Positions 1 to 64,000 of a stretch of DNA of 64,000 nt are shown here, in pieces. Origin of the DNA: Oscillatoriaceae cyanobacterium M7585_C2015_266 (GTDB taxonomy: Bacteria; Cyanobacteriota; Cyanobacteriia; Cyanobacteriales; Oscillatoriaceae); assembly GCA_015295835.1 (NCBI GenBank), contig DVEG01000025.1, positions 62,001 to 126,000 of the forward strand, given 5' to 3'. The position numbers were made by a program, and so were the translations under genes. How positions within the stretch are numbered: the first letter of the stretch is position 1; each line of letters starts with the position of its first letter. The notes under the pieces were generated by a model. It had not been told where the DNA came from and did no database searches. It worked only from the letters and a program-made list of their open reading frames with translations.

Positions 1-80
1 GTGTAGAGGTATTATAGTGAGCGATAATTTGAGCGAAAAAATAATCCCCCTACCAAAAGTGCGCTCGCAACTTTCCACCT

Positions 81-203
81 CTAAGCCGAGATTTAAACCT
101 TTGTCAAGAAATTGTAGAGCATCACGAGGGGCAAATATAGATGGATTTTCACTTCCCAGAAGGAAGTACTTTTTATTTTACGATTCCGGTAAAAATAACA
201 GAA
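81..203 (+). pseudogene. Decayed C-terminal tail of a histidine kinase HATPase_c domain
   Basis: Reading the frame of the downstream gene back past its start gives LNLCQEIVEHHEGQI, a TAG stop at 138-140, then MDFHFPEGSTFYFTIPV. This matches the end of a HATPase_c domain (G-L-G-L-x-[IL]-x-x-x-I-V-x-x-H-x-G-x-I, then G-S-T-F-x-F-T-[IL]-P). In this family the position after the I is usually W, so TGG to TAG is the simplest origin. Further upstream the frame holds several stops (15-17, 18-20, 30-32, 42-44), so only a remnant survives here. The tail is in frame with the following receiver domain, so the ancestor may have been a hybrid kinase fused to it. Confidence 0.6.
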
Positions 204-1259
204 ATGATTCAAAATATAAATCAAAAACCCACCAAAGTAAATATTCTCGTGATAGATGATCATCCTGATAACTTACGTGTTTTATCCGCTATGCTTTCAA
301 AACAAGGATATCATGTTCGTAAGGCACTCAATGGCAAAATAGCACTAATTGCCTGTGAGGTAACACCCCCTGACTTAATTTTACTAGATATCAACATGCC
401 CGACATGGATGGCTATGAAGTATGCCAGCGTCTGAAAGCTTGCGAAAAAACTAAAGATATTCCTGTGATTTTCTTGAGCGTTTTAGATAATGTTTTGGAT
501 AAAGTAAAAGCATTTAAAGCTGGCGGAGCAGATTATATCACAAAACCTTTTCACATAGAAGAAGTTACAGTAAGAGTAGAAAATCAACTCAATCTCCAAC
601 GCCTGAAAAACGAACTTCAGGAAAAAAATCGCCTTTTAGAAAAACAAAATGCTTTATTAATTGAAGAAAATGAAAAACGACGTCTTGCCGAAAGCGCTTT
701 GCAACAAGCTAATGAGAAACTCCAGAAATTAGTTATTATAGATAGTTTAACAGAAGTAGCTAACCGCCGACACTTCGATGAGGTTTTACAAAAAGAGTGG
801 TATCGTTGCCAGCGTGAGCAATTTTTCCTTTCTTTGATTCTATGTGATATCGACTATTTTAAATTATATAATGATACCTATGGGCACTTAGCTGGCGATG
901 CTTGCTTGAGACAAGTAGCAGGCGCGATTACTAAAGCAGTTAGGCGCTCAACAGATTTAGTAGCTCGCTACGGAGGGGAAGAGTTTGCCGTCATCCTGCC
1001 CAATACCAACTTGCAGGGAGCAGAGGGTGTGGCGCAAAAAATTCAGAGAGAAGTTATAAAGCTGGAGATTGTTAATGCCTTATCTCCCTGTAATAGTTAT
1101 ATTACATTGAGTCAGGGAATTGCTAGTGTGATTCCCAGTTATAATCTTTCGCCAGATATACTGATTGCTAATGCTGATAAGACACTTTATCAAGCCAAGC
1201 AACAGGGGCGCAATTGTTACTGCCTGTGCCGCGAGTTAGAGTTACCAAGTTTGTTATAG
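204..1259 (+). CDS. Response regulator with GGDEF domain (diguanylate cyclase)
   Basis: Predicted to make cyclic di-GMP from two GTP under control of receiver phosphorylation. The receiver domain spans about residues 12-130, with the phospho-accepting Asp at about 62 in LLDINMPDMDG and the conserved Lys in YITKPF. A coiled-coil linker (about 130-190) leads to the GGDEF domain. Its signature is GGEEF at 257-261, and an RxxD product-inhibition site (RSTD) lies five residues before it, so it should be active and feedback-inhibited. I start at ATG 204. The in-frame ATG at 141 would add residues that are the leftover end of a histidine kinase. It stands alone, convergent with the next gene. Its cognate kinase may have been the broken one just upstream. 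Confidence 0.9.
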   Translation: MIQNINQKPTKVNILVIDDHPDNLRVLSAMLSKQGYHVRKALNGKIALIACEVTPPDLILLDINMPDMDGYEVCQRLKACEKTKDIPVIFLSVLDNVLDKVKAFKAGGADYITKPFHIEEVTVRVENQLNLQRLKNELQEKNRLLEKQNALLIEENEKRRLAESALQQANEKLQKLVIIDSLTEVANRRHFDEVLQKEWYRCQREQFFLSLILCDIDYFKLYNDTYGHLAGDACLRQVAGAITKAVRRSTDLVARYGGEEFAVILPNTNLQGAEGVAQKIQREVIKLEIVNALSPCNSYITLSQGIASVIPSYNLSPDILIANADKTLYQAKQQGRNCYCLCRELELPSLL

Positions 1260-1270
1260 GGAAAATAAAG

Positions 1271-1284
1271 AAAGCGATCGCTTT
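1271..1284. terminator. HIP1-centred palindrome between convergent genes
   Basis: AAAGCGATCGCTTT is a perfect 14-base palindrome in the 56-base gap between two convergent genes. It is followed by an AAA/TTT-rich stretch. It contains the HIP1 octamer, so it may be an ordinary HIP1 site rather than a terminator. Confidence 0.3.
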
Positions 1285-1315
1285 TCGCTTTAAATAAAAA
1301 AGAATCTGTCTTTTA

Positions 1316-1621
1316 TTATTGCAAGGATAAAAATTCAATGCGGGGCAACAGAGGATCTTGCACCATGCCCACGCCGACGAAGCCCCAGCGGTTGAGTAAA
1401 CCCTTCAATTGAGAGCCGGGGAGCGACTCCACCCCAAACTTATCAGCCAAATCAGCAGCGTGTGCCTTCAGGTAGCTAAGGGCATCGAAATATTCACGAA
1501 ACATCAATAGATAACCAGGTCCATTATTGGCCTTGGGATGGGCTACGAGATAGCTACCGTCTATTTTGGAGCGCACCAAGTAATAAACTTCAGAAAACAT
1601 TCCCTCAGTTGATATTTTCAA
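1316..1621 (-). CDS. Conserved hypothetical protein, 101 aa
   Basis: I do not recognise a named family. The protein is compact and soluble, with no signal peptide or membrane helix. It begins MKISTEGMFSEVYYLVRS and has an aromatic-rich middle (GYLLMFREYFDALSYLKAH). Its start overlaps the last 17 bases of the upstream permease gene on the same strand, so the two are probably cotranscribed and translationally coupled. The tight overlap supports it being real. It could be a cyanobacterial protein of unknown function; nothing visible ties it to transport. Confidence 0.6.
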   Translation of the reverse strand: MKISTEGMFSEVYYLVRSKIDGSYLVAHPKANNGPGYLLMFREYFDALSYLKAHAADLADKFGVESLPGSQLKGLLNRWGFVGVGMVQDPLLPRIEFLSLQ

Positions 1622-2666
1622 GTTTAATTCTGGGATCGACAGCCTTCAGGAGTAAGTCTGCTAGCAGATTTCCTACTATTAACATTACTGCACCCATCAT
1701 CAAGCTGGCCATCACCAGATAAAGATCTTGGGAATTCACGGCTTGTAAGATTAGCCGTCCCAAACCGGGCCAATTAAAGAAATTTTCAGCGATGAATGCA
1801 CCACTGAGCAAGCTAGCAAATTCAAATCCCAATAGGGTAATTAGGGGGTTGACGGCATTTCGGAGGGCGTGGATGTAGATAACTCGGTTTTCTGGGAGCC
1901 CTTTAGCGCGAGCGGTGCGGATATAGTCTTGGCGGAGTACATCGAGTAATTGCCCACGCATTAGCCGTTGTAAGCCAGCAAAGCCGGTGATAGTGAGGGC
2001 GATGGTGGGCAGAATCATGTGCCAGGCTATATCTAAGATTTTGCCGATGGGTGATAAGTCGGCATGGTAGATGCTTGTCATGCCGCCGATGGGAACTAGG
2101 GGGGAGAGGTTTTGGGCGAGGAATAATAGCAACAGAGCGGTGATGAAGCTGGGAAATCCTTGAGCGCCGTAGCTGATGGTTTGTAGGAATCTGTCTAGGA
2201 AGCGATTTTGGTTGACGGCGGCGATGATGCCCAGGGGAATGGCGAGAGCCCATGTTGTAAATAAAGAGGCGATCGCTAATAGCAAGGTTGCTGGGATGCG
2301 CTCTGCCAATAACGAAGCCACTGAGCGCTGGTAAACGAAACTTGTGCCAAAATCTCCTTGAGTGATAATTCGCCCCAACCAGCGTAAATACTGCTCTAGG
2401 GGCGATTTATCTAATCCGAAATTTACTTTTAATTGTTCGATAGTTTCTGGAGAAATTTTAGGATTTTGCCTGAGCGTGTCTAAGTAATCCCCTGGAGCCA
2501 GTTGAATTATTGCAAAACACAGTGCCGATGCTAGCAACAGCGTCACCAGCGCCTGGAATAGCCGTTTGAGGATATAGGTAAATGTTTCGCTAGCAAGCGC
2601 TGCTTTGGCGCCGTTGACTATTATTTCTAGCCCTTCGCTTACTGAGGATACTTTTATAGCTCTCAT
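1605..2666 (-). CDS. ABC transporter permease, DppB/OppB family
   Basis: Inner-membrane subunit of a peptide/nickel-type ABC importer. The N-terminal helix ends in the family-typical FAIIQLAPGDYLDTL. It is followed by a soluble loop and five further hydrophobic segments. The cytoplasmic coupling (EAA-like) loop is seen as LLDVLRQDYIRTARAKGLPENRVIYIHALRNA, with the RTARAKGL core of the DppB group. Length 353 aa is normal. The first about 25 residues are polar, so the true start may lie slightly downstream. No DppC, ATPase or binding protein lies nearby, so its partners must be encoded elsewhere, a common arrangement in cyanobacteria. It overlaps the small downstream gene. Confidence 0.88.
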   Translation of the reverse strand: MRAIKVSSVSEGLEIIVNGAKAALASETFTYILKRLFQALVTLLLASALCFAIIQLAPGDYLDTLRQNPKISPETIEQLKVNFGLDKSPLEQYLRWLGRIITQGDFGTSFVYQRSVASLLAERIPATLLLAIASLFTTWALAIPLGIIAAVNQNRFLDRFLQTISYGAQGFPSFITALLLLFLAQNLSPLVPIGGMTSIYHADLSPIGKILDIAWHMILPTIALTITGFAGLQRLMRGQLLDVLRQDYIRTARAKGLPENRVIYIHALRNAVNPLITLLGFEFASLLSGAFIAENFFNWPGLGRLILQAVNSQDLYLVMASLMMGAVMLIVGNLLADLLLKAVDPRIKLENIN

Positions 2667-2738
2667 AGATTCCCAGAGAGTTTTTGGGGTTGCCGGAATT
2701 TGGGAATTGAGGTATTTTAGAATTAGGGTTTTCTTTTG

Positions 2739-3251
2739 TTAATATTCGACTAGGGTTACAACTGGCGCTTTCGGTAGTTTTTCACGCCCCCTTAAACTGC
2801 TTAACTCCACGATAAATGCAAATCCCACCAGCTCGCAGCCAATCCTCTCTACTAGGGAAGCGGTGGCGCGTGCCGTGCCGCCTGTTGCTATCAAGTCGTC
2901 TACAATTAAAACGCGATTTCCTGGCTGTAAAGCATCTTGGTGTATTTCTAGGCAATCTTTGCCGTATTCTAATTCATATTCTACTGAGTAGATAGCTGCC
3001 GGCAATTTGCCTGGTTTGCGTACTGGAATAAAGCCTATTCCTAGTTTATAGGCTAGGGGTACGCCAAATAAAAAGCCCCGCGACTCCATGCCAATGATAA
3101 AATCCGCTCCTAGAGGGGCACATTTTTCAGTCAGGGTGTCTATGGTGTAGCGTAGCCCTTCTGGGTGCCGCAAAAGTGTTGTAATATCCCGGAATATAAT
3201 TCCTGGTTTGGGAAAGTCTGGTATGTCGCGAATTAGATATTTCAGATCCAT
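2739..3251 (-). CDS. apt: Adenine phosphoribosyltransferase
   Basis: Salvages adenine to AMP with PRPP in the cytoplasm. At 170 aa it has the normal length. The start [24 protein letters not shown] is the typical Apt N-terminus. The PRPP-binding signature [14 protein letters not shown] is intact, as is the flexible-loop region VRKPGKLP. Adenine is also released by MTA breakdown, so the gene fits with the methionine-salvage genes and the AdoMet decarboxylase further along, though it is not linked to them in an operon. Confidence 0.96.
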
Positions 3252-3560
3252 TATATTTTAGGAGTGATGGTTGAAAATGAAGTTAGTATCTGTAGTATTT
3301 TGCTACGGCACTGCATCATCCTGGGCTGCTGTCTTAGCTTCATCGACTATAACTCGAAAAGGTTGATAATATTAACTGTTTGGTTTGCAGGCTTTCTATG
3401 CGCTCGCTTTCTTGGCTTTTCGTCCCTCAATTGATAGCTGGTGCAATTTTATATATATGATAAGAACGGAAATGTCAATACCTGAAGTTAAAAATTTTAG
3501 TAGACAAGTTGTTATAAATTGGGCTTGGCCATTTCCAGGAGCCATCTCCAGGCATTAAGC
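3252..3560. other. Intergenic gap between divergent apt and DUF3038 genes
   Basis: About 310 bases without a supportable gene. It must hold the promoters of the divergent apt and DUF3038 genes. AT-rich stretches (for example TTATATATATGATAAG near 3450) could serve as -10 elements. No RNA gene or clear repeat was seen. Confidence 0.4.
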
Positions 3561-4184
3561 ATGAACGGGATCGCAAGTGTAATGCAATCAAAAAGTTCGA
3601 CAAAGCAGTCTATACCAATCATTTTGGAAAGTTTACCTAACCCGATCGATCCAGAGAGAGGATGTCCTCGCCGCACACGACTGCAAATTGACTTAATTTT
3701 ACTAGCTATTGAAGCTTTGGAGCTGAAAGGCTCAGAAGCTTTCTTAGCTGTGACAAAAGAACTAGAGCTGCAAGATATTATTAAGAACCGTGTTGTACTG
3801 TGGCGGTTGCGTAGCACTAATCCGCTGCGAAAATTTAGCCAACGCCGCCCCCTGAGTTTGGTAGAAGCTAAAGCTCTAGTAGCGATCGCTTGCTATCAAG
3901 CACGGCGGCTCACCGCCACTATGCGGCAGTTGCTATTGGAATATCAGCAAATGCGGGAAAAACAATTGCCCCTAGAAAATCACTTGCGACTATCCGATTA
4001 CCTGGGACGCTTCCGAGCTCACTTCCGCAGCCGCATGAATCCCCGACGCTCTGGTGTTCTAGTTTATAGCAATGACGAAAAATTAAATCAACTAGCCCTC
4101 AAACTTTTAGGTCAATTGCTCTTATGTACCGGCACCTACGGGATGCAAAGGTTTTGGATGAGTTTGTTTGACGGAGAAGTATGA
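3561..4184 (+). CDS. DUF3038 family protein
   Basis: A cyanobacterial family of unknown function. The recognisable part runs from IPIILESLPNP through LQIDLILLAIEALELKGSEAF to the C-terminus. It is mostly helical and basic (RRTR, RFRAHFRSRMNPRR). The frame is open from a TTG at 3519, but that start would add residues unlike the family. I prefer ATG 3561, with ATG 3582 as an alternative. The DUF4335 gene follows 90 bases downstream on the same strand. This order is a known pairing in cyanobacteria and suggests a shared role. Confidence 0.82.
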   Translation: MNGIASVMQSKSSTKQSIPIILESLPNPIDPERGCPRRTRLQIDLILLAIEALELKGSEAFLAVTKELELQDIIKNRVVLWRLRSTNPLRKFSQRRPLSLVEAKALVAIACYQARRLTATMRQLLLEYQQMREKQLPLENHLRLSDYLGRFRAHFRSRMNPRRSGVLVYSNDEKLNQLALKLLGQLLLCTGTYGMQRFWMSLFDGEV

Positions 4185-4274
4185 AAGCCCCTATTTTCTG
4201 GGCATAGGGGAAAAACGAAAGGGAAATTCAATTCCGACTTATTTCGTGATTTTCGTGGTAAATGTATCAATTCC

Positions 4275-5609
4275 ATGACAATTCAACGCCAATACAGTTT
4301 ACCTAATTGCACACTTATACTAGAGGGCTTAAGTGAAAGTACAACTGCCAATTCCTCAGAGCCTAGGCCCTTAATGTCGATTTTAATCAATGCTGAGTGC
4401 CGCTTAGCAGCTTGCCAACAACCTCTGACAGGAGGGCGGGAATTTTTTGAAAATTTTATCGCCGCCGTCAATTCCTATGCTCAGGAGTTTTTGAGCGGGG
4501 TGCCCCATCCCAAACAGCAAAATAATCACGGAGCACAGGTAAAGTTTGAGAAAATCGACGACAATTTACATCGCTTGATAGTGCAGCCTTCTTCTCAAGC
4601 GCTCCCTAATACCTCTATTCAAATTGACTTAAATACTGTGCAGTTAGTTGATTTGATAGAGGCAGTCGATCAATTTCTGGCTGACAGCCAAACGCTACCA
4701 AATATGTCGCTGAATTTGCAACCCGTTTCTAAGCAGGAGGCGGCAAATTATGAACCAGTCGTGCGCAGAGCTTTGCCCGCTGCCGTGGGGGTGTCGAGTT
4801 TGGCAGTAGCCGCACTTGCCTTTTTCTTTATGCCAATTCCGGAAGTGCGCCTACCTGAACCTGCATCTGAGAGCAATTCTACCACCAGCATGATTACTAC
4901 TGGCAGCAATTCTACTCCGGGGGCGGCGCCGCCTACTCTGGATTTAGATAAAACTGCAGCAGTTGTACCAGAAATAACTGAGCCGAAACGACTCCAGGAG
5001 TTGCAGTCGAAGCTGGAAGAGCAAATTAATAGGAAGTGGAAACGCGACGGCTCTATAACAAAAGATTTGGTTTACCGCGTCGGCGTAAGTCCAGATGGCA
5101 AGATTGTAGGATATAAGCCGCAGAATGCAGCAGCCCTGGAATATAGTGGTAAGACACCTCTTTTAGAGTTGCTTGCTATCTCGCCTGCAGGGGGAAGTGC
5201 TCAGCCAAAATCTCTGGCTCAGTTTCTAGTTGTGTTTATGGCAACTGGAGAGGTGCAAGTTTCTCCCTGGAATAAGGAAACTATGCCCGAGCGCATGACT
5301 TCTACTATTACCGAGCCGGCTGTGGTGGATTCTTTGCGCAAGAATTTGTATGAGAAACTTTCTCAAAACTGGAATAAGCAAAAGTTGCGATTCCAGCAGG
5401 ATTTAATATATTTTGTCAGTGTTACGGCTAGTGGAGTGATCGCTCGAGTCGAGCCTACTGATCGCAGCGCTTCTGATTACGTTCAGGAAACTCCCCTGCC
5501 TAGTTTGCAACAGCCCGCAATTTCTCCTAAAGAGCCTGTCGCTCAATTTAGGGTTGTTTTTAAACCAACTGGAGAGCTGGAAATTAGCCCTTATTATGCT
5601 GTCAAGTAG
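4275..5609 (+). CDS. DUF4335 family protein with single membrane helix
   Basis: 444 aa. The N-terminal DUF4335 domain begins MTIQRQYSLPNCTLILEGL and reaches to about residue 150. One hydrophobic segment (about 173-190, AAVGVSSLAVAALAFFFMP) is followed by a Ser/Thr/Pro-rich linker. The remainder holds two related copies of a unit with the pattern L-x-x-x-L-x-x-x-[IL]-x-x-x-W-[KN]-x-x that ends in Q-F-[LR]-V-V-F-[MK]-x-T-G-E-[VL]-x-[VI]-S-P. The second copy starts near residue 354. The topology suggests a cytoplasmic N-domain and a duplicated outer domain. It follows the DUF3038 gene. The function is unknown. Confidence 0.8.
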   Translation: MTIQRQYSLPNCTLILEGLSESTTANSSEPRPLMSILINAECRLAACQQPLTGGREFFENFIAAVNSYAQEFLSGVPHPKQQNNHGAQVKFEKIDDNLHRLIVQPSSQALPNTSIQIDLNTVQLVDLIEAVDQFLADSQTLPNMSLNLQPVSKQEAANYEPVVRRALPAAVGVSSLAVAALAFFFMPIPEVRLPEPASESNSTTSMITTGSNSTPGAAPPTLDLDKTAAVVPEITEPKRLQELQSKLEEQINRKWKRDGSITKDLVYRVGVSPDGKIVGYKPQNAAALEYSGKTPLLELLAISPAGGSAQPKSLAQFLVVFMATGEVQVSPWNKETMPERMTSTITEPAVVDSLRKNLYEKLSQNWNKQKLRFQQDLIYFVSVTASGVIARVEPTDRSASDYVQETPLPSLQQPAISPKEPVAQFRVVFKPTGELEISPYYAVK

Positions 5610-5630
5610 GTGGTTTGACCTTGGTGTTTT

Positions 5631-6320
5631 TCAGCCAAATGTTTGTGGCCCTGTCCAAAGATTTGAGTAGGGACTGCCGAAGATTTCGGGGCGATCGCCG
5701 AAGGCGGGGATTGTATCGCCGCTGACATCAACTGCCCACAGTTTCCAATCTTTTTCGCCGATAGTGCCGGCACGAAATAAGACGCGAGCGCGGTAAAACT
5801 GACTCCACCCTAGTAAGATAGCGGTTGTATATTCTACCTGCGTCGGAGCAATAGTTGTAGCGCGATTTTGATGGCGATCCCAAATCACAGCATAATCGGA
5901 GGCTACGGAGGTACACAAGAGGGCCTCAAATTCTCGCGCCAGTAAGCGCTCGCCTGATTGTGACCATGAAACCGGAATTAATATAGCCATCCACCCTGTC
6001 GTATCTAGAGCCTGAGAGCTTAATAAATGAGGATTGGCTAGAGGAGAAGAAGCCGTAATCGTCTGTTGGGCGCCTGTTTGCCGATTTTCTACAAACATCG
6101 CACTTGTGACGCGACAGCGGAAAAATTGCGGTTGCACCTGCATTTGGATACGACTGTATGCAGCATAGCAACCGTCTGGAGACAACAGAGACGGAGTACG
6201 GTAGTAGCGTATTCCGGAACCGTCGGTGGAGCTGACAGCAGCATGAGTAGCCAAAATCCAGTTCCACGGGATGGGATGGGGGCTGTTGAGGGGATCGAGC
6301 TGCACCGATGATTGATTCAT
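5631..6320 (-). CDS. Conserved hypothetical protein, 229 aa
   Basis: Not a family I can name. The protein is soluble, with no leader or membrane segment. Tryptophan-containing strands such as PIPWNWILATHAAVSS, SPDGCYAAYSRIQ, VSWSQSGERLLAREFE and DWKLWAVDVSGD look like beta-propeller blades of the TolB/WD type. That fold is an inference from pattern only. It converges with the DUF4335 gene and lies downstream of dnaN. A hairpin terminator separates it from dnaN, so it probably has its own promoter. Confidence 0.7.
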   Translation of the reverse strand: MNQSSVQLDPLNSPHPIPWNWILATHAAVSSTDGSGIRYYRTPSLLSPDGCYAAYSRIQMQVQPQFFRCRVTSAMFVENRQTGAQQTITASSPLANPHLLSSQALDTTGWMAILIPVSWSQSGERLLAREFEALLCTSVASDYAVIWDRHQNRATTIAPTQVEYTTAILLGWSQFYRARVLFRAGTIGEKDWKLWAVDVSGDTIPAFGDRPEIFGSPYSNLWTGPQTFG

Positions 6321-6410
6321 GTAATAATTACAACAGGTGTGTTTACAATTACTAAAAAAATAATAACATTTCTGAAAGTGGAGGAAATAAAAAAAATTCT
6401 GTAAATATAA

Positions 6411-6440
6411 CGAAAAGCCCCGATTGAGAAAGGCTTTTCG
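6411..6440 (-). terminator. Rho-independent terminator of dnaN
   Basis: CGAAAAGCC (6411-6419) pairs perfectly with GGCTTTTCG (6432-6440) across a 12-base loop. On the minus strand it is followed by an AT-rich, T-containing tail, just after the dnaN stop codon. Confidence 0.7.
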
Positions 6441-6473
6441 ATTGTCTCACTTACATTTAACAATTTGCCCTGA

Positions 6474-7661
6474 CTAGCGCAATTGCACAGGCATCACTAA
6501 ATAAGTCATCTTCAACTCACCTAGGGGCGTCAAAACCACCGGCATATTTGCCTTATTGAGTAGGATTTGAATTTCTGAGGTATTGAACACTTTCAATCCA
6601 TCCATCAGATACCTAACATTAAAAGCAATTTCTCGCGGCTCATCCGAAGAAATTTGCGCCGACATCGACTCGCGACCGCTGCCCACGTCAGCGGCATCAA
6701 CACTTAGATAAACTTCCTGAGCGTCGTTATCGAAAGTACACTTGACGATATGATTTTTTTGGTCAGCTAAAATAGCAATTCGCTCTAGAGCGCTGAGGAG
6801 TTTCTTGCGCTCTACGGTTACATGATTAGCAAACTGACGCGGTAGCAATTGCCGATAGTTAGGATACTGCCCTTCTAATTTTCGGGAAGTCAAACTCTGC
6901 TGACCGATTTCAAAGATGATTTGACTTTGGTCAAAATTTAGGGTTAAGGATTTAGGCTCTTTGAGTGCCGCCACCATACGTTCCAGTTCTCTTAATGCTC
7001 TGGCGGGAATGGTGACTTCAAATTCTTCGGTTTCGTTTTCTTCTTCGGCGTTTTCTTGGGAAGTTTTTTCTGGAAGCTCTGTTTCAACAACAGCTAAACG
7101 GTGCCCGTCTGTAGAGGCAAATTCTAAACTATCTTTTAGAATTTTAACATGTACGCCGGTGAGTATTTGCTTGGTTTCGTCGCTGCTGGCGGCAAAGAGG
7201 GTGCCGCGTAATCCTTCTATTAAAGCTTCGGCTGGCAAGTTAATTGACTGCCCGGAAGTGATTGCGGGCAGTTCTGGATAATCGGAGGCATCCATTCCTC
7301 GTACTTGATAATATTGCCCTGATGTTGAGGTGAGAGTTGCGCTCGCGCTCTTTTCGCTGCTTTCTTGCCCAGTTGCAACTCCTTTGTCGTCTATAATTAT
7401 TTCCCCCTCCGGCAACTTTGATACTATATCATTGAGCAGCTTTGCCGGCAGGGTAATTGCTCCTGCTTCTTCTACTTGCGCCTCAAAGCTGGTGCGTATC
7501 CCAACAGATAAGTCAAATGCTGTTAGCTGCACCTGCTGCGTTTCCACATCTGCTGTCAGTAGTACGTTAGCTAGCACTGGATGGGTTGGGCGAGAGGGTA
7601 CTGCCCGACTTACCAGTGAGAGATTGCTGGCTAGTTCATTTTGGGCACAAATAATTTTCAT
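6474..7661 (-). CDS. dnaN: DNA polymerase III beta sliding clamp
   Basis: Ring-shaped processivity clamp for the replicative polymerase. ATG 7661 gives the family start MKIICAQNELASNLSLVSRAVPS. The longer open frame from 7736 adds a Lys-rich leader unlike the family. The three-fold repeated clamp domains are recognisable: GITLPAKLLNDIVSKLPEG-type in the first, LRGTLFAASSDETKQILTGV in the second, and ALERIAILADQKNHIVKC in the third. The C-terminus LTPLGELKMTYLVMPVQLR is typical. At 395 aa it is somewhat long because of an acidic insertion (about 202-214, rich in E). It follows oriC and dnaA on the same strand, the classic origin layout. Confidence 0.96.
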   Translation of the reverse strand: MKIICAQNELASNLSLVSRAVPSRPTHPVLANVLLTADVETQQVQLTAFDLSVGIRTSFEAQVEEAGAITLPAKLLNDIVSKLPEGEIIIDDKGVATGQESSEKSASATLTSTSGQYYQVRGMDASDYPELPAITSGQSINLPAEALIEGLRGTLFAASSDETKQILTGVHVKILKDSLEFASTDGHRLAVVETELPEKTSQENAEEENETEEFEVTIPARALRELERMVAALKEPKSLTLNFDQSQIIFEIGQQSLTSRKLEGQYPNYRQLLPRQFANHVTVERKKLLSALERIAILADQKNHIVKCTFDNDAQEVYLSVDAADVGSGRESMSAQISSDEPREIAFNVRYLMDGLKVFNTSEIQILLNKANMPVVLTPLGELKMTYLVMPVQLR

Positions 7662-7736
7662 CGTAATTATAATTTTTGCCTTGCCTTTGTTTTTCTGACC
7701 CCAGGCTATTTTGACATTAATTTCAATGCTTAACAA

Positions 7737-7934
7737 TCTACTGGCTGGGGCTGTAGTGTACTTTACTTTCTTCCCGTCTGTGGAAACTGTGGAAAAATTT
7801 GTAAAATCCTTTGTTATCAGCCTTTATGGATTTTCTTCTTTGTGGAAAACTTGTGGATAAATTAGTTTATTAATTTTTCCACAGATTTTCCACAGATTTT
7901 CCACAGCCACAACTGTAAATGCCAGAAAGTAAAG
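7737..7934. other. oriC: Chromosomal replication origin (oriC) with DnaA boxes
   Basis: The gap between dnaA and dnaN holds seven DnaA-box-like nonamers. Four read TGTGGAA[AC] or TGTGGATAA: 7779-7787, 7788-7796, 7841-7849 and 7852-7860. Three read TTTTCCACA: 7875-7883, 7886-7894 and 7897-7905. The last three are head to tail at an exact 11-base period. The 7852-7860 box is the reverse complement of TTATCCACA, the strict consensus. AT-rich DNA lies between and around the two groups and could be the unwinding element. A dnaA leader location and inward-facing box groups are usual for oriC. Confidence 0.88.
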
Positions 7935-9308
7935 TTAGGATTGGTTTTGCAAGCGGCTGGCAAAATTGATGCGCTCGCTAAGTTGTCGCAGGGTTTGGGC
8001 TAAAGTTGGATCTTTTTCTTTCAGCTGAGCAATTTTTTCACAACTGTAAAGTACAGTCGTGTGATCCTTGCCGCCAAACTCCTCGCCAATCTTGGGTAAA
8101 CTTAAATCTGTATGCTGGCGCATCAGATACATGCCAATTTGACGGGCTTGACTAATTTCCCTGCGTCGCGAGTTACCTTTAAGTTCGTCAATAGAGACGT
8201 CGAACATTTCCGCAACTGCCATCATCACTGCCATTGGGGTTGCCTCGACTTTTTCAGTTTGAGGATTCAGCACTGGGGCAATATTTTCTACTGTCATCGG
8301 CAAGCCGGAAATCGACATATATGCCACCACGCGAATCAAGGCTCCTTCCAATTCGCGAATATTTGAGGTATAACTAGAGGCAATATATTCGATAACATCG
8401 CGGGGCAGGCGCATGTTTTCGTATTCGGCTTTTTTTTGCAAAATTGCCATGCGGGTTTCTAAGTCAGGCGGCTGAATATCGGCTATTAATCCCATCGAGA
8501 AGCGAGAACACAACCGCTCTTGCAGGCGGGGAATTTGATTAGGGGGGCGATCGCTTGCCAAAACTACTTGTTTACCCGCTTCGTGCAAGGTATTAAAAGT
8601 ATGGAAAAATTCTTCTTGCGTGTATTCTTTACCTTCAATAAATTGAATATCATCTACCAACAGCACGTCTGCCGCCCGGTAGTGTTCCCGAAAACTCTGC
8701 ATACTGTCTTTGCGAATCGCCGCTATTAGATCATTAGTAAATTGCTCAGTGGAAACATAAAAGATTTTCGCATTCGGGTCAATTTCTAGACGATAATGGG
8801 CGATCGCTTGCATTAAGTGAGTTTTCCCCAAGCCCACCCCTCCGCATAAAAACAGTGGATTAAATTCCCGCCCTGGTGACTCTGCCACTGCCAGTGACGC
8901 TGCGTGCGCCATACGATTGTTAGAGCCTACGACAAAGCGCGAGAAAACATATTTTGGGTTAAGTTCAGTATGTCTTGTCGGGTGGCTTGTGGTTTCTGGA
9001 ATCCCCCCTGGAAAAGATGGCCACTGGAATTCTCTGTTACCGTTGCTGCTTCCTTCTTCTTGGGCAGTAGTGATGTAAATTTCCACCCGCTGCCCCAGAA
9101 TTTCTTGCACTGCCTCGGCAATCGTTTTGATGTAATACTTTTGTAGCCAATTACGGGCAAAGGGGTTGGGCGTGCGAATCACCAAACAGTTATTTTCCAA
9201 CTGCTCGGCTGTCGCCGTTTTGATCCAGGTTTCAAAAGTGGGGCGACTCAGTTGCTGTTGCAGCCGTTCTAAAACTTGATTCCAGAGAACTTCTAGGGAA
9301 ATAACCAC
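7935..9308 (-). CDS. dnaA: Chromosomal replication initiator protein DnaA
   Basis: Binds DnaA boxes and melts oriC. At 457 aa it has the normal length. Domain I is N-terminal ([25 protein letters not shown]). Domain III holds Walker A at about 156-164 (GGVGLGKTH) and Walker B at about 215-220 (VLLVDD). Domain IV has the DNA-binding signature [15 protein letters not shown]. Domain II is short. The origin and dnaN follow immediately on the same strand. Its own boxes lie downstream of its coding region, so autoregulation would have to act from elsewhere, or from the upstream region 9309-9627, where I saw no perfect box. Confidence 0.97.
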
Positions 9309-9627
9309 CGCTTACCTCTTCTGCCGCTCGGCTAAGTTATAGAAACTAGATAATCAATGTTATCGACTGTTTCCAGCGAGCGCGGTTCAGGGGGGGAGGG
9401 GGAAGGGGGGTTTCAAGGCATTCAAAGGAGAAAAAATATGCCCCCTACTGCTATTGTGGGGAAACTGGATCAAGCAGTGGAGTTTTAAACACCACAGCCG
9501 CGCTGTCATCAACATCATTATATAAGAATCTAAGATAAAAAACTCCAAGGAATAGGGTATGAGAGCCGTACAAGAGCGCACGCCGCCCTCTTGCGGTTAT
9601 GTACTAAAGCCTACCCCGCGCCGTTAA
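9309..9627. other. Intergenic gap upstream of dnaA
   Basis: 319 bases that must contain the dnaA promoter. A G-rich run lies at 9390-9410. CAAGAG near 9574 and CTCTTG near 9591 could form a hairpin. A 64-codon open frame here (9387-9581, minus) has no recognisable features, and I do not accept it. Confidence 0.4.
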
Positions 9628-10089
9628 TTATTTTCCGCCCGTTAAGCCGGAATTAATTGGCTGCATTTTCAGCCTCGTGGAAGTACTGGCATAAGAAGTA
9701 AATTTTAAAATCCCGAAAAGCCCGACAGCAAGAAGAATCAATAGGCAATATTTCAGATAAATTGGGCCAACTCGCCCTTCCTTAGAAGTGTTCCAAGTTT
9801 TGGCCCTAACCGTCACTTCTTTTTCGGTTACGCTGAGCAGTTCAAATTGCTTTAACTGTTTAAAAGCCAGGAGAATCTCTTGCTCACTGTAGGGGAAATC
9901 CCTAAACTCAGCACTCCATGCTTGAAAGTCTCGCATGTCGAATTTTAGGATATTATTTTTCTTATTGGCAATTTTCCGAACAATCCATTGATACAATAAA
10001 GTGGCACAGGGAGTAAGATCTTCTTGTAACATTTTTGGTGTGGGAATTAGTTTTTCCTTTATTATAGATCTCTCCTTGGGTTCCCACAC
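9628..10089 (-). CDS. Conserved hypothetical protein with C-terminal membrane helix, 153 aa
   Basis: The soluble N-terminal part (about 1-105) is helical and ends in a strand pair (LLSVTEKEVTVRAKTWN). This is a layout reminiscent of a winged helix, though no motif proves it. One membrane segment (about 112-128, YLKYCLLILLAVGLFGILKF) is followed by a short tail, so the protein is probably membrane anchored with its N-domain in the cytoplasm. It is divergent from def, and the roughly 100-base gap between them must carry both promoters. I do not recognise the family. Confidence 0.55.
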   Translation of the reverse strand: MWEPKERSIIKEKLIPTPKMLQEDLTPCATLLYQWIVRKIANKKNNILKFDMRDFQAWSAEFRDFPYSEQEILLAFKQLKQFELLSVTEKEVTVRAKTWNTSKEGRVGPIYLKYCLLILLAVGLFGILKFTSYASTSTRLKMQPINSGLTGGK

Positions 10090-10188
10090 CTTGACGTCTT
10101 AGCGCTGGCTAAATAAAAATTGTAATAAAAAGTAACATAATACTTGTACAAACGAGCGCGTAATCTTGTAGAATAAAGAAGAGCGAGC

Positions 10189-10722
10189 ATGTCTCAAATA
10201 CTACAAATTTATAAACTGGGCAATCCCATACTACGCCAGCCGGCTCAGCCTATCGAAAATATTTATGACGAATACATCCAAAACCTAATAGACGCTTTGA
10301 TTGCTACAGTTGTACCCGCTAATGGGGTGGGGATTGCAGCACCGCAGGTAGCAGAATCTTATCGAATGTTTATAGTAGCGTCGCGCCCAACTCTAAGATA
10401 TCCAAATGCGCCAGAAATGGAACCGACGCCAATGCTAAATCCGCGTATTATAGCGCGCTCTTCTGAAATTGTGAAAGATTGGGAAGGTTGTTTAAGTATT
10501 CCAGGAATTCGCGGGCTAGTGCCAAGACATCAAGCGATAGAAGTAGAATATAGCGATCGCAATGGCAAACTACACCGACAAGTTTTAACCGACTTTGTCG
10601 CAAGAATTTTTCAACACGAATATGATCACCTAGACGGAAAGGTATTCTTAGATCGAGTGGAAAGTACAAAAGAATTGATATCAGAAGAGGAATATCAAAA
10701 ACAGATTATTCAGAAACTTTAA
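10189..10722 (+). CDS. def: Peptide deformylase
   Basis: Metal enzyme that removes the formyl group from the N-terminal Met of new proteins. All three motifs are present: GVGIAAPQ (46-53), EGCLS (99-103, metal ligand Cys101) and HEYDH (143-147, ligands His143 and His147, catalytic Glu144). Length 177 aa is normal. The gene is monocistronic and ends 8 bases before the convergent glucosidase gene. Cyanobacteria often have more than one deformylase, so whether this is the main copy cannot be told here. Confidence 0.96.
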   Translation: MSQILQIYKLGNPILRQPAQPIENIYDEYIQNLIDALIATVVPANGVGIAAPQVAESYRMFIVASRPTLRYPNAPEMEPTPMLNPRIIARSSEIVKDWEGCLSIPGIRGLVPRHQAIEVEYSDRNGKLHRQVLTDFVARIFQHEYDHLDGKVFLDRVESTKELISEEEYQKQIIQKL

Positions 10723-10730
10723 GGTAGAGA

Positions 10731-12110
<1,380 letters not shown>

Positions 12111-12482
12111 TCACTTAAAAAACAAATACCGAACACCAATTATCAGCAAGAAAATACCGTAAAGTTTTTTCATCGTCTCACTACTAATATACGGTTGATT
12201 AGCAAACAGCGCCCCAAAAAGATTGCCGACAATCAAGCCGAGTGCAATAACACTAGCATATTTAATACTAAGATTACCATGGCGGTAATAGACAATTGCT
12301 GCCAGAATGCCAATCGGTAAAATTTGTGCCGCCACCGACGTACCCGTAGCGAATTTTTGATCCATGCCTAACAATAGTACCATTGCCGGCACCATAATAG
12401 CACCGCCGCCGATACCAAACATACCGCCGGCGACACCAGCAACTAAGCCGATGATTAGGAGCGAAATCAAGAGATTAGACAT
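12111..12482 (-). CDS. TSUP (TauE/SafE) family membrane permease, half-length
   Basis: The 123-aa protein has four hydrophobic segments and the TSUP glycine motif near the start (GLVAGVAGGMFGIGGGAIMVPAM). Members of this family move sulfite, sulfonates or other anions, but the substrate cannot be read from sequence. Most members are about 250 aa with two such halves. This is a single half ending in a natural-looking tail (LLIIGVRYLFFK), so it probably works as a dimer. It precedes the glucosidase on the same strand and is separated from argS by a terminator. Confidence 0.85.
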   Translation of the reverse strand: MSNLLISLLIIGLVAGVAGGMFGIGGGAIMVPAMVLLLGMDQKFATGTSVAAQILPIGILAAIVYYRHGNLSIKYASVIALGLIVGNLFGALFANQPYISSETMKKLYGIFLLIIGVRYLFFK

Positions 12483-12511
12483 GTCTATTTGCGAATTTAT
12501 TTTATTCTAGT

Positions 12512-12535
12512 AAAAAGGCTTTCGCCAACAAAGCC
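12512..12535 (-). terminator. Rho-independent terminator of argS
   Basis: On the minus strand GGCTTT (12530-12535 on plus as AAAGCC) and AAAGCC (12517-12522 on plus as GGCTTT) pair across a 7-base loop, followed directly by TTTTT. It lies just after the argS stop codon and before the TSUP gene. Confidence 0.75.
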
Positions 12536-12594
12536 GATACCAGAGCAAAAGGCTTTTTTACTCGTATTCTGGTAAAAGTATAGAACGAAACTAT

Positions 12595-14352
12595 TTACAT
12601 TCGCTCCAATACATTAATTCCCAGTAAAGACAAGCCAAGTTTCAAGGTTCGTGCTGTTAAATCGCACAATATCAATCGAGATGTTCGCTGGGGTTCCTCA
12701 GCCTTTAAAACTGGGCACTGTTCGTAAAATTTATTAAACTTGTCGCTGAGTTCATAGAGATATTGACAGAGGCGGTTAGGGAGCAAATCGGCTTCGACTT
12801 GCGCAATAACTTCGCTCAGTTGCAAAAGGTGTTTAGCCAGCACCATTTCGCTCTCTTCTTGGAGAATAATTTTAGCTTTGCCAGCAATTTTTTCAAAATC
12901 AATATCCCCTTTGCGCCCGATTCCCTGCACCCGTACATAAGCATAGAGCAGATAGGGAGCAGTATTGCCTTTGAGATCGAGCATCTTATCATAGCTAAAG
13001 ATATAATTGCTATTGCGGTTTTGACTCAAATCGGCATATTTGACTGCGCTCAAACCGATAGTTTTAGCAACACTGTTGATAAATTCTTCAGTTTCAAAGC
13101 GCCCTTCTTCTTTGATTCTGGCTTCTAAATCTGCGCGAGCACGAGCGATCGCTTCATCGAGCAAATCTCGCAGCCGCACAGTTTCTCCGGAGCGAGTTTT
13201 TAGTTTTTTACCATCTTCTCCCAGCACCAAACCAAAGGGCACGTGAACCACTTCTACATCTTCAGGAATCCAGCCTGCGCGTTTAGCAACCTCAAATACT
13301 TGAGCGAAGTGTGTAGACTGCCCCATATCGGTAACATATATTAACCGTTTTGCCCCGTCTTGCTGAATGCGGTAGCGCAGTGCTGCTAAATCCGTCGTTG
13401 CGTAATTGTAACCGCCGTCAGATTTTTGTACGATTAGGGGCAAAGGTTGCCCTTCTTTGTTAGTGAATCCTTCTAGAAAAACGCATTTTGCGCCTTGATC
13501 TTCTACCAATAATCCAGCTTTTTCTAAATCTTCTACGACTGCTGGCAAAAAGGGATTGTAGAATGATTCGCCTCGTTCTATTAATTTAATATCGAGTAAG
13601 TCGTATATGACTTGAAATTCCCGTCGGGATTGTTCGCACAAAAGCTGCCAAGCGCGGCGGCTGTCTTCATCTCCGGCTTGTAATTTGACGACTTCTTTGC
13701 GGGCAGTTTCTTGGAAGGCTTCGTCTTCGTCAAAGCGCTTTTTTGCTTGTTTGTAAAAGCTAACTAAGTCCCCTAAGTCAAGGGCGTTTGCAGTCGTGAG
13801 GGCATCGGGATATACTTCTCGCAGATAAGCGATTAGCATTCCGAATTGGGTGCCCCAATCGCCAACATGGTTGAGACGAAGTACATCGTGACCTCTAAAT
13901 TCTAAGATACGGGCGATGCTATCTCCGATGATGGTGGAGCGCAGGTGCCCGACATGCATTTCTTTGGCAATGTTGGGGCTAGAAAAATCTACTACCTGGC
14001 GCTTGGGTGTTTTGGCAGGGGCCACCCCAAGGCGTTCATCTGCTTGGATGGCCATTAATTGGGTTTCCAGATAGGCTGTTTTCAGGGTGAGATTGATAAA
14101 ACCAGGACCAGCTATTTGTGGGGGTTCGCAAATGTCGGCTATGTCTAGGTGTTTGACGAGTTGTTCGGCGAGCGCTCGCGGTGGTTTACCAAGTTTCTTT
14201 GCCAATGACATGGCGGCATTGGCTTGATAATCCCCGAATTTGGGATTCGTGGCGGGAACAAGCACAGGATCTGTGCCTGCCATTTCTGAGCCGAAGGCGT
14301 CGATAAAGGCTTTGTCAAAGCGGGCTTTTAGTTGTTCGATGGTAGAGTTCAT
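12595..14352 (-). CDS. argS: Arginyl-tRNA synthetase
   Basis: Class I synthetase that charges tRNA-Arg. It has 585 aa, the normal length. The N-terminal Add-1 domain is followed by the class I HIGH motif as HVGH in [21 protein letters not shown]. The KMSK position is degenerate (KKLKTRSG), as in many ArgRS. The C-terminal DALR anticodon-binding domain ends in [12 protein letters not shown]. The gene is monocistronic by spacing, with a strong hairpin terminator downstream. Confidence 0.97.
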
Positions 14353-14520
14353 CTTCTGGGATGCAAGGCGCTAGACTTATATGAGTCTAGAGCAAATACT
14401 TTTTTTAATGTAGCAGTGAATTTGCCTGCTCCCAACTTGCCCGCTTGCTATTTATGTTTTTTAAACCGATTTTTGATTTTATTTCCTTTTTTTGTTAAAA
14501 TCTTTACTTTTAAAATTTTC

Positions 14521-14802
14521 TTAATATGACAGTTTGATGAATCCGCGCCGCACGCCATAAAGTAAGCGGTTGATAATGGCGTGGTGTTCGTCGCTTACGG
14601 ATTCGGAAAGCAGTATAGACTGGAGCAGCTGGCGCTCAGTCAGGCTGATATATCCAGACATCAGTACTTTGCCAAACATATATTCTAAGGAGGTTGTGGC
14701 TGAATCGCTTTGGTGAAGTTTTTCAGGGCTATTTTGTTGGTACAGGCTCATCTTATATACTTGCTTGAAGTCATTCATGGCAAGACGACTGTTAATAGCC
14801 AT
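14521..14802 (-). CDS. Small conserved hypothetical protein, 93 aa
   Basis: The coherent region is MSLYQQNSPEKLHQSDSATTSLEYMFGKVLMSGYISLTER and a helical C-terminus (RQLLQSILLSESVSDEHHAIINRLLYGVRRGFIKL). It has no membrane segment. Codon use and amino-acid composition look natural. The true start may be an internal Met at about residue 9 or 18. I do not know the family. Short soluble proteins of this sort in cyanobacteria are often regulatory adaptors, but nothing here proves that. Confidence 0.5.
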   Translation of the reverse strand: MAINSRLAMNDFKQVYKMSLYQQNSPEKLHQSDSATTSLEYMFGKVLMSGYISLTERQLLQSILLSESVSDEHHAIINRLLYGVRRGFIKLSY

Positions 14803-15000
14803 TTGCTTGTTTCCTCCCAGTTTTTATTTATCAGTATGTGTTGGTTGTCAGCAAACGGCATCGGCAGAAGCGCTAATTTTGCGATCGCCAAACCTTCCGC
14901 AGTATCCCTATCAGTATAAACACTGCCCTTCTGCGGAAATCACGTAAATACTATGGAAAAAGAGGCTTGTACATTTAAATAAAAAATAATCACACCCTGC

Positions 15001-15396
15001 CTAAATTTTTAAAATTTCGTCTTCCTTAACCGAACGCCCTATTATTGTTACTGTATCTGTTTCCTGCCGTATTTCTTCCAGAAACTCTTTCAATCCATAA
15101 ATAAAGTCAATATTCCCTGATTTAATAGCCATGCCTATGCGTTGACTTACATAAACTCTGATTTTTTTTGTAGAAGAAACCTGAAATACTGGATCTGCTT
15201 TAGCTTTTTCTATGCTTTTTCTGATATAATTTCTAACTTGTTGTCCAGGAAAATATTTTTTCAAGCTAGATACAGAAAAGAGTCGCTTCTCAGAATCACA
15301 AGCAATTAATCCAGAAATATGTACGCCAATAATGATTACTTCGGATATGTTCGAATCATCGCTACCACCTAAACCATAATGCCCTAATTTAAGCAT
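15001..15396 (-). CDS. Hypothetical protein, 131 aa
   Basis: A soluble alpha/beta protein with strands such as ISEVIIIGVHISGLIACDS and KIRVYVSQRIGMAI and a mixed C-terminus (TDTVTIIGRSVKEDEILKI). No known motif, leader or membrane helix is visible. It is divergent from mtnD, 135 bases away. Its AT-rich codons differ a little from the GC-richer housekeeping genes around it, which could reflect horizontal gain. The function is unknown. Confidence 0.5.
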   Translation of the reverse strand: MLKLGHYGLGGSDDSNISEVIIIGVHISGLIACDSEKRLFSVSSLKKYFPGQQVRNYIRKSIEKAKADPVFQVSSTKKIRVYVSQRIGMAIKSGNIDFIYGLKEFLEEIRQETDTVTIIGRSVKEDEILKI

Positions 15397-15520
15397 CTTA
15401 ATATTTAAACTCTTATTAGATTTTTATTAAAAAAGTTTTAAGAAATTTATTGAAAGTATTTATTTTAAAAGTATAGCAGGGATGAAAAATTTGATAGAAT
15501 AACGCAGATAGCTAATCAAT

Positions 15521-15527
15521 GGGAGGG
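15521..15527 (+). promoter_or_regulatory. Ribosome binding site of mtnD
   Basis: GGGAGGG, four bases before ATG 15532, fixes the start of the dioxygenase gene. A TAGAAT hexamer upstream (about 15495) could be its -10 element. Confidence 0.55.
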
Positions 15528-15531
15528 AAAA

Positions 15532-16086
15532 ATGGCCATTTTGCAAAAGGAAGACGGTACAATTTGCACAGAAATGGAAGCGATCGCTCGCGAACTCGCC
15601 CCCCTCAACATTCAGCTTCATCGCTGGCCGATAGGAGAAAACACCCAAACCCGTATTCTACTAGCAAAAGAAACCCTCAGCGACAGTGAAAAAGAGCAAC
15701 TACTGCAATCTTTAGATCACTACTTTCAAGAACTCAAAAACACCCAAGGCTACCAGTCACGCGATATAATAATACTGCACCCAGCCACTCCCAATCTCGA
15801 CGTCATGCTCGCTAAATTCCAGAGCTGCCACACCCACGCCGACGACGAAGTGCGCTATATAATAGACGGCGAAGGAGTTTTTGGCTTCGTGCGCCCTGAC
15901 GGCAGTCAAATAGAACTCACCGTACAGCCAGAAGAATATATCAACGTGCCTGCTGGCACCGAACATTGGTTCCATCTGACAGCCGCACGCCGCATCAAAG
16001 CCATACGTTATTTTAGTGGTACAGAAGGCTGGGTGCCACAGTACACCGGCACCGAAATTCGCATCCGCCCCATTGTTACTGTTTAA
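15532..16086 (+). CDS. mtnD: Acireductone dioxygenase
   Basis: Cupin enzyme of the methionine salvage pathway. With Fe it turns acireductone into 2-keto-4-methylthiobutyrate and formate. Metal ligands are visible as His100, His102 and Glu106 in CHTHADDEVRYIIDGEG, and His145 in GTEHWFHL. It has 184 aa, the normal length. The mtnW gene follows 43 bases downstream on the same strand, so the two are probably one operon that covers the enolase and dioxygenase steps. The phosphatase and dehydratase steps are not in the window. Confidence 0.95.
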   Translation: MAILQKEDGTICTEMEAIARELAPLNIQLHRWPIGENTQTRILLAKETLSDSEKEQLLQSLDHYFQELKNTQGYQSRDIIILHPATPNLDVMLAKFQSCHTHADDEVRYIIDGEGVFGFVRPDGSQIELTVQPEEYINVPAGTEHWFHLTAARRIKAIRYFSGTEGWVPQYTGTEIRIRPIVTV

Positions 16087-16129
16087 ATAGCAGAGAATAT
16101 TAGCAATCTAAATTTGAGAAATAAAAAAA

Positions 16130-17290
16130 ATGGCAATTGAGGTAGATTATCGATTTCCGCCTGGAGTTGATGCGGAGAAACAAGCCAAAATTATCGCGGT
16201 AGGGCAAACTGTGGGAACTTGGGATGCCCGCTTTGCTCATCGGGAAGAATCGTTAAAATCACACCTTGCTTTTGTGGTATCGGTAAGAAAGGAATCTACA
16301 GGATACAGTATTGCAACTATCCGCTTTCCTCAAGCAAATGTGGAAAACGATATTCCCAGTTTGCTGACGATGATATTTGGGAAATATTCCATGGCGGGGG
16401 CGGCAAAAGTAGTGGCAGTGCGATTGCCAGAAAATTACGGGCAATTACCAAAGGTAGGAATCAGCGGAATACGTGAGCGCCTTGGGGTGTTTAATCGCCC
16501 TCTTGTGATGGCGATTTTTAAACCAGCTCTCGGACTTTCAGCAGCAGAGCACGCGGCGATTTTAAAAGAAGTTGCTACAGCAGGACTTGATATTATTAAG
16601 GATGATGAAATTTTGGGGGATTTAGAAAGTGCACCGACTTTAGAAAGGTTAAGAGCGTGTCGTCAGGTAATAGAGGAACTTGAAGAAAAAACAGGGCGAA
16701 CGATTCTTTATGCTGTTAACGTCACTGGTAAAAATCCTGTAGAAATGGCAAGGCGTTTAGTAAAAGAGGGAGCAAACGCGCTGCTGTTTAATGTGTTAAC
16801 TTATGGTTTTTGCGTGCTAGAACAATTGGCAAGCGATCGCGAAATAAACGTTCCCATTTTCGCACATCCGGCGTTTGCCGGTGCCATGTGTGCCGCCCCT
16901 GATTTTGGATTGAGTTATTCAGTCGTACTTGGAACCCTAATGGCGCATGCGGGAGCAGATGCCGTACTCTATCCAGCACACTACGGCAGTTTACCTTTTG
17001 ACAAACAGGAAGAGGAAAAGATTCGAGATAGTTTGCGAGCACGCAATGTTTTCCCGGTACCTTCAGCCGGAATTCATCCCGGTATAGTACCCAGAGCCAT
17101 TGCAGATTATGGTACAGACGTCATTCTCAATGCCGGCACCGGAATAATGGATCATCCCGATAATCCGGCAGCTGGCGTTAAAGCATTTTTTGAAGCGCTA
17201 GAATTAGCAGAACCGGGCAAACCTTTCAATTTAGCATCATTACCAGAGGGAGCCTTGCGTCGCGCTGTAGAAAAATGGGGAAATAAATAA
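16130..17290 (+). CDS. mtnW: RuBisCO-like protein: 2,3-diketo-5-methylthiopentyl-1-phosphate enolase
   Basis: Form IV RuBisCO homologue that enolises DK-MTP-1-P in methionine salvage. The large-subunit fold is clear. Key residues are Lys85 in MIFGKYSM (equivalent to the proposed general base of Bacillus-type MtnW), Lys131 in FKPALGLS, and the metal site IIKDDE with carbamylated Lys157, Asp159 and Glu160. A phosphate-binding loop SAGIHPG and a second one NAGTG are also present. At 386 aa it is much shorter than form I large subunits. Pairing with mtnD supports the salvage role over any carbon-fixing role. Such RLPs are known from only some cyanobacteria (for example Microcystis). Confidence 0.93.
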   Translation: MAIEVDYRFPPGVDAEKQAKIIAVGQTVGTWDARFAHREESLKSHLAFVVSVRKESTGYSIATIRFPQANVENDIPSLLTMIFGKYSMAGAAKVVAVRLPENYGQLPKVGISGIRERLGVFNRPLVMAIFKPALGLSAAEHAAILKEVATAGLDIIKDDEILGDLESAPTLERLRACRQVIEELEEKTGRTILYAVNVTGKNPVEMARRLVKEGANALLFNVLTYGFCVLEQLASDREINVPIFAHPAFAGAMCAAPDFGLSYSVVLGTLMAHAGADAVLYPAHYGSLPFDKQEEEKIRDSLRARNVFPVPSAGIHPGIVPRAIADYGTDVILNAGTGIMDHPDNPAAGVKAFFEALELAEPGKPFNLASLPEGALRRAVEKWGNK

Positions 17291-17312
17291 TTTTTCCGCG
17301 TATTAAATAAAA

Positions 17313-18188
17313 TCATTGTGGGGGTAACTCTAAAGGTAGCGCCCCTAGTAAACCTTTGCGAAAATCCATCAATACCTGTCGCGCCGAGCGCTCTATATCT
17401 CCACAATATTTCAACTGTGCTATAGCTTGCAGATATTGCTCTCCGTTTATCGAAGTAGGGTCTATTCCGTAACGCGATTGTAACAAATCAAGCGAGACTA
17501 ATCCGTTGCTGCTTGCCTGCAGATGTATGAGCAGATTAATTAATTCAGCCGCGACTAAATAGTTATCATAAGATGCCTCGCCGATATCGTCACAAATAGC
17601 TAATTTAATGGCATTTTCTTGATTATCAAGCCGCGAAGGAATCACTCCCGGAGCGTCGAGCAATTCCAGCTGCTCAGAAATGCGCACCCAATGCAAGTGT
17701 CGCGTCACTCCGGGGCGTGCTGAACTTTCTACAACACGACGGTTGAGCAAGCGATTAATAAGAGCAGATTTGCCGACATTAGGGAAGCCGATGACAACGG
17801 CGCGAACGGCACGGGGTAACATACCGCGTAAGCGTCGTTTGTGATTGATTTCCACCCCAGCTGCTTGTACTGCCTTTGCTAGAGCCTTTACACCTTCACC
17901 GGTTTGTGCATTGGTGAAATAAGGTTTTTCCCCTTGTGCCAGAAACCAAGCTAGCCAGCGCTGCTGTACTGGTGGTGAAATCATATCTAGGCGGTTGAGT
18001 ACCAGCAACCGCATTTTATTTCCCACCCACTGTGGTACTTGGGGGTGGTTCGTTGCTAGAGGAATCCTGGCATCCCGCACTTCTAGTACTACATCAACGA
18101 GTTTTAATTGCTCCTTGAGAGACTTTTCGGCTTTAGCAATATGACCAGGATACCACTGTATTGTCCTTTGTCTTTGTTTTTGAGTCAT
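17313..18188 (-). CDS. ylqF: Ribosome biogenesis GTPase YlqF/RbgA
   Basis: Circularly permuted GTPase needed for late 50S assembly. The motif order proves the permutation: G4 (LNRLD) at about residue 66 comes before the P-loop G1 (GFPNVGKS) at about 138 and G3 (DAPG) at about 175. The N-terminus IQWYPGHIAKAEK is the family hallmark. The frame is open to 18236, but ATG 18188 (MTQKQRQRTIQWYPGH) matches the family better. It converges with mtnW, which ends 23 bases away. A universal stress gene lies upstream on the same strand. Confidence 0.95.
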   Translation of the reverse strand: MTQKQRQRTIQWYPGHIAKAEKSLKEQLKLVDVVLEVRDARIPLATNHPQVPQWVGNKMRLLVLNRLDMISPPVQQRWLAWFLAQGEKPYFTNAQTGEGVKALAKAVQAAGVEINHKRRLRGMLPRAVRAVVIGFPNVGKSALINRLLNRRVVESSARPGVTRHLHWVRISEQLELLDAPGVIPSRLDNQENAIKLAICDDIGEASYDNYLVAAELINLLIHLQASSNGLVSLDLLQSRYGIDPTSINGEQYLQAIAQLKYCGDIERSARQVLMDFRKGLLGALPLELPPQ

Positions 18189-18252
18189 AGGGAATAGGAA
18201 ATAGGGGATGGAAGAGTAAATATTGGTAGAAAACAAAGGACAATATCAGTAA

Positions 18253-18663
18253 TTAGGGAACTACCAAAACCGGACAAGGAGAGAGGTTCATTACCCGAAA
18301 GGTGACGCTTTCCGCTGCCGCTTCCTCGATGAGGGCAGAGCCCTTAAAGCCCATGATAATTAAATCGGCACCTAGTTCGTCGGCAACGTCACAGATGGTA
18401 AAAGCTGGTTTACCTTGGCGCTCGATAATTTCTGGATTGATGCCATGTTCCTGAAACATCATTTGGGCGTTTTTGAGTAATTCGGCGATCGCTTCTGGGG
18501 AAGTCATCCCTTCAGAAGAAAGTTCTTCCCCTGCGACGGGCTCCTCTACAACTGACAGCAGCACCAAGCGGCTGCCGTAAGTTTTGACAATGTTGATAAC
18601 TGTATCAGCTGCCTCACGAGAGGCGCGACTTTGATCGATGGGAAAGACAACTGTCTTAAACAT
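18253..18663 (-). CDS. Universal stress protein (UspA family)
   Basis: Single-domain Usp of 136 aa from ATG 18663 (MFKTVVFPIDQSR). The N-terminal strand and Asp of the nucleotide site are present. The C-terminal loop reads MGFKG then nine residues then ES rather than the usual GS, so ATP binding is plausible but slightly altered. The tail LSPCPVLVVP is typical. It is divergent from pgk across 178 bases and upstream of ylqF on the same strand, possibly cotranscribed with it. Confidence 0.9.
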   Translation of the reverse strand: MFKTVVFPIDQSRASREAADTVINIVKTYGSRLVLLSVVEEPVAGEELSSEGMTSPEAIAELLKNAQMMFQEHGINPEIIERQGKPAFTICDVADELGADLIIMGFKGSALIEEAAAESVTFRVMNLSPCPVLVVP

Positions 18664-18827
18664 AAACCCGTCTCCGGTACACACTCTCAGATAAAATGTT
18701 TACGGCGAACCATCCGGTAGATTTGTTCCATCCGTCTAGTTCTGCGAGCCTTTATTCAGGGCTGCAGCGCTCGGCAAATTGATCGCGCCAAAGCAAGCGG
18801 TGGAATTGAGACAAAAAAGAGAGATTT

Positions 18828-18834
18828 AGGAGGT
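18828..18834 (+). promoter_or_regulatory. Strong ribosome binding site of pgk
   Basis: AGGAGGT, seven bases before a GTG at 18842. This near-perfect Shine-Dalgarno sequence decides the GTG start. Confidence 0.8.
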
Positions 18835-18841
18835 TTTTTCG

Positions 18842-20044
18842 GTGCCCAAGAAAACTGTAGCAAATTTGTCGGAGTCAGACTTATCCGGAAAGCGCGTATT
18901 GGTGCGAGTTGACTTTAATGTTCCGCTGGATGATGCGGGCAATATCACAGATGATACTCGCATCCGGGCGGCTTTGCCGACAATCGAATATCTGACGAGC
19001 AAGGGTGCAAAAGTTATCCTCGTCTCCCACTTTGGGCGTCCGAAGGGTGTCGATGACAAACTGCGCCTTACTCCGGTGGCGAAGCGCCTTTCGGAACTAC
19101 TCGGTCAACAAGTGGTTAAGTGCGATGACTGTATCGGCGATGCCGTTGCTGCAGCGCTCGCTTCCCTGAATAATGGCCAAGTAGCGTTGTTAGAAAACGT
19201 TCGTTTCTATCCAGAAGAAGAGAAAAACGACCCAGAATTTGCTCAAAAACTGGCTGCTAATGCCGATTTGTATGTTAACGATGCTTTCGGCACTGCCCAC
19301 CGTGCTCACGCTTCTACTGAGGGTGTTACTCGCTACCTCAAGCCTTCAGTGGCTGGGTTTTTGATTGAGAAAGAACTGCAATATCTGCAAGCGGCGATTG
19401 AAAATCCCCAGCGCCCCCTGGCGGCGATCGTGGGCGGCTCGAAGGTTTCTAGCAAAATCGGCGTTATTGAAGCTCTGCTTGAGAAGTGCGACAAGCTACT
19501 TATCGGCGGCGGCATGATTTTTACTTTTTATAAGGCTCGCGGTTTGAGTGTAGGCAAGTCTCTAGTAGAGGAAGATAAATTAGAATTGGCGCGTTCTTTG
19601 GAAGCCAAAGCCAAAGAAAAGGGGGTTCAGTTTTTACTGCCTACAGATGTTGTCGTGGCGGATAAGTTCGCTGCCGATGCCAATGCCCAGACGGTAAGTG
19701 TTGAAAATATTCCTGACGGTTGGATGGGTTTGGATATTGGCCCCGATTCTGTGAAAATGTTCCAAGAAGCTTTGGCTGATTGCAAGACTGTTATTTGGAA
19801 TGGGCCAATGGGTGTGTTTGAATTCGATCGCTTTGCCGTTGGTACAGAAGCGATCGCTCGCACTCTTGCCGAACTCACTCCCAAGGGAGTAACTACTATT
19901 ATTGGCGGCGGCGACTCCGTGGCAGCTGTGGAAAAAGTCGGTTTGGCTGACAAAATGAGCCATATTTCTACCGGCGGTGGCGCTAGTCTGGAGCTGCTCG
20001 AAGGCAAGGTTCTCCCCGGCATCGCCGCTCTCGACGAAGCTTAA
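18842..20044 (+). CDS. pgk: Phosphoglycerate kinase
   Basis: Glycolysis and Calvin-cycle enzyme: 3-phosphoglycerate + ATP to and from 1,3-bisphosphoglycerate. At 400 aa it has the normal length, with the N-terminal signature [15 protein letters not shown] and substrate residues in [10 protein letters not shown]. The nucleotide side is [18 protein letters not shown] and the end of the hinge is [14 protein letters not shown] with STGGGASLE. It uses a GTG start behind a strong ribosome binding site. It is monocistronic and followed by a long hairpin. The sequence is GC-richer and shows the codon use of a highly expressed gene. Confidence 0.98.
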
Positions 20045-20057
20045 TCTCCTAATTCGC

Positions 20058-20113
20058 TAATCAGTAATCGGTAATTTGATTTATAAAATTGACTAATTAC
20101 TGATTACTGATTA
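20058..20113. terminator. Long inverted repeat, probable bidirectional terminator
   Basis: TAATCAGTAATCGGTAATT (20058-20076) and AATTACTGATTACTGATTA (20095-20113) pair at 18 of 19 positions around an 18-base loop. The element sits between convergent pgk and the next minus-strand gene. Each arm is also built from a repeated TAATCAG/GTAAT unit. Confidence 0.65.
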
Positions 20114-20198
20114 TCAATTAAAAAATATTTTAATAAACTTAATATTTTAACTTAAGTGAGTAAACTAATAAGAAAGATTAGACAAAAATAAGAAAATT

Positions 20199-20813
20199 TT
20201 ATTCTTGGTAATCATTAGGATCGACACGCCTATCTTTAATCCGAGGAGGCAGAAACTCAGAGCCGCCGCGGTAGGGGGGAAAAGGTTCGGATGAATTGGG
20301 ATGAATAATTTGTACGGTGCGGGGGAAACGCTGCTGCCCGAACAAAAGAAACATAACTAAAAAAACGAGTGCAAGCAAAATAGTCAGGAGCGTACCGGCA
20401 AGTGCCCAGAGTAAGCCCCAAAGGATTTGATTAGCAGGCTGTTGAGGGTTCGTCTGTGTCGGTACAGGATTGAGTGGGGGATTGGCTGGATTTAATTTAC
20501 ACTGTCCATTGAGAGAATCGATGAGTAGCTGCTGCGATTTCAATTGTTCTTTAAGCAACTCAGTATCGAGACGCTGGCGCTCAAGCTGAGCCCTGAGTTG
20601 TTCGAGTTCACTGCGCTGTTGTTCAGGATTCCAGCCAGGGAGAAGTTGCCCAGTCGGAGGAGGCACTGCGGGAGAAACAGAGGGCTGAACCACTGCTGGT
20701 GGAGGCGGGAGGGTATTAGACAAGATAGAAGTATTGGGATCACCCTTGAGCAATAGGATAGCCGCAATACCAGCGAAGGCTACCCCAGCTAGAAATGCCA
20801 TGCTGTCACTCAT
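20199..20813 (-). CDS. Conserved hypothetical two-helix membrane protein with coiled coil
   Basis: From MSDSMAFLAG (20813) the protein starts with one membrane helix (AFLAGVAFAGIAAILLL). A Pro-rich spacer and a Gln/Leu-rich coiled coil follow (about residues 72-106, QRSELEQLRAQLERQRLDTELLKEQLKSQQ in pattern). A second helix (about 132-158) and a short Pro/Arg-rich tail complete it. Topology suggests that a coiled coil is held on one face of the membrane between two anchors. It converges with pgk. The family is not one I can name, and an internal architectural role is only a guess. Confidence 0.6.
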   Translation of the reverse strand: MSDSMAFLAGVAFAGIAAILLLKGDPNTSILSNTLPPPPAVVQPSVSPAVPPPTGQLLPGWNPEQQRSELEQLRAQLERQRLDTELLKEQLKSQQLLIDSLNGQCKLNPANPPLNPVPTQTNPQQPANQILWGLLWALAGTLLTILLALVFLVMFLLFGQQRFPRTVQIIHPNSSEPFPPYRGGSEFLPPRIKDRRVDPNDYQE

Positions 20814-20973
20814 CGCCCTTACCTTTGAACCACGACTCCCTGTCATCGAAATTGATGCACTGCAACATTTTTTACTTTAGCGGCTGCGAAGTAGCTCCCT
20901 GATACCTAGTAGCATTTTCATAGAAGAAAAGATGAGGGCGTTTAGAGTTTATTTTCACCTACGAGTGCGATCG

Positions 20974-22845
20974 CTAATTTCCCCTTGATTCATTCGTTAC
21001 CTGGGTTAAGATTTCCCCAACTTCTGCGCTGCCGACTTCTCTAGAAATCAAAGCTGCCATTGCTTCTGCCTTAGATTTCTCTGCAAATGCAGCCACCTCA
21101 ATATAAAAAGATCCCGAAAGATCTGGGCGCTTTCTCACTGAGGCATTGGGACAATATGATAGAATGCGAATGTACTTTTCCTTAGCATATTCAGTGAAAA
21201 CTTGATACTGTGGAAGCTTTCCATCTTCCGGAGTTTCTGTGCAACTGCGCCGAGGGCTGCCGACGAAAGGTTCCCCAACTTCAACCGTGCCTGAGGTGCT
21301 TTTAATTGCAGAAGCAAAAGCTTCTGCTCGCGAGCGCTCTCCAAAAGATCCTACTTGCACCTGCACTACTCCCCCATCTTTCAACACTACAACCGTATTA
21401 CGACAGAATTGCGCCTGTAGGCGATTTAAAGTCTCGGCTTTATAGGGAACCAACACGGGATACCATTTGCCCTCGCTGCTCGCCGAGGGATCTTCACAGA
21501 ATTTTTGCGGGAAATATTTTGCCAAACGAACCTCTAATTTATACTCAATCTGAGCCGCTCCTGGTTTTGAGTTCAATTCAATCATATAGTTGCCAGGGCT
21601 AAAAAGCCCGCCTTCCCACCGCTGTATTGGTTGGAAAGAACCTGGCATTGGTTTTTGATTGGGGTTGAGTACGCGCATTAACACCCCTTCACCTTCAACT
21701 GCAGCGGTTAGGGTTTGCCATTGTTTGGCGGAAATAACATAAAGGATGGTTTCGTTTTCTTTGAGATTTCCTCCTACCCTGACTGTTTTATCGGGCACTG
21801 CCTCAAGCATTTGGCGGAAGATGACTGGTTTTTCGTTTTGCCTAGTATTTCTTCCTGTCGCATCTGGTTTTAACGATTTAGCAGAGGGTGAAATTGACAG
21901 GGGGCTTAGTAGGTAGTAGAGAACTGCCCAGGAGCCAATTCCCACTACTAAAACTAGACTGAGACTGATAGCGTAAGCCCAAAAGTACTGGGGCTGGTTT
22001 TTAGGCTTTTGTTTATATGTGGTAAGGGCAGCGAGCGCTTGTAATTCTTTTGCCACTTCTTTCGCTGATGAGTAGCGCTGTTTGGGATTGTCACTGAGCA
22101 TCCGATTCAATATCCGGGCTAGTGCCGGGCTGACTGTAGTCTGCCGCTGCCAGTTTTTTCTAATCTCGCCATTCTCAATTAGTTCTGCTTTTTCTTTTCC
22201 TGTCAGCAATATCACTGCTGTCACTGCTAAAGAATACAAATCGCTGCTTGGGGAGGGTTGGGTTTTTGCCCTTGGTTCTTCTTTTTCTTTAGCGCTTTCA
22301 ATGATTTGGTTTTGCAGCTCTTTTTCTGCTGCTAAGTCAATCAGTATCGGTATTGGCGACTTCTGCTTCTTAAGGCAAGCGGATAAAATAATTGTCTCTG
22401 GCGAGATATTTCCGTGACTCATTCCTATTGAGTGCAAGTACTCTAGGGCTGGCAGTAGCATCAGTAGCAATTGCCACACTTCTTCTTGTAAAAAGGAGGA
22501 TAATACTGCCAGACGCTCTTGCAGTAGTGTGTGGCAGCTTTTTCCTTCGACGAATTCTTGTACGAAAAACAGGCGTTGTTCTTGGGCGAAGATTTCGTAT
22601 AACTGCCGAATTTGCGGGTGTTGGATGCGATATAGTTTTTCGGCTTTAGCCTGCAGGTTTGCAAGTATCTGCTGTATGTCGGCTGTGTCTGTTTGCTCTA
22701 GGGTAAATTCTAGGAGCGAGCGCAGCTCGTTTGAGCTTTGTAAATCTTTGGCTAAATAGGTTCGCTTATATTTCCCCTGCGCCAAAAGATCTATCAAGTA
22801 GTAGCGGTTATTTAGGATAGTTCCGAGGGGGAGGGGTTGATGCAT
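20974..22845 (-). CDS. Membrane pseudokinase (Ser/Thr kinase fold) with two SPOR-like repeats
   Basis: Residues about 1-270 have a Ser/Thr kinase fold (LGTILNNRYYLIDLLAQGKYKRTYLAKDL, LFFVQEFVEGKS, SSDLYSLAVTAVILLTG). The catalytic loop reads MSHGNISPETI instead of HRDLKPEN, so both the catalytic Asp and the metal-binding Asn are gone. The DFG position reads DLA, and no clear VAIK Lys is seen. This should be an inactive kinase. A membrane helix (about 288-315) leads to an outer region with VVQVQVGSFGERSRAEAFASAI and a second weaker copy (SFYIEVAAFAEKSKAEAMAALI), both SPOR-like. SPOR domains usually bind denuded peptidoglycan glycans, so a cell-wall sensing role is inferred. 623 aa. Confidence 0.8.
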   Translation of the reverse strand: MHQPLPLGTILNNRYYLIDLLAQGKYKRTYLAKDLQSSNELRSLLEFTLEQTDTADIQQILANLQAKAEKLYRIQHPQIRQLYEIFAQEQRLFFVQEFVEGKSCHTLLQERLAVLSSFLQEEVWQLLLMLLPALEYLHSIGMSHGNISPETIILSACLKKQKSPIPILIDLAAEKELQNQIIESAKEKEEPRAKTQPSPSSDLYSLAVTAVILLTGKEKAELIENGEIRKNWQRQTTVSPALARILNRMLSDNPKQRYSSAKEVAKELQALAALTTYKQKPKNQPQYFWAYAISLSLVLVVGIGSWAVLYYLLSPLSISPSAKSLKPDATGRNTRQNEKPVIFRQMLEAVPDKTVRVGGNLKENETILYVISAKQWQTLTAAVEGEGVLMRVLNPNQKPMPGSFQPIQRWEGGLFSPGNYMIELNSKPGAAQIEYKLEVRLAKYFPQKFCEDPSASSEGKWYPVLVPYKAETLNRLQAQFCRNTVVVLKDGGVVQVQVGSFGERSRAEAFASAIKSTSGTVEVGEPFVGSPRRSCTETPEDGKLPQYQVFTEYAKEKYIRILSYCPNASVRKRPDLSGSFYIEVAAFAEKSKAEAMAALISREVGSAEVGEILTQVTNESRGN

Positions 22846-23026
22846 GGCAGCTCTGATTGCTTGATGACAACTATCGAGTTGAGTTTAAAGCAAACAGGAA
22901 CCTTTCGGCTGCTACTGCGGTCATATTTTTGTGGTGTTTGGGGCGGCAATTTGATTGCTTCGCCTTTTTGCTCCTGATTTTCAGGGTTTTTATAATAATT
23001 TGTTTTCCTCTCCCTTGCCGCTGTTG

Positions 23027-23437
23027 TTAGTATACTATTGATTTTTGATTTTTTGCTGCCCATCCAGAATTTGCTGTTTTATTTTCGCTTTTGGGCTTTA
23101 TTGAATTTACTTTCGTGAGGGCGGGTATTGAAGTGTTAATAGACGGCTCGAAAGGATTTTCATAGTGTTCTTTTTCTGTCATAGCGATCACAGCTTGCTT
23201 TGCGGGTAAATTTATATCTTTATTTTCCCGCCACAGAGTAAAATTTCCTTGTTTTTCCACGAGTATGCACAGAATATCTGCTTTCAGGTATTTTTGACTA
23301 GTCGCGCTCGCTATTTGACGTTGCTCGCCGGTAAATGTTCCCTCTTTCGTAAAAATTAAGTTGTAAAAAACCATTTGAGACATTTTTTCTATATCAATCC
23401 CCTGACGTTCTAAATCTGCGGCGTGTAGCACCAGCAT
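23027..23437 (-). CDS. Conserved hypothetical protein, 136 aa
   Basis: The ordered part is residues 1-95 (MLVLHAADLERQGIDIEKMSQM, then ILCILVEKQGNFTLWRENKD). The last about 40 residues are Ser/Asn/Lys-rich and probably disordered. There is no membrane segment. It lies upstream of the pseudokinase gene on the same strand, with a gap of about 180 bases. I do not know the family. The start codon follows a plausible AGG-containing stretch. Confidence 0.5.
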   Translation of the reverse strand: MLVLHAADLERQGIDIEKMSQMVFYNLIFTKEGTFTGEQRQIASATSQKYLKADILCILVEKQGNFTLWRENKDINLPAKQAVIAMTEKEHYENPFEPSINTSIPALTKVNSIKPKSENKTANSGWAAKNQKSIVY

Positions 23438-24323
23438 GATAATACCTCGTTTTCCTATTTTTCCAACTCTTTATTATGCTAGCTAAAATTTTTCTCAACG
23501 CGTAAAATTACTTATTTATAATATCTCTTGTTATTATATCTCTTGTATAGTATTTTACTCCGGATGTTTGCCAAAATTGCTATCCGGTTTAACCGTCAGT
23601 ATTAAGTAGTTTGGCGGGAGCCGCGGAAATATATGTTGTAGGCGCACGCTATCAGCGGAAAATTAAACTGTCTGCGCTCACTAATAAAAATATAAAGAAA
23701 TTATAAAAATTTTCTAGAATATAAAAAATTTGTCAGAGCCAGCGCTCACTTGTTTGCTTTGATCAAATTATTGATTTTTATTTAAATTATTGTTATTTAT
23801 TTAGCCGTATAGCAGTGAAATGCTTATTTCAATCATTCCAACTACAGCTTAAATTTTTACTAAAGCGGTAGCTTGGGAGTGAGGCTTCTTGCCCCAAAAG
23901 CTATTTTGCTGTAAATTTAACTCAAGCCTTATCCATCCTTAACCCGCCCTATAGCATTTTGAAAATATTATGTTAATTGTAGTTAATTTGACAGAATTAT
24001 TCGCTCACGTCTGCAATCATGATCATGGGAAGAAAGTATCCAATGAGAATAGTGCTTGCTAGCGCAGACTGTTCACATCTTGATAAGGCATCGGGTGTAT
24101 GTACAGGGTTGCGCAGGGAGTAACTTTTTTTTGATTCAGCAGGTGACTTATCATTGGGGGCGATGGTTCTATTGAATCAAATAACGCGCTCATGCAGTCT
24201 ACATTCACATTACTTTCCTAGAATATTTTAAGCAGGCTACCCCAGCAAAATACAGCGTATTTTTGAGTCATGGCTGAGAAAAAATTATCTGAGAATAAGA
24301 CTTTTTTGCAGGAAGTAAAATCC
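23438..24323. other. Long AT-rich intergenic gap
   Basis: About 890 bases with no gene I can support. A near-direct repeat of ATATCTCTTGT lies at about 23522 and 23538. TTTGATTCA (24130-24138) and TGAATCAAA (24173-24181) form a perfect 9-base inverted repeat that could fold in a leader of the small gene that follows. The rest shows nothing I can interpret. Confidence 0.4.
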
Positions 24324-24590
24324 ATGAAACTCTTGCAGGCGACTGTCAGTAACGAACCCGATATTCCTTCTGTCAATCTTAGGGAAGGCACAAGACGCGC
24401 GTTAATTTCTACACCGCCAGTTGTTACAGGGGCGAGCGCTTATTCGCGAATGACTTGCGTACCTAACAGTGAAACGCGGGTACGCTATCCTAGACACATA
24501 CCGGTACCTATTTTTGATCGCGCTCGCTACACGCGCTTGAACTCATTTTCATCAATGCCGACAATCCCAATCAATATCGATAGTGACTGA
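24324..24590 (+). CDS. Small hypothetical basic protein
   Basis: An 88-residue frame from ATG 24324 (MKLLQATVSNEPDIPSV). I choose this start because AGGAAGT lies 8 bases upstream, whereas the longer frame from ATG 24270 has no ribosome site. The protein is basic and rich in Pro, Arg and Ser, with no helix-forming stretch or motif. A GC-rich hairpin follows right after the stop codon, which mildly supports a real transcript. It could still be a chance frame. Confidence 0.3.
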   Translation: MKLLQATVSNEPDIPSVNLREGTRRALISTPPVVTGASAYSRMTCVPNSETRVRYPRHIPVPIFDRARYTRLNSFSSMPTIPINIDSD

Positions 24591-24608
24591 GGCATGTGGC
24601 CACAAGCC

Positions 24609-24630
24609 CCAGCGCCTCAACGGAGGCTGG
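24609..24630 (+). terminator. GC-rich hairpin after the small gene
   Basis: GCCTC (24614-24618), loop AACG, GAGGC (24623-24627), extended by CCA/TGG with a two-base bulge. It is followed by CGCTTTCCTC, only weakly T-rich, so termination is plausible but not certain. Confidence 0.4.
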
Positions 24631-24646
24631 CGCTTTCCTCAGAAGG

Positions 24647-24771
24647 GTAAGCCTAGCTATTAATATTTTTACAATTTGTTAATGTTCGTAGTAAGGGCAA
24701 TATTTTTTTCAAATCAGAAAAGGAAGGTTTGGCAAGAGGCGCTAAGCGTTGAAAGCAATAGCTAGCCTTAC
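24647..24771. repeat. 15-base inverted repeat flanking 95 bases
   Basis: GTAAGCCTAGCTATT (24647-24661) and AATAGCTAGCCTTAC (24757-24771) are reverse complements at 14 of 15 positions. The 125-base unit is non-coding and has the form of a miniature inverted-repeat element, or of one large hairpin in the convergent gap before the AdoMet decarboxylase gene. Confidence 0.45.
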
Positions 24772-24856
24772 GGAAGAGCGATCGCCCCCCGCCGCATCGA
24801 GAAACTCGACAATTCCCTCCCTGCCGTTGGCTGAAATTTCCAACACCGGGGGGTGG

Positions 24857-24889
24857 AGAAACCCAGTTTCCTAAAGAAACCAGGTTTCT
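24857..24889. repeat. Dispersed 33-base imperfect palindrome, copy 1
   Basis: Starts AGAAACCCAGTTTC and ends GAAACCAGGTTTCT, so the two halves are near-inverted copies. A second copy at 37848-37880 matches at 31 of 33 bases. Both lie in gaps. Confidence 0.7.
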
Positions 24890-24924
24890 ACAAATTGCGA
24901 GTGACTAACTGACAATAGCTGGCG

Positions 24925-25341
24925 TTACCTGAGAGCGCCAGTTTCTACAGGACGAGTTTTATGCTCTGTATAAAAAGGCTCTTGCAAATCCATTGCTGGC
25001 TCGAAGCCACGGGGAATCTCTCTCATAATTATCTGTTTAGCTTCGAGAGCAGTTTGAAGTATCTGCATCGCCCGCTCAGGATTTCCTGCCCCACAAAAAA
25101 ACAAGTCAGCGGCAAAATACCCATACTCCGGCCAAGTATGTATGGCTATATGGGACTCTGCCAAAGTTGCGGTTGCCGTGACACCGTGGGGACTAAACTG
25201 ATGTACGCACAGGTCGATGAGAGTTGCGCCTCCGGCTGAAATCGCATCTATTAAGGCGCGGCGGATGCGTTCTGGGTCGTTGAGAAGATCGCCTGGAGAT
25301 TGCCAAGCATCAACAACCAGATGGGTTCCCACTTGTTTCAT
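24925..25341 (-). CDS. speH: S-adenosylmethionine decarboxylase proenzyme, class 1B
   Basis: Makes decarboxylated AdoMet, the aminopropyl donor for spermidine; polyamine synthesis then releases methylthioadenosine. The proenzyme cleaves itself between Glu62 and Ser63 (LAESHIAIHTWPE), and Ser63 becomes the pyruvoyl group. His68 and Cys83 (DLFFCG) are the other catalytic residues, at the same positions as in the Thermotoga enzyme. 138 aa is normal for the small bacterial form. The MTA it generates is the substrate of the pathway served by mtnD and mtnW about 8 kb away. It has no close operon partner. Confidence 0.95.
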   Translation of the reverse strand: MKQVGTHLVVDAWQSPGDLLNDPERIRRALIDAISAGGATLIDLCVHQFSPHGVTATATLAESHIAIHTWPEYGYFAADLFFCGAGNPERAMQILQTALEAKQIIMREIPRGFEPAMDLQEPFYTEHKTRPVETGALR

Positions 25342-25561
25342 TCTGCCCGTAACACTCCACCCAAAAACATCGCAAACTTTTTGATCATATCATGGTTTTC
25401 GTTTATTCTGAAACCAGTTATAAACTGTTATAAGCCTAAAGTTGTTAAATTTATATTAAATTTTTTAAATAACCAAAGGGAGAGAAGGGGACAACGGAGA
25501 TTATAGCACGGATACACTGGTAAGAATGAATCCGTGCATCCGCCGTCAAACAGACAACTAA

Positions 25562-26614
25562 CTAATTAAAGATCGTGCCATTGGGCAGAATCGCCCCAGT
25601 CAAAGATGCCTCGCTCAAAAAGGCGCCATTGAGGTGAGCGCCAATCAAGTTAGCCTGAGAGAGATTGGCTCCTGTCAAATCAGCTCCATTTAAATAAGTC
25701 AGGAGTAAGCCTGCTCCGCAAAGATTGGCTTGACTGAGATTAGCGTAGCGCAAGTCGGCTTCCATCAGACAAGCTCCTGATAAGTCAGCTCCGCTCAAAT
25801 TGGCGCCGCGTAAGTCAGCCCGACTTAAATCGGCACCGCTTAAATTGGCTCCAGCTAGGAGCAAGCCGTTCAGATTTGACAGGCTTAAAATTGCGCCTTG
25901 CAAGTCAGCGCCCCTGAGATTAGCATCTTTCAAATTTGCTGTACTCAAGTTGGCTCCGCTTAGATTGGCTCCGCTCAGGTTAGCTCCGCTCAAGTCAGCT
26001 GCCCGTAGAGAAGCTTCGCTCAAGTCGGCGCCTGCTAGAGAAGCACCCTGTAAACAAGCCCGCTCCAAATAGGCGCGAATCAGATGGCTACCATTTAGGT
26101 AAGCTTGCTGTAAATGGGCTTCTGAGAGAATAGCCCGATTCAGGTTGGCTTGATTGAGATTAGCCTGCTGGAGCTGGGCGCGACTGAGGGTTGCTGCAGT
26201 TAAGACTGCAAAGGAGAGTATAGCGCCGCTTAAATCGGCACCGACTAGGCTGGCGCCTGATAGCTGGGTTTGGCTTAAATCTGCTGCCTGTAAGATAGCG
26301 CCGCTGAAACTGGCTCCGCTGAAGTCGGCGGCGATTGCGATCGCTTTATTCAGCGTTGCGCGGCTAAAGATTGCCTCAATAAAAGTAGCGCCCGACAAGT
26401 TTGCCTCACTCAAATCTGACTCGCCCAAATTGGCTGCAATGAGGGTAGCCCTTGTCAGGTTTGCCCCCTTAAGATTAACCCCTTTTAAATTACTCCGATT
26501 TAAATTTAACTCACTTAGGTTCGCTCCCTGCAAATGCGCTCCTTGAAAATCTCGCTTTCCAAGAGCGTTACGACTTAAAAACTCACTCTTTTTCAGCAGT
26601 TCATTTATATTCAT
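25562..26614 (-). CDS. Pentapeptide repeat protein
   Basis: Almost the whole 350 residues, from about 20 on, are repeats of A-[DN]-L-[SRQ]-x, roughly 60 units, predicted to form a right-handed quadrilateral beta-helix. The first 20 residues (MNINELLKKSEFLSRNALGK) form a short helical cap. There is no leader, membrane segment or attached enzyme domain, so the protein should be soluble and act by binding. Known family roles (gyrase protection, thylakoid-lumen proteins) cannot be assigned here. The repeats create long antisense open frames that are not genes. Confidence 0.93.
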   Translation of the reverse strand: MNINELLKKSEFLSRNALGKRDFQGAHLQGANLSELNLNRSNLKGVNLKGANLTRATLIAANLGESDLSEANLSGATFIEAIFSRATLNKAIAIAADFSGASFSGAILQAADLSQTQLSGASLVGADLSGAILSFAVLTAATLSRAQLQQANLNQANLNRAILSEAHLQQAYLNGSHLIRAYLERACLQGASLAGADLSEASLRAADLSGANLSGANLSGANLSTANLKDANLRGADLQGAILSLSNLNGLLLAGANLSGADLSRADLRGANLSGADLSGACLMEADLRYANLSQANLCGAGLLLTYLNGADLTGANLSQANLIGAHLNGAFLSEASLTGAILPNGTIFN

Positions 26615-26634
26615 AATAATTGGCCTGATTTACC

Positions 26635-26660
26635 TTGTGGATGTTCCAGGCTGTCCACAA
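26635..26660. promoter_or_regulatory. Inverted repeat upstream of the pentapeptide gene
   Basis: TTGTGGA (26635-26641) and TCCACAA (26654-26660) form a perfect 7-base dyad around 12 bases, 20 bases before the start codon. Each half resembles a DnaA box. It could be an operator or a transcript hairpin. Confidence 0.35.
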
Positions 26661-27849
26661 AATCCTCGCAACAAGTTTTTTGCCAGTCAAACATTCAATA
26701 ATTCCAATTGCTAGCGATAGCTGTACGCCTCGCCCCATTCCTGAGCTATTACAACAATTCGGCTGAAATAGCTAAAAACGATGTTGCTGAGCGCTCTTTT
26801 CCCACCTAAAAGCGGCACTACCCGCTACGCCGGGGTGTAAAAAAATAACGAATCAGTCTCGCCCAGGCTGTTGCAAAGCCTCAACAGCTTACAGTTGAGC
26901 CGGCAATTGGCACAACATGTTGACAATGCTGCTATGTGTACTCTGCTCTTTTTGCCGCTATTAGACGCTCTCGCCCAGGCAGCCAGTGCTGGGGTTGCCG
27001 ATTCGCACTCATGTATTTTTTTTAAACTTGACTAAAAGGTGGCGCTGTGTGTCTTTGATTAGCACTTTAGGACGGTCCTCAGACACTCCTAGAACTAGGG
27101 TTTGGCTCAGCCAATGTCACCTCCCTATTTGTTTTTGTCCGGCTTTACCCTGATAGAAACGAGCGTCTTTGGCATTCACTTGCTTTAAAAGATCGCTTAC
27201 TTTCTAGCCCGCACTCTAATGTTACGGGCTTTCACAAGCCTAAAAAGGCTTTCGCCTCAATTACCTAGTAATTAATTAATAAGGATAATCTCTAAGGGCA
27301 GGGGCTTGCAAGTTGAATCTCTTAGTATTTTCACTAAGGCCCAACTCCTACGCTTGCCTCCAATCAACCCGAAAGCCACAGCCTGCAAGCAACTGAAGCG
27401 GATGTAGCCAAAAGAGGGGGCCGATCCTAAAGAAAATTTAAAAATAAAGAAAAAAGGGGGCTTTTTCTACCCAAATTGTCATAAGATTGAAAATTGGAAT
27501 CGACTCAGTATATTAACGGAGAAAAGGAGGGAATCAGTAGGGAAGTGTGCTAAAAATCTGCAAGCAGGCAATCCCTAAAATTATACAGTGAAGGAAAAAG
27601 CTAGAGCCAATTCTCCTTGCGGCATCAAAAACAACATGGGAGAAAAGGTTTAAGCTTGGCAGAGGAAAGGGAAAATAAAAGGAAAATTTTTTAAAAGTAG
27701 GCGATTCGCTTGCCTTGGCATGTGGAAAAAGGCGCAGAATTGAGGTAGATATGGGTAGGCGAGTTTGGTAAAAAGGCGCGCCAGCAGGGGGAGGCGAACA
27801 GAAAAGAAAACACTATGTAGAATTATCTTCGGAAAGGGAGAGCAGAAGC
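26661..27849. other. 1.2 kb non-coding region
   Basis: No protein gene is supportable on either strand. It contains several dyads: GGACGGTCC near 27071, CCTAGAACTAGG near 27088, AGCCCG/CGGGCT around 27208-27232 and AAGCCT/AGGCTT at 27238-27251. The most structured part (about 27242-27430) is listed separately as a possible RNA. AGAAAAA/TTTTTCT around a G-run (about 27448-27470) could be a further hairpin. Confidence 0.5.
27242..27430. ncRNA. Candidate structured non-coding RNA
   Basis: Within this stretch GCTTGCA (27304-27310) pairs with TGCAAGC (27384-27390). The pairing can extend inward through GTTG/CAGC. Inside, AGTTG-CTTAGT (27311-27326) pairs with ACTAAG-CAACT (27333-27346). At the left edge the minus strand reads AGGC-GAAA-GCCT-TTTT, a short terminator (27242-27257), which favours transcription from the minus strand. 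The plus strand holds ACAGCCTGC, as in the closing stem of E. coli 6S RNA. The size (about 185) fits cyanobacterial 6S RNA, but strand and identity are not settled. Confidence 0.35.
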
Positions 27850-28590
27850 ATGATGGGAAATATAAATACGCTGCTACCAGATATAAAATCGTTTATCCCA
27901 GTTGAGCAGGCGATCGCGCCAAAACATCCTTTGGCTAAAAACCTGCAACTGCCAATTCCCGATCCACGAAAAGCAAAACCGGAGATAATTCGAGCCATTC
28001 AAATACGCGAGCGCATACCAGGCATCGTCAAGCGCCTCATACCCCTCGACTCTGACTTATCCTGGGAATACTGGTGGTGCGTGCCGGGGCGCCTGCTCCT
28101 GCCAGAAGATGTGGAAGTACTTAACAAAGATCTTCCCCGATTAGAAAACATTGTCGCTAAACTCGTATGGCTATTTGGAGGATGCTGTTTTTCCAACCAA
28201 ACGAAATACCAAGACGAAAGCCAAGCCGTCTACGACTGGCAACAGGTTAAAGAATTTGCCCGTCAGTAAGGGTTTGATTATTATTTACTCGATATCGATT
28301 TTTTCCCGGCGGCAGTCAAACTCTACAACCCGCCCGATGATGAAAACGCCAAGCTGAAAGACAGCCCCGAATGGGTAGCAGCAGAACCCTCTCACTGGCA
28401 CATCGAGTTTTTCCGCCTACAACCAACTGTTGGCGGATTTGAAATTCAAGAGCCAAAGCCCCTTTGTAGCTGTCAAATCTGGACAGGAAAGCCATTTATC
28501 AAAAACCGCTACACCGGAGAAACCCTGACTCGACACGATTTGTGGATTTCCTACCCCCTCAATATCACTAACCCCCCCTGGCTGCTTTAA
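27850..28590 (+). pseudogene. Hypothetical gene interrupted by one in-frame TAA
   Basis: The frame from ATG 27850 runs 139 codons to a TAA at 28267-28269. It then continues open in the same frame, with coding character, for 106 more codons to TAA 28588-28590. The joined protein (about 245 aa) is rich in Trp and Pro (LSWEYWWCVPGRLLLPEDVE before the stop; GFDYYLLDIDFFPAAVKLYNPP and HWHIEFFRLQPTVGGFEI after). The junction reads FARQ-stop-GFDYY, so CAA to TAA is a likely cause. I do not recognise the family. It may be a recent pseudogene, a sequencing error or a readthrough case. The first part alone might still be translated. Confidence 0.7.
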
Positions 28591-28706
28591 AAGCTAAGAC
28601 AACTAAACTAAAATAAAAAGGCGCTCGCTCGCCAGGGATAGCAATTTTCTCTAATAAGGTAAAGAAATGTAACAATAAAAGAGAAAATTGCGACAAGTTG
28701 GGATAA

Positions 28707-29537
28707 GTGAAATTGGATATTTACCTAAACTGGGGCAAAGCCTGGAAAGGCTCGTTTATCCAAAACCTGTTGGCAGACAGTCTCACCATTTTCTGGGGGG
28801 ATTGGCTGGAATTGCGCGTCAGGATAGCGCAAATAGCAGCCTCTGGATTGGTGTCTCCCCTGATCTATATTTTCGCCTTTGGTTTCGGGTTGGGAAGCTC
28901 GATAAAACCAGGAGTGGGAATTGACAGCGCTTATGGTAATTATTTAGAATTTATGCTGCCGGGAATGGTGGCCCTAAGTTCAATGGCGATTTGTTTCGGC
29001 GGCACGACATTTTCAATTTGCGGCGATCGCCTTTTCAGCAAAACCTTTGAAGAATTATTGCTAGTACCAGTACATCCACTGGCACTGTATCTCGGTAAAA
29101 TGATGGCGGGGGTAGCACGCGGGTTGATGACTTCGGCAGCAGTGATGCTAGTAGCGATTTTATTTACTGGCAAGGTGTGGAGTTTTCTCAACCCACTATT
29201 TTTACTGGTGCTGCTGCTCAATTGTGCGGTATTTTCAGGATTAGGAGCGCTGGTAGGATTAAGCGCACGCTCCCTCGAAAGTGTTGGTCTTGCGAATAAT
29301 TTTCTAATTGTACCTATGTCTTTTTTGGGAGCAACTTTTTTCGAGCCAAGTACTCTGCCAATCGCTCTCAAGGCGATCGTTTATATACTACCCCTCACCT
29401 ATACCAGTATCGGCTTACGAAGCGCTGCCTATTTGCCAATTACTCAGTTTCCATGGTACAGCCTGCCAGTATTGTTAATTTTTGCGCTCGCCTTAGCTGC
29501 CATAGGTGCAAATAAATTTGCCAGTCAGCAAGATTAA
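28707..29537 (+). CDS. ABC-2 type transporter permease
   Basis: 276 aa with six hydrophobic segments of the ABC-2 membrane family (LEFMLPGMVALSSMAICFGGTTFSICGDRL, FEELLLVPVHPLALYLGKM, IVYILPLTYTSIGLRSAAY). Such proteins pair with a separate ATPase to export drugs, lipids or polysaccharide. No ATPase gene is adjacent in this window, so the substrate is unknown. It uses a GTG start (28707); no ATG fits. The gene follows the broken gene at 27850-28590 by 116 bases. Confidence 0.88.
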   Translation: MKLDIYLNWGKAWKGSFIQNLLADSLTIFWGDWLELRVRIAQIAASGLVSPLIYIFAFGFGLGSSIKPGVGIDSAYGNYLEFMLPGMVALSSMAICFGGTTFSICGDRLFSKTFEELLLVPVHPLALYLGKMMAGVARGLMTSAAVMLVAILFTGKVWSFLNPLFLLVLLLNCAVFSGLGALVGLSARSLESVGLANNFLIVPMSFLGATFFEPSTLPIALKAIVYILPLTYTSIGLRSAAYLPITQFPWYSLPVLLIFALALAAIGANKFASQQD

Positions 29538-29567
29538 AATTTTCAAACCTTTGTAGTCTTTTAAGGG

Positions 29568-29633
29568 GCTTTAGCCCTTTCTCAAACCATCTTCCAAACA
29601 AAAAAATAATACCAAAACAAGAAGGGCTAAAGC
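29568..29633. repeat. 12-base inverted repeat around 42 bases
   Basis: GCTTTAGCCCTT (29568-29579) and AAGGGCTAAAGC (29622-29633) are perfect reverse complements between two same-strand genes. This could be a transcript hairpin or one of the small palindromic elements common in cyanobacterial gaps. Confidence 0.6.
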
Positions 29634-29685
29634 ACTACTATTACTATGGTCGTAAAATTTACTGACACTATTTTGCCAGAAACTC

Positions 29686-31590
29686 ATGAATATAGAAACG
29701 AATCTAACACCAACTTCCATACCCATAACCCTCAACTGCTCTGGGGGCGTTTCCCTAGGTGCATATATGGCTGGTGTTTTATATGAGCTGACACAGGAAG
29801 CACTGCAACCACAACCTAAAATAATTATTGATATTATCACCGGCTCTTCGGCAGGAGCAATGTCAGGAACACTAGCGGCATATTATTTACTCGGAGGAGA
29901 TAATCTATTAACAAAAAGTCCTGAGGATAGTGCATTTTATCAGACCTGGGTAGAACAGGCAGATATTAAAAATATTGACAATATTTCGTTTTTAATTAAA
30001 AGCTTATGGGAGGGAATTATAGTAACGATTGATACTTTTAGAGAAAGCATAAAAATAACAAGAAAAAGAAAAAAGCAAACGGCAAGCATAGAGGAGGCGC
30101 AGGAAGAACCGCCTCGCTTAAATCGTCCTCACCTAAGTATTTTTTCCAGAGAAGCTATTGACAAAATTACCGAAGTAGTTCAACCGATAGGGGGCATGAA
30201 ACCGCCTCAAAAACCCCTGGCACTTTTAATGACAGTAACCAACTTGCAGGGAATTTTAGAACAAATTGTCTTCAACCATTCAAATTTTAAAACCATTACC
30301 AGTTCAGAAACACGACAATTTTTGTTTCACTCTGCTATAGAAGCAAATCGCATGAAAAACATGTGGAAAAAAGTCGTGAAAGGCGCTCAAGCATCTGGAG
30401 CATTTCCAGTTGCCTTTCCCCCGGTGCGGGATAACTCCAATATAAACAGTGCCAACATGGCAAAAATTAGTAATGATTATTTTATCGAGATAGAAAGTAA
30501 CCAGCCGAGAAGAGAACTGAAAAATACCGTTCCCAAATCAATTCGCCCGATTCCACCAGATGAAAAAACCTTGAGTTTTCTATATACCGATGGAGGGATA
30601 CTAGACGGATTGCCAATTGCTAAAGGAATAGCTATTGAAAAAAAACTAGAACTAGAAGAAGCTGAGGCGGTTTTTTCAGAAAAAGATAAACCTTTTGTAA
30701 GCGAATGGAAAAATTTAAATTTAGACAACAGAAAAAGATTATATGTTTACATTCAACCGACGCCGACTGAAAAATTAACTAGCGAAGCGCGGTTGACGCA
30801 AGGTTATTTCTCAGCCATAGAAATAGGGCTGAGTGCTTTTACACTGCCCTGGGAAGAGCACGATGCCATAAGATTGAATGAAATACTAAGACGGAATCGA
30901 GACGCACAACGCAAACAGAAGTTGCGAGCGCGATTAGCTGAAAAATTTGGCACGGAGAAGCTTGCAGAAATCGACACGATACTAGATGAAGCCATTCCCT
31001 ATAGATTTATTAATCTCAAACGCATAGATCCGTCAATTATTGGTAAAATTTATCAATCTCTAAACTCCCCTAGCGAAACCGAAACCAGTAGTTTGCAATC
31101 CCTACTTCCCATTTACGAAGCCCTGCCATACAGGATTAAACAAAATTTGCAAGACAAAAACACCAAAGGAATACTAGCATCAGATTTTTTAGGAGCTTTT
31201 GGCGGCTTTTTTGATAAACGCTACCGCGAACACGATTTTCTGCTAGGGCGGATAAGCGGCTTAACATGGCTGTGTCAAAACTGTCAGGTAGAAATTTCTG
31301 AATCCAAAATTAATGATATCCTTGCCCAGATGCGGGGGAAGAATAAAAAGATTCTGGAGACAGATCCCAAACCTTCCGATTTAAAGCTGAGTCAGAAAAT
31401 TCGTATTGGCAAGCTAGCTTTGCGCGCCTTAAGAATTGCAGTTATTGAGTCTACAATTGTCGGTTACTTTTGGATAGTCAGCCTTGGGGTTATCAAATTA
31501 ACAGTAATTTTACTGCTGACGCTATTAGAACTTTTAGCAACTTTATTGAGCGTTGTTATCGAGTTATTAGAAAAAGTGTTAGCCCCCTAA
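29686..31590 (+). CDS. Patatin-like phospholipase with C-terminal membrane segment
   Basis: Lipid acyl hydrolase of the patatin type with a Ser-Asp dyad. The oxyanion loop is GGVSLGAYMAG (20-30), the nucleophile is Ser55 in GSSAG (53-57), and the catalytic Asp is 302 in TDGGILDG. All key residues are intact. At 634 aa it is far longer than a lone patatin domain. The second half is mixed helical (NEILRRNRDAQRKQK, then FLGAFGGFFDKRYREHDFLLGR). It ends in a long hydrophobic segment (about 600-630) that should anchor the enzyme to a membrane. The neighbours are a permease upstream and a convergent permease gene. Bacterial patatins act in membrane remodelling or as effectors; which applies here is unknown. 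Confidence 0.88.
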   Translation: MNIETNLTPTSIPITLNCSGGVSLGAYMAGVLYELTQEALQPQPKIIIDIITGSSAGAMSGTLAAYYLLGGDNLLTKSPEDSAFYQTWVEQADIKNIDNISFLIKSLWEGIIVTIDTFRESIKITRKRKKQTASIEEAQEEPPRLNRPHLSIFSREAIDKITEVVQPIGGMKPPQKPLALLMTVTNLQGILEQIVFNHSNFKTITSSETRQFLFHSAIEANRMKNMWKKVVKGAQASGAFPVAFPPVRDNSNINSANMAKISNDYFIEIESNQPRRELKNTVPKSIRPIPPDEKTLSFLYTDGGILDGLPIAKGIAIEKKLELEEAEAVFSEKDKPFVSEWKNLNLDNRKRLYVYIQPTPTEKLTSEARLTQGYFSAIEIGLSAFTLPWEEHDAIRLNEILRRNRDAQRKQKLRARLAEKFGTEKLAEIDTILDEAIPYRFINLKRIDPSIIGKIYQSLNSPSETETSSLQSLLPIYEALPYRIKQNLQDKNTKGILASDFLGAFGGFFDKRYREHDFLLGRISGLTWLCQNCQVEISESKINDILAQMRGKNKKILETDPKPSDLKLSQKIRIGKLALRALRIAVIESTIVGYFWIVSLGVIKLTVILLLTLLELLATLLSVVIELLEKVLAP

Positions 31591-31599
31591 TCCAAATTA

Positions 31600-32496
31600 T
31601 TATTCAATTCTTCCCCGTATATGTGAAAGCTTTAAATTTAAAATTGACAGACCTAAAATCAGTAAAAATAAAACCAGTCCAAGAGCGCAGGCATAGTTCA
31701 TTTCCAATTCTCGAAAAGCCTTTTGATAGATATAGTAAACAATTGTTTTAGAACTATTTTGTGGCCCGCCTTGGGTCATAATATAAATTTCTTCAAAAAC
31801 TTTTGTAGCGGAAATTGCAGAAATCACTGCTACCAATAAGAGATAAGGTTTCATTAAAGGTAGGGTGATATCCCAGTGTAGGCGCCAACCGTCAGAACCG
31901 TCAATAGCGGCGGCTTCGTATAATTCAGCCGGGATAGCTTGTAATCCTGCCAGATAAATTACCATATAGTAACCTAAGCCTTTCCACACTGTAACTGCCA
32001 TGACACTAAAAATGGCTAGTTGTGGGCTTGTGAGCCAGGGGATGCCTTCGCCACGGGGAATGATTCCCAGGAGAGCGAGAAGTTGATTGAGCAAACCGGT
32101 TTCGGCATAAAGCCACTTCCAGGCAATTCCGGCTACAACCATTGAGATGATGACGGGGGTATAGTAAGCGGCTCGAAACCATGTGATGCCGGGGAGTTTA
32201 CGGTTGACTAAGATGGCGAGTACCAGGGGTGCGACAACTAAAATCGGCACCACGACGACGAGGTAGAGGAGAGTTTGCAGGAGAGTTTGCCAAAATAGAT
32301 GATCAGTCCACAAGCGACGAAAGTTGGCCATGCCTACCCATTCTGGTGCTTGCGTGATGTCGTAGCCAAAACGGGTGAAACTGAGGTAAAAGGCTTGGAG
32401 GGCGGGCCAAAAAACGGTCAGCCCTAGGGCTAAGAGTGCAGGGAGGAGGAAAAGGTAGGGGGTGAGGATTTGCCAGAGATGGGATTTGGGTTGCAC
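31600..32496 (-). CDS. ABC sugar transporter permease, MalF/UgpA type
   Basis: Six-helix permease of a carbohydrate ABC importer. The EAA loop is exact: ELYEAAAIDGSDGWRLHWDITLPLMKP. The start is uncertain. The frame is open to 32589, but that would overlap the upstream kinase gene by 47 bases and add a hydrophilic Tyr/Asn-rich leader. GTG 32496 (then QPKSHLWQILTPYLFLLPALLALG) gives a normal N-terminus. No MalG partner, ATPase or binding protein is nearby. It lies directly downstream of the signalling cassette on the same strand and could be read from the same transcript. That may be coincidence. Confidence 0.88.
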   Translation of the reverse strand: MQPKSHLWQILTPYLFLLPALLALGLTVFWPALQAFYLSFTRFGYDITQAPEWVGMANFRRLWTDHLFWQTLLQTLLYLVVVVPILVVAPLVLAILVNRKLPGITWFRAAYYTPVIISMVVAGIAWKWLYAETGLLNQLLALLGIIPRGEGIPWLTSPQLAIFSVMAVTVWKGLGYYMVIYLAGLQAIPAELYEAAAIDGSDGWRLHWDITLPLMKPYLLLVAVISAISATKVFEEIYIMTQGGPQNSSKTIVYYIYQKAFRELEMNYACALGLVLFLLILGLSILNLKLSHIRGRIE

Positions 32497-32542
32497 GTTG
32501 GGGTTTGAATAGTAATTAAAATAGTAATTAAAGTAATTAATT

Positions 32543-33664
32543 TTAGTTGTGCAAGGGAAGCTTAACGGTAAACGTGCTGCCGATACCAACTTTGCTTTCG
32601 ACAGTGATTTCGCCGCCGTGCAAATCTACAGAGCGCTTAACTATTGCTAATCCCAGCCCTGTACCGGGAATATTGCCTACATTGGTGGCGCGGTGGAAGA
32701 CTTGAAAAAGCTGCGCTTGTTCTGTTTCTGGAATGCCGATACCCTGATCTTGGACGCGAAAAATCGCCTGCTCGCCTTCTCGCGTCAGTAGCAAACGAAC
32801 TTTGCCGCCTTCAGGAGAATATTTAATTGCATTTGAGATTAAATTGGTAAGGATGTGGTGCAGCAGGTGATTATCCATCACTGCATCACTGAAGTCGCCT
32901 TCAGCGATAAACTCAATTGTGTGATGACTTTCCGCACCTTGTCGTAGCGATTCCACCAGCTCAGAGCAAAAGTAAACCAGATCTAAGGGAATAGGATTAA
33001 ACTCAATTTTCCCAGAGTCAGCTCTGCCGATGGTAAGAACATCTTCTAACATCTGATTCATGCTTCTGACAGCAGATTGAATGCTGTCAAAATGTTTTAT
33101 TTTTTTTTCTTCTGTTAACTGATCGCCGTATTGCTTAAGTATTTCGGTGCTGATGAATATTGTAGTAAGTGGGTGGCGAAATTCATGGGAAGCCATACAC
33201 ACATAATGAGAATGGCGATCGCGTTCTTCTTCTGCCTGCTTTTTCATTTTTTCTACTATTTCCAGGCGCAATTTAATATTCTGTTCTACTTGGTGACGAC
33301 GCAAGGCAATCTCAATAGTTGTGTGCAATTCTTTCTCTTCAAATGGTTTTATCAAGTAGCCAAAAGGTTCTGTCGCCGTTGCTCGCTCCACCGTTTTTTG
33401 ATCAGCATAAGCAGTTAAATAAACAACAGGGATATCAAATTTCCTGCGAATTTCCCCTGCCGCCTCCACGCCGTCTATTTTTCCAGGCAGCATAATATCC
33501 ATCAGCACTAAATCTGGCCTCTTTTTACTAGCTATCTCAATTGCCTTTTCGCCACTAGCAACAATATCAACTACAGAGTAACCAAGATTTCTTAAAGTAT
33601 CGGCTAGATCTTCAGCTACAATCAGTTCATCTTCAACAATTAGAATTTTTTTGCTGGCTTTCAT
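32543..33664 (-). CDS. REC-HisKA-HATPase sensor kinase, partner of the CBCR kinase
   Basis: The order is unusual: the receiver comes first (about 5-120, phospho-Asp in LVLMDIMLPGKIDG, Lys in IKPFEEKE), then a helical linker, HisKA with His in SHEFRHPLTTI (about 158) and HATPase_c with N box HILTNLISNAIKYSPEGG and G boxes QGIGIP and GTGLGLAIV. It has no sensor or membrane part, so it should be a cytoplasmic relay kinase whose own receiver takes phosphate from an upstream kinase. It starts 5 bases after the stop of the CBCR sensor-kinase gene, so the two are coupled. It is closely similar in layout and sequence to the product at 38735-39853. Confidence 0.92.
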   Translation of the reverse strand: MKASKKILIVEDELIVAEDLADTLRNLGYSVVDIVASGEKAIEIASKKRPDLVLMDIMLPGKIDGVEAAGEIRRKFDIPVVYLTAYADQKTVERATATEPFGYLIKPFEEKELHTTIEIALRRHQVEQNIKLRLEIVEKMKKQAEEERDRHSHYVCMASHEFRHPLTTIFISTEILKQYGDQLTEEKKIKHFDSIQSAVRSMNQMLEDVLTIGRADSGKIEFNPIPLDLVYFCSELVESLRQGAESHHTIEFIAEGDFSDAVMDNHLLHHILTNLISNAIKYSPEGGKVRLLLTREGEQAIFRVQDQGIGIPETEQAQLFQVFHRATNVGNIPGTGLGLAIVKRSVDLHGGEITVESKVGIGSTFTVKLPLHN

Positions 33665-33669
33665 CTTCT

Positions 33670-36600
33670 TTAAATTCTCTGCTTATATTTCAATTCAGAA
33701 AACTTAATTCGAAATTCAGTTCCCTCGCGGGTATCCATTTCCACTGTTCCCTCTAGCTGGTTAGTGAGAGAGTCTACTAGACGCAAGCCTAAAGAGCCAG
33801 TGTTACGGAAGTCGAGTCCTTCAGGAAAGCCGATGCCATTGTCTTTTACTATTAGTAACAATTGATTGTCTGCCACCTGATAGAACTCAATCCAAATGGT
33901 GCCTTTCCTGCCACCGGGAAAAGCGTGTTTAAGAGCGTTGGATACCAGTTCGTTGATCAGTAAGCCACAAGGAATGGCTGTATCAATGTTGAGATAAACG
34001 TTATCTACTCTTATTTCCAGTTTAACCGCATTTACGTCTACGCTGTAAGAATAAAGAAGATTGCGGGCTAGAGTTTGGATGTAGTCAGCGAATTCAATCT
34101 GGGCAAGTGCCGGAGATTGATATAATTTTTCGTGGATCAGGGCCATTGATTTAACGCGGTTTTGACTTTCCCGGAGCATGTCTAAGGTGGCCTTATCCTG
34201 AGTATAGCGGGATTGCAGTTTGAGCAAGCTGGAAATTACCTGGAGGTTATTTTTAACGCGGTGGTGAATTTCCGTCAGAAGCACTTCTTTTTCTTGTAAG
34301 GAGGCTTTGATTTGCTCTTCTGCTTGCTTACGCTCAGTGATATCGCGAGTTACGGTTGCAAAGTTGATGGGCTGTGCGGTTTTTTTGTCTTTGATGACGA
34401 AAGCATTCCAGAGTACCGGGATGGGTTTTCCGGTTTGGAAGTGCCGGAAATTAATCTCTTGTTCCCATCGCCCTTGTTCTAAGAGCGTTGGTATTGCTTT
34501 TTCGCGGACGACATCCTGGTATTCGGGCATGAAAAAATCTAAAATTTGTGTTTTTCTGATTTCTGCTATTCCTTCGATTCCGACTAGACGCTGCCCTGCT
34601 TGATTGAGAAATAGGGTTTGCCCGTCGAGGGTAAAAATACCGATGAAGTCGGTGCTATTTTCAACTACTAAGGCAAGCTGTTGTCGTTCTGCTTCGATAA
34701 GTTTGCGATCGCTTATATCGCGCTGAATTACCATTATATAAGCAAATTCCCCACTGCGACGCACTACCGAACATGAGCAATCCATAATAGCAATAGTACC
34801 ATCTTTGCGGAGCAACTCCACTTCTTGGCGGTGGCTACCCTTTTCCAGCAGGTAGGGAAAAGCGTTTGCGAAACTATTTCGCGACTCTGGCGTAAAAAAT
34901 TCATCCAGCCGCTTACCGATTAATTCTTCTTCTTGATAACCTGATTGCCTGATACTGGCGGGATTAGTTTGACGAATTATTCCCTGCTCATCTACTACAT
35001 GGATAAAATCCGGAGCTGCTTCAAATAATGAGCGAAAGCGTACTTCGCTTTCTTTGAGTGCTTCTTCAGCTTGTTTGCGGTAAGTAATGTCAATACGGAT
35101 AGCTAAATATTGGAATGGTTTCCCGCCTTCATCTAGAAATGGTACAATTGTGGTATCTACCCAATAATAACTGCCATCTTTGGCTTTATTTTTTATTTCC
35201 CCTTGCCAAACTTGCCCCTTAGTAATTGTCTGCCAAAGTCCCTGAAAAAATTCTTTACTATGATATCCAGAATTTACTATTTTATGAGTTTTTCCTATCA
35301 TTTCCTCTCTTGAATATTGGGAAATTTCGCAGAATTTGTCATTAGCATAAGTAATAATACCATTGCTGTCTGTGATAGCTACTAATGCGGCTGTATCAAG
35401 TGCGAACTTTTGAAATTCTAATTCTTTGAGAGCTTTTTGCAAACGGGCTTCTGCCTGCTGACGTTCGGCAATTTCTTGCTGTAATTGTTCGACGGCTTGG
35501 GTGAGAGCGGTAGTGCGTTCTTGAACGCGACGTTCCAATTCTTCATTCATCTGCGCTAGGGCTGCTTCTGCTCGTTTGCGATCGCTAATATCAATAGAAA
35601 CCCGGATAATCCCGATAAGCTCTCCTTGATTATTATAAATTGGCGAATCGATCACGTGTGCCGGAAACGTTTTGCCATCCTTACGCGTCACTATAAGTTC
35701 CCCTGACCAACCGACGCCAGACTGTAATAATTTCCAAACCTCAGAAGCAATTTTTTTACTTTTTTCATTGCGGACAATCACTTCTATTGATTGCCCGAAT
35801 ATTTCCGATGATTCCCAGCCGTAGAGTATTTCAGCAAAGCGATTCCAATAAATAATCTTACCTTCGATATCTGTAGCGATGACTGCTTGCTGCACGGCAT
35901 CTAACAGTCGCGCCTGAAAACTAATTTGTTGTTCAGCTTTTTTGCGTTCGGTAATATCACGATAAGCGCTTAAAAATAACTCCTGATTATCTTGCTCAAT
36001 TATTGACGAAGAAACCAAAAGAAATTTTTCTGTCCCATCTTTGGCGCGAATTTTTGTTTCGACATTGCGAATTTCTCGAACAGAGCGCAATTGTTGCAGG
36101 CGAGACAGACTGGCGTGATACTCTACCGGCTCGGGATAAAGCAAAGCCAAAAAATTTTCACAGCGATTAGCTTCCTCTAGAGTATAACCGGTAATTTCCT
36201 GCATTTTAGAATTAAAAATACTAAAATGCCCAAATTCATCACTGAGAGTAATACCTTCGCCGACAGTTTCAATAACAGTAAGCATCCGCTCGGCGCTTTC
36301 TTTCATTACTCTTTCGGCTTGTTTACGTTCGGTAATGTCGGTAATAGCTGTGACAATATAGCAGCGGTTATCTTCTCCGAAAGCTCTGCCGGTGGTGACA
36401 TATAGATCAAATATTTGTCCATCTTGACGACGAATCTGCCACTCTCCTTCAATAGATAAGCTACAAGCTAGTTCTCTATTATTCTTAGAAGCTTCTTGAT
36501 TGATTTGTTTCTGAATAGCCGACAGATAAAGCATTTGTGCGAATTCGCGGCTTTCTGGCGGTAATAAACTGGTAAAAGTTCTGCCGAGTAATTCTTTAGC

Positions 36601-37812
36601 AGAGTAACCAAAAATTTGGCAAAAGGCGGAATTGACGCGCACGAATCGCCCCTGCTCGTCGGTAATAGAAATGCCAACGGTGGCGGATTCGTAAAAGGAG
36701 GCAAGCAATTGTTGGCTTTCCTCGAACATTTCCTCGGCTCGCCGACGTTCATATAATTGAACTTGAAGCTGCTCTAAAAGTTCGGCTTGATTGATAGCGA
36801 TCGCTATTTGTAGGCTCACCTGTTCTAAAAAATCCACTTCTGCTGAGTGCCACTCGCGAATTTTTGAGCATTGATGTGCTACCAGCAAGCCCCACAAGCG
36901 GGGAGAGGTATCAGGTGTGGAATGTGGTAATTTAGGAATAACTATCGGTACAATCAGACAGGCTTTTGCTTGAAAGCGCTCTAACAATTGCAAGTGACAG
37001 TCGCTCAATCCCGCTTGATAAATATCAGCGATCGCTCTTTTGCGGGCATATCGATATTCTACCCGTGCCCACTGTGGAAAACAGTAATCTGAGAATCGGC
37101 TGCCGAGCATTTCTGCCCAACCTTGCTCTACTGATTCTGCAACTATACTACCTTCCCAGTTTGGCAAAAATTTATAAATCAATACCCGCTCACACTTAAG
37201 CGATTGTTGCACTTCTCGCACTGCTGTTTGTAAAATTTTTTCTAAATTTATTCCTTGACAGATTAACGATACTATATTATTTTTAGCCTGCTCTCGTTCA
37301 TGCACTTTGGTAGTAGGCTGAGAAACCTGAGAAATTTGGTTTTTTTGGAAAAATCGAGTTACTAGCAGTAAGTCTTTCTCTGTTACTATTCCCAATAATT
37401 GGCTGCTATCGCCGATTACAGGTAAAAATTCGACATCCAGTTGCTGCATTAATTGCCAAGCCTTTAACAGGGAATCATCGGGGCGCAGACTCCCCTCCAG
37501 CTTGCGCATAATATCTTGTGCCAAAATTTGAGCTGCATCGACTCTGCGTGCTAGCAATTTGATAATTTCCCGCTCTGTGACAATGCCGATAGGCAGGCAG
37601 GAATGGGGAATTTTTTCTGCTGTTGCGATTGCTACCCAACTGCTGCCACTCTCGCTGATGATTTCAGCCAACTGCTGCACTGTGGCTGTGGGTGGTGCCG
37701 TTATCATTGTTTTTGACATCACTTCCGCAACCAGGGGCTGTTGCAGGTTATTTTCAGTCTGTCGGTTGTTGACTGCTTCTGGAGGGGGTGGAGGAAGTGT
37801 TTTGTCATTCAT
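33670..37812 (-). CDS. CBS-cyanobacteriochrome GAF-PAS(6)-HisKA_2 sensor kinase
   Basis: 1380 aa with no membrane segment. Domain order: two CBS motifs (about 25-170); a GAF domain (about 185-345); six PAS domains, each ending in a DITERK-type box; then the HisKA_2/HWE phosphoacceptor [16 protein letters not shown] and a HATPase with [16 protein letters not shown]. The GAF domain carries DYCF (242-245, Cys244) and a Cys-His pair (Cys272, His273 in [11 protein letters not shown]). It ends in [10 protein letters not shown]. These are the two chromophore-linking Cys positions of DXCF cyanobacteriochromes, 28 residues apart. I therefore predict covalent bilin binding and photoswitching. CBS domains suggest added control by adenosine nucleotides. 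The REC-kinase gene follows 5 bases downstream. Confidence 0.9.
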
Positions 37813-37847
37813 TTTTTTGGCAGAAGTTTTTTGCTCGTCTGGCTCAT

Positions 37848-37880
37848 AGAAACCCAGTTTCTTAAAGAAACCTGGTTTCT
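37848..37880. repeat. Dispersed 33-base imperfect palindrome, copy 2
   Basis: It differs from copy 1 (24857-24889) at only two positions. It lies just upstream of the CBCR kinase start codon, so it may influence that gene's transcript, or may simply be a resident repeat. Confidence 0.7.
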
Positions 37881-37982
37881 AGTTTTATTATATGTTTTTT
37901 GTTTACCGATTGAACAGGCTTTTTTTGAAAGCGCCTCAAATTCTTCTGCCTTGAGCAATTCTACTAATATATTCTGTTTTTT

Positions 37983-38678
37983 TCAGTTTTTTTTCTGAGT
38001 CAGCAAAAGCAATAAATTTACATTTTCTGGGGTGAGCAATTCTTTCAATTTAGACAATTGATTGAGAAAAGCTATTTGCCGTTCGTTTTCTTCCCGTAAG
38101 ATTTTCAAATATCGTTCGCGAGCTTCATCTGATGGTGCTATTTTCAGCATCTGAAGCGCCATCGCAATATTAGACGCAGGAGCCCGCAATTCCAGAGATA
38201 TTTTTTGCAGCAACTCTTCCGCCGTATTAGTTACCATTTGCAGTTCTTGTACTCTTTTTTGTAGTTTTTTAGCGCGATCGCGCTCAACTTCATACTGCTG
38301 TATATAGATTTTATTTCTTTCCAAACGAGTGGCGATCGCTGTTAGCAATTCCTCTGGTGTACATGGCTTCGTCAAATAATCATCCGCCCCTAAATTCATA
38401 CCCTTCCGGATATCATCTTTCGTCTCTTTCGCCGTCAAAAAAATCAGCGGTATAGTTGCCGTTTTCGGATCATTTTTCAACTCTGTCAGCACGCCATAGC
38501 CATCTAGCTCAGGCATCATCAAATCGCAAATAATCAAATCCGGCTTGTGCTCTCTTGCTAGTTTCACGCCGATTTTCCCATTGCTGGCGCCAATTCCCTG
38601 AATATTCTCAGCCTGTAGCAGTTCTAAAATATTCTCTCGGATATTTTTTTCATCTTCAATTACTAGAACTTTGATCAT
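37983..38678 (-). CDS. Response regulator with degenerate histidine-kinase dimerisation domain
   Basis: The receiver (about 1-120 from ATG 38678, MIKVLVIEDEKNI) has phospho-Asp in LIICDLMMPELDG and the Lys in YLTKPC. A coiled coil follows, then a HisKA-like hairpin with LLQKISLELRAPASNIAMALQMLK. At the place of the phospho-accepting His (usual form S-H-E-L-R-x-P) there is Leu, and no HATPase domain follows. The region should dimerise but cannot be phosphorylated. The tail reads LLTPENVNLLLLL. A paralogue with the same build lies at 45190-45903. Located between two sensor-kinase cassettes on the same strand. Confidence 0.85.
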   Translation of the reverse strand: MIKVLVIEDEKNIRENILELLQAENIQGIGASNGKIGVKLAREHKPDLIICDLMMPELDGYGVLTELKNDPKTATIPLIFLTAKETKDDIRKGMNLGADDYLTKPCTPEELLTAIATRLERNKIYIQQYEVERDRAKKLQKRVQELQMVTNTAEELLQKISLELRAPASNIAMALQMLKIAPSDEARERYLKILREENERQIAFLNQLSKLKELLTPENVNLLLLLTQKKN

Positions 38679-38734
38679 TTTTCCTTGATTCTGGATAACA
38701 ACATTAATCATAAATCTGCTTTTTTGTATTTATT

Positions 38735-39853
38735 CTAATCACTATGACTCTGCAAAGGCAGCGTAACAGTAAAAGTTGTACCCTTTCCGACTTCGCTGTC
38801 AAAAGTAATTTTGCCCTTATGTAGCTCGACAGAGTGTTTGACTATCGCCAGCCCCAAACCCGTGCCGGAAATATTGCCCACATTACTGGCGCGGTGAAAA
38901 ATTTCAAACAAGTGCTTTCTATCTTCCGGCGGAATACCGATGCCTTCATCTTGGATACGAAAAACAGCTACTTGTTGAGACGGCTCACAGGTGAGTTGAA
39001 ACTTAACTTTACCACCATTAGGAGAATACTTCACCGCATTGGAAAGCAAATTGCAGAAAATATGGCGCAGCAAATATTCATCCATCAGCGCGTTGGTACA
39101 ATCACCCTGAGAGGAAAAGGATATATCATACTTTTCGCCAGCGATAAGTTGCATCTCTTCAACGAGACTAGAGCAGAAGTTTTCTAGATTGATTGCTGTT
39201 GGATGAAATTCTAACTTATTTGCTTCTGCTTTCCCGATTGTCAAAACCGAATCGAGTAAATTCGTCATCTGCTTGACAGCAGTTTGGATACGCTGCAGGT
39301 GTGTAACTTTTTTTTCTTCTGACAACTTGTTGCCGTAATTTTCTAGCAAGCCTGCCGAGAAAAGAATTGTAGACATTGGCGTACGGAATTCGTGGGATAC
39401 TATCGAGATAAAGTGGTTTTTGAGTTCCCGGAGTTCTTTTTCTTTTTCCAGGGCTTTGCGAATTTTGGCTTCTGCTTGCGAGCGCGCCAGGGCTATTTCC
39501 ACCGTGGTATATATGTCTTGTTCTTCAAACGGTTTAACAATATAACCATAAGGTTCTGTTTCCTTAGCACGTTGCAGAGTTTTGCTATCCGTATGCGCCG
39601 TTAGATACACTACAGGAATTTGATACAATTTGCGCAAGCGCTCGGCAGCTTCTACTCCATCCATGCTTCCTTTTAACATGATATCCATCAAAACAATATC
39701 TGGCTGAATTTCGCCAATTTTATCTAGCATTTTTTCAGCCGATGTCATGACAGCAGGAACAGCATATCCCAAATTTATTAAAGTTCTTTTAATATCCAAT
39801 GCAATAATAGTTTCATCTTCAACAATCAGAATTTTTGCCTTTGACATATCCAT
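38735..39853 (-). CDS. REC-HisKA-HATPase sensor kinase, partner of the LOV kinase
   Basis: The receiver domain comes first (phospho-Asp in IVLMDIMLKGSMDG, Lys in VKPFEEQD), then HisKA with His in SHEFRTPMSTI and HATPase_c with N box NLLSNAVKYSPNGG and G boxes DEGIGIPPED and GTGLGLAIV. The ATG at 39853 follows directly after the stop codon of the LOV-kinase gene with no gap, so the two are translationally coupled. No sensor domain of its own. Clearly paralogous to the 32543-33664 gene, which sits in the same position behind the CBCR kinase. The likely flow is sensor kinase to receiver, then control of the attached kinase. Confidence 0.92.
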   Translation of the reverse strand: MDMSKAKILIVEDETIIALDIKRTLINLGYAVPAVMTSAEKMLDKIGEIQPDIVLMDIMLKGSMDGVEAAERLRKLYQIPVVYLTAHTDSKTLQRAKETEPYGYIVKPFEEQDIYTTVEIALARSQAEAKIRKALEKEKELRELKNHFISIVSHEFRTPMSTILFSAGLLENYGNKLSEEKKVTHLQRIQTAVKQMTNLLDSVLTIGKAEANKLEFHPTAINLENFCSSLVEEMQLIAGEKYDISFSSQGDCTNALMDEYLLRHIFCNLLSNAVKYSPNGGKVKFQLTCEPSQQVAVFRIQDEGIGIPPEDRKHLFEIFHRASNVGNISGTGLGLAIVKHSVELHKGKITFDSEVGKGTTFTVTLPLQSHSD

Positions 39854-41698
39854 TTAATTATTTATACGCGAAGGAAAAACAATTGTAACTTCAGTACCTT
39901 TTTGGCTGCTGAAAGTTAATTCGCCGCCCAACTGCTCAGTTAAGTTGACAATTAACTGCCAGCCAAGCGATTCGGTTTCTAACGGATTGAAACCAGGGGG
40001 TAAACCCACGCCATTGTCGCTGACTTTCAGAATAAACCGACTATTTTCTTGCTGGTGGTAAAAACTAATACTAATTTCCCCCTTCATTTCGCCTGGGAAG
40101 GCGTATTTTAGAGAATTAGAGATTAGTTCATTGATAATTAACCCACAAGGAATAGCCGTATCGATATCTAGAGTAATATCTTCGATTTTTTGTTGCAAGT
40201 CAATCCGTGAAGATACTAGCCTATAGGAGCTAAACAAGTTAGAGGTAAGGCTATGGATGTAATCGGGTAAATCAATTTTTGTGAAATCGGAGGAGCGATA
40301 AAGCTTTTCATGTATTAAAGCCATAGATTTAATACGGTTGTGGCTATCCTTAAACATTGCCAGCGCTTGCTCATCTTGGATGTAGGTAGATTGGAGGTTA
40401 AGGAGGCTGGAGATAATTTGTAAGTTATTTTTGACGCGGTGGTGAACTTCTTTGAGTAACACTTCTTTTTCTTTGAGAGAGGCTATGAGTTGCTCTTGGA
40501 TTTGCTGGCGCTCAGTAATATCGGTTTGAATACCGATAAAGTGGGTGAGGTTACCCTCAGTATCGTAGATAGGGGAAATACTAAGCTCATTCCAGAATAA
40601 ACTACCATCTTTTCGGTAATTCCGTAAAATAACGGTGCAGCTTTTTCCTTCTTGAATTGCTGCTTTCAATCTTTTTAATTCGGCTTGATTGTTATCTTTT
40701 CCCTGGAGGAAACTACAGTTTCGCCCTATTGCTTCTTCGCTGCTATATCCTGTTATTCGCTCGAAGGCAGGATTGACGTAAATTGTAGGTAATCCCGGCT
40801 TTCTGGCGTCGGCAATAATAATGCCATTGCTGCTGGCAGCAAGTGCTCTCTCTCGCCATTTTAATATTTCTTCGACTTTTTTTCTTTCGGTGATTTCTTC
40901 CACCATACCCAAACCGTATATAGGTTTTCCTTCGCGATCGCAAATTACTCCTGTTGTCAGATTCACCCACACTATTTCGCCGTTTTTCTTAATATAGCGC
41001 TTTTCTATTTTATAATTTTTGATTTCCCCGCTCCAACATTGTTTTACGTAGAGCATTTCTCGCTCTATATCTTCAGGGTGACTGAAATCTTTAAAGGTAC
41101 AGTTTTCTAATTCTGCTTCAGTATAGCCCAATAATTTGCAAAATACAGGATTTACTTGTACAACTTTGCCATCTATGTTACAAATCGCCATACCGATAGG
41201 GGCGTCTTCAAAAAGACGGCGAAATTTTTCTTCACTTTCGCGCAGGGCTATTTCTACTTGCTTGCGATCGCTGATATTCCGGGAAACAGCGACAATTTCT
41301 AGTACCTTTTGACTTTGGCGATCGCGCACTGTTTTACTAGTAGTCTCCAGCCATATATAATTACCATTTTTGCAGCGGAATCGGTAGCTAATTGTATAAA
41401 TATCCGACTTTTCTAAAACAGCACTATGGATTTTTTTAATTGCTGCCACATCTTCTGGGTGAAAAAATTCATAAGGAGAACATCCCAACATTTCTTCAGG
41501 TTCATAGCCCAACAAAGAGCGACAAGCAGGTGAAACATAGAGATAAATTCCCTCTTCGGGAGAGTGACGTGTAATAATATCAGTAGAATTTTCCGCAATC
41601 AGACGATAAAGAGCTTCACTTTCCCGCAAAGCTTGTTCCCAAAGTTTGCGCTCAGTAATATCCGCAACTACTCCACTCATGGCCACTGGTTGGCCCAT
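39854..41698 (-). CDS. LOV-PAS-HisKA_2 sensor kinase, C-terminal part of a split gene
   Basis: Open frame of 614 aa holding the end of one PAS domain, three further PAS domains and a HisKA_2/HWE kinase ([18 protein letters not shown] box INELISNSLKYAFPGE). The last PAS before the kinase is a LOV domain. It has GRNCSFLQG with the flavin-adduct Cys at residue 328, followed by NYRKDGSLFWNELSISPI and FIGIQTDITERQQ, as in blue-light LOV kinases. The frame continues upstream through a single TAA into the 41726-42946 fragment. As it stands, translation would need to begin inside a PAS domain (GTG or ATG near 41680-41698), which may still give a working LOV kinase. Confidence 0.88.
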   Translation of the reverse strand: MGQPVAMSGVVADITERKLWEQALRESEALYRLIAENSTDIITRHSPEEGIYLYVSPACRSLLGYEPEEMLGCSPYEFFHPEDVAAIKKIHSAVLEKSDIYTISYRFRCKNGNYIWLETTSKTVRDRQSQKVLEIVAVSRNISDRKQVEIALRESEEKFRRLFEDAPIGMAICNIDGKVVQVNPVFCKLLGYTEAELENCTFKDFSHPEDIEREMLYVKQCWSGEIKNYKIEKRYIKKNGEIVWVNLTTGVICDREGKPIYGLGMVEEITERKKVEEILKWRERALAASSNGIIIADARKPGLPTIYVNPAFERITGYSSEEAIGRNCSFLQGKDNNQAELKRLKAAIQEGKSCTVILRNYRKDGSLFWNELSISPIYDTEGNLTHFIGIQTDITERQQIQEQLIASLKEKEVLLKEVHHRVKNNLQIISSLLNLQSTYIQDEQALAMFKDSHNRIKSMALIHEKLYRSSDFTKIDLPDYIHSLTSNLFSSYRLVSSRIDLQQKIEDITLDIDTAIPCGLIINELISNSLKYAFPGEMKGEISISFYHQQENSRFILKVSDNGVGLPPGFNPLETESLGWQLIVNLTEQLGGELTFSSQKGTEVTIVFPSRINN

Positions 41699-41725
41699 TT
41701 CGTCTCGTAAGACATCGCCCTTCCC

Positions 41726-42946
41726 TTAAACCCAGCGGATGCTGCCATCGGCTCTAATAATACGAGGTTCGACATTTAAGGGTACCCCTTGCTCAAGGGC
41801 GCGAGCTATTTCTGTTTGCAGTAAATCGCGCTCCTCCGGATGGATGCAATTGATAAACGCCTCAAAAGTTGCCGGAAAAGTGCCGGGAGCAAAGCCAAAA
41901 ATCTCTTCTGTTTTTTGTGAGCAAATAATTTTACCAGTAGCGATTTCCCAATCCCAAGTTCCCATTTGAGCGGCTTCGAGAGCCATTCGCAACCGTTTTT
42001 CACTATCCCGTATTACTGGGATAGCATCAATAATGGCGCGATAGTAAGCTTCACTCTGGCACAGGGCTTCCTTTGCCCGTGTCTTTTCTGTAATATCAAT
42101 TCCAACCGCAACTGCTGCACTACCTTGCTGGTATTTTTGAACGGTAATTAAAAATTTGCGTGTTGAGCCTTTAAGGTTTGTTTCAATGATGCGGTTAGCT
42201 TTCATATCCGAGCTATTCAGAAACTGGTGTATAAATTCAACCAGTTGCTGGCTCTTATCAAGAAAGCCGATTTTTTTTCCGATAAAAGTTTCAGGAGGTA
42301 AGTTACAGCTTTCCGCTAGTTGCTGATTAACACCGAGATATCGCCCTTGGGAATCAAACCAGAAAATAAACCCAGGCACGGCATTTAAAATGGCATTTAG
42401 TTGCTCGTTTGTTTGTTGTAATTTTACTAAAGCTTGTTTGCCCTCGGTGATACATTCCGTACAATCACGTATTGATAAACCCCATCCTCTTAAGTTTCCA
42501 TAATTATCAATAATGTGAGTTATAAAAATGTGAGCGTGAAAAGGTTGGTTATTTCTTCTATATAGTATTGTTTGCCAGTGTTGTATTTTTTCTGAGGGCT
42601 TTAGTGATTGTAATTGCTTGCGCAAACTTGCTTGCTCTGATTCACAAGCCAATATTTCTAGGGGTTTGCCGAGGAGAAAGGAGGGGGCGACTTCTAGCAG
42701 GGCGGCAGCGGCGCGATTGGCTTCTCGGATTATCCCGTCTGTATCAATGACGAGATAGGCATCGGGTGCGAATTCAAATAACTGTTGATAGTGCTGGTGT
42801 TTTGAGGCGAGGGTGTCTTGAATGGAGATAAGTTTTTCTATATCTGTAGCCAGAGAAGTGATATCGGGGGATGGAGCACTTTTTTGTAATTTTGCTAATC
42901 GCTGTCGCACTTTTTGTACCTGCTCTGCTAATGTGTAAGTGTTCAC
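41726..42946 (-). CDS. PAS-domain N-terminal part of the split LOV kinase gene
   Basis: 406 aa with a helical N-terminus and three PAS domains (FAPDAYLVIDTDGIIREANR; VPGFIFWFDSQGRYLGVNQ; TWDWEIATGKIICSQKTEE). It stops in the middle of the third domain: ADGSIRWV, then TAA at 41726-41728, while the same frame goes on GKGDVLRDEMGQPVAMSGVVADITERK. The intact gene would be 1031 codons (39854-42946). A CAA to TAA change is the simplest explanation. The fragment has no kinase domain and would be a dead-end sensor unless the stop is read through. Confidence 0.8.
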   Translation of the reverse strand: MNTYTLAEQVQKVRQRLAKLQKSAPSPDITSLATDIEKLISIQDTLASKHQHYQQLFEFAPDAYLVIDTDGIIREANRAAAALLEVAPSFLLGKPLEILACESEQASLRKQLQSLKPSEKIQHWQTILYRRNNQPFHAHIFITHIIDNYGNLRGWGLSIRDCTECITEGKQALVKLQQTNEQLNAILNAVPGFIFWFDSQGRYLGVNQQLAESCNLPPETFIGKKIGFLDKSQQLVEFIHQFLNSSDMKANRIIETNLKGSTRKFLITVQKYQQGSAAVAVGIDITEKTRAKEALCQSEAYYRAIIDAIPVIRDSEKRLRMALEAAQMGTWDWEIATGKIICSQKTEEIFGFAPGTFPATFEAFINCIHPEERDLLQTEIARALEQGVPLNVEPRIIRADGSIRWV

Positions 42947-43330
42947 TTCAGTTCCCCTCTATGAAGCTTTAACATATTAATAGCGGTTATATCTCAGAGT
43001 TTCTATGAAGGCAAGGGATTTTTCCCTAAGTTTTCCGTATTTTTTTTAGAGAAACTGTCGAGTTTTTCTGAGAAATTACTTAGACAGGTGGGGTTTGCTT
43101 TAAAATGGGTGTTAATTGTATCACCCTATTTATACGCCTGTCAATACTCTGGCGAGCGCGATTTTTTACCCTGCTGGTGGGTTCTTGGGCTGGCATTTTC
43201 TTCCCCACCTACCAGCTCTCCCATTATTTTTTCTCATCTTCTGCTTTTTCTTTAATTTCCTATCGCGCCATCAAACATCCCTGCTAAAAAATTAGCAAAA
43301 TCCCCCAGAATAGAAAGCTACTTTCTTTTC
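42947..43330. other. Intergenic gap in the signalling island
   Basis: 384 bases between the REC-GGDEF-EAL gene and the LOV kinase gene, both on the minus strand. It presumably holds the LOV-cassette promoter. I see no repeat, RNA or credible small gene; a 60-codon plus-strand frame here is not convincing. Confidence 0.4.
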
Positions 43331-45052
43331 TCAAATAGAGAGGCGTTTGTCTGCTCTTACCATCGCCTCAAAATCCTCACTGCCTACCGGGCGACTAAAT
43401 AAATAGCCCTGCATTTCATCGCACATACAATCGCAAATAAAATCTAATTCTGATTTTGTTTCGACTCCTTCGGCGATAACGCGCAAATTTAAATTGTGAG
43501 CCATTTGAATAATAGCGCTAGTAATTGCCGCGTTTTTGGCATCTTCACAAATATTGCGCACAAAACATTGGTCTATTTTTACAGTATCAAAAGGAAATTG
43601 TTTGAGATAACTTAAAGAGGAATATCCAGTTCCAAAATCATCTATTGATAGTTTTAATCCCAGAGATTTTAACTCTTTTAAATTAGACCTATTTTCCTCT
43701 ATGTTTTGAATTACAATTCTCTCAGTCAGCTCCAATTCTAGAAATTGCGGATCAATACCAGTGCTTTGTAATATCCGAACTACCCGCTGACTGAAATTTG
43801 GCTGATAAAATTGGCGCCCTGACAGGTTAACAGAAATTCGCAATGGCGGCATGCCAGCGCGATTCCAGGTCACTAATTGACTGCAAACAGTTTGCAAAAC
43901 CCATTCTTCGATTAGCATGATCGAGCCGTTTTGTTCGGCAATGGGAATAAATTCTGCCGGGGAGACGAATCCTAATTCCGGGTGCTGCCAACGCAAAAGG
44001 GCTTCGGCACCGACAATGCGACGGGTTTGCAAGTCTATTTGAGGCTGATAGTAGACTTTTAACTCTGAGCGCTCTAAAGCGTAATGTAGTCCAGCTTCTA
44101 TAGCCAGCAATCGGGAAAGGTAGCCTTTCATCTCTGGTTTGTAGAATTGATATTGATGGCCACCTTGTTGTCTAGCATGGAATAGGGCAGCGTCTGCGTG
44201 TTGGAGTAAGTTGTCGATATCTTTGCTGTCATTGGGATAGAGGGCAATACCGATGCTGGCGGTGAGGAAAATTTCCTGCCCTTGAAGTAGGAAAGGCTCG
44301 GCAAGCACATCGAGGAGAATTTTAGCAATGCGCGAGGCATCGGGGCTGGTTGAGGGGCTTAAGATGATGACAAATTGATCGGAATTAAAGCGGGCGATGG
44401 TGTGAGTGCTTCCAAGACAGCTTCTGAGTCGGTGGGCTACGGCTTTTAGTAATTGATTGCCAATGGTGTGACCTAGGGTTTCGTTGATGCGGCTGAAGCG
44501 ATCTATATCTAAGGAGAGAACGGCTAGAGTTTGTTGTTGGCGGTTAGCTTGCAACATCAATTGTTGCAGGCGAGCGCGTAACAGCTGTTGATTAGGGAGA
44601 TTGGTGAGATTATCGTAATTAATTAGATAATTGAGCCTTTCTTCAATTTGCTTGAGTTCGGTGTTGTAGCGGTGGACAACAGCTGTTTGTTTTTCTAGAC
44701 GTGCTGCGATCGCCTTGAGTAGCTCCTGACGACGAAACGGCTTAGTGAGATAATCATCTGCGCCTAAATTCATCCCCTGCCGCAAATCAGCTTTATCTGC
44801 CTTAGCCGTCAGGAAAATAAACGGAATCGTTGCCGTTTTCGGGTCTTTTTTGAGGGCATCGAGCACCCCGTAGCCGTCCAGTTCTGGCATCATGATATCA
44901 CACAAAATCAAATCGGGAATGTATTCTTTTGCCAGCTCTACCCCGATCCTGCCATTTTCTGCGCCGATTGCCTCAAAATCGTCCGCGTCGAGGATTTCCA
45001 GAATATTATCCCTGACGACACTTTCATCTTCGATCACGAGAATCCTTCGCAT
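43331..45052 (-). CDS. REC-GGDEF-EAL protein, probable c-di-GMP phosphodiesterase
   Basis: The receiver (phospho-Asp in LILCDIMMPELDG, KPFRRQE) is followed by GGDEF and EAL domains. The GGDEF motif is degraded to FNSDQF (in HTIARFNSDQFVIIL), so cyclase activity is unlikely, and this domain may act as a GTP sensor. The EAL domain keeps EALLRW, the metal-binding DDFGTGYSSLSYLKQFP and the late Glu in VIAEGVETKSE, so it should hydrolyse cyclic di-GMP. I start at ATG 45052 (MRRILVIEDE). It sits between two receiver genes on the same strand and is a natural output module for the nearby photoreceptor kinases. Confidence 0.93.
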   Translation of the reverse strand: MRRILVIEDESVVRDNILEILDADDFEAIGAENGRIGVELAKEYIPDLILCDIMMPELDGYGVLDALKKDPKTATIPFIFLTAKADKADLRQGMNLGADDYLTKPFRRQELLKAIAARLEKQTAVVHRYNTELKQIEERLNYLINYDNLTNLPNQQLLRARLQQLMLQANRQQQTLAVLSLDIDRFSRINETLGHTIGNQLLKAVAHRLRSCLGSTHTIARFNSDQFVIILSPSTSPDASRIAKILLDVLAEPFLLQGQEIFLTASIGIALYPNDSKDIDNLLQHADAALFHARQQGGHQYQFYKPEMKGYLSRLLAIEAGLHYALERSELKVYYQPQIDLQTRRIVGAEALLRWQHPELGFVSPAEFIPIAEQNGSIMLIEEWVLQTVCSQLVTWNRAGMPPLRISVNLSGRQFYQPNFSQRVVRILQSTGIDPQFLELELTERIVIQNIEENRSNLKELKSLGLKLSIDDFGTGYSSLSYLKQFPFDTVKIDQCFVRNICEDAKNAAITSAIIQMAHNLNLRVIAEGVETKSELDFICDCMCDEMQGYLFSRPVGSEDFEAMVRADKRLSI

Positions 45053-45189
45053 TAGACTTCGCTCTTGCATATACAGGGTTGGCTTTCAAAAAACACCATA
45101 AACATTATACCCAATTTTTCTCATTTTTTGAAAAAATTTTTCTCCTTTTACTCCATTTTTATGATTTCGCTCTTTCAATTCGCTAAAAT

Positions 45190-45903
45190 CTAATTTTCCG
45201 ATTTACTCGGATTAAGTAAATTAAATTGGCGCAGCAGCCGTATATTCTCTGGCGTCAGTAAACTTTGCAACTCAGCGACTTGATTGATAAGCTCAATCTC
45301 CCGTTGAAATTCCTCCTGTAAAATTTCCAGATAGCGTTCTTTTTGTGCTCCCGGCGGTGGCTCTTTGAGTAAGCGAATTGCCATATTGATATTTGATAGG
45401 GGGTTGCGCAACTCGGAAATCAATTTGTTTAAAATTTCCTTCTGGGTATTGCTTATGTGTTGGAGTTCGGTAATTTTTCGCTGCAACTCTTCAGCGCGTT
45501 TTTGTTCAGCCGCGTATTGCTGCATAACGGCGGCATGTTTGGCAAGACGAATATTGATTGCTTCTAGCAGCTCCTTGCGCCTAAATGGCTTAGTTAGGTA
45601 GTCGTCAGCTCCCAAATTCATGCCTTGACGCAAATCAGTTTTGTCACTTTTAGCTGAGAGAAAAATAAAAGGAATTGTCTCCGTTAGCGGATCGCTGCGC
45701 AACTGAGTCAATACGCCATACCCATCGAGTTCTGGCATCATAATATCACATACGATTAAATCCGGAAGCTGCTCTTTTGCCAACTGCACCCCTACCATAC
45801 CATTTTCTGCACCAATTGCATTAAACCCCCCAGAGATTAGTATCTCTAGAATGTTACTTAACACTGGTTTTTCGTCTTCAATCACTAGAATCTTTTGCAT
45901 CAA
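45190..45903 (-). CDS. Response regulator with degenerate dimerisation domain, paralogue
   Basis: Same build as the 37983-38678 product. The receiver has phospho-Asp in LIVCDIMMPELDG, then a coiled coil and a HisKA-like hairpin reading LNKLISELRNPLSNINMAIRLL. The expected His is replaced (Ser in the aligned position), and no ATPase domain follows. The shared tail pattern LLTPEN-x-x-LL confirms common origin. It is upstream of the REC-GGDEF-EAL gene with a gap of about 140 bases. It could act as a dimeric phosphate sink or as an adaptor that pairs with true kinases through the helical hairpin. Confidence 0.85.
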   Translation of the reverse strand: MMQKILVIEDEKPVLSNILEILISGGFNAIGAENGMVGVQLAKEQLPDLIVCDIMMPELDGYGVLTQLRSDPLTETIPFIFLSAKSDKTDLRQGMNLGADDYLTKPFRRKELLEAINIRLAKHAAVMQQYAAEQKRAEELQRKITELQHISNTQKEILNKLISELRNPLSNINMAIRLLKEPPPGAQKERYLEILQEEFQREIELINQVAELQSLLTPENIRLLRQFNLLNPSKSEN

Positions 45904-45988
45904 GTTTACTCCAACTACTCGCTCGCTTTATTAGGTAAATATGTGTTTGGTTTAGTAGATTGCTACTTGGGTAGGGGGTAAGCTTTTT

Positions 45989-46173
45989 CTAAAATAATTC
46001 CGCACCCACTTTACTCTTGACGGTAGTTTCACCGCTGTGGATATCTACTGCTTTTTTTATGATAGGTAATCTTATATTGGTTGCCGATATATCGCCGACA
46101 TTGTCAGGGTAGTGGCAGACTTCAAATAGTAGCTTTTGGTTTTCTGGGGTAATGCTGATGCCCCAGGCTCGTC
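45989..46173 (-). pseudogene. Decayed HATPase_c fragment of a histidine kinase
   Basis: Minus-strand translation gives GISITPENQKLLFEVCHYPDNVG, then DISATNIRLPIIKKAVDIHSGETT and VKSKVGAELF-stop. It aligns with the paralogous ends in this window (GIGIPPEDRKHLFEIFHRASNVG, GLGLAIVKHSVELHKG, DSEVGKGTTF). The glycine motif GTGLGLAIV is mutated to ATNIRLPII. A frameshift precedes it (GACGAG out of frame), and the end is truncated. This is the remnant of a third cassette kinase. Confidence 0.75.
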
Positions 46174-47014
46174 AGCAAACAAGGCTATTTTATTATAAAC
46201 CAGTTCACTTCGTCTATCCAGGGAAGAGAATTATCTCACTTTTCTAACTTTTTCTCACAAAAGTAAACACTAGGTTCGGGGGGATAAGCCCTTTGGCAAG
46301 GAGGGTTTGGAGGGTTCTCATGCCTAGACTTGTCAGTAGCAGCTTAAATTATAAAAAAATTAAGTACCATCAGGAGCTTTGTATGAGTTTCTAGAAACTA
46401 AACCTCACAGAACTTTCTAAATCGTCATTAAATAAAAAAATGTTTGTTAAGGTGAAGTAATTCGTGTTTTTTAAAGCGTTAGGGATTTGGCAGTTATGCT
46501 AAAGTTTATGATTGGTATTTCTTATTTAACCACTGCTCCCAGAAATGGACAACATAACCGACTGGATCATAGTGAGTAAGTTCCGCTGAAATGCTAAAAG
46601 TGCTTTATACTATATTTGCAAAATTTTATTGAAATTCCGTATTTTCAAAGTTTCCTATAGGCTATTAGTAGGATTAGCTAAGCAATTATGCTAAAATACT
46701 AATAACCGAACTCAGTGGTTGAAAATGGGTTTTCCTGATTTTTTAAAAACGAAATACTAAAACTATAAAAAAATTATTAATATTATTACTATAAATATAT
46801 AGGTATGAGGCCAAGGCGGAATTGTGGCCAAATCGAACAAGCGGAATTATTCAAAAAGTGGTTTTCTGAACCTTGCTCAGAATACCCAACTAAAACGCAA
46901 GGTTCGCAGACTACCTGAGAGTGGGGCAAAAAGCCTCTGCCTTTCAAGATTGTGCCTTTTTAATGGCACTCGCCCCCTCATCAACTAAGCCGAGCCATTC
47001 AAACCAATAAACCT
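46174..47014. other. Degraded intergenic region
   Basis: 840 bases with no intact gene. AGTTTCTAGAAACT (46386-46399) is a perfect palindrome. A minus-strand frame near 46520-46600 reads HYDPVGYVVHFWEQWLNKKY and stop, with protein-like composition but no start; it may be another gene end. The AT-rich stretch before 46800 could hold the promoter of the CBS kinase gene. Confidence 0.35.
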
Positions 47015-47245
47015 ATGCAGCAAAACAACTTATATTTTTATTCGGAATCTTGCGAATTGCTCACTGGCGAGTTTGCCCCCATCCTGGCAGTCACGCCCCA
47101 AACCTCCGTTGGAAAAGTCATCTCCTTGATGAGCTCGACACAATTGAGCTGCGCTTTGGTTGTAGAAGCGATAGCACCCGCTAGTCGATTGCTGGGCATT
47201 TTCACAGAGCGAGATGTCGTGCGATTGGCGGGAAAAGGTGAGTAG
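47015..47245 (+). pseudogene. CBS-domain N-terminus of the split CBS-PAS kinase gene
   Basis: 76 codons encode a first CBS motif (FAPILAVTPQTSVGKVISLM, RLLGIFTERDVVRLAGKGE) and end in TAG at 47243-47245. The same frame runs on as GSLRRRHIAKVMTQPVICLS into the second CBS motif of the next open frame. One changed base (for example CAG to TAG) would explain the split; the intact gene would span 47015-49507. Confidence 0.7.
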
Positions 47246-47278
47246 GGTTCGCTGCGCCGCCGCCACATTGCAAAGGTA

Positions 47279-49507
47279 ATGACACAGCCGGTAATTTGTC
47301 TTTCGCTAGCAGAGGCTAGGGATGCCTGGAAAGTTTGTCAGGTGTTGTGCCAACATCAGATTCGCCATTTGCCAGTAGTAGATGAAGAGCGGCTGGTGGG
47401 GTTAGTAACTTTAGAAAGTATACTGCGCAAACTTAGGAAAACCTCTAGCTGTCAGGAAGGGGAAGACTCTATCACCGCGATTGCCTCTTTGAGTAAAAGG
47501 GCTGAGGAAGAAACCAGTGATGCTCCTTCGGAATCACCCCAGGTGCGACTTACTGTTTCGCCCCTGCCGTTGGAGAAGTCAAGGAGTTTGAACAGACTTA
47601 CATCAGCTTATAGCTCACGTTCGATACCGCCTCCAACTGGGAAAGAGAGCGAGCGCTTTCGTTATATGATTGATAATCGATTTTCAGATATTATTTATTC
47701 TGAATTTGGGGAAATTATTAAGACGCGATGGAAGCAAATAAAAACAGAAGAAGTATCGGTTAAGCAATTTCCCTCACCAGAGGTTTCCTGCGACACCCCC
47801 CACTGTTTTGCTAGTGATGTGACTGAGTATAAAAAACAATTGGCGGAAGCTCTTGTGGAGAGTGAGGAACATTTCCGACAGATAGCCGGCAGTATTGACA
47901 TGGTGTTTTGGATTGCTTCCGTTGATATGAATCAGATATTATATATTAGTCCGGGGTATGAGCGGATATGGGGGCGCTCGCTAGCTCAATTGTACGAACA
48001 GCCACAATTGTGGTGGGAAACTATCCATATTGCTGAGCGCAAACGTTTGTTAGTTGCGCTCGCCAGACAAAGGCGAAAGCACTGCGAATTTAACGAAGAA
48101 TTCCGCATTCTCCTACCCGATGGCTCGATACGCTGGATTTGGGCACGTTCCTTCTTAATTCGTAACCAGCGAGGAGAAGTTTACCGCTGTACTGGTGTGG
48201 GAGTAGACATTACTGAACGCAAGCAGATGGAAGAAACCCTACTTTTAACCCAAAAGCGGCTACAGCAGTTGCTTTCTTCTAGCCCTGCTGTTATATATAG
48301 GGCCAAGATTTCCCGGGAGTGGGCGATTGATTTTGTTAGTGAAAACGTCACAGTTGTGCTCGGCTATCAACCGGAGGAATTTACCCAAGAGGCTTGTTTT
48401 TGGCGCGATCGCATTCACCCGCAAGATAAAGCCTGGGTTCTGGCTCAATTCCCAAAGCTATTAGCTGAGGAGCGCTACAGCTGCGAGTATCGATTTGTCT
48501 GCCGAGACGGGAGCTATCGCTGGCTGCGGGATGAAAGACGCCTGATTCGAGATAGTGCTGGCAATCCTCTAGAGATGGTTGGTTACTGGGCAGATATTAG
48601 CGCCCAAAAAGCAGCCGAAGAAGAGATGCGAAAAGCGCGCGCCAAAGAAAAAGAACTTTCTCAACTACGCTCTCGCTTCATCACCCTCACCTCTCACGAA
48701 TTCCGGACACCATTATGTACTATTCTCTCCTCAGCCGACTTACTAGAATACTACACGGAACAAGCAGAGCAATTCAAAAAGCAACTCGAAGAGATAATTG
48801 CTCAACTCCCGCTTTCGTCAGCACTAGCGAATCTGTATTCAGGAGGAAAGAAAAACAAAAAAATTCTGCCGCTGGAAAAATTACGCGAACACATCCAGCG
48901 TATTCAAAATGCCGCTTTACACATGACAGAAATGTTAAATAACATTTTCATCATCGGCAAAGCAGATGCCGGCTCCCTCACCTGCAATCTCCAACCCTTA
49001 GATTTGCGAGAATTTTGTCAGCAGCTTGTTGCAGAAATCAACAACAGCTCCAGCGAACCTTTGGGCGAAAAAATTTGTACAACGCATCCCATTACCTTTG
49101 TTTGTCGCGGCAACTGCTGCAACGCAGTCATGGATGAGAAATTGCTGCGCCATATCCTCAACAACTTGCTTTCTAATGCCATCAAATATTCTCCACAAGG
49201 CAGCCCCATTTTACTAGAACTCACCTGCCAGGATAACGAAGAAAATCATCCCGTTGCCATTTTCCGCATTTCTGATAGCGGCATTGGTATTCCCCCGGAA
49301 GATAGAGAAAAAATATTTGAATCTTTCTATCGCGGCAACAATGTCGGCAACAAATCAGGTATTGGTTTAGGGTTAGCTATTGTTAAAAAAGCTATAGAGA
49401 TTCAAGGAGGGCAGATTACTTTAGAAAGCGAAGTAGGAGCAGGCACCATTTTTACAGTTATCCTACCACTTTTTCCCGATTATAATTCTGAAATAGGTAA
49501 GAGGTAA
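47279..49507 (+). CDS. CBS-PAS(2)-HisKA-HATPase sensor kinase (truncated N-terminus)
   Basis: 742 aa. It begins inside a CBS pair (MTQPVICLSLAEARDAWKV to LVGLVTLESILRKL), followed by a low-complexity linker. Two PAS_3-type domains follow (MVFWIASVDMNQILYISPGYERIW; AVIYRAKISREWAIDFVSENV). The kinase is HisKA with His in LTSHEFRTPLCTI, N box HILNNLLSNAIKYSPQGS and G boxes DSGIGIPPED and GIGLGLAIV. The kinase is intact and belongs to the same subfamily as the REC-kinases on the other strand. The upstream half of the CBS pair is cut off by one in-frame TAG. It is the only plus-strand gene of the signalling island. Confidence 0.9.
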   Translation: MTQPVICLSLAEARDAWKVCQVLCQHQIRHLPVVDEERLVGLVTLESILRKLRKTSSCQEGEDSITAIASLSKRAEEETSDAPSESPQVRLTVSPLPLEKSRSLNRLTSAYSSRSIPPPTGKESERFRYMIDNRFSDIIYSEFGEIIKTRWKQIKTEEVSVKQFPSPEVSCDTPHCFASDVTEYKKQLAEALVESEEHFRQIAGSIDMVFWIASVDMNQILYISPGYERIWGRSLAQLYEQPQLWWETIHIAERKRLLVALARQRRKHCEFNEEFRILLPDGSIRWIWARSFLIRNQRGEVYRCTGVGVDITERKQMEETLLLTQKRLQQLLSSSPAVIYRAKISREWAIDFVSENVTVVLGYQPEEFTQEACFWRDRIHPQDKAWVLAQFPKLLAEERYSCEYRFVCRDGSYRWLRDERRLIRDSAGNPLEMVGYWADISAQKAAEEEMRKARAKEKELSQLRSRFITLTSHEFRTPLCTILSSADLLEYYTEQAEQFKKQLEEIIAQLPLSSALANLYSGGKKNKKILPLEKLREHIQRIQNAALHMTEMLNNIFIIGKADAGSLTCNLQPLDLREFCQQLVAEINNSSSEPLGEKICTTHPITFVCRGNCCNAVMDEKLLRHILNNLLSNAIKYSPQGSPILLELTCQDNEENHPVAIFRISDSGIGIPPEDREKIFESFYRGNNVGNKSGIGLGLAIVKKAIEIQGGQITLESEVGAGTIFTVILPLFPDYNSEIGKR

Positions 49508-49547
49508 GAGGAAATAATAATTAATGCCTCTTACCTTTTCTACCTTT

Positions 49548-51599
49548 TCACTTAGGATTAGTTTCTGACATAGCTAACGACGAAATAAACTGATTTTCAG
49601 GGCGAGCAGTAATTTCATTCTCGTCTTCGCCCAGGAAAAATTCGCGAATAAATCGAGCTATAATACGTTCAGTCAGACCGTAGGCAATTTGTTGTCCTAG
49701 GCGCTGAGTTTCAGGCTTGCTCAAGAACTGAAGTAGCAATGAAGCTACCTTCATAGGTTCAAATCCTCGCGTTTCTTGGAGAATCGACCAAATCCGTTGA
49801 ATGTATTCTAATTTTTGTTGATCTGCTGGAGATATTGGCGATTGATTAACCCGCAAACCAAACCATTCTCCTAACACGGCTGTAGCATTTTGAAAGCCTT
49901 GACGGGAAAGCGTATCGATACTTTTGACAATTTCATCCACCAAGTAATCACGAATAAAATCGCCGCGTTCGGAAAACAAAAATTCCAGAGCTTGATTTAA
50001 GGCTTGACTGAGATCGTAGTCTTCGCTATTTTTAGCGTTTTTGAGCAAATTCTCTAAACGATTCCAGCGGAAACTGCCATCTTTAAATAGTAAATCACGC
50101 AGAGACGCTCGCAATTCAGGAGCAGGATCAGTTAAAAGCCGTTTAGCTACATAAGGATAGGCTTTGCTAAGGACTTTAAAATTGGGATCGACATTAATAG
50201 CAATCCCTTCTAGAGTGACGAGAGAACGAATAATTAGGGCGTAATAAGCAGGAACTCGGAAAGGATACTCGTACATCACCGCCGAGAGTTGATCGGTAAT
50301 GCTTTTGAAGTTTAGCTCTGCGACGCTTGCTCCCAGAGCATTGTTAAATACATTAGCGAGGGCGGGAATAATCGGCGTCAAGTCTGTATCTGGGGTTAAA
50401 AATTCTAGTTTCACATAGTCTTTTGCTAAACCCTCAAAGTCGCGGTTGACCAAGTGGACAACAGCTTCAATCAAACCATAGCGTTGATAGGGTTTGACTT
50501 GGCTCATCATACCAAAGTCGAGGTAGGCTAGTTTGCCATCTGGCGTTGCTAGGAGATTACCTGGGTGAGGATCGGCGTGAAAAAATCCGTGTTCGAGTAG
50601 TTGACGCAAGGAACACTGCACGCCTATTTCAATTAGATGGGAGGCATCAATTCCTTGAGCTTTGAGTGCTTGCAGTTGGGTGAGTTTGGTACCGTTGACC
50701 CACTCCATTGTCAAAACGCGACGACGGGTGTATTCCCAGTAGATTTGGGGGACGTAAATATCTTTGAGGTGCCCGTAGAGTTCGGCGAAGCGTTCGGCAT
50801 TGCGAGCTTCTTGGGTGTAGTCCATTTCTTCGTAGATGCGACTGGCAAATTCATCCATTATGCCGACGAGGTCGCTCTTGATGCGTTTTTTGAAGATTTT
50901 TTGCGCCCACATTGCCAGGGTGCGCAAGATGTAGACGTCTAGGGCTATGCTTTCGGCTAAGCCTGGTCGTTGTACTTTGACGGCGACTATTTCGCCGGTT
51001 TTGAGTTTGCCTTTGTATACTTGTCCTAAGGAAGCGGCTGCGACTGGCTCGGCAGAAAGTTCGGCGTAGATTTGCTCAGGTTTGGCGCCGAGTTCTTCTT
51101 CTATAAATTGATAAGCGATTTCGTTAGGAAAAGCTGGCAGTTGATCTTGCAGTTTGGCAAGTTCTTCCAGATAAATTGGGGGCACTAAGTCGGGTCGAGT
51201 GGAGAGTGCTTGCCCTATTTTGATGAAGGCAGGGCCAAGTTGGCTGAGCATTTCCCGCAATTGTATGGCTCTGCGCTTCTGGGTTTGGGGGTTTTTACTA
51301 TTCCGATCTAGTATGACGCTGAGGGCAAATTTGAGTAAGGGCCAGATGATGCTCAGCCTGCGTCTCCAAACTTGTAAGGGTCGCGCTCCGTAGTATACGG
51401 CGATCGCCTCTGGATCGTAGCGTACTGATTTGGTTTCTTTCTCCTCCATAGGCGCAGCCGATTTGAATGGCACCAGTGCCGATGCTGGAGCCAGTGCTGT
51501 TTCTATGTTTTCTTCTTTTGTATAATAGGCATAGTTCTTAGTGCCCATTTCTGAGTCAGCTTTTCGATAAGGTGCAGGCGATACCGTCTTGACATTCAT
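49548..51599 (-). CDS. ABC1/UbiB/AarF-family atypical protein kinase
   Basis: 683 aa. The family markers are complete: the KxGQ helix (GPAFIKIGQALSTRPDLVPP), the Ala-rich loop AAASLGQVYKG in place of a glycine loop, the VAVKVQRPG Lys, HADPHPGNLL and LDFGMM. In other bacteria UbiB supports ubiquinone synthesis; in cyanobacteria and plastids relatives act on prenyl-lipid (plastoquinone, tocopherol) metabolism at membranes. The first 80 residues are extra and low in order. The C-terminal part (from about 490) is helical with a short hydrophobic end. It is convergent with the CBS kinase gene. Confidence 0.93.
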   Translation of the reverse strand: MNVKTVSPAPYRKADSEMGTKNYAYYTKEENIETALAPASALVPFKSAAPMEEKETKSVRYDPEAIAVYYGARPLQVWRRRLSIIWPLLKFALSVILDRNSKNPQTQKRRAIQLREMLSQLGPAFIKIGQALSTRPDLVPPIYLEELAKLQDQLPAFPNEIAYQFIEEELGAKPEQIYAELSAEPVAAASLGQVYKGKLKTGEIVAVKVQRPGLAESIALDVYILRTLAMWAQKIFKKRIKSDLVGIMDEFASRIYEEMDYTQEARNAERFAELYGHLKDIYVPQIYWEYTRRRVLTMEWVNGTKLTQLQALKAQGIDASHLIEIGVQCSLRQLLEHGFFHADPHPGNLLATPDGKLAYLDFGMMSQVKPYQRYGLIEAVVHLVNRDFEGLAKDYVKLEFLTPDTDLTPIIPALANVFNNALGASVAELNFKSITDQLSAVMYEYPFRVPAYYALIIRSLVTLEGIAINVDPNFKVLSKAYPYVAKRLLTDPAPELRASLRDLLFKDGSFRWNRLENLLKNAKNSEDYDLSQALNQALEFLFSERGDFIRDYLVDEIVKSIDTLSRQGFQNATAVLGEWFGLRVNQSPISPADQQKLEYIQRIWSILQETRGFEPMKVASLLLQFLSKPETQRLGQQIAYGLTERIIARFIREFFLGEDENEITARPENQFISSLAMSETNPK

Positions 51600-51616
51600 G
51601 GAGCGACAAGTAGGGG

Positions 51617-51805
51617 CTACGACTTTACGTATTGTAACAATTTACATAAACAATTAACATATGCCAATGCTTTTGCGATCGCCTCTTGAGAAGGATTCTC
51701 CCCAGCCAGCCCTACTTTGGCCCAGTTTATAATTATTGGCGTCAATCCAGCTTTCAGGGTAAATTTCAAAGCTGATTTATAAAATAATAAGAATGCTTTC
51801 ACCAC
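51617..51805 (-). CDS. Possible small protein, 62 aa
   Basis: MVKAFLLFYKSALKFTLKAGLTP, then a helix NPSQEAIAKALAYVNCLCKLLQYVK. It lies 17 bases upstream of the UbiB-type gene on the same strand, so it could be a leader gene. No homologue comes to mind, and the frame overlaps the transposase stump on the other strand by 13 bases. Low confidence. Confidence 0.25.
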   Translation of the reverse strand: MVKAFLLFYKSALKFTLKAGLTPIIINWAKVGLAGENPSQEAIAKALAYVNCLCKLLQYVKS

Positions 51806-51939
51806 TGATGAGCCCTCTTCCTAAGATAACAAATTCTTACAGGAAACCTTACCCAAGTAATTTGAGTGACGCCGAGTGGGAGGCTTTCAAACCACTGCTG
51901 CCGCAGTCAAAAGGATTTGGTCCACGATTATTAGCTTAA
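51793..51939 (+). pseudogene. N-terminal stump of an IS5-like transposase (DUF4096)
   Basis: The 48-codon frame holds YPSNLSDAEWEAFKPLLPQS and KGFGPR, the hallmark start of IS5/IS4-group transposases (Y-P-S-D-L-[ST]-D-A-E-W-x-x-[IL]-x-P-L-[IL]-P). It then runs into TAA after nine residues of unrelated sequence. The catalytic DDE part is gone. No terminal inverted repeats could be recognised. Confidence 0.75.
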
Positions 51940-52146
51940 TATTTTTTTATTTATAAATCAGCTATCAAAGCGAGCGCTTATGACATTTAATGATTAATAC
52001 AGGCTTGTTACTCATCCATGCTGCCAATAAAATTAACTTTTTCAAGTAAGACAGAGAAAAAATTTTTCAATTCTTTACACAGAATCGGCTGACTATACCC
52101 TTTGACGTAGGAATGTAATCATCAAATTCCGTCAGCAGGTGCTCGA
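51940..52146. other. Intergenic gap before the hydrolase-NTPase pair
   Basis: 207 AT-rich bases between the transposase stump and the hydrolase gene. They presumably hold the promoter of the two-gene unit. No repeat or RNA was seen. Confidence 0.35.
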
Positions 52147-53169
52147 ATGGCCACTGATTATATTTTATTTGTACATGGCGTCAACACTCGCCCGCCGGAA
52201 GAACTCTCTACCCATACAACTCGCCCAAATCCGCAGCAGTCTTTCTTCGCCAGCGATTTGATCAAACTTATATCCGACTACAATCGGGATAAAAAGTTAT
52301 CCCTCAACCTGAAGATGAGAGAGCTATACTGGTATGAGCTAATGCTCTCAGCAGAAAAGCAACTCCTAGATTGGTTTGAAGAATCAAAAGTATGGGCGAA
52401 TTTCTGGTTTAAAGACTTCCGCAAACAGCACATTCTCCCGTTTGCAGGTGATGCGGCTCTCTACATCAGCCGCTATATTGGCTCTGATGTCGTCGAGACT
52501 TTGAAAAATCAGGCAAAAGCAATATTGCAAGGATGTAACCCGGAAAAAGATCGCCTACATTTAGTTACCCACAGTTGGGGAACGGTTATTCTCTTTGACG
52601 TGCTGTTTGCTGGAAGATGGGATGATCCTAACATTCCAGGCTGCGAAAGTGTGCAAGAAATTCGCAATTTGCTTTTCGGTATCTCGCCCGAACCGCAAAA
52701 GGGTATCCGTATTGCTAGTATTCATACTCTAGGGAGTCCGATTGCGATCGCTTACCTTATTAATGTCAGGCGGATACAGAGACAACCTGCTCAAAAATTG
52801 ACGAAAAAGCAGATCGAAACCGTTTTTACTCACGATATTACTCTGCGCTTTCAGCAACTGCTACAAAACCTTTACGCAGTTAATGGCAATACTAAGCTAC
52901 CTTGGCGAAATTTCGCGCATCCTGGGGATCCACTAGCCTACCCCCTCAGTGTTGTTATTCCTAAACTACTTGATAAAGGGGAAGAATACCTCGACATTCA
53001 AGATGTTATCATCAACGATAGCGGGGCGTTAGAATGGCTGGCTAAACCGCTCAGTAACACGTTTTTAGCTTTAATCAACGGCGGCAGCGCTCACGGCAGT
53101 TATTGGAAAAATCAAACTGTTGCTGAAATGATCGCTAAAACTATTCAGCAGAGAGCTGTATTAGGTTAG
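52147..53169 (+). CDS. Alpha/beta-hydrolase-like protein, first gene of a two-gene unit
   Basis: 340 aa, cytoplasmic. It begins MATDYILFVHGVNTR, with the HG oxyanion element at about 10. The nucleophile elbow is VTHSWGTVIL (Ser at about 142; the usual first Gly is Thr), and a catalytic His candidate lies in GSAHGSYW near the end. It resembles large bacterial lipase/esterase-like proteins with an inserted helical region (about 65-125, Trp-rich). The P-loop NTPase gene follows after 14 bases, so the pair is one operon. The substrate is unknown. A hydrolase coupled to an NTPase switch is a layout seen in several defence systems, which is inference only. Confidence 0.8.
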   Translation: MATDYILFVHGVNTRPPEELSTHTTRPNPQQSFFASDLIKLISDYNRDKKLSLNLKMRELYWYELMLSAEKQLLDWFEESKVWANFWFKDFRKQHILPFAGDAALYISRYIGSDVVETLKNQAKAILQGCNPEKDRLHLVTHSWGTVILFDVLFAGRWDDPNIPGCESVQEIRNLLFGISPEPQKGIRIASIHTLGSPIAIAYLINVRRIQRQPAQKLTKKQIETVFTHDITLRFQQLLQNLYAVNGNTKLPWRNFAHPGDPLAYPLSVVIPKLLDKGEEYLDIQDVIINDSGALEWLAKPLSNTFLALINGGSAHGSYWKNQTVAEMIAKTIQQRAVLG

Positions 53170-53183
53170 CAAAATATATAGTA

Positions 53184-54503
53184 ATGAAACTAGATGTGCA
53201 AAAATTTTACTTAGCGTGCCATCCGAGGAGTTTAGAAATTGCCGCCGAAAACGAGAATAATCCTTATTATATTGATTTGACAGAAGTGCGCGATCGCCAA
53301 ATCATCGATGAATTAAAACAAACCATCACTCAGGCATCTATAGACGAGCAGACTTGTCAATTATTTGCATCTCACACCCGAACCGGAAAGTCTGCAGTAC
53401 TACTTAGACTTAAAATAGAGTTAGAGCAACAGGGATTTCACGTCATTTATTGCCAAACAAGGCAATATTTAGACATGGCAGATCTCGATACCAGCGATAT
53501 TTTACTAGCGCTTACCCATTGCATCAGCAAAAGTTTAGAAGAAATAAAAATTAACGTTTTGCCCCAGCGCTTCCAAACCCTAATTGCCATTGTGACGCCG
53601 CTATTACCGCTTGTTGTGAAAAATAGATCAGGGAGTGAGAGTAATTCGGGATTATCTCTTTCTGAAGGGATTAATAAAATTACAACAACGGTAAAAAATA
53701 TTCCCAGATTGCGAGCGCAATTGCGGCTGCTCCTCAACCCACGCACCAACGAAATACTAGAATACATAAATGAAGAATTACTGCGACGAGCTAATAAAGA
53801 ATTAAAGTTGAGAGGGAAAAAAGGAATAGTAGCCATTGTAGATGATTTAGATCTTATGGATATGGCTATCAAACCATCAGGAAGAACCCAGCCAGAATAT
53901 TTATTTATTGAGCGCGGCGAACAACTCAGAAAACTAAATTGCCATGTAGTTTACACGGTTCCATCCAGTTTAATATACTCAAACAAATTACCCAGATTAA
54001 TTAGTCGATTTGGTAGAAAACCAAAAATATTGCCGATGGTACCTGTGCGGCGACGAGATGGTAGTTACAATCAGGATGCGATCGCATTATTGCGACAAAT
54101 AGTTCTCGTGAGAGCCTTTCCTGACATTCCTCCAGAGCAGCGACTGAGTTTAATTCCAGAGATTTTTGACTCAATTGAAACACTAGATCGACTCGTGCAT
54201 GTCAGCGGCGGTTACATTCGCACATTACTGGCATTATTATATAGCTGCTTGCAACAAAAAGATCCGCCTTTTTCGCGACAGTGTGTGGAGAGAGAGATTA
54301 AAGAATATAGCACTCGTTTGACTACAGCAATCACTCCCTCTCAGTGGGATTTGTTACGTCAAATTGCCCGAAACAAAACCATTAAAAACGAGTTAGCCTA
54401 TCATATTTTGCTCCGCAGCCAGTTTGTCTTTGAATACCAAGATGAAAATGGGCGGTGGTTTGACATAAACCCTATTTTAGCAGAAAGCGTCAAGATTCTT
54501 TAA
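53184..54503 (+). CDS. P-loop NTPase, second gene of the hydrolase unit
   Basis: 439 aa. Walker A is at 63-70, SHTRTGKS, within LFASHTRTGKSAVLLRLKIELEQ. The first Gly of the usual GHxGxGKS has become Ser. Walker B is GIVAIVDDLDLMD at about 215-227, and a sensor-like strand VVYTVPSSL is near 258. The C-terminal part is a helical/winged-helix-like region (HVSGGYIRTLLALLYSC; ITPSQWDLLRQIARN). The fold looks like an AAA/STAND-type ATPase without a repeat sensor. Its last 14 bases overlap the convergent acyl-CoA ligase gene. With its hydrolase partner it forms an uncharacterised two-gene system. Confidence 0.8.
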   Translation: MKLDVQKFYLACHPRSLEIAAENENNPYYIDLTEVRDRQIIDELKQTITQASIDEQTCQLFASHTRTGKSAVLLRLKIELEQQGFHVIYCQTRQYLDMADLDTSDILLALTHCISKSLEEIKINVLPQRFQTLIAIVTPLLPLVVKNRSGSESNSGLSLSEGINKITTTVKNIPRLRAQLRLLLNPRTNEILEYINEELLRRANKELKLRGKKGIVAIVDDLDLMDMAIKPSGRTQPEYLFIERGEQLRKLNCHVVYTVPSSLIYSNKLPRLISRFGRKPKILPMVPVRRRDGSYNQDAIALLRQIVLVRAFPDIPPEQRLSLIPEIFDSIETLDRLVHVSGGYIRTLLALLYSCLQQKDPPFSRQCVEREIKEYSTRLTTAITPSQWDLLRQIARNKTIKNELAYHILLRSQFVFEYQDENGRWFDINPILAESVKIL

Positions 54504-55980
54504 ATAAACAGGCTACACTGGGTTTATTAACTTTTCCCATTGCATTACGGGGAAGTTCTTCAACCACAATAATTCTACTAGGAACCTTATAGGCAGCAAG
54601 CCGCTCTTTTGCCCAAACTCTCAGGGATTCTAAAGTTAAATCACTAGGCGCTCGCAACACCAAAGCAGCACAAACTCGCTCACCCCATTCTGCATCAGCA
54701 ACCCCAACTACAGCACAATCTTGAATATCTGGATGAGTACGCAATACTTCCTCAATTTCCAACGCAGAAACCTTATAACCTCCTGTTTTAATAATATCAA
54801 CACTCATTCTGCCGAGGATGCGATAATTGCCATTTTCATTCACGGCTAAATCACCAGTGCAAAACCAACCATCACGAAAAGCTTTTGCCGTTACTTCTGG
54901 TTTTTGCCAATACTCCAGAAAAACTGTAGCTCCTTTAACTTGTATTTCGCCAGGGGTTCCTGGAGGAACTAAATTTCCATTTTCATCTACTAACCGAACT
55001 TCTACTTGAGGGAGAGGCTTGCCAACATATCCCGGCAATCTTTCCCCGTGTAAAGGATTGGAAAGCGCCATGCCAATTTCAGTCATGCCGTAGCGTTCTA
55101 ATAGAAAATGACCACTAATATTTTGCCATTTTTCTAATACTTGAACAGGTAAAGCTGCTGAGCCAGAAACCATCAGCCGCATTTTAGCACAGCCAGCAGA
55201 CATAATTTTTTTACGCTCGCTATCTGCTGCTTCCCACGCTGCAATTAATTTTGCATAAATTGTGGGAACAGCCATAAATAGGGTTAAATCACCTGCTATA
55301 ATTCGCTCCCAAACAATTTGAGCGTCGAATTTGGGGAGCATATGACATTCAGCACCAGCCCAAAGCGCACAAGTTAGTACGTTAATAATGCCGTGAATGT
55401 GGTGCAGAGGAAGAACATTTAAAATGCGATCGCTTGATTTCCATTCCCAGGCAGAAATCAAGCTGGTTACTTGTGCTTGAATATTTTTATGAGTTATGAC
55501 AACACCCTTTGGCTTACCAGTTGTGCCGCTAGTGTAGAGAATTAATGCTCTTCTGGAGATATCTATATCTGGGAGAGAATCAGTTGCTTTGGGAAGCGCG
55601 TCTGTTGTGAGGATAAATCTTAAATTTCGCTCTTGGGCAATAGAACCTAATACAGTCTCAAAATCTGGATGAGTAATAATAATAGAAGCGCCTGAATCTT
55701 CAATGACATACTCTAATTCGGGGCGGGGATGGGAAACGCATAAGGGTACTGCTATACCACCGGCACGCCAAATTCCCCATTGAGTGGCGACGTATTGAAA
55801 TCCTGAAGGTATGAGAAAGGCAACGCGCTGCTCTTTTAAATCGGGTGTATTAGCGAGGAGGGCGGTAGCGATGCGGGCGGAAGTTTGTAGTAATTCCCGA
55901 TAGGTAAAAGTGCCTTCTGTGGCTCTAATTGCTATTTTATTTGCGTTTTCTTTTGCTCGTTCAATCAGTGGTAGATTCAC
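54490..55980 (-). CDS. Acyl-CoA ligase (AMP-binding), malonyl-CoA-synthetase-like
   Basis: Activates a carboxylic acid as acyl-AMP, then acyl-CoA. The AMP-binding core is ILYTSGTTGKPKGVVITHKN, then ERYGMTEIGMALSNPLHGERLPGYVGKPLP, the hinge GDLAVNENGNYRILGRMSVDIIKTGGYKVSALEIEE, and the catalytic Lys in NAMGKVNK. The ERYGMTE... SNP motif and the length (about 496 aa) resemble MatB-type malonyl/methylmalonyl-CoA synthetases, but the substrate is not proven. I prefer GTG 55980 (NLPLIERAKENANKIAIR). The frame is open to ATG 56022, which adds a hydrophobic leader. It is convergent and overlapping with the NTPase gene. Confidence 0.88.
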   Translation of the reverse strand: MNLPLIERAKENANKIAIRATEGTFTYRELLQTSARIATALLANTPDLKEQRVAFLIPSGFQYVATQWGIWRAGGIAVPLCVSHPRPELEYVIEDSGASIIITHPDFETVLGSIAQERNLRFILTTDALPKATDSLPDIDISRRALILYTSGTTGKPKGVVITHKNIQAQVTSLISAWEWKSSDRILNVLPLHHIHGIINVLTCALWAGAECHMLPKFDAQIVWERIIAGDLTLFMAVPTIYAKLIAAWEAADSERKKIMSAGCAKMRLMVSGSAALPVQVLEKWQNISGHFLLERYGMTEIGMALSNPLHGERLPGYVGKPLPQVEVRLVDENGNLVPPGTPGEIQVKGATVFLEYWQKPEVTAKAFRDGWFCTGDLAVNENGNYRILGRMSVDIIKTGGYKVSALEIEEVLRTHPDIQDCAVVGVADAEWGERVCAALVLRAPSDLTLESLRVWAKERLAAYKVPSRIIVVEELPRNAMGKVNKPSVACLFKES

Positions 55981-56064
55981 TTTATTTAACCATTTTAAAT
56001 AGAAGCAGAAAATTGCGATCACTTTTTTATAAAAAAAGCGATCGCAGAGTTATTTTTATTTAGA

Positions 56065-58320
56065 CTAATCCTGGGGTGGATTGGGAGGGCACCAAAACAG
56101 ATTTTTACTTGACACTCCCAGAGAATTAAGAATTTCTCGCAGCACCTCTGTGCAGTAAAGCCAGTGCCCTAAATCAGCGTACATGCGATCGGGATTGAAC
56201 TCCAAATTATAATGTAGCACATTAGGAATATCAGCAAATTCTTGGGAATCTTGCAAAGAAAAAATCAAAAGTTTGAATGGTTTCCCATAACATTTTGATT
56301 CTAGCTTTTGCATTAAATCGATTACACAGCCGCGAGTAGTACCCCCGGTGCGAATAAATAGAAGTTTATCAGCATTTCGCAGAGTATAACGGAACCTTTC
56401 CGCCCGTGCTGAATAACGAACGCGCATACGTTCGTGTACTGGGTGCATATTAAAAATTGGATTATCTGTATCTTCAACTTCGTGGGCGAATGACAAACCA
56501 GACCACTTGCTGTGATAGATTCTTTTTTCACTCGGATTGTAGTGTTGCAAAAAATATGGATTCCACATATCATAAAAATCGTTTGCTATGATATCGGCAA
56601 CATCAGCAAGATTGCTGGTTCGGGTAAGATCGAAGGGAAAAGCAGGGCCATCATATTCCATTTTGTAGAGAAGCATACGAAGAGCACAGCGATCGCCCAG
56701 CGGTACAATAGCAACACGTTTTACTTCTGATAATTGGCACTTGTATTCAAAAAGCACCGAAGACTTAGGCGGCACTTTAACCCGACTTTCTAACCCCTGT
56801 TTGCCGATAAACATAGTGCGAAACGGCGTATCAGGATGACGCATATCTTCATAAACACCAGGCGGCATTTCTTTAAGAGCACTGCGTACTTCCTTCCACA
56901 TGGGGTGGATATTGTATTCGTGAGCAGTTTCATTAATGACACGGATAAAATTTTCACTTTCCTTCAAAATTCCCAGGTGCCCATCGTAGAACAAAATTTG
57001 TGAAACTTTAGGCGAAAAGAAATTGAAAGCGGCGCTGTATTCCAAATCAGTACCAGGGGGTACATTTAAAGTTGTTTCAATAGTGCCATCAGAGCGAACC
57101 GAAAAGAAAGAAAGCGCATCTATTGGGGCATTTTTGGCAATATAGATACCGGGCATCAATCTAGCTTTACTTTGAATAGCAGTTTGTAATTCTTGCCAAT
57201 AGGGAGCGATCGTGTAATCATAGGGAGATTTATTAATGACGCGCAAAATTTTCTCATCTATCCGGGAGAATATCTGGAAACCTTCGTTGTCGCGAAAGAC
57301 TAGGATTCCATCTTTCTGCTGTGCCAGTTGTTTTTCTTTTGCTAATTCTTCATGACTAATTTGGAAAATGCGGATATCGATCGCCTCATACATCAGGCGG
57401 TGACCCAACATATTTGGGTGAGCCGGATCAGTAGAGATACCCGGTTTCCAACGCCCCTGCCCATCATCGAGAGCATCTAACCAGTTGAGTACAGGAACGC
57501 CCCAACTCAACATACGTTCGTGAGTCTCTCGTAGTAGCCAGTAATGTTCAGAGTTATAATCTCCGTGAGGGTATACTGCGCCCAGAATTGGACGTGCTCC
57601 CAGTTCCTGAGTCATTTTGACAAGAAGCTGCAATCCACTTTCAAATCGTCGCTGCACTGCTCGTCGTTCGTGGGGGGCACAGTAAGCTAACCCTTCATTA
57701 CCCAGGGAAAGAGAAATAATAACTATATCAGGTTTTTCTGGGGCGACTACTCGCTGAAAGCGGTTGATAGTAGTAATGACATTAGCACCAACTTCTGAGA
57801 CATTAACGAGTTGGTGTCCGTATTTTTTGTGCAAATCTTGCTCTAGATACCAAGTCCAACCTTTTAATAACCATCCATTGCATCCCAAAGCGACGGAAGA
57901 GCCGATGACAACGATTTTCAAACCCTGAATGCCTTTGGGGAGGGGCTTGTGAACAACGGGTTGTTCTAGGTATGCTTGCGGGCAGGGTGGCAGATAACCT
58001 ATCCAGCCATCTTCTATAACCAGGGTAGTTGAGCGAGCATCGGGTTCGACGGGCACCCAGCGATTGCGTCCCCAGGCTTCCCATTCAATGCGGCCATTGG
58101 GAAGAATGCGGATGTACTTATATTCTATTGCTTGGCTGGAGAAGGTTGCAACGGTATCAACGGGGATGTCAACGTCAGCCCACCACAAGGGGTAGCGATC
58201 GCTATTTGTATTCATACGCACGCATTTACTGACATCCCACTCTCCCAACTCAGGAGTCGAACCAACAATACCGATGAATTCTCCCGGTTGCGTGTGTGCA
58301 TTAACTTGGAATCGATACAT
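56065..58320 (-). CDS. CBM20-SGNH hydrolase-DUF1796 fusion protein
   Basis: From ATG 58320 (MYRFQVNAHTQPGEFIGIVG) the protein has four parts. First comes a CBM20 starch-binding domain (about 1-100, GSTPELGEWDVSKCVRMN). An SGNH/GDSL-type esterase follows (about 125-330, block I VIGSSVALG and block V DPAHPNMLGH with the Asp-x-x-His pair). Next are two related copies of a roughly 100-residue unit ([FI]-[IL]-R-V-I-N-[EK]-[ST]-x-x-[ED]-Y with a P-x-W-[KQ]-E, then an M-P-[GP]-[IG]-[YV] step). The last part is a DUF1796 papain-like domain (about 550-751, Cys in LGDRC, AFPFDL, His in FAHEVED). There is no leader, so it should be cytoplasmic. A role on glycogen or other glucan is inferred from CBM20. 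DUF1796 is a putative peptidase. The combination is new to me. Confidence 0.82.
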   Translation of the reverse strand: MYRFQVNAHTQPGEFIGIVGSTPELGEWDVSKCVRMNTNSDRYPLWWADVDIPVDTVATFSSQAIEYKYIRILPNGRIEWEAWGRNRWVPVEPDARSTTLVIEDGWIGYLPPCPQAYLEQPVVHKPLPKGIQGLKIVVIGSSVALGCNGWLLKGWTWYLEQDLHKKYGHQLVNVSEVGANVITTINRFQRVVAPEKPDIVIISLSLGNEGLAYCAPHERRAVQRRFESGLQLLVKMTQELGARPILGAVYPHGDYNSEHYWLLRETHERMLSWGVPVLNWLDALDDGQGRWKPGISTDPAHPNMLGHRLMYEAIDIRIFQISHEELAKEKQLAQQKDGILVFRDNEGFQIFSRIDEKILRVINKSPYDYTIAPYWQELQTAIQSKARLMPGIYIAKNAPIDALSFFSVRSDGTIETTLNVPPGTDLEYSAAFNFFSPKVSQILFYDGHLGILKESENFIRVINETAHEYNIHPMWKEVRSALKEMPPGVYEDMRHPDTPFRTMFIGKQGLESRVKVPPKSSVLFEYKCQLSEVKRVAIVPLGDRCALRMLLYKMEYDGPAFPFDLTRTSNLADVADIIANDFYDMWNPYFLQHYNPSEKRIYHSKWSGLSFAHEVEDTDNPIFNMHPVHERMRVRYSARAERFRYTLRNADKLLFIRTGGTTRGCVIDLMQKLESKCYGKPFKLLIFSLQDSQEFADIPNVLHYNLEFNPDRMYADLGHWLYCTEVLREILNSLGVSSKNLFWCPPNPPQD

Positions 58321-58555
58321 ATATCTGTACTCTTTAAAAATACGACATGAGATAATTTGCTTGAACCATCGCATCTTTTATGTTGAAATGCAACTAACTT
58401 GATTTGAGGCCATCAAAGGAGCGCTCGCCAACCGTTCTCTTTGCTGACAGTATCACATCTAACCTTTTTCAGTCTGTTTCGCCAATCACCTTATTAAATT
58501 TATTCCTCCTCCAGTGGCTCCTAAAAATTCTTGGACTTTTCAAACCAATAAAAAA

Positions 58556-58581
58556 CGCTCTCGCTTACCAGCCCGAGAGCG
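58556..58581 (-). terminator. Bidirectional-type rho-independent terminator
   Basis: CGCTCTCG (58556-58563) and CGAGAGCG (58574-58581) pair perfectly around a 10-base loop. An A-run lies on the left and right, so the minus strand reads into TTTTTTATTGG. It lies 30 bases after the atypical kinase gene ends. Confidence 0.85.
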
Positions 58582-58611
58582 AAAAAATAATCAGAATTAG
58601 AGCCCACGCGC

Positions 58612-60573
58612 TTACCCAGGCAAATTAAACGGAATCGAATCTATCTCTTGCAGTAAATCGCCAGGATTAAGACTTTGAGAAACCAGAGAACCACCCTCGA
58701 CATTTTCACTTGCTCGCTGTTGAGGCTGTCTAGAGGGTGTGATGCGCCGATTGACTGGCGTAAAAAGTGGTGTATTTCTTCTAGTCTGTATTTCCCGTTG
58801 ATTAATATATTCCAGCAACTTACTTTGAGCCGTAAAGTAGGCGGAGGTTCCTTTGGGAATTCGTTTAAGCAATTTGATTGCGCTAACAAAATCTCCAGCA
58901 GCCGCTTTTTGATTAGCTTGTTGCAGTAATCCGTCAGCCTTGAGACGCCGCTGTTGACTATACTCTATTAGCTTAGCTTGCGCCAACTCGTAAACAGAAG
59001 TACCTTTAGGAATCTGTCTAATTAACTTAACGGCACTACTGAAATCCTTACTTGCAGCCTTGGCACTAGCGGTTTTCAGCAATTGCTGCGCTTTTGCTTC
59101 CAGTTTGAGAGTTTGCTTTTGCTTGTACTCAGTTATTATAGCTTGCACCTGGGCATAGTCTGGCACCTCTTTAGGAATTTTTGCCAACACCTGTAGCCCA
59201 GCGGCAAAATCCCCTCGTTTAACCTCCCTGTGAGCTGCTTGTAACAATTGTTGAACTTCTGGTTTGACTTTAAGTGCCGCTTTTTGAAATAGAGGTTTAA
59301 GCTTTTTTTGCCAGTAGGGATTATCAGGAATCTGCTCTGCCTCCCTGAATACATCTAGCCATCTATTTTCTTTAAAAGCTTTTTCAACTTGCTGGAATCG
59401 ATGAGAAGCCTGATTCCATTCATTTTCCCATCTTTGCATCGCGTTGCGGGCTTCGTAATAGACTGCGCTGTAAGTGGGAATAGATTTTGCTAGTGCCAGT
59501 GCTTGTTTAAAATCCCCTGACTTATACTCCTCTGATGCTTTAGTAAAAATATCTTGCCCCGGATCGATTTGAGAAGCTTCTAGCAGTGTCGTTAGCCCAA
59601 ATATCATCGCCCCAGCATTGGCAGTTACGCCTAATCCTAGCCCCCCTGTTATCAGTAAGCGGCTGACAGAAAATGGTTTGCTGCGACGGCTAGATGGCTT
59701 TTCTGTTAAGGAGGTAAGATTTTCTGTTTGATGCTTGCTGGATTCCAACTCTAGCAAACAACTATCTTCCCTGGTTGTCACTCGCATTGCAATTGGCAGA
59801 TAATCCTCAACAGAGGCGGTTGGGGCTGCCGCCATACTGGTTTCTTTGATGTTAACTTGCAACATTTGGTTGAGAACTGTTGCCAATTGGTTACTCACCG
59901 GCACTGGCACCCGCCCTCTCCAATTTTTTATGTCGGTATCGGCGACAAGTTGCTCTGGATTTAATCCTGATAGAGCTGCGATCGCAATAATACCCAGAGC
60001 ATAAACATCCACAGTCGCTTGATTGCAGTTTTCAGCGCTTTCAGCTTTAGAACAAATCTGACTTTCGCAGCCAAAATCAATTAATACTAATTTACCATCA
60101 CTTGCCCGCCTGATGAAAGTCTCCGGCGTAATATTACCATGAATAAAGCTATAGCGCCGAACAAATTCAAGAATACTCAACACTTCTTGTAACAGCAGCA
60201 CAACCCGCTCTTCATTCCAAGGTTGCCCTGGTACAAATTCTGCACTCAGTGATTTTCCTTCTATCCATTCATGTACCACATAGAAGGATTGATTTTCTTC
60301 AAAGAAGCCGATTAGCTCTGGAATCTGAGGATGAGTTCCTAACTTTTTCAGGGTTTGCACAACATTTGCAAACCGCAGTCTAGCAGTAACCCACCATTCG
60401 GGATCATTATTTGCAGGCTCGATTTGTTTGACAAGGCATTTGGGGCTGTCAGTTTGGTAAATGTCTTCAGCCAGGTAGGTACTCACCTGCGCTTTGACAC
60501 TGAGAATTTCGACAACTCGGTAACGCCCATTTAGTAATGTTCCTAACACAGGTTTTAATATTACTTTTGACAT
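58612..60573 (-). CDS. Atypical Ser/Thr kinase with membrane helix and repeated outer region
   Basis: From ATG 60573 (MSKVILKPVLGTLLNGRYRVVEILS). The kinase fold spans about 1-270. Lys is kept in CLVKQIEP and DFG in LIDFGCES, but the catalytic loop is IHGNITPETF, with Asn in place of the catalytic Asp and Thr in place of Asn. Activity is therefore doubtful. A membrane helix (about 300-325) leads to four or five repeats of about 40 residues with the pattern A-x-x-x-x-x-D-F-x-x-A-[VI]-x-L-[LI]-x-x-I-P-K-G-T-x-x-Y. The end reads LNPGDLLQEIDSIPFNLPG. The repeats and the C-terminal motif recur in the neighbour at 61060-62127. A hairpin terminator follows. Confidence 0.85.
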   Translation of the reverse strand: MSKVILKPVLGTLLNGRYRVVEILSVKAQVSTYLAEDIYQTDSPKCLVKQIEPANNDPEWWVTARLRFANVVQTLKKLGTHPQIPELIGFFEENQSFYVVHEWIEGKSLSAEFVPGQPWNEERVVLLLQEVLSILEFVRRYSFIHGNITPETFIRRASDGKLVLIDFGCESQICSKAESAENCNQATVDVYALGIIAIAALSGLNPEQLVADTDIKNWRGRVPVPVSNQLATVLNQMLQVNIKETSMAAAPTASVEDYLPIAMRVTTREDSCLLELESSKHQTENLTSLTEKPSSRRSKPFSVSRLLITGGLGLGVTANAGAMIFGLTTLLEASQIDPGQDIFTKASEEYKSGDFKQALALAKSIPTYSAVYYEARNAMQRWENEWNQASHRFQQVEKAFKENRWLDVFREAEQIPDNPYWQKKLKPLFQKAALKVKPEVQQLLQAAHREVKRGDFAAGLQVLAKIPKEVPDYAQVQAIITEYKQKQTLKLEAKAQQLLKTASAKAASKDFSSAVKLIRQIPKGTSVYELAQAKLIEYSQQRRLKADGLLQQANQKAAAGDFVSAIKLLKRIPKGTSAYFTAQSKLLEYINQREIQTRRNTPLFTPVNRRITPSRQPQQRASENVEGGSLVSQSLNPGDLLQEIDSIPFNLPG

Positions 60574-61059
60574 AAAACACTCCACACCCACTCACACTGA
60601 TGCCCCCAGATAGTTTGTCTGCAGATCCTATCTTTAATATTTGGATCAAAATTTTTCTCGTCATCGAAACTTAACCTCTAGCAAGTTCACTAATATCCCT
60701 TCTTCAGCAGGAAAGAAAGCCAGTTTCTTGCTCAGAAGCTGGCTGTATATCTATTTCATGGATTTAGCATTCATGTTAGTGAGCCTTCGCCCGCCATAAT
60801 TCTTTAAAGCGTTTATGCTTAGGGGGTTTAACCCCCTATATGGCTATAGTAACAAAGCTGAAAGGAAACGATTCCCTGAAATTTAGAGAAAGCTTGACAC
60901 AACTGCACGCGATTAATAAAATAAAAACTAAACCCAACCGCGTCTATTTTGGCTTTGGCACTAATCTCTAATAACAAAAAGTTCTGCGCGCCCTTTTGAA
61001 AGCGGCAGACTTTGAAGCTTTTTGCGTAAACTTGCTTAACGCACAACCTTTCTCATCTT
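60574..61059. other. Intergenic gap with two hairpins
   Basis: About 490 bases. AGCCAG (60718-60723) and CTGGCT (60739-60744) form a hairpin with TTTCT/AGAA inside. GGGGGTT and AACCCCC (60822-60836) form a nearly continuous palindrome. A 72-codon minus-strand frame here shows no motif, and I do not accept it. Confidence 0.45.
60820..60838. repeat. Palindrome TAGGGGG-TTTAA-CCCCCTA
   Basis: Nine-base arms around one base in the gap downstream of the 61060 gene. It may be a terminator stem or a small mobile-type palindrome. Confidence 0.5.
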
Positions 61060-62127
61060 TCAGCTATCTATTCCTGTTTCAGGAAAACTTATAATTGCTG
61101 ACTGCGGAGCGATTTCTAGCAAGAAATCTCCGGGGTTGAGTAAATTGTGGGTGTTGATACTTGGCAGCAGGGAAGGAAATTGCAATAATTCTTTACAATT
61201 ATCCTTAGCTTTAGGGATAGTGGCGAGAAACTTCTGGGCAACAGGTAGAGATGCGGCAGATTGGGCTGTTGTCTGGCGCTGTTTTTCTTCGTATTCCTTT
61301 ATTTTCGAGCGAGCAGTTTCGTAAACTGCACTGTTAAAGGGAATCTGTTTAAGAAAGTCTACAGCCCCGGTAAAGTCTCTGGCGCTAGCTCGCTCATACG
61401 CTTGCTCTAGCAGTTGGTGATGCTCTCCCAGTATCTGGAAACTTTCAGGCGCGGCGATATTCTCAGTGCCGTGCCAACTTTTAGGAAGGCGAGTAGCCAA
61501 TTCCGCTTTTTGCTCTTGTGCCGTTTTTATCTCTGTATTACCAGAATGAGCAACTTGCAGTAAATAGCCTCCTACTGCTAGCGCTAACAGGTTGACTGCC
61601 ACCCCAACACCAACCGCCGCGCGAATCGATATTTCTTCAGATATTACAGCTGCTCCTATTGTGGCTTCGGGGCTTGGGCTGGCAGCTTCTACTGATACGT
61701 GGGTATCGGCGGCTGAAATTGGCTCGCTAGAAACCCCTACTGAAACATCTTCTATATAATAACAATAGTTGTTATTTAAACTGACTTTAGCGCGGAAAAA
61801 GCGCAAGTGCCCTTTGCTATCTTCTTTGAGATAGTCAAATACCATCTCGTCGCCCACCCGTATTTGCTGCTGCCACTTGAGTTCGGTTGTGACTCCCGGC
61901 GGTTGTGTTGGCTTCCCCTCTAGTGTACCGAAAACGAAAGATACATCGATTTGCTTTGGCTCACAAAACTGAGGCTTAGGGTTGGGCTTAGACGAAGCCA
62001 CTTCTTCTACTTGCAAAAATTGATCTTCCTGCTGCGCGAGGGGTTGGGTGGGATTGTAACACATCTGCGGTATTTGCCCTAGGTTTGAAGGAAAGTATTT
62101 ACTATTCGACGCTCGGAAAGTTGGCAT
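61060..62127 (-). CDS. Membrane protein sharing repeat and C-terminal motif with the atypical kinase
   Basis: 355 aa. The N-terminal soluble part (about 60-135) contains IDVSFVFGTLEGKP and WQQQIRVGDEMVFDYLKED, a beta-rich domain I do not recognise. One membrane helix (about 178-197, VGVGVAVNLLALAVGGYLL) follows. After it comes a single copy of the 40-residue unit seen in the adjacent kinase-like protein (ERASARDFTGAVDFLKQIPFNSAVYETARSKI). The C-terminus is LLNPGDFLLEIAPQSAIISF, matching the LNPGD-x-L-x-E-I motif of the same neighbour. The two genes probably act together, the second lacking a kinase domain. Confidence 0.75.
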   Translation of the reverse strand: MPTFRASNSKYFPSNLGQIPQMCYNPTQPLAQQEDQFLQVEEVASSKPNPKPQFCEPKQIDVSFVFGTLEGKPTQPPGVTTELKWQQQIRVGDEMVFDYLKEDSKGHLRFFRAKVSLNNNYCYYIEDVSVGVSSEPISAADTHVSVEAASPSPEATIGAAVISEEISIRAAVGVGVAVNLLALAVGGYLLQVAHSGNTEIKTAQEQKAELATRLPKSWHGTENIAAPESFQILGEHHQLLEQAYERASARDFTGAVDFLKQIPFNSAVYETARSKIKEYEEKQRQTTAQSAASLPVAQKFLATIPKAKDNCKELLQFPSLLPSINTHNLLNPGDFLLEIAPQSAIISFPETGIDS

Positions 62128-62523
62128 AAAACTACTCTTTATATAAAACGATGGTAGTGCCCCTGTCTGGTTTTTCGGGCTCTAGGTTTAGAACACCCTT
62201 ATTTTGACATCTTGTATGATTGTCTGTGAGTAGGCTCAGAGGCGGTAGCTTCTCCGAGCGCCTGAAAGCGCAAGCTTTCACGTTTCGGTTTAGGCGCTGA
62301 TTGTTTCATATCTTTCAGCAGTCGCTCGCTTTTTCAGGAATGTCCACTGTCACCTAAAGCCATATTTTAGAGCGATTAATGCCTTCACAATAATAAAACC
62401 ACCAAAACCCAAAATTTAATAAAACTAAAAAAACACAAAAAACATAATATCGAACTTAAAAAAGGGTAAGGGCTGGAAAAATTTCTAGTCTTTACCCGAA
62501 AAACTATGCAATTAAATAATGGT
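62128..62523. other. Intergenic gap before the cyclase gene end
   Basis: About 400 bases that must hold the promoter of the 61060-62127 gene and the end of the cyclase transcript. The only clear structure is the nested hairpin at 62257-62298. The rest is AT-rich, with no supportable gene. Confidence 0.4.
62257..62298. repeat. Nested inverted repeat
   Basis: AGCGCCT (62257-62263) pairs with AGGCGCT (62292-62298). Within it TGAAAGC-GCAA-GCTTTCA (62263-62280) forms a perfect inner hairpin. It is likely a structured transcript end of the cyclase gene or a small repeat element. Confidence 0.5.
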
Positions 62524-64000
62524 TTACATTGAGTCTTTTTCTCCCAAAATGGTATAAACCATAGTTTCGGTTTGCTTGCCACGCAGTTGAATTGCGCCTA
62601 CTTCTTTGGTAAGATAGCGCTCGCCGAGATGAGCTAAAGTACTATCAGTCAGTAAAATCTTATAAGGATTATCTGCCGTCAACGTCTTTGTCATTGACTC
62701 CAGTCGCGCCGCTACATTCACAGTATCCCCAAGCACAGAATAACTCAGTCTTTCGGCTCCCCCCACAGTACCGGCGACAACTGTACCCGTGTGAATACCA
62801 ATTCCAAATTTAATTACAGGCTTACCTTCAGCTATAAAGCGTTTGTTTAACTCTTCCAAACATTTATGCATATCAATAGAAGCCTGAATTGCGGCAACTG
62901 CATTTCGCGCGATATCTTCAGCCTGGGTTTGCGGAAAAGGAATTCCAAATACCGCCATAATCGCATCACCAATATATTTATCAATTACACCGCCGCGATT
63001 CATAATGCAGCGAGCCATTACATCAAGATATTCATTTAACCAATTGAGCAAGTCACGCGGTGCCATTGTCTCGGAAATAGTTGTAAAGCCGCGAATATCC
63101 ATAAACAGCACAGTTGCCGTCAGCTCTTGGGCTTCTAATTCGCCATTTTCAAAAATTTCCTCCTTGCGTTGCCAAATTACCTCTGCCATTTCTGGGGCAA
63201 CGTGCTGAGCAAATAAACTCATTAGTTGTTGTTTCTCATACTGTTCGCGTAGCTGCACGCTGATACCCGAAAGCAAAATTGTGCCTATGGGAGTAGCGAT
63301 GGGAATCCACCAATTGCCCCAACTAAAAGCTGCTAAAGCGATCGCAAACCAGATTGGAGGCAGAGCCAAACCTATTGCTATTCGCCCTCTAAGCTTACGG
63401 TTAAACAATAGCCAACTGCTACCAGGGCCAATTGCTAGCACTAGAGGAATTGTTGCCCAATCGGGAAATCGCTTTAGTAATTGATTATTTAGTAAATTAT
63501 CTAGTAAAGCCGCGTGCAGATAAACTCCTGCCGTGGGAGGATCGCGATCAAGCGGCGTGCTTAGGGGATCCATTCCCGTTGCCGTAGGACCAATCAATAC
63601 TAATTTGCCTGCAAAAATTTTCGGCTCCACTCGCCCTTCTGCTACATCTGCAAATGAATAAGTCTGTGCCGCTTGCGTTTTTGCCGGCCAGTTAATCCAG
63701 ACATTTTGGAAATTTTGACTAGCAATAGGTTCAGGCAGGGAAATGCGATCTTTAGGATTTGCGGAAGAATTGTAAATTTCTAGCATGGCAAGAGCCAGCC
63801 CTGGAATATTATGTTCGCCTGCGTTTACCCATATTGTTGCCTTGCGGCTAATGCCGTCACTATCTCGTTGATGTAATATATGCCCTACTAGAGCTGCTGC
63901 ATCTGCCAAAACTGGGAGTGCTTGTAGACTTCTGCCTTTTTCATCCCAAGCCCGCGCTAATACAACTTTACCATTTGCTGCGATCGCTGCTGCCAATTCA
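62524..64000 (-). CDS. CHASE2-type adenylate/guanylate cyclase, 5' end outside the window
   Basis: Class III cyclase making cAMP or cGMP. The visible part begins inside a CHASE2 sensor domain (ANGKVVLARAWD; LPEPIASQNFQNVWINWPA; GKLVLIGPTATGMDPLSTP), followed by three hydrophobic segments (about 175-240). The cyclase domain holds VLFMDIRGFTTISE (metal Asp), GDAIMAVFGIP (second metal Asp), GIGIHTGTVVAGTVGG and VNVAARLE (transition-state Asn and Arg). The frame is open to the window edge, and the apparent TTG at 63996 is not a start, so the N-terminus is missing. CHASE2 should lie outside the membrane and sense an external signal. Confidence 0.93.
   Translation of the reverse strand, partial: ELAAAIAANGKVVLARAWDEKGRSLQALPVLADAAALVGHILHQRDSDGISRKATIWVNAGEHNIPGLALAMLEIYNSSANPKDRISLPEPIASQNFQNVWINWPAKTQAAQTYSFADVAEGRVEPKIFAGKLVLIGPTATGMDPLSTPLDRDPPTAGVYLHAALLDNLLNNQLLKRFPDWATIPLVLAIGPGSSWLLFNRKLRGRIAIGLALPPIWFAIALAAFSWGNWWIPIATPIGTILLSGISVQLREQYEKQQLMSLFAQHVAPEMAEVIWQRKEEIFENGELEAQELTATVLFMDIRGFTTISETMAPRDLLNWLNEYLDVMARCIMNRGGVIDKYIGDAIMAVFGIPFPQTQAEDIARNAVAAIQASIDMHKCLEELNKRFIAEGKPVIKFGIGIHTGTVVAGTVGGAERLSYSVLGDTVNVAARLESMTKTLTADNPYKILLTDSTLAHLGERYLTKEVGAIQLRGKQTETMVYTILGEKDSM

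Follow-up and report, generated by a model that had tools for sequence, protein, structure and literature searches.

Cyanobacteriochromes (CBCRs) have mostly been studied as isolated GAF domains. In the window, by which we mean the whole stretch of 64,000 nucleotides from Oscillatoriaceae cyanobacterium M7585_C2015_266 analysed here, a gene on the minus strand (33670-37812) places a CBCR-like GAF domain inside a long sensor histidine kinase, behind a CBS pair and ahead of a series of PAS domains. This raises two questions: is the domain a photosensor of the DXCF type, and is its fusion to CBS domains peculiar to this organism? A first-pass annotation had proposed a DXCF-type CBCR GAF domain in a CBS-GAF-PAS-HisKA_2 kinase and had described the combination as unusual; the former part of this proposal has held up whereas the latter has not. 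Motif, fold, domain order and relatives together lead us to predict, with considerable confidence, that the GAF domain (residues 189-340) is a DXCF-type CBCR photosensor in a multi-input histidine kinase.

Domain organisation of the kinase

The open reading frame starts with ATG and encodes 1380 residues, in which Pfam recognises a CBS pair (about residues 26-151; 37360-37737), the GAF domain (36793-37248), likewise placed by PDB sequence matches and predicted fold, five or six PAS domains by Pfam model (about residues 369-1160; 34333-36708), a HisKA_2 phospho-acceptor domain (residues 1181-1256; 34045-34272; E 1.4e-30) and a HATPase_c domain (residues 1284-1372; 33697-33963; E 3.2e-12), all on the minus strand. 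The presence of both HisKA_2 and HATPase_c marks the protein as a HisKA_2 histidine kinase. The length of the kinase, the position of Cys244 within DYCF and that of the Cys272-His273 pair, as first annotated, agreed in coordinates and numbering with the ORF and with a codon check, and the LLERF string and the ten-residue string reported with them are present in the translation. No PHY domain was found in the Pfam scan of the kinase, which reported 14 families, and the two PHY matches of the genome both lie on contig C7. The GAF domain therefore stands without a partner PHY, as is usual for a DXCF CBCR, and a phytochrome was rejected on the same ground. Promoter and terminator scans both gave counts near the shuffle level (3 versus 2.5 and 3 versus 2.0, respectively).

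Kinship of the GAF domain

The DXCF-type reading of residues 189-340 is well supported by the predicted fold and by sequence comparison. The top PDB sequence matches are CBCR GAF domains (6oap, E 4.4e-37; 3w2z, 3.1e-36; TePixJ 3vv4, 6.2e-28), and the first rows, all CBCRs or CBCR-derived, comprise PPHK (6oap), AnPixJ (5zoh and 3w2z), RcaE, NpR6012g4 and TePixJ, after which phytochromes follow. An AlphaFold model of residues 165-350, built from 35 aligned sequences, reached a mean pLDDT of 90.6 and has the GAF fold of the CBCR/phytochrome type. In VIA-align its ranks 1-14 are all CBCR or CBCR-derived chains (Z 23.5-25.9), including 6oaq (Z 25.9, rmsd 1.7, 174 aligned), 3w2z (Z 25.8) and TePixJ 4glq (Z 24.2, rmsd 2.0, 149 aligned residues with 35% identity), with phytochrome GAF domains next at Z of about 22-23. 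PPHK, a Leptolyngbya JSC-1 histidine kinase with two sensors, one of them a light-sensing GAF domain, is the top match both by sequence and by Foldseek; its GAF domain lacks the second cysteine (DQYF), in contrast to DYCF in the window. The other sensor of PPHK is a PAS domain.

A quick tree of 113 GAF domains (SH-aLRT support only, no bootstrap), from which 8 of 121 rows had been dropped beforehand for shortness, near-duplication or poor likeness, places the window GAF in a clade of 25 rows with a support of 95. Cysteine occupies column 244 in 21 of these rows. The clade lies apart from the red/green branch of AnPixJ and NpR6012g4, and TePixJ falls in yet another branch. The nearest grouping (support 84) unites the window GAF with seven rows, all from CBS-bearing proteins, one of which (L097; locus labels are ours) has its GAF domain further from the CBS part. 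The accessible part of PMC11284453 sets DXCF CBCRs apart from an extended red/green (XRG) lineage carrying WxDxxL. In addition to lying outside the red/green branch, the window GAF is devoid of WxDxxL, as expected of a DXCF CBCR: two residues before the motif Asp, by counting, it has Phe240 where AnPixJ has Trp, a place at which MAFFT puts a gap. A red/green CBCR that regained its cysteine was rejected on tree position and on this missing Trp, again by counting. A Phe on beta2 together with a Phe on helix 4 is tied, in the portion of PMC5240096 available to us, to red/green and teal-DXCF photoproducts. The corresponding residues in the alignment are Ile223 and Phe280, and since the Phe pair is incomplete a teal photoproduct is less likely; the teal type of DXCF CBCR was set aside on the Ile at the beta2 position, which is weak evidence.

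A conserved pair of cysteines

The DYCF motif (residues 242-245; 37078-37089, minus strand) contains the putative second cysteine, Cys244 (codon TGT at 37083-37081), and is followed by the canonical chromophore cysteine, Cys272, with His273 (36994-36999, minus strand; Cys272 codon TGT at 36999-36997). The surrounding residues read SDYCFPQW (241-248) and LSDCHLQL (269-276). The alignment with characterised CBCR GAF domains proposed in the first-pass annotation was made with the PDB letters of TePixJ, and it places D242, C244, F245, C272 and H273 on D492, C494, F495, C522 and H523, numbers that come from the part of PMC6955287 at hand except for F495, which was obtained by counting. The distance of 28 residues between the two cysteines, said to equal that of TePixJ, is thereby confirmed on the very columns of Cys494 and Cys522. 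A D-X-C-F cysteine 28 residues ahead of the canonical one is characteristic of DXCF CBCRs, as is the location of C272-H273 on what would be the A-ring helix (residues 271-279 of the predicted model).

Cysteines are present at both columns in 73 of 116 related GAF domains, a set that left out pieces spanning fewer than 110 query residues or with E above 1e-12, and in 55 of 60 GAF domains fetched separately, the two sets sharing some domains. A chance occurrence of the motif was rejected for this reason. Within the larger set the column-272 cysteine is kept in 73 of the 76 domains that have one at column 244, as expected for a working pair, versus 32 of the 40 that do not. The second cysteine is not fixed in the clade, since Tyr replaces it (D-X-Y-F) in three close CBS-linked kin, L067, L068 and L101. 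These three proteins offer a natural contrast for the two-cysteine photocycle.

The predicted bilin pocket and a third cysteine

Seventeen positions were compared with TePixJ. Seven match (D242, C244, F245, Y253, R257, C272 and H273) and ten differ (I223, F240, S241, Y243, W248, A249, A256, L276, F280 and C285). Thus TePixJ H498, W499, Q526 and N535 correspond to W248, A249, L276 and C285. According to the sections of PMC6955287 consulted, His498 and Trp499 hydrogen-bond the B-ring propionate, while Asn535, Asp492 and Gln526 lie beside the bilin. Moreover, Ala256 replaces a Gly found in 93 of the 116 GAF domains, and an insert before LWGLL sets the window GAF and TePixJ apart, as does the output, a kinase in the window protein versus chains named methyl-accepting chemotaxis protein for TePixJ. 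DXCF and CH motifs, their spacing and the fold are common to the window GAF and the TePixJ structures (3vv4, 4fof and 4glq).

The altered propionate contacts at 248/249 and the Tyr of the three close kin could be taken to mean that the domain binds a bilin but that its second cysteine does not add to C10, which would make it a one-cysteine CBCR carrying phycoviolobilin (PVB) or phycocyanobilin (PCB), with for instance a green/teal or red/green-like photocycle; as far as the available text of PMC11284453 goes, some CBCRs do form PVB without a second cysteine. We regard this as improbable given that DXCF and CH are complete in the window GAF and that the two cysteines tend to be kept together.

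The GAF domain has a third cysteine, Cys285 (36958-36960, minus strand), which the alignment puts on the column of TePixJ Asn535. Among the 116 GAF domains a cysteine at this column is found only in the window, L009 and L117, and the window GAF is the only one of the 73 dual-cysteine domains to combine it with the other two; none of the 60 GAF domains fetched separately has it. The column is variable in close kin (Y, K, S, I). It is also, in the alignment, the column of an RcaE Lys which we take to be Lys261, a protochromic tuning site. Elsewhere in the genome (contig C8), L009 is a CBCR-like GAF domain of a PAS-GAF-HisKA-RR protein that has Cys at column 285 and lacks both usual cysteines.

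The rarity of Cys285 and its place on a column that in TePixJ lies beside the bilin would fit a pocket of three thiols, in which it takes part in bilin addition or forms a disulfide with Cys244 or Cys272, making the domain responsive to both light and redox state. However, this residue is seen in a single dual-cysteine sequence and may thus be neutral, and with the column so variable among close kin we give such a pocket little credence. Its fullest form, a single CBS-CBCR copy in which Cys285 competes with Cys244 for the bilin or engages in a disulfide, and one HisKA_2 kinase, with a conserved RR-histidine kinase as its partner, integrates light, redox and adenine nucleotide signals, is a speculative proposal that we would not expect to hold. 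Least likely is a decayed CBCR GAF domain that has lost bilin binding and serves as a structural linker: the copy is indeed divergent (end branch 0.7 versus a median of 0.28 in the quick tree) and the canonical cysteine is lost in 4 of 38 CBS-linked kin among the matches listed (L080, L087, L093 and L098), but the ORF is intact, the kinase domains are present with a conserved core, and the seven residues named above are all as in TePixJ.

CBS-linked cyanobacteriochromes as a recurrent family

The ribose-site motif of CBS domains is G-h-x-T-x-x-D. The two Pfam CBS domains of the window protein have GIVTERE (residue 76), with Glu for Asp, and GIVTEKD (residue 141), both ribose-site-like; most kin with two CBS pairs have T-x-x-D only in the leading domain of each pair. 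With its single pair the window protein has fewer CBS domains than most kin, a feature that is not unique since L050 likewise shows a single pair. The linker between CBS and GAF is shorter than in L028, and their relative orientation is uncertain in the predicted model (pTM 0.59, linker pLDDT 55-61).

A search with a profile of three CBS-GAF proteins and with peptide patterns from the CBS part found a CBS pair at most 120 residues before a CBCR-like GAF domain, in one ORF, in 34 of the best 80 loci by match to the whole query, from 27 named genomes as counted from titles; the manner in which the loci were picked means that this ratio is not a frequency. At least 48 ORFs carry both CBS and a CBCR-like GAF domain, a count that takes in copies of the window protein itself as well as some duplicates. 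Among the matches listed, 38 distinct CBS-adjacent GAF domains include 30 that keep both cysteine columns, 20 with strict DXCF and CH, and 8 in which one or both cysteines are missing; the hosts include Oscillatoria, Nostoc, Calothrix, Anabaena, Tolypothrix, Pseudanabaena and Richelia. The CBS-linked GAF domains cluster on the tree (8 label changes versus 31.4 in shuffles), to which near-copies contribute. When loci were picked by the GAF domain alone and viewed with about 1.5 kb of flank, 5 of 29 outside the window (L028-L056) had CBS before the GAF domain in the same ORF. With at most five candidates scored per genome, a threshold of E 1e-48 was passed by 8 genomes out of 388, one of the 8 being the genome of the window; among the seven matches outside the window only L060 extends far into the CBS region.

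An architecture peculiar to this genome was therefore rejected, since CBS and CBCR-like GAF domains meet in many cyanobacteria, and with it fell the view of the combination as unusual, all the more so because the Oscillatoria princeps relative described below also ends in HisKA_2. A recurrent CBS-CBCR family, as judged from these sequences, replaces the idea of a one-off fusion. A fusion of CBS with a cyanobacteriochrome or phytochrome is not discussed in the open papers searched, a scope that excludes subscription papers and supplements. In the part available, PMC8846402 describes CBS as thought to be an energy sensor, apart from SesA, and what is accessible of PMC7291507 concerns a CBS-bearing histidine kinase of Arthrospira and mentions CBCR only in a reference.

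Neighbouring genes and the candidate partner

The best match to the GAF domain (51% identity) is found in Oscillatoria princeps RMCB-10 (L028/L102). Its protein of 1611 residues likewise has CBS domains and then a DXCF GAF, PAS and a HisKA_2-HATPase end, the HisKA_2 core being 72% identical to that of the window over 223 residues. It differs from the window protein by two CBS pairs instead of one, a second GAF domain before the kinase, a longer CBS-GAF linker and a Tyr at column 285 instead of Cys. The resemblance extends to the surroundings. The window kinase is followed, after five bases, by a gene for a response-regulator histidine kinase (RR-HisKA-HATPase) of 373 residues (32543-33664, minus strand), and in L102 a 66% identical gene lies directly downstream, beginning four bases past the kinase stop. 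It is followed there by a response regulator gene, 65% identical to that of the upstream neighbour in the window (242 residues; 37983-38711, minus strand), and by an RR-GGDEF gene. Oscillatoria sp. Prado101 (L066) has a CBS-GAF-HisKA_2 protein whose gene is preceded by one for an RR-histidine kinase (58%) and followed by a BPD transport gene that shares 80% identity with 31600-32589 of the window. Two Oscillatoria records thus pair such a kinase with an RR-histidine kinase neighbour, and this conservation makes 32543-33664 the best candidate partner and presumably the likeliest phosphate acceptor. These neighbour genes, Cys285 and the reduced number of CBS domains go beyond the first-pass annotation.

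Output domains vary within the family. Among five kin scanned only L102 has a HisKA_2 end, the other four (L067, L068, L097 and L101) having HisKA instead. The L066 HisKA_2 core nearest to that of the window (59%) sits in a neighbouring PAS kinase and not in the CBS-GAF protein, in which no HATPase_c above the cut-off was found.

The minus-strand region 31600-45903 is mostly devoted to signalling, with genes for BPD transport, an RR-histidine kinase, the CBCR kinase, a response regulator, a second RR-histidine kinase, a split PAS kinase, an RR-GGDEF-EAL protein and a response regulator with a HisKA-like part. The genes for the CBCR kinase and its response regulator lie between the two RR-HisKA-HATPase genes (32543-33664 and 38735-39853, minus strand), whose identity of 53% suggests a local duplication. 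The frame of a PAS...HisKA_2 kinase (39854-42946, minus strand) contains one in-frame stop, near 41726, which is why two ORFs are called (41726-42946 and 39854-41698). The plus strand (47279-49507) encodes a further PAS histidine kinase, in which a weak match to CBS lies close to the N-terminus. The RR-GGDEF-EAL gene (43331-45070) makes a c-di-GMP output of the cluster possible.

Chromophore supply, proposed mechanism and significance

The genome has two matches to haem oxygenase (2.5e-90 and 1.7e-79) and a single one to ferredoxin-bilin reductase (6.6e-77), the latter most simply read as PcyA. Including that of the window, 27 places in the genome match the GAF domain with E no higher than 1e-5, although some of them are fragments of a single domain.

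In the mechanism that we propose, Cys272 would covalently bind PCB at the A-ring, and the GAF domain may isomerise it to PVB. In the dark state Cys244 would add to C10 and give a form absorbing blue/violet light. Upon illumination the 15,16 bond would isomerise and the C10 bond break, yielding a form that absorbs at longer wavelengths (green with PVB, orange with PCB), so that the colour pair would be blue/green or blue-violet/orange. The signal could then travel along the helix that follows the GAF domain (residues 323-349 in the model) and on through the series of PAS domains until it reaches HisKA_2. An adenine nucleotide, read by the N-terminal CBS pair, may add a bias to this kinase, and the phosphate would pass to the neighbouring RR-histidine kinase (32543-33664). 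Chromophore, colours, nucleotide and partner are all presumptive here, and so is the joining of light and nucleotide sensing in one kinase, as predicted from its sequence.

That dual-cysteine CBCRs are repeatedly fused to CBS domains suggests that a single kinase may serve some cyanobacteria as a sensor of both light colour and cellular energy state. The idea lends itself to direct testing, since the family is large and includes close kin that have the second cysteine and others that lack it; if confirmed, it would provide natural templates for two-input optogenetic kinases.
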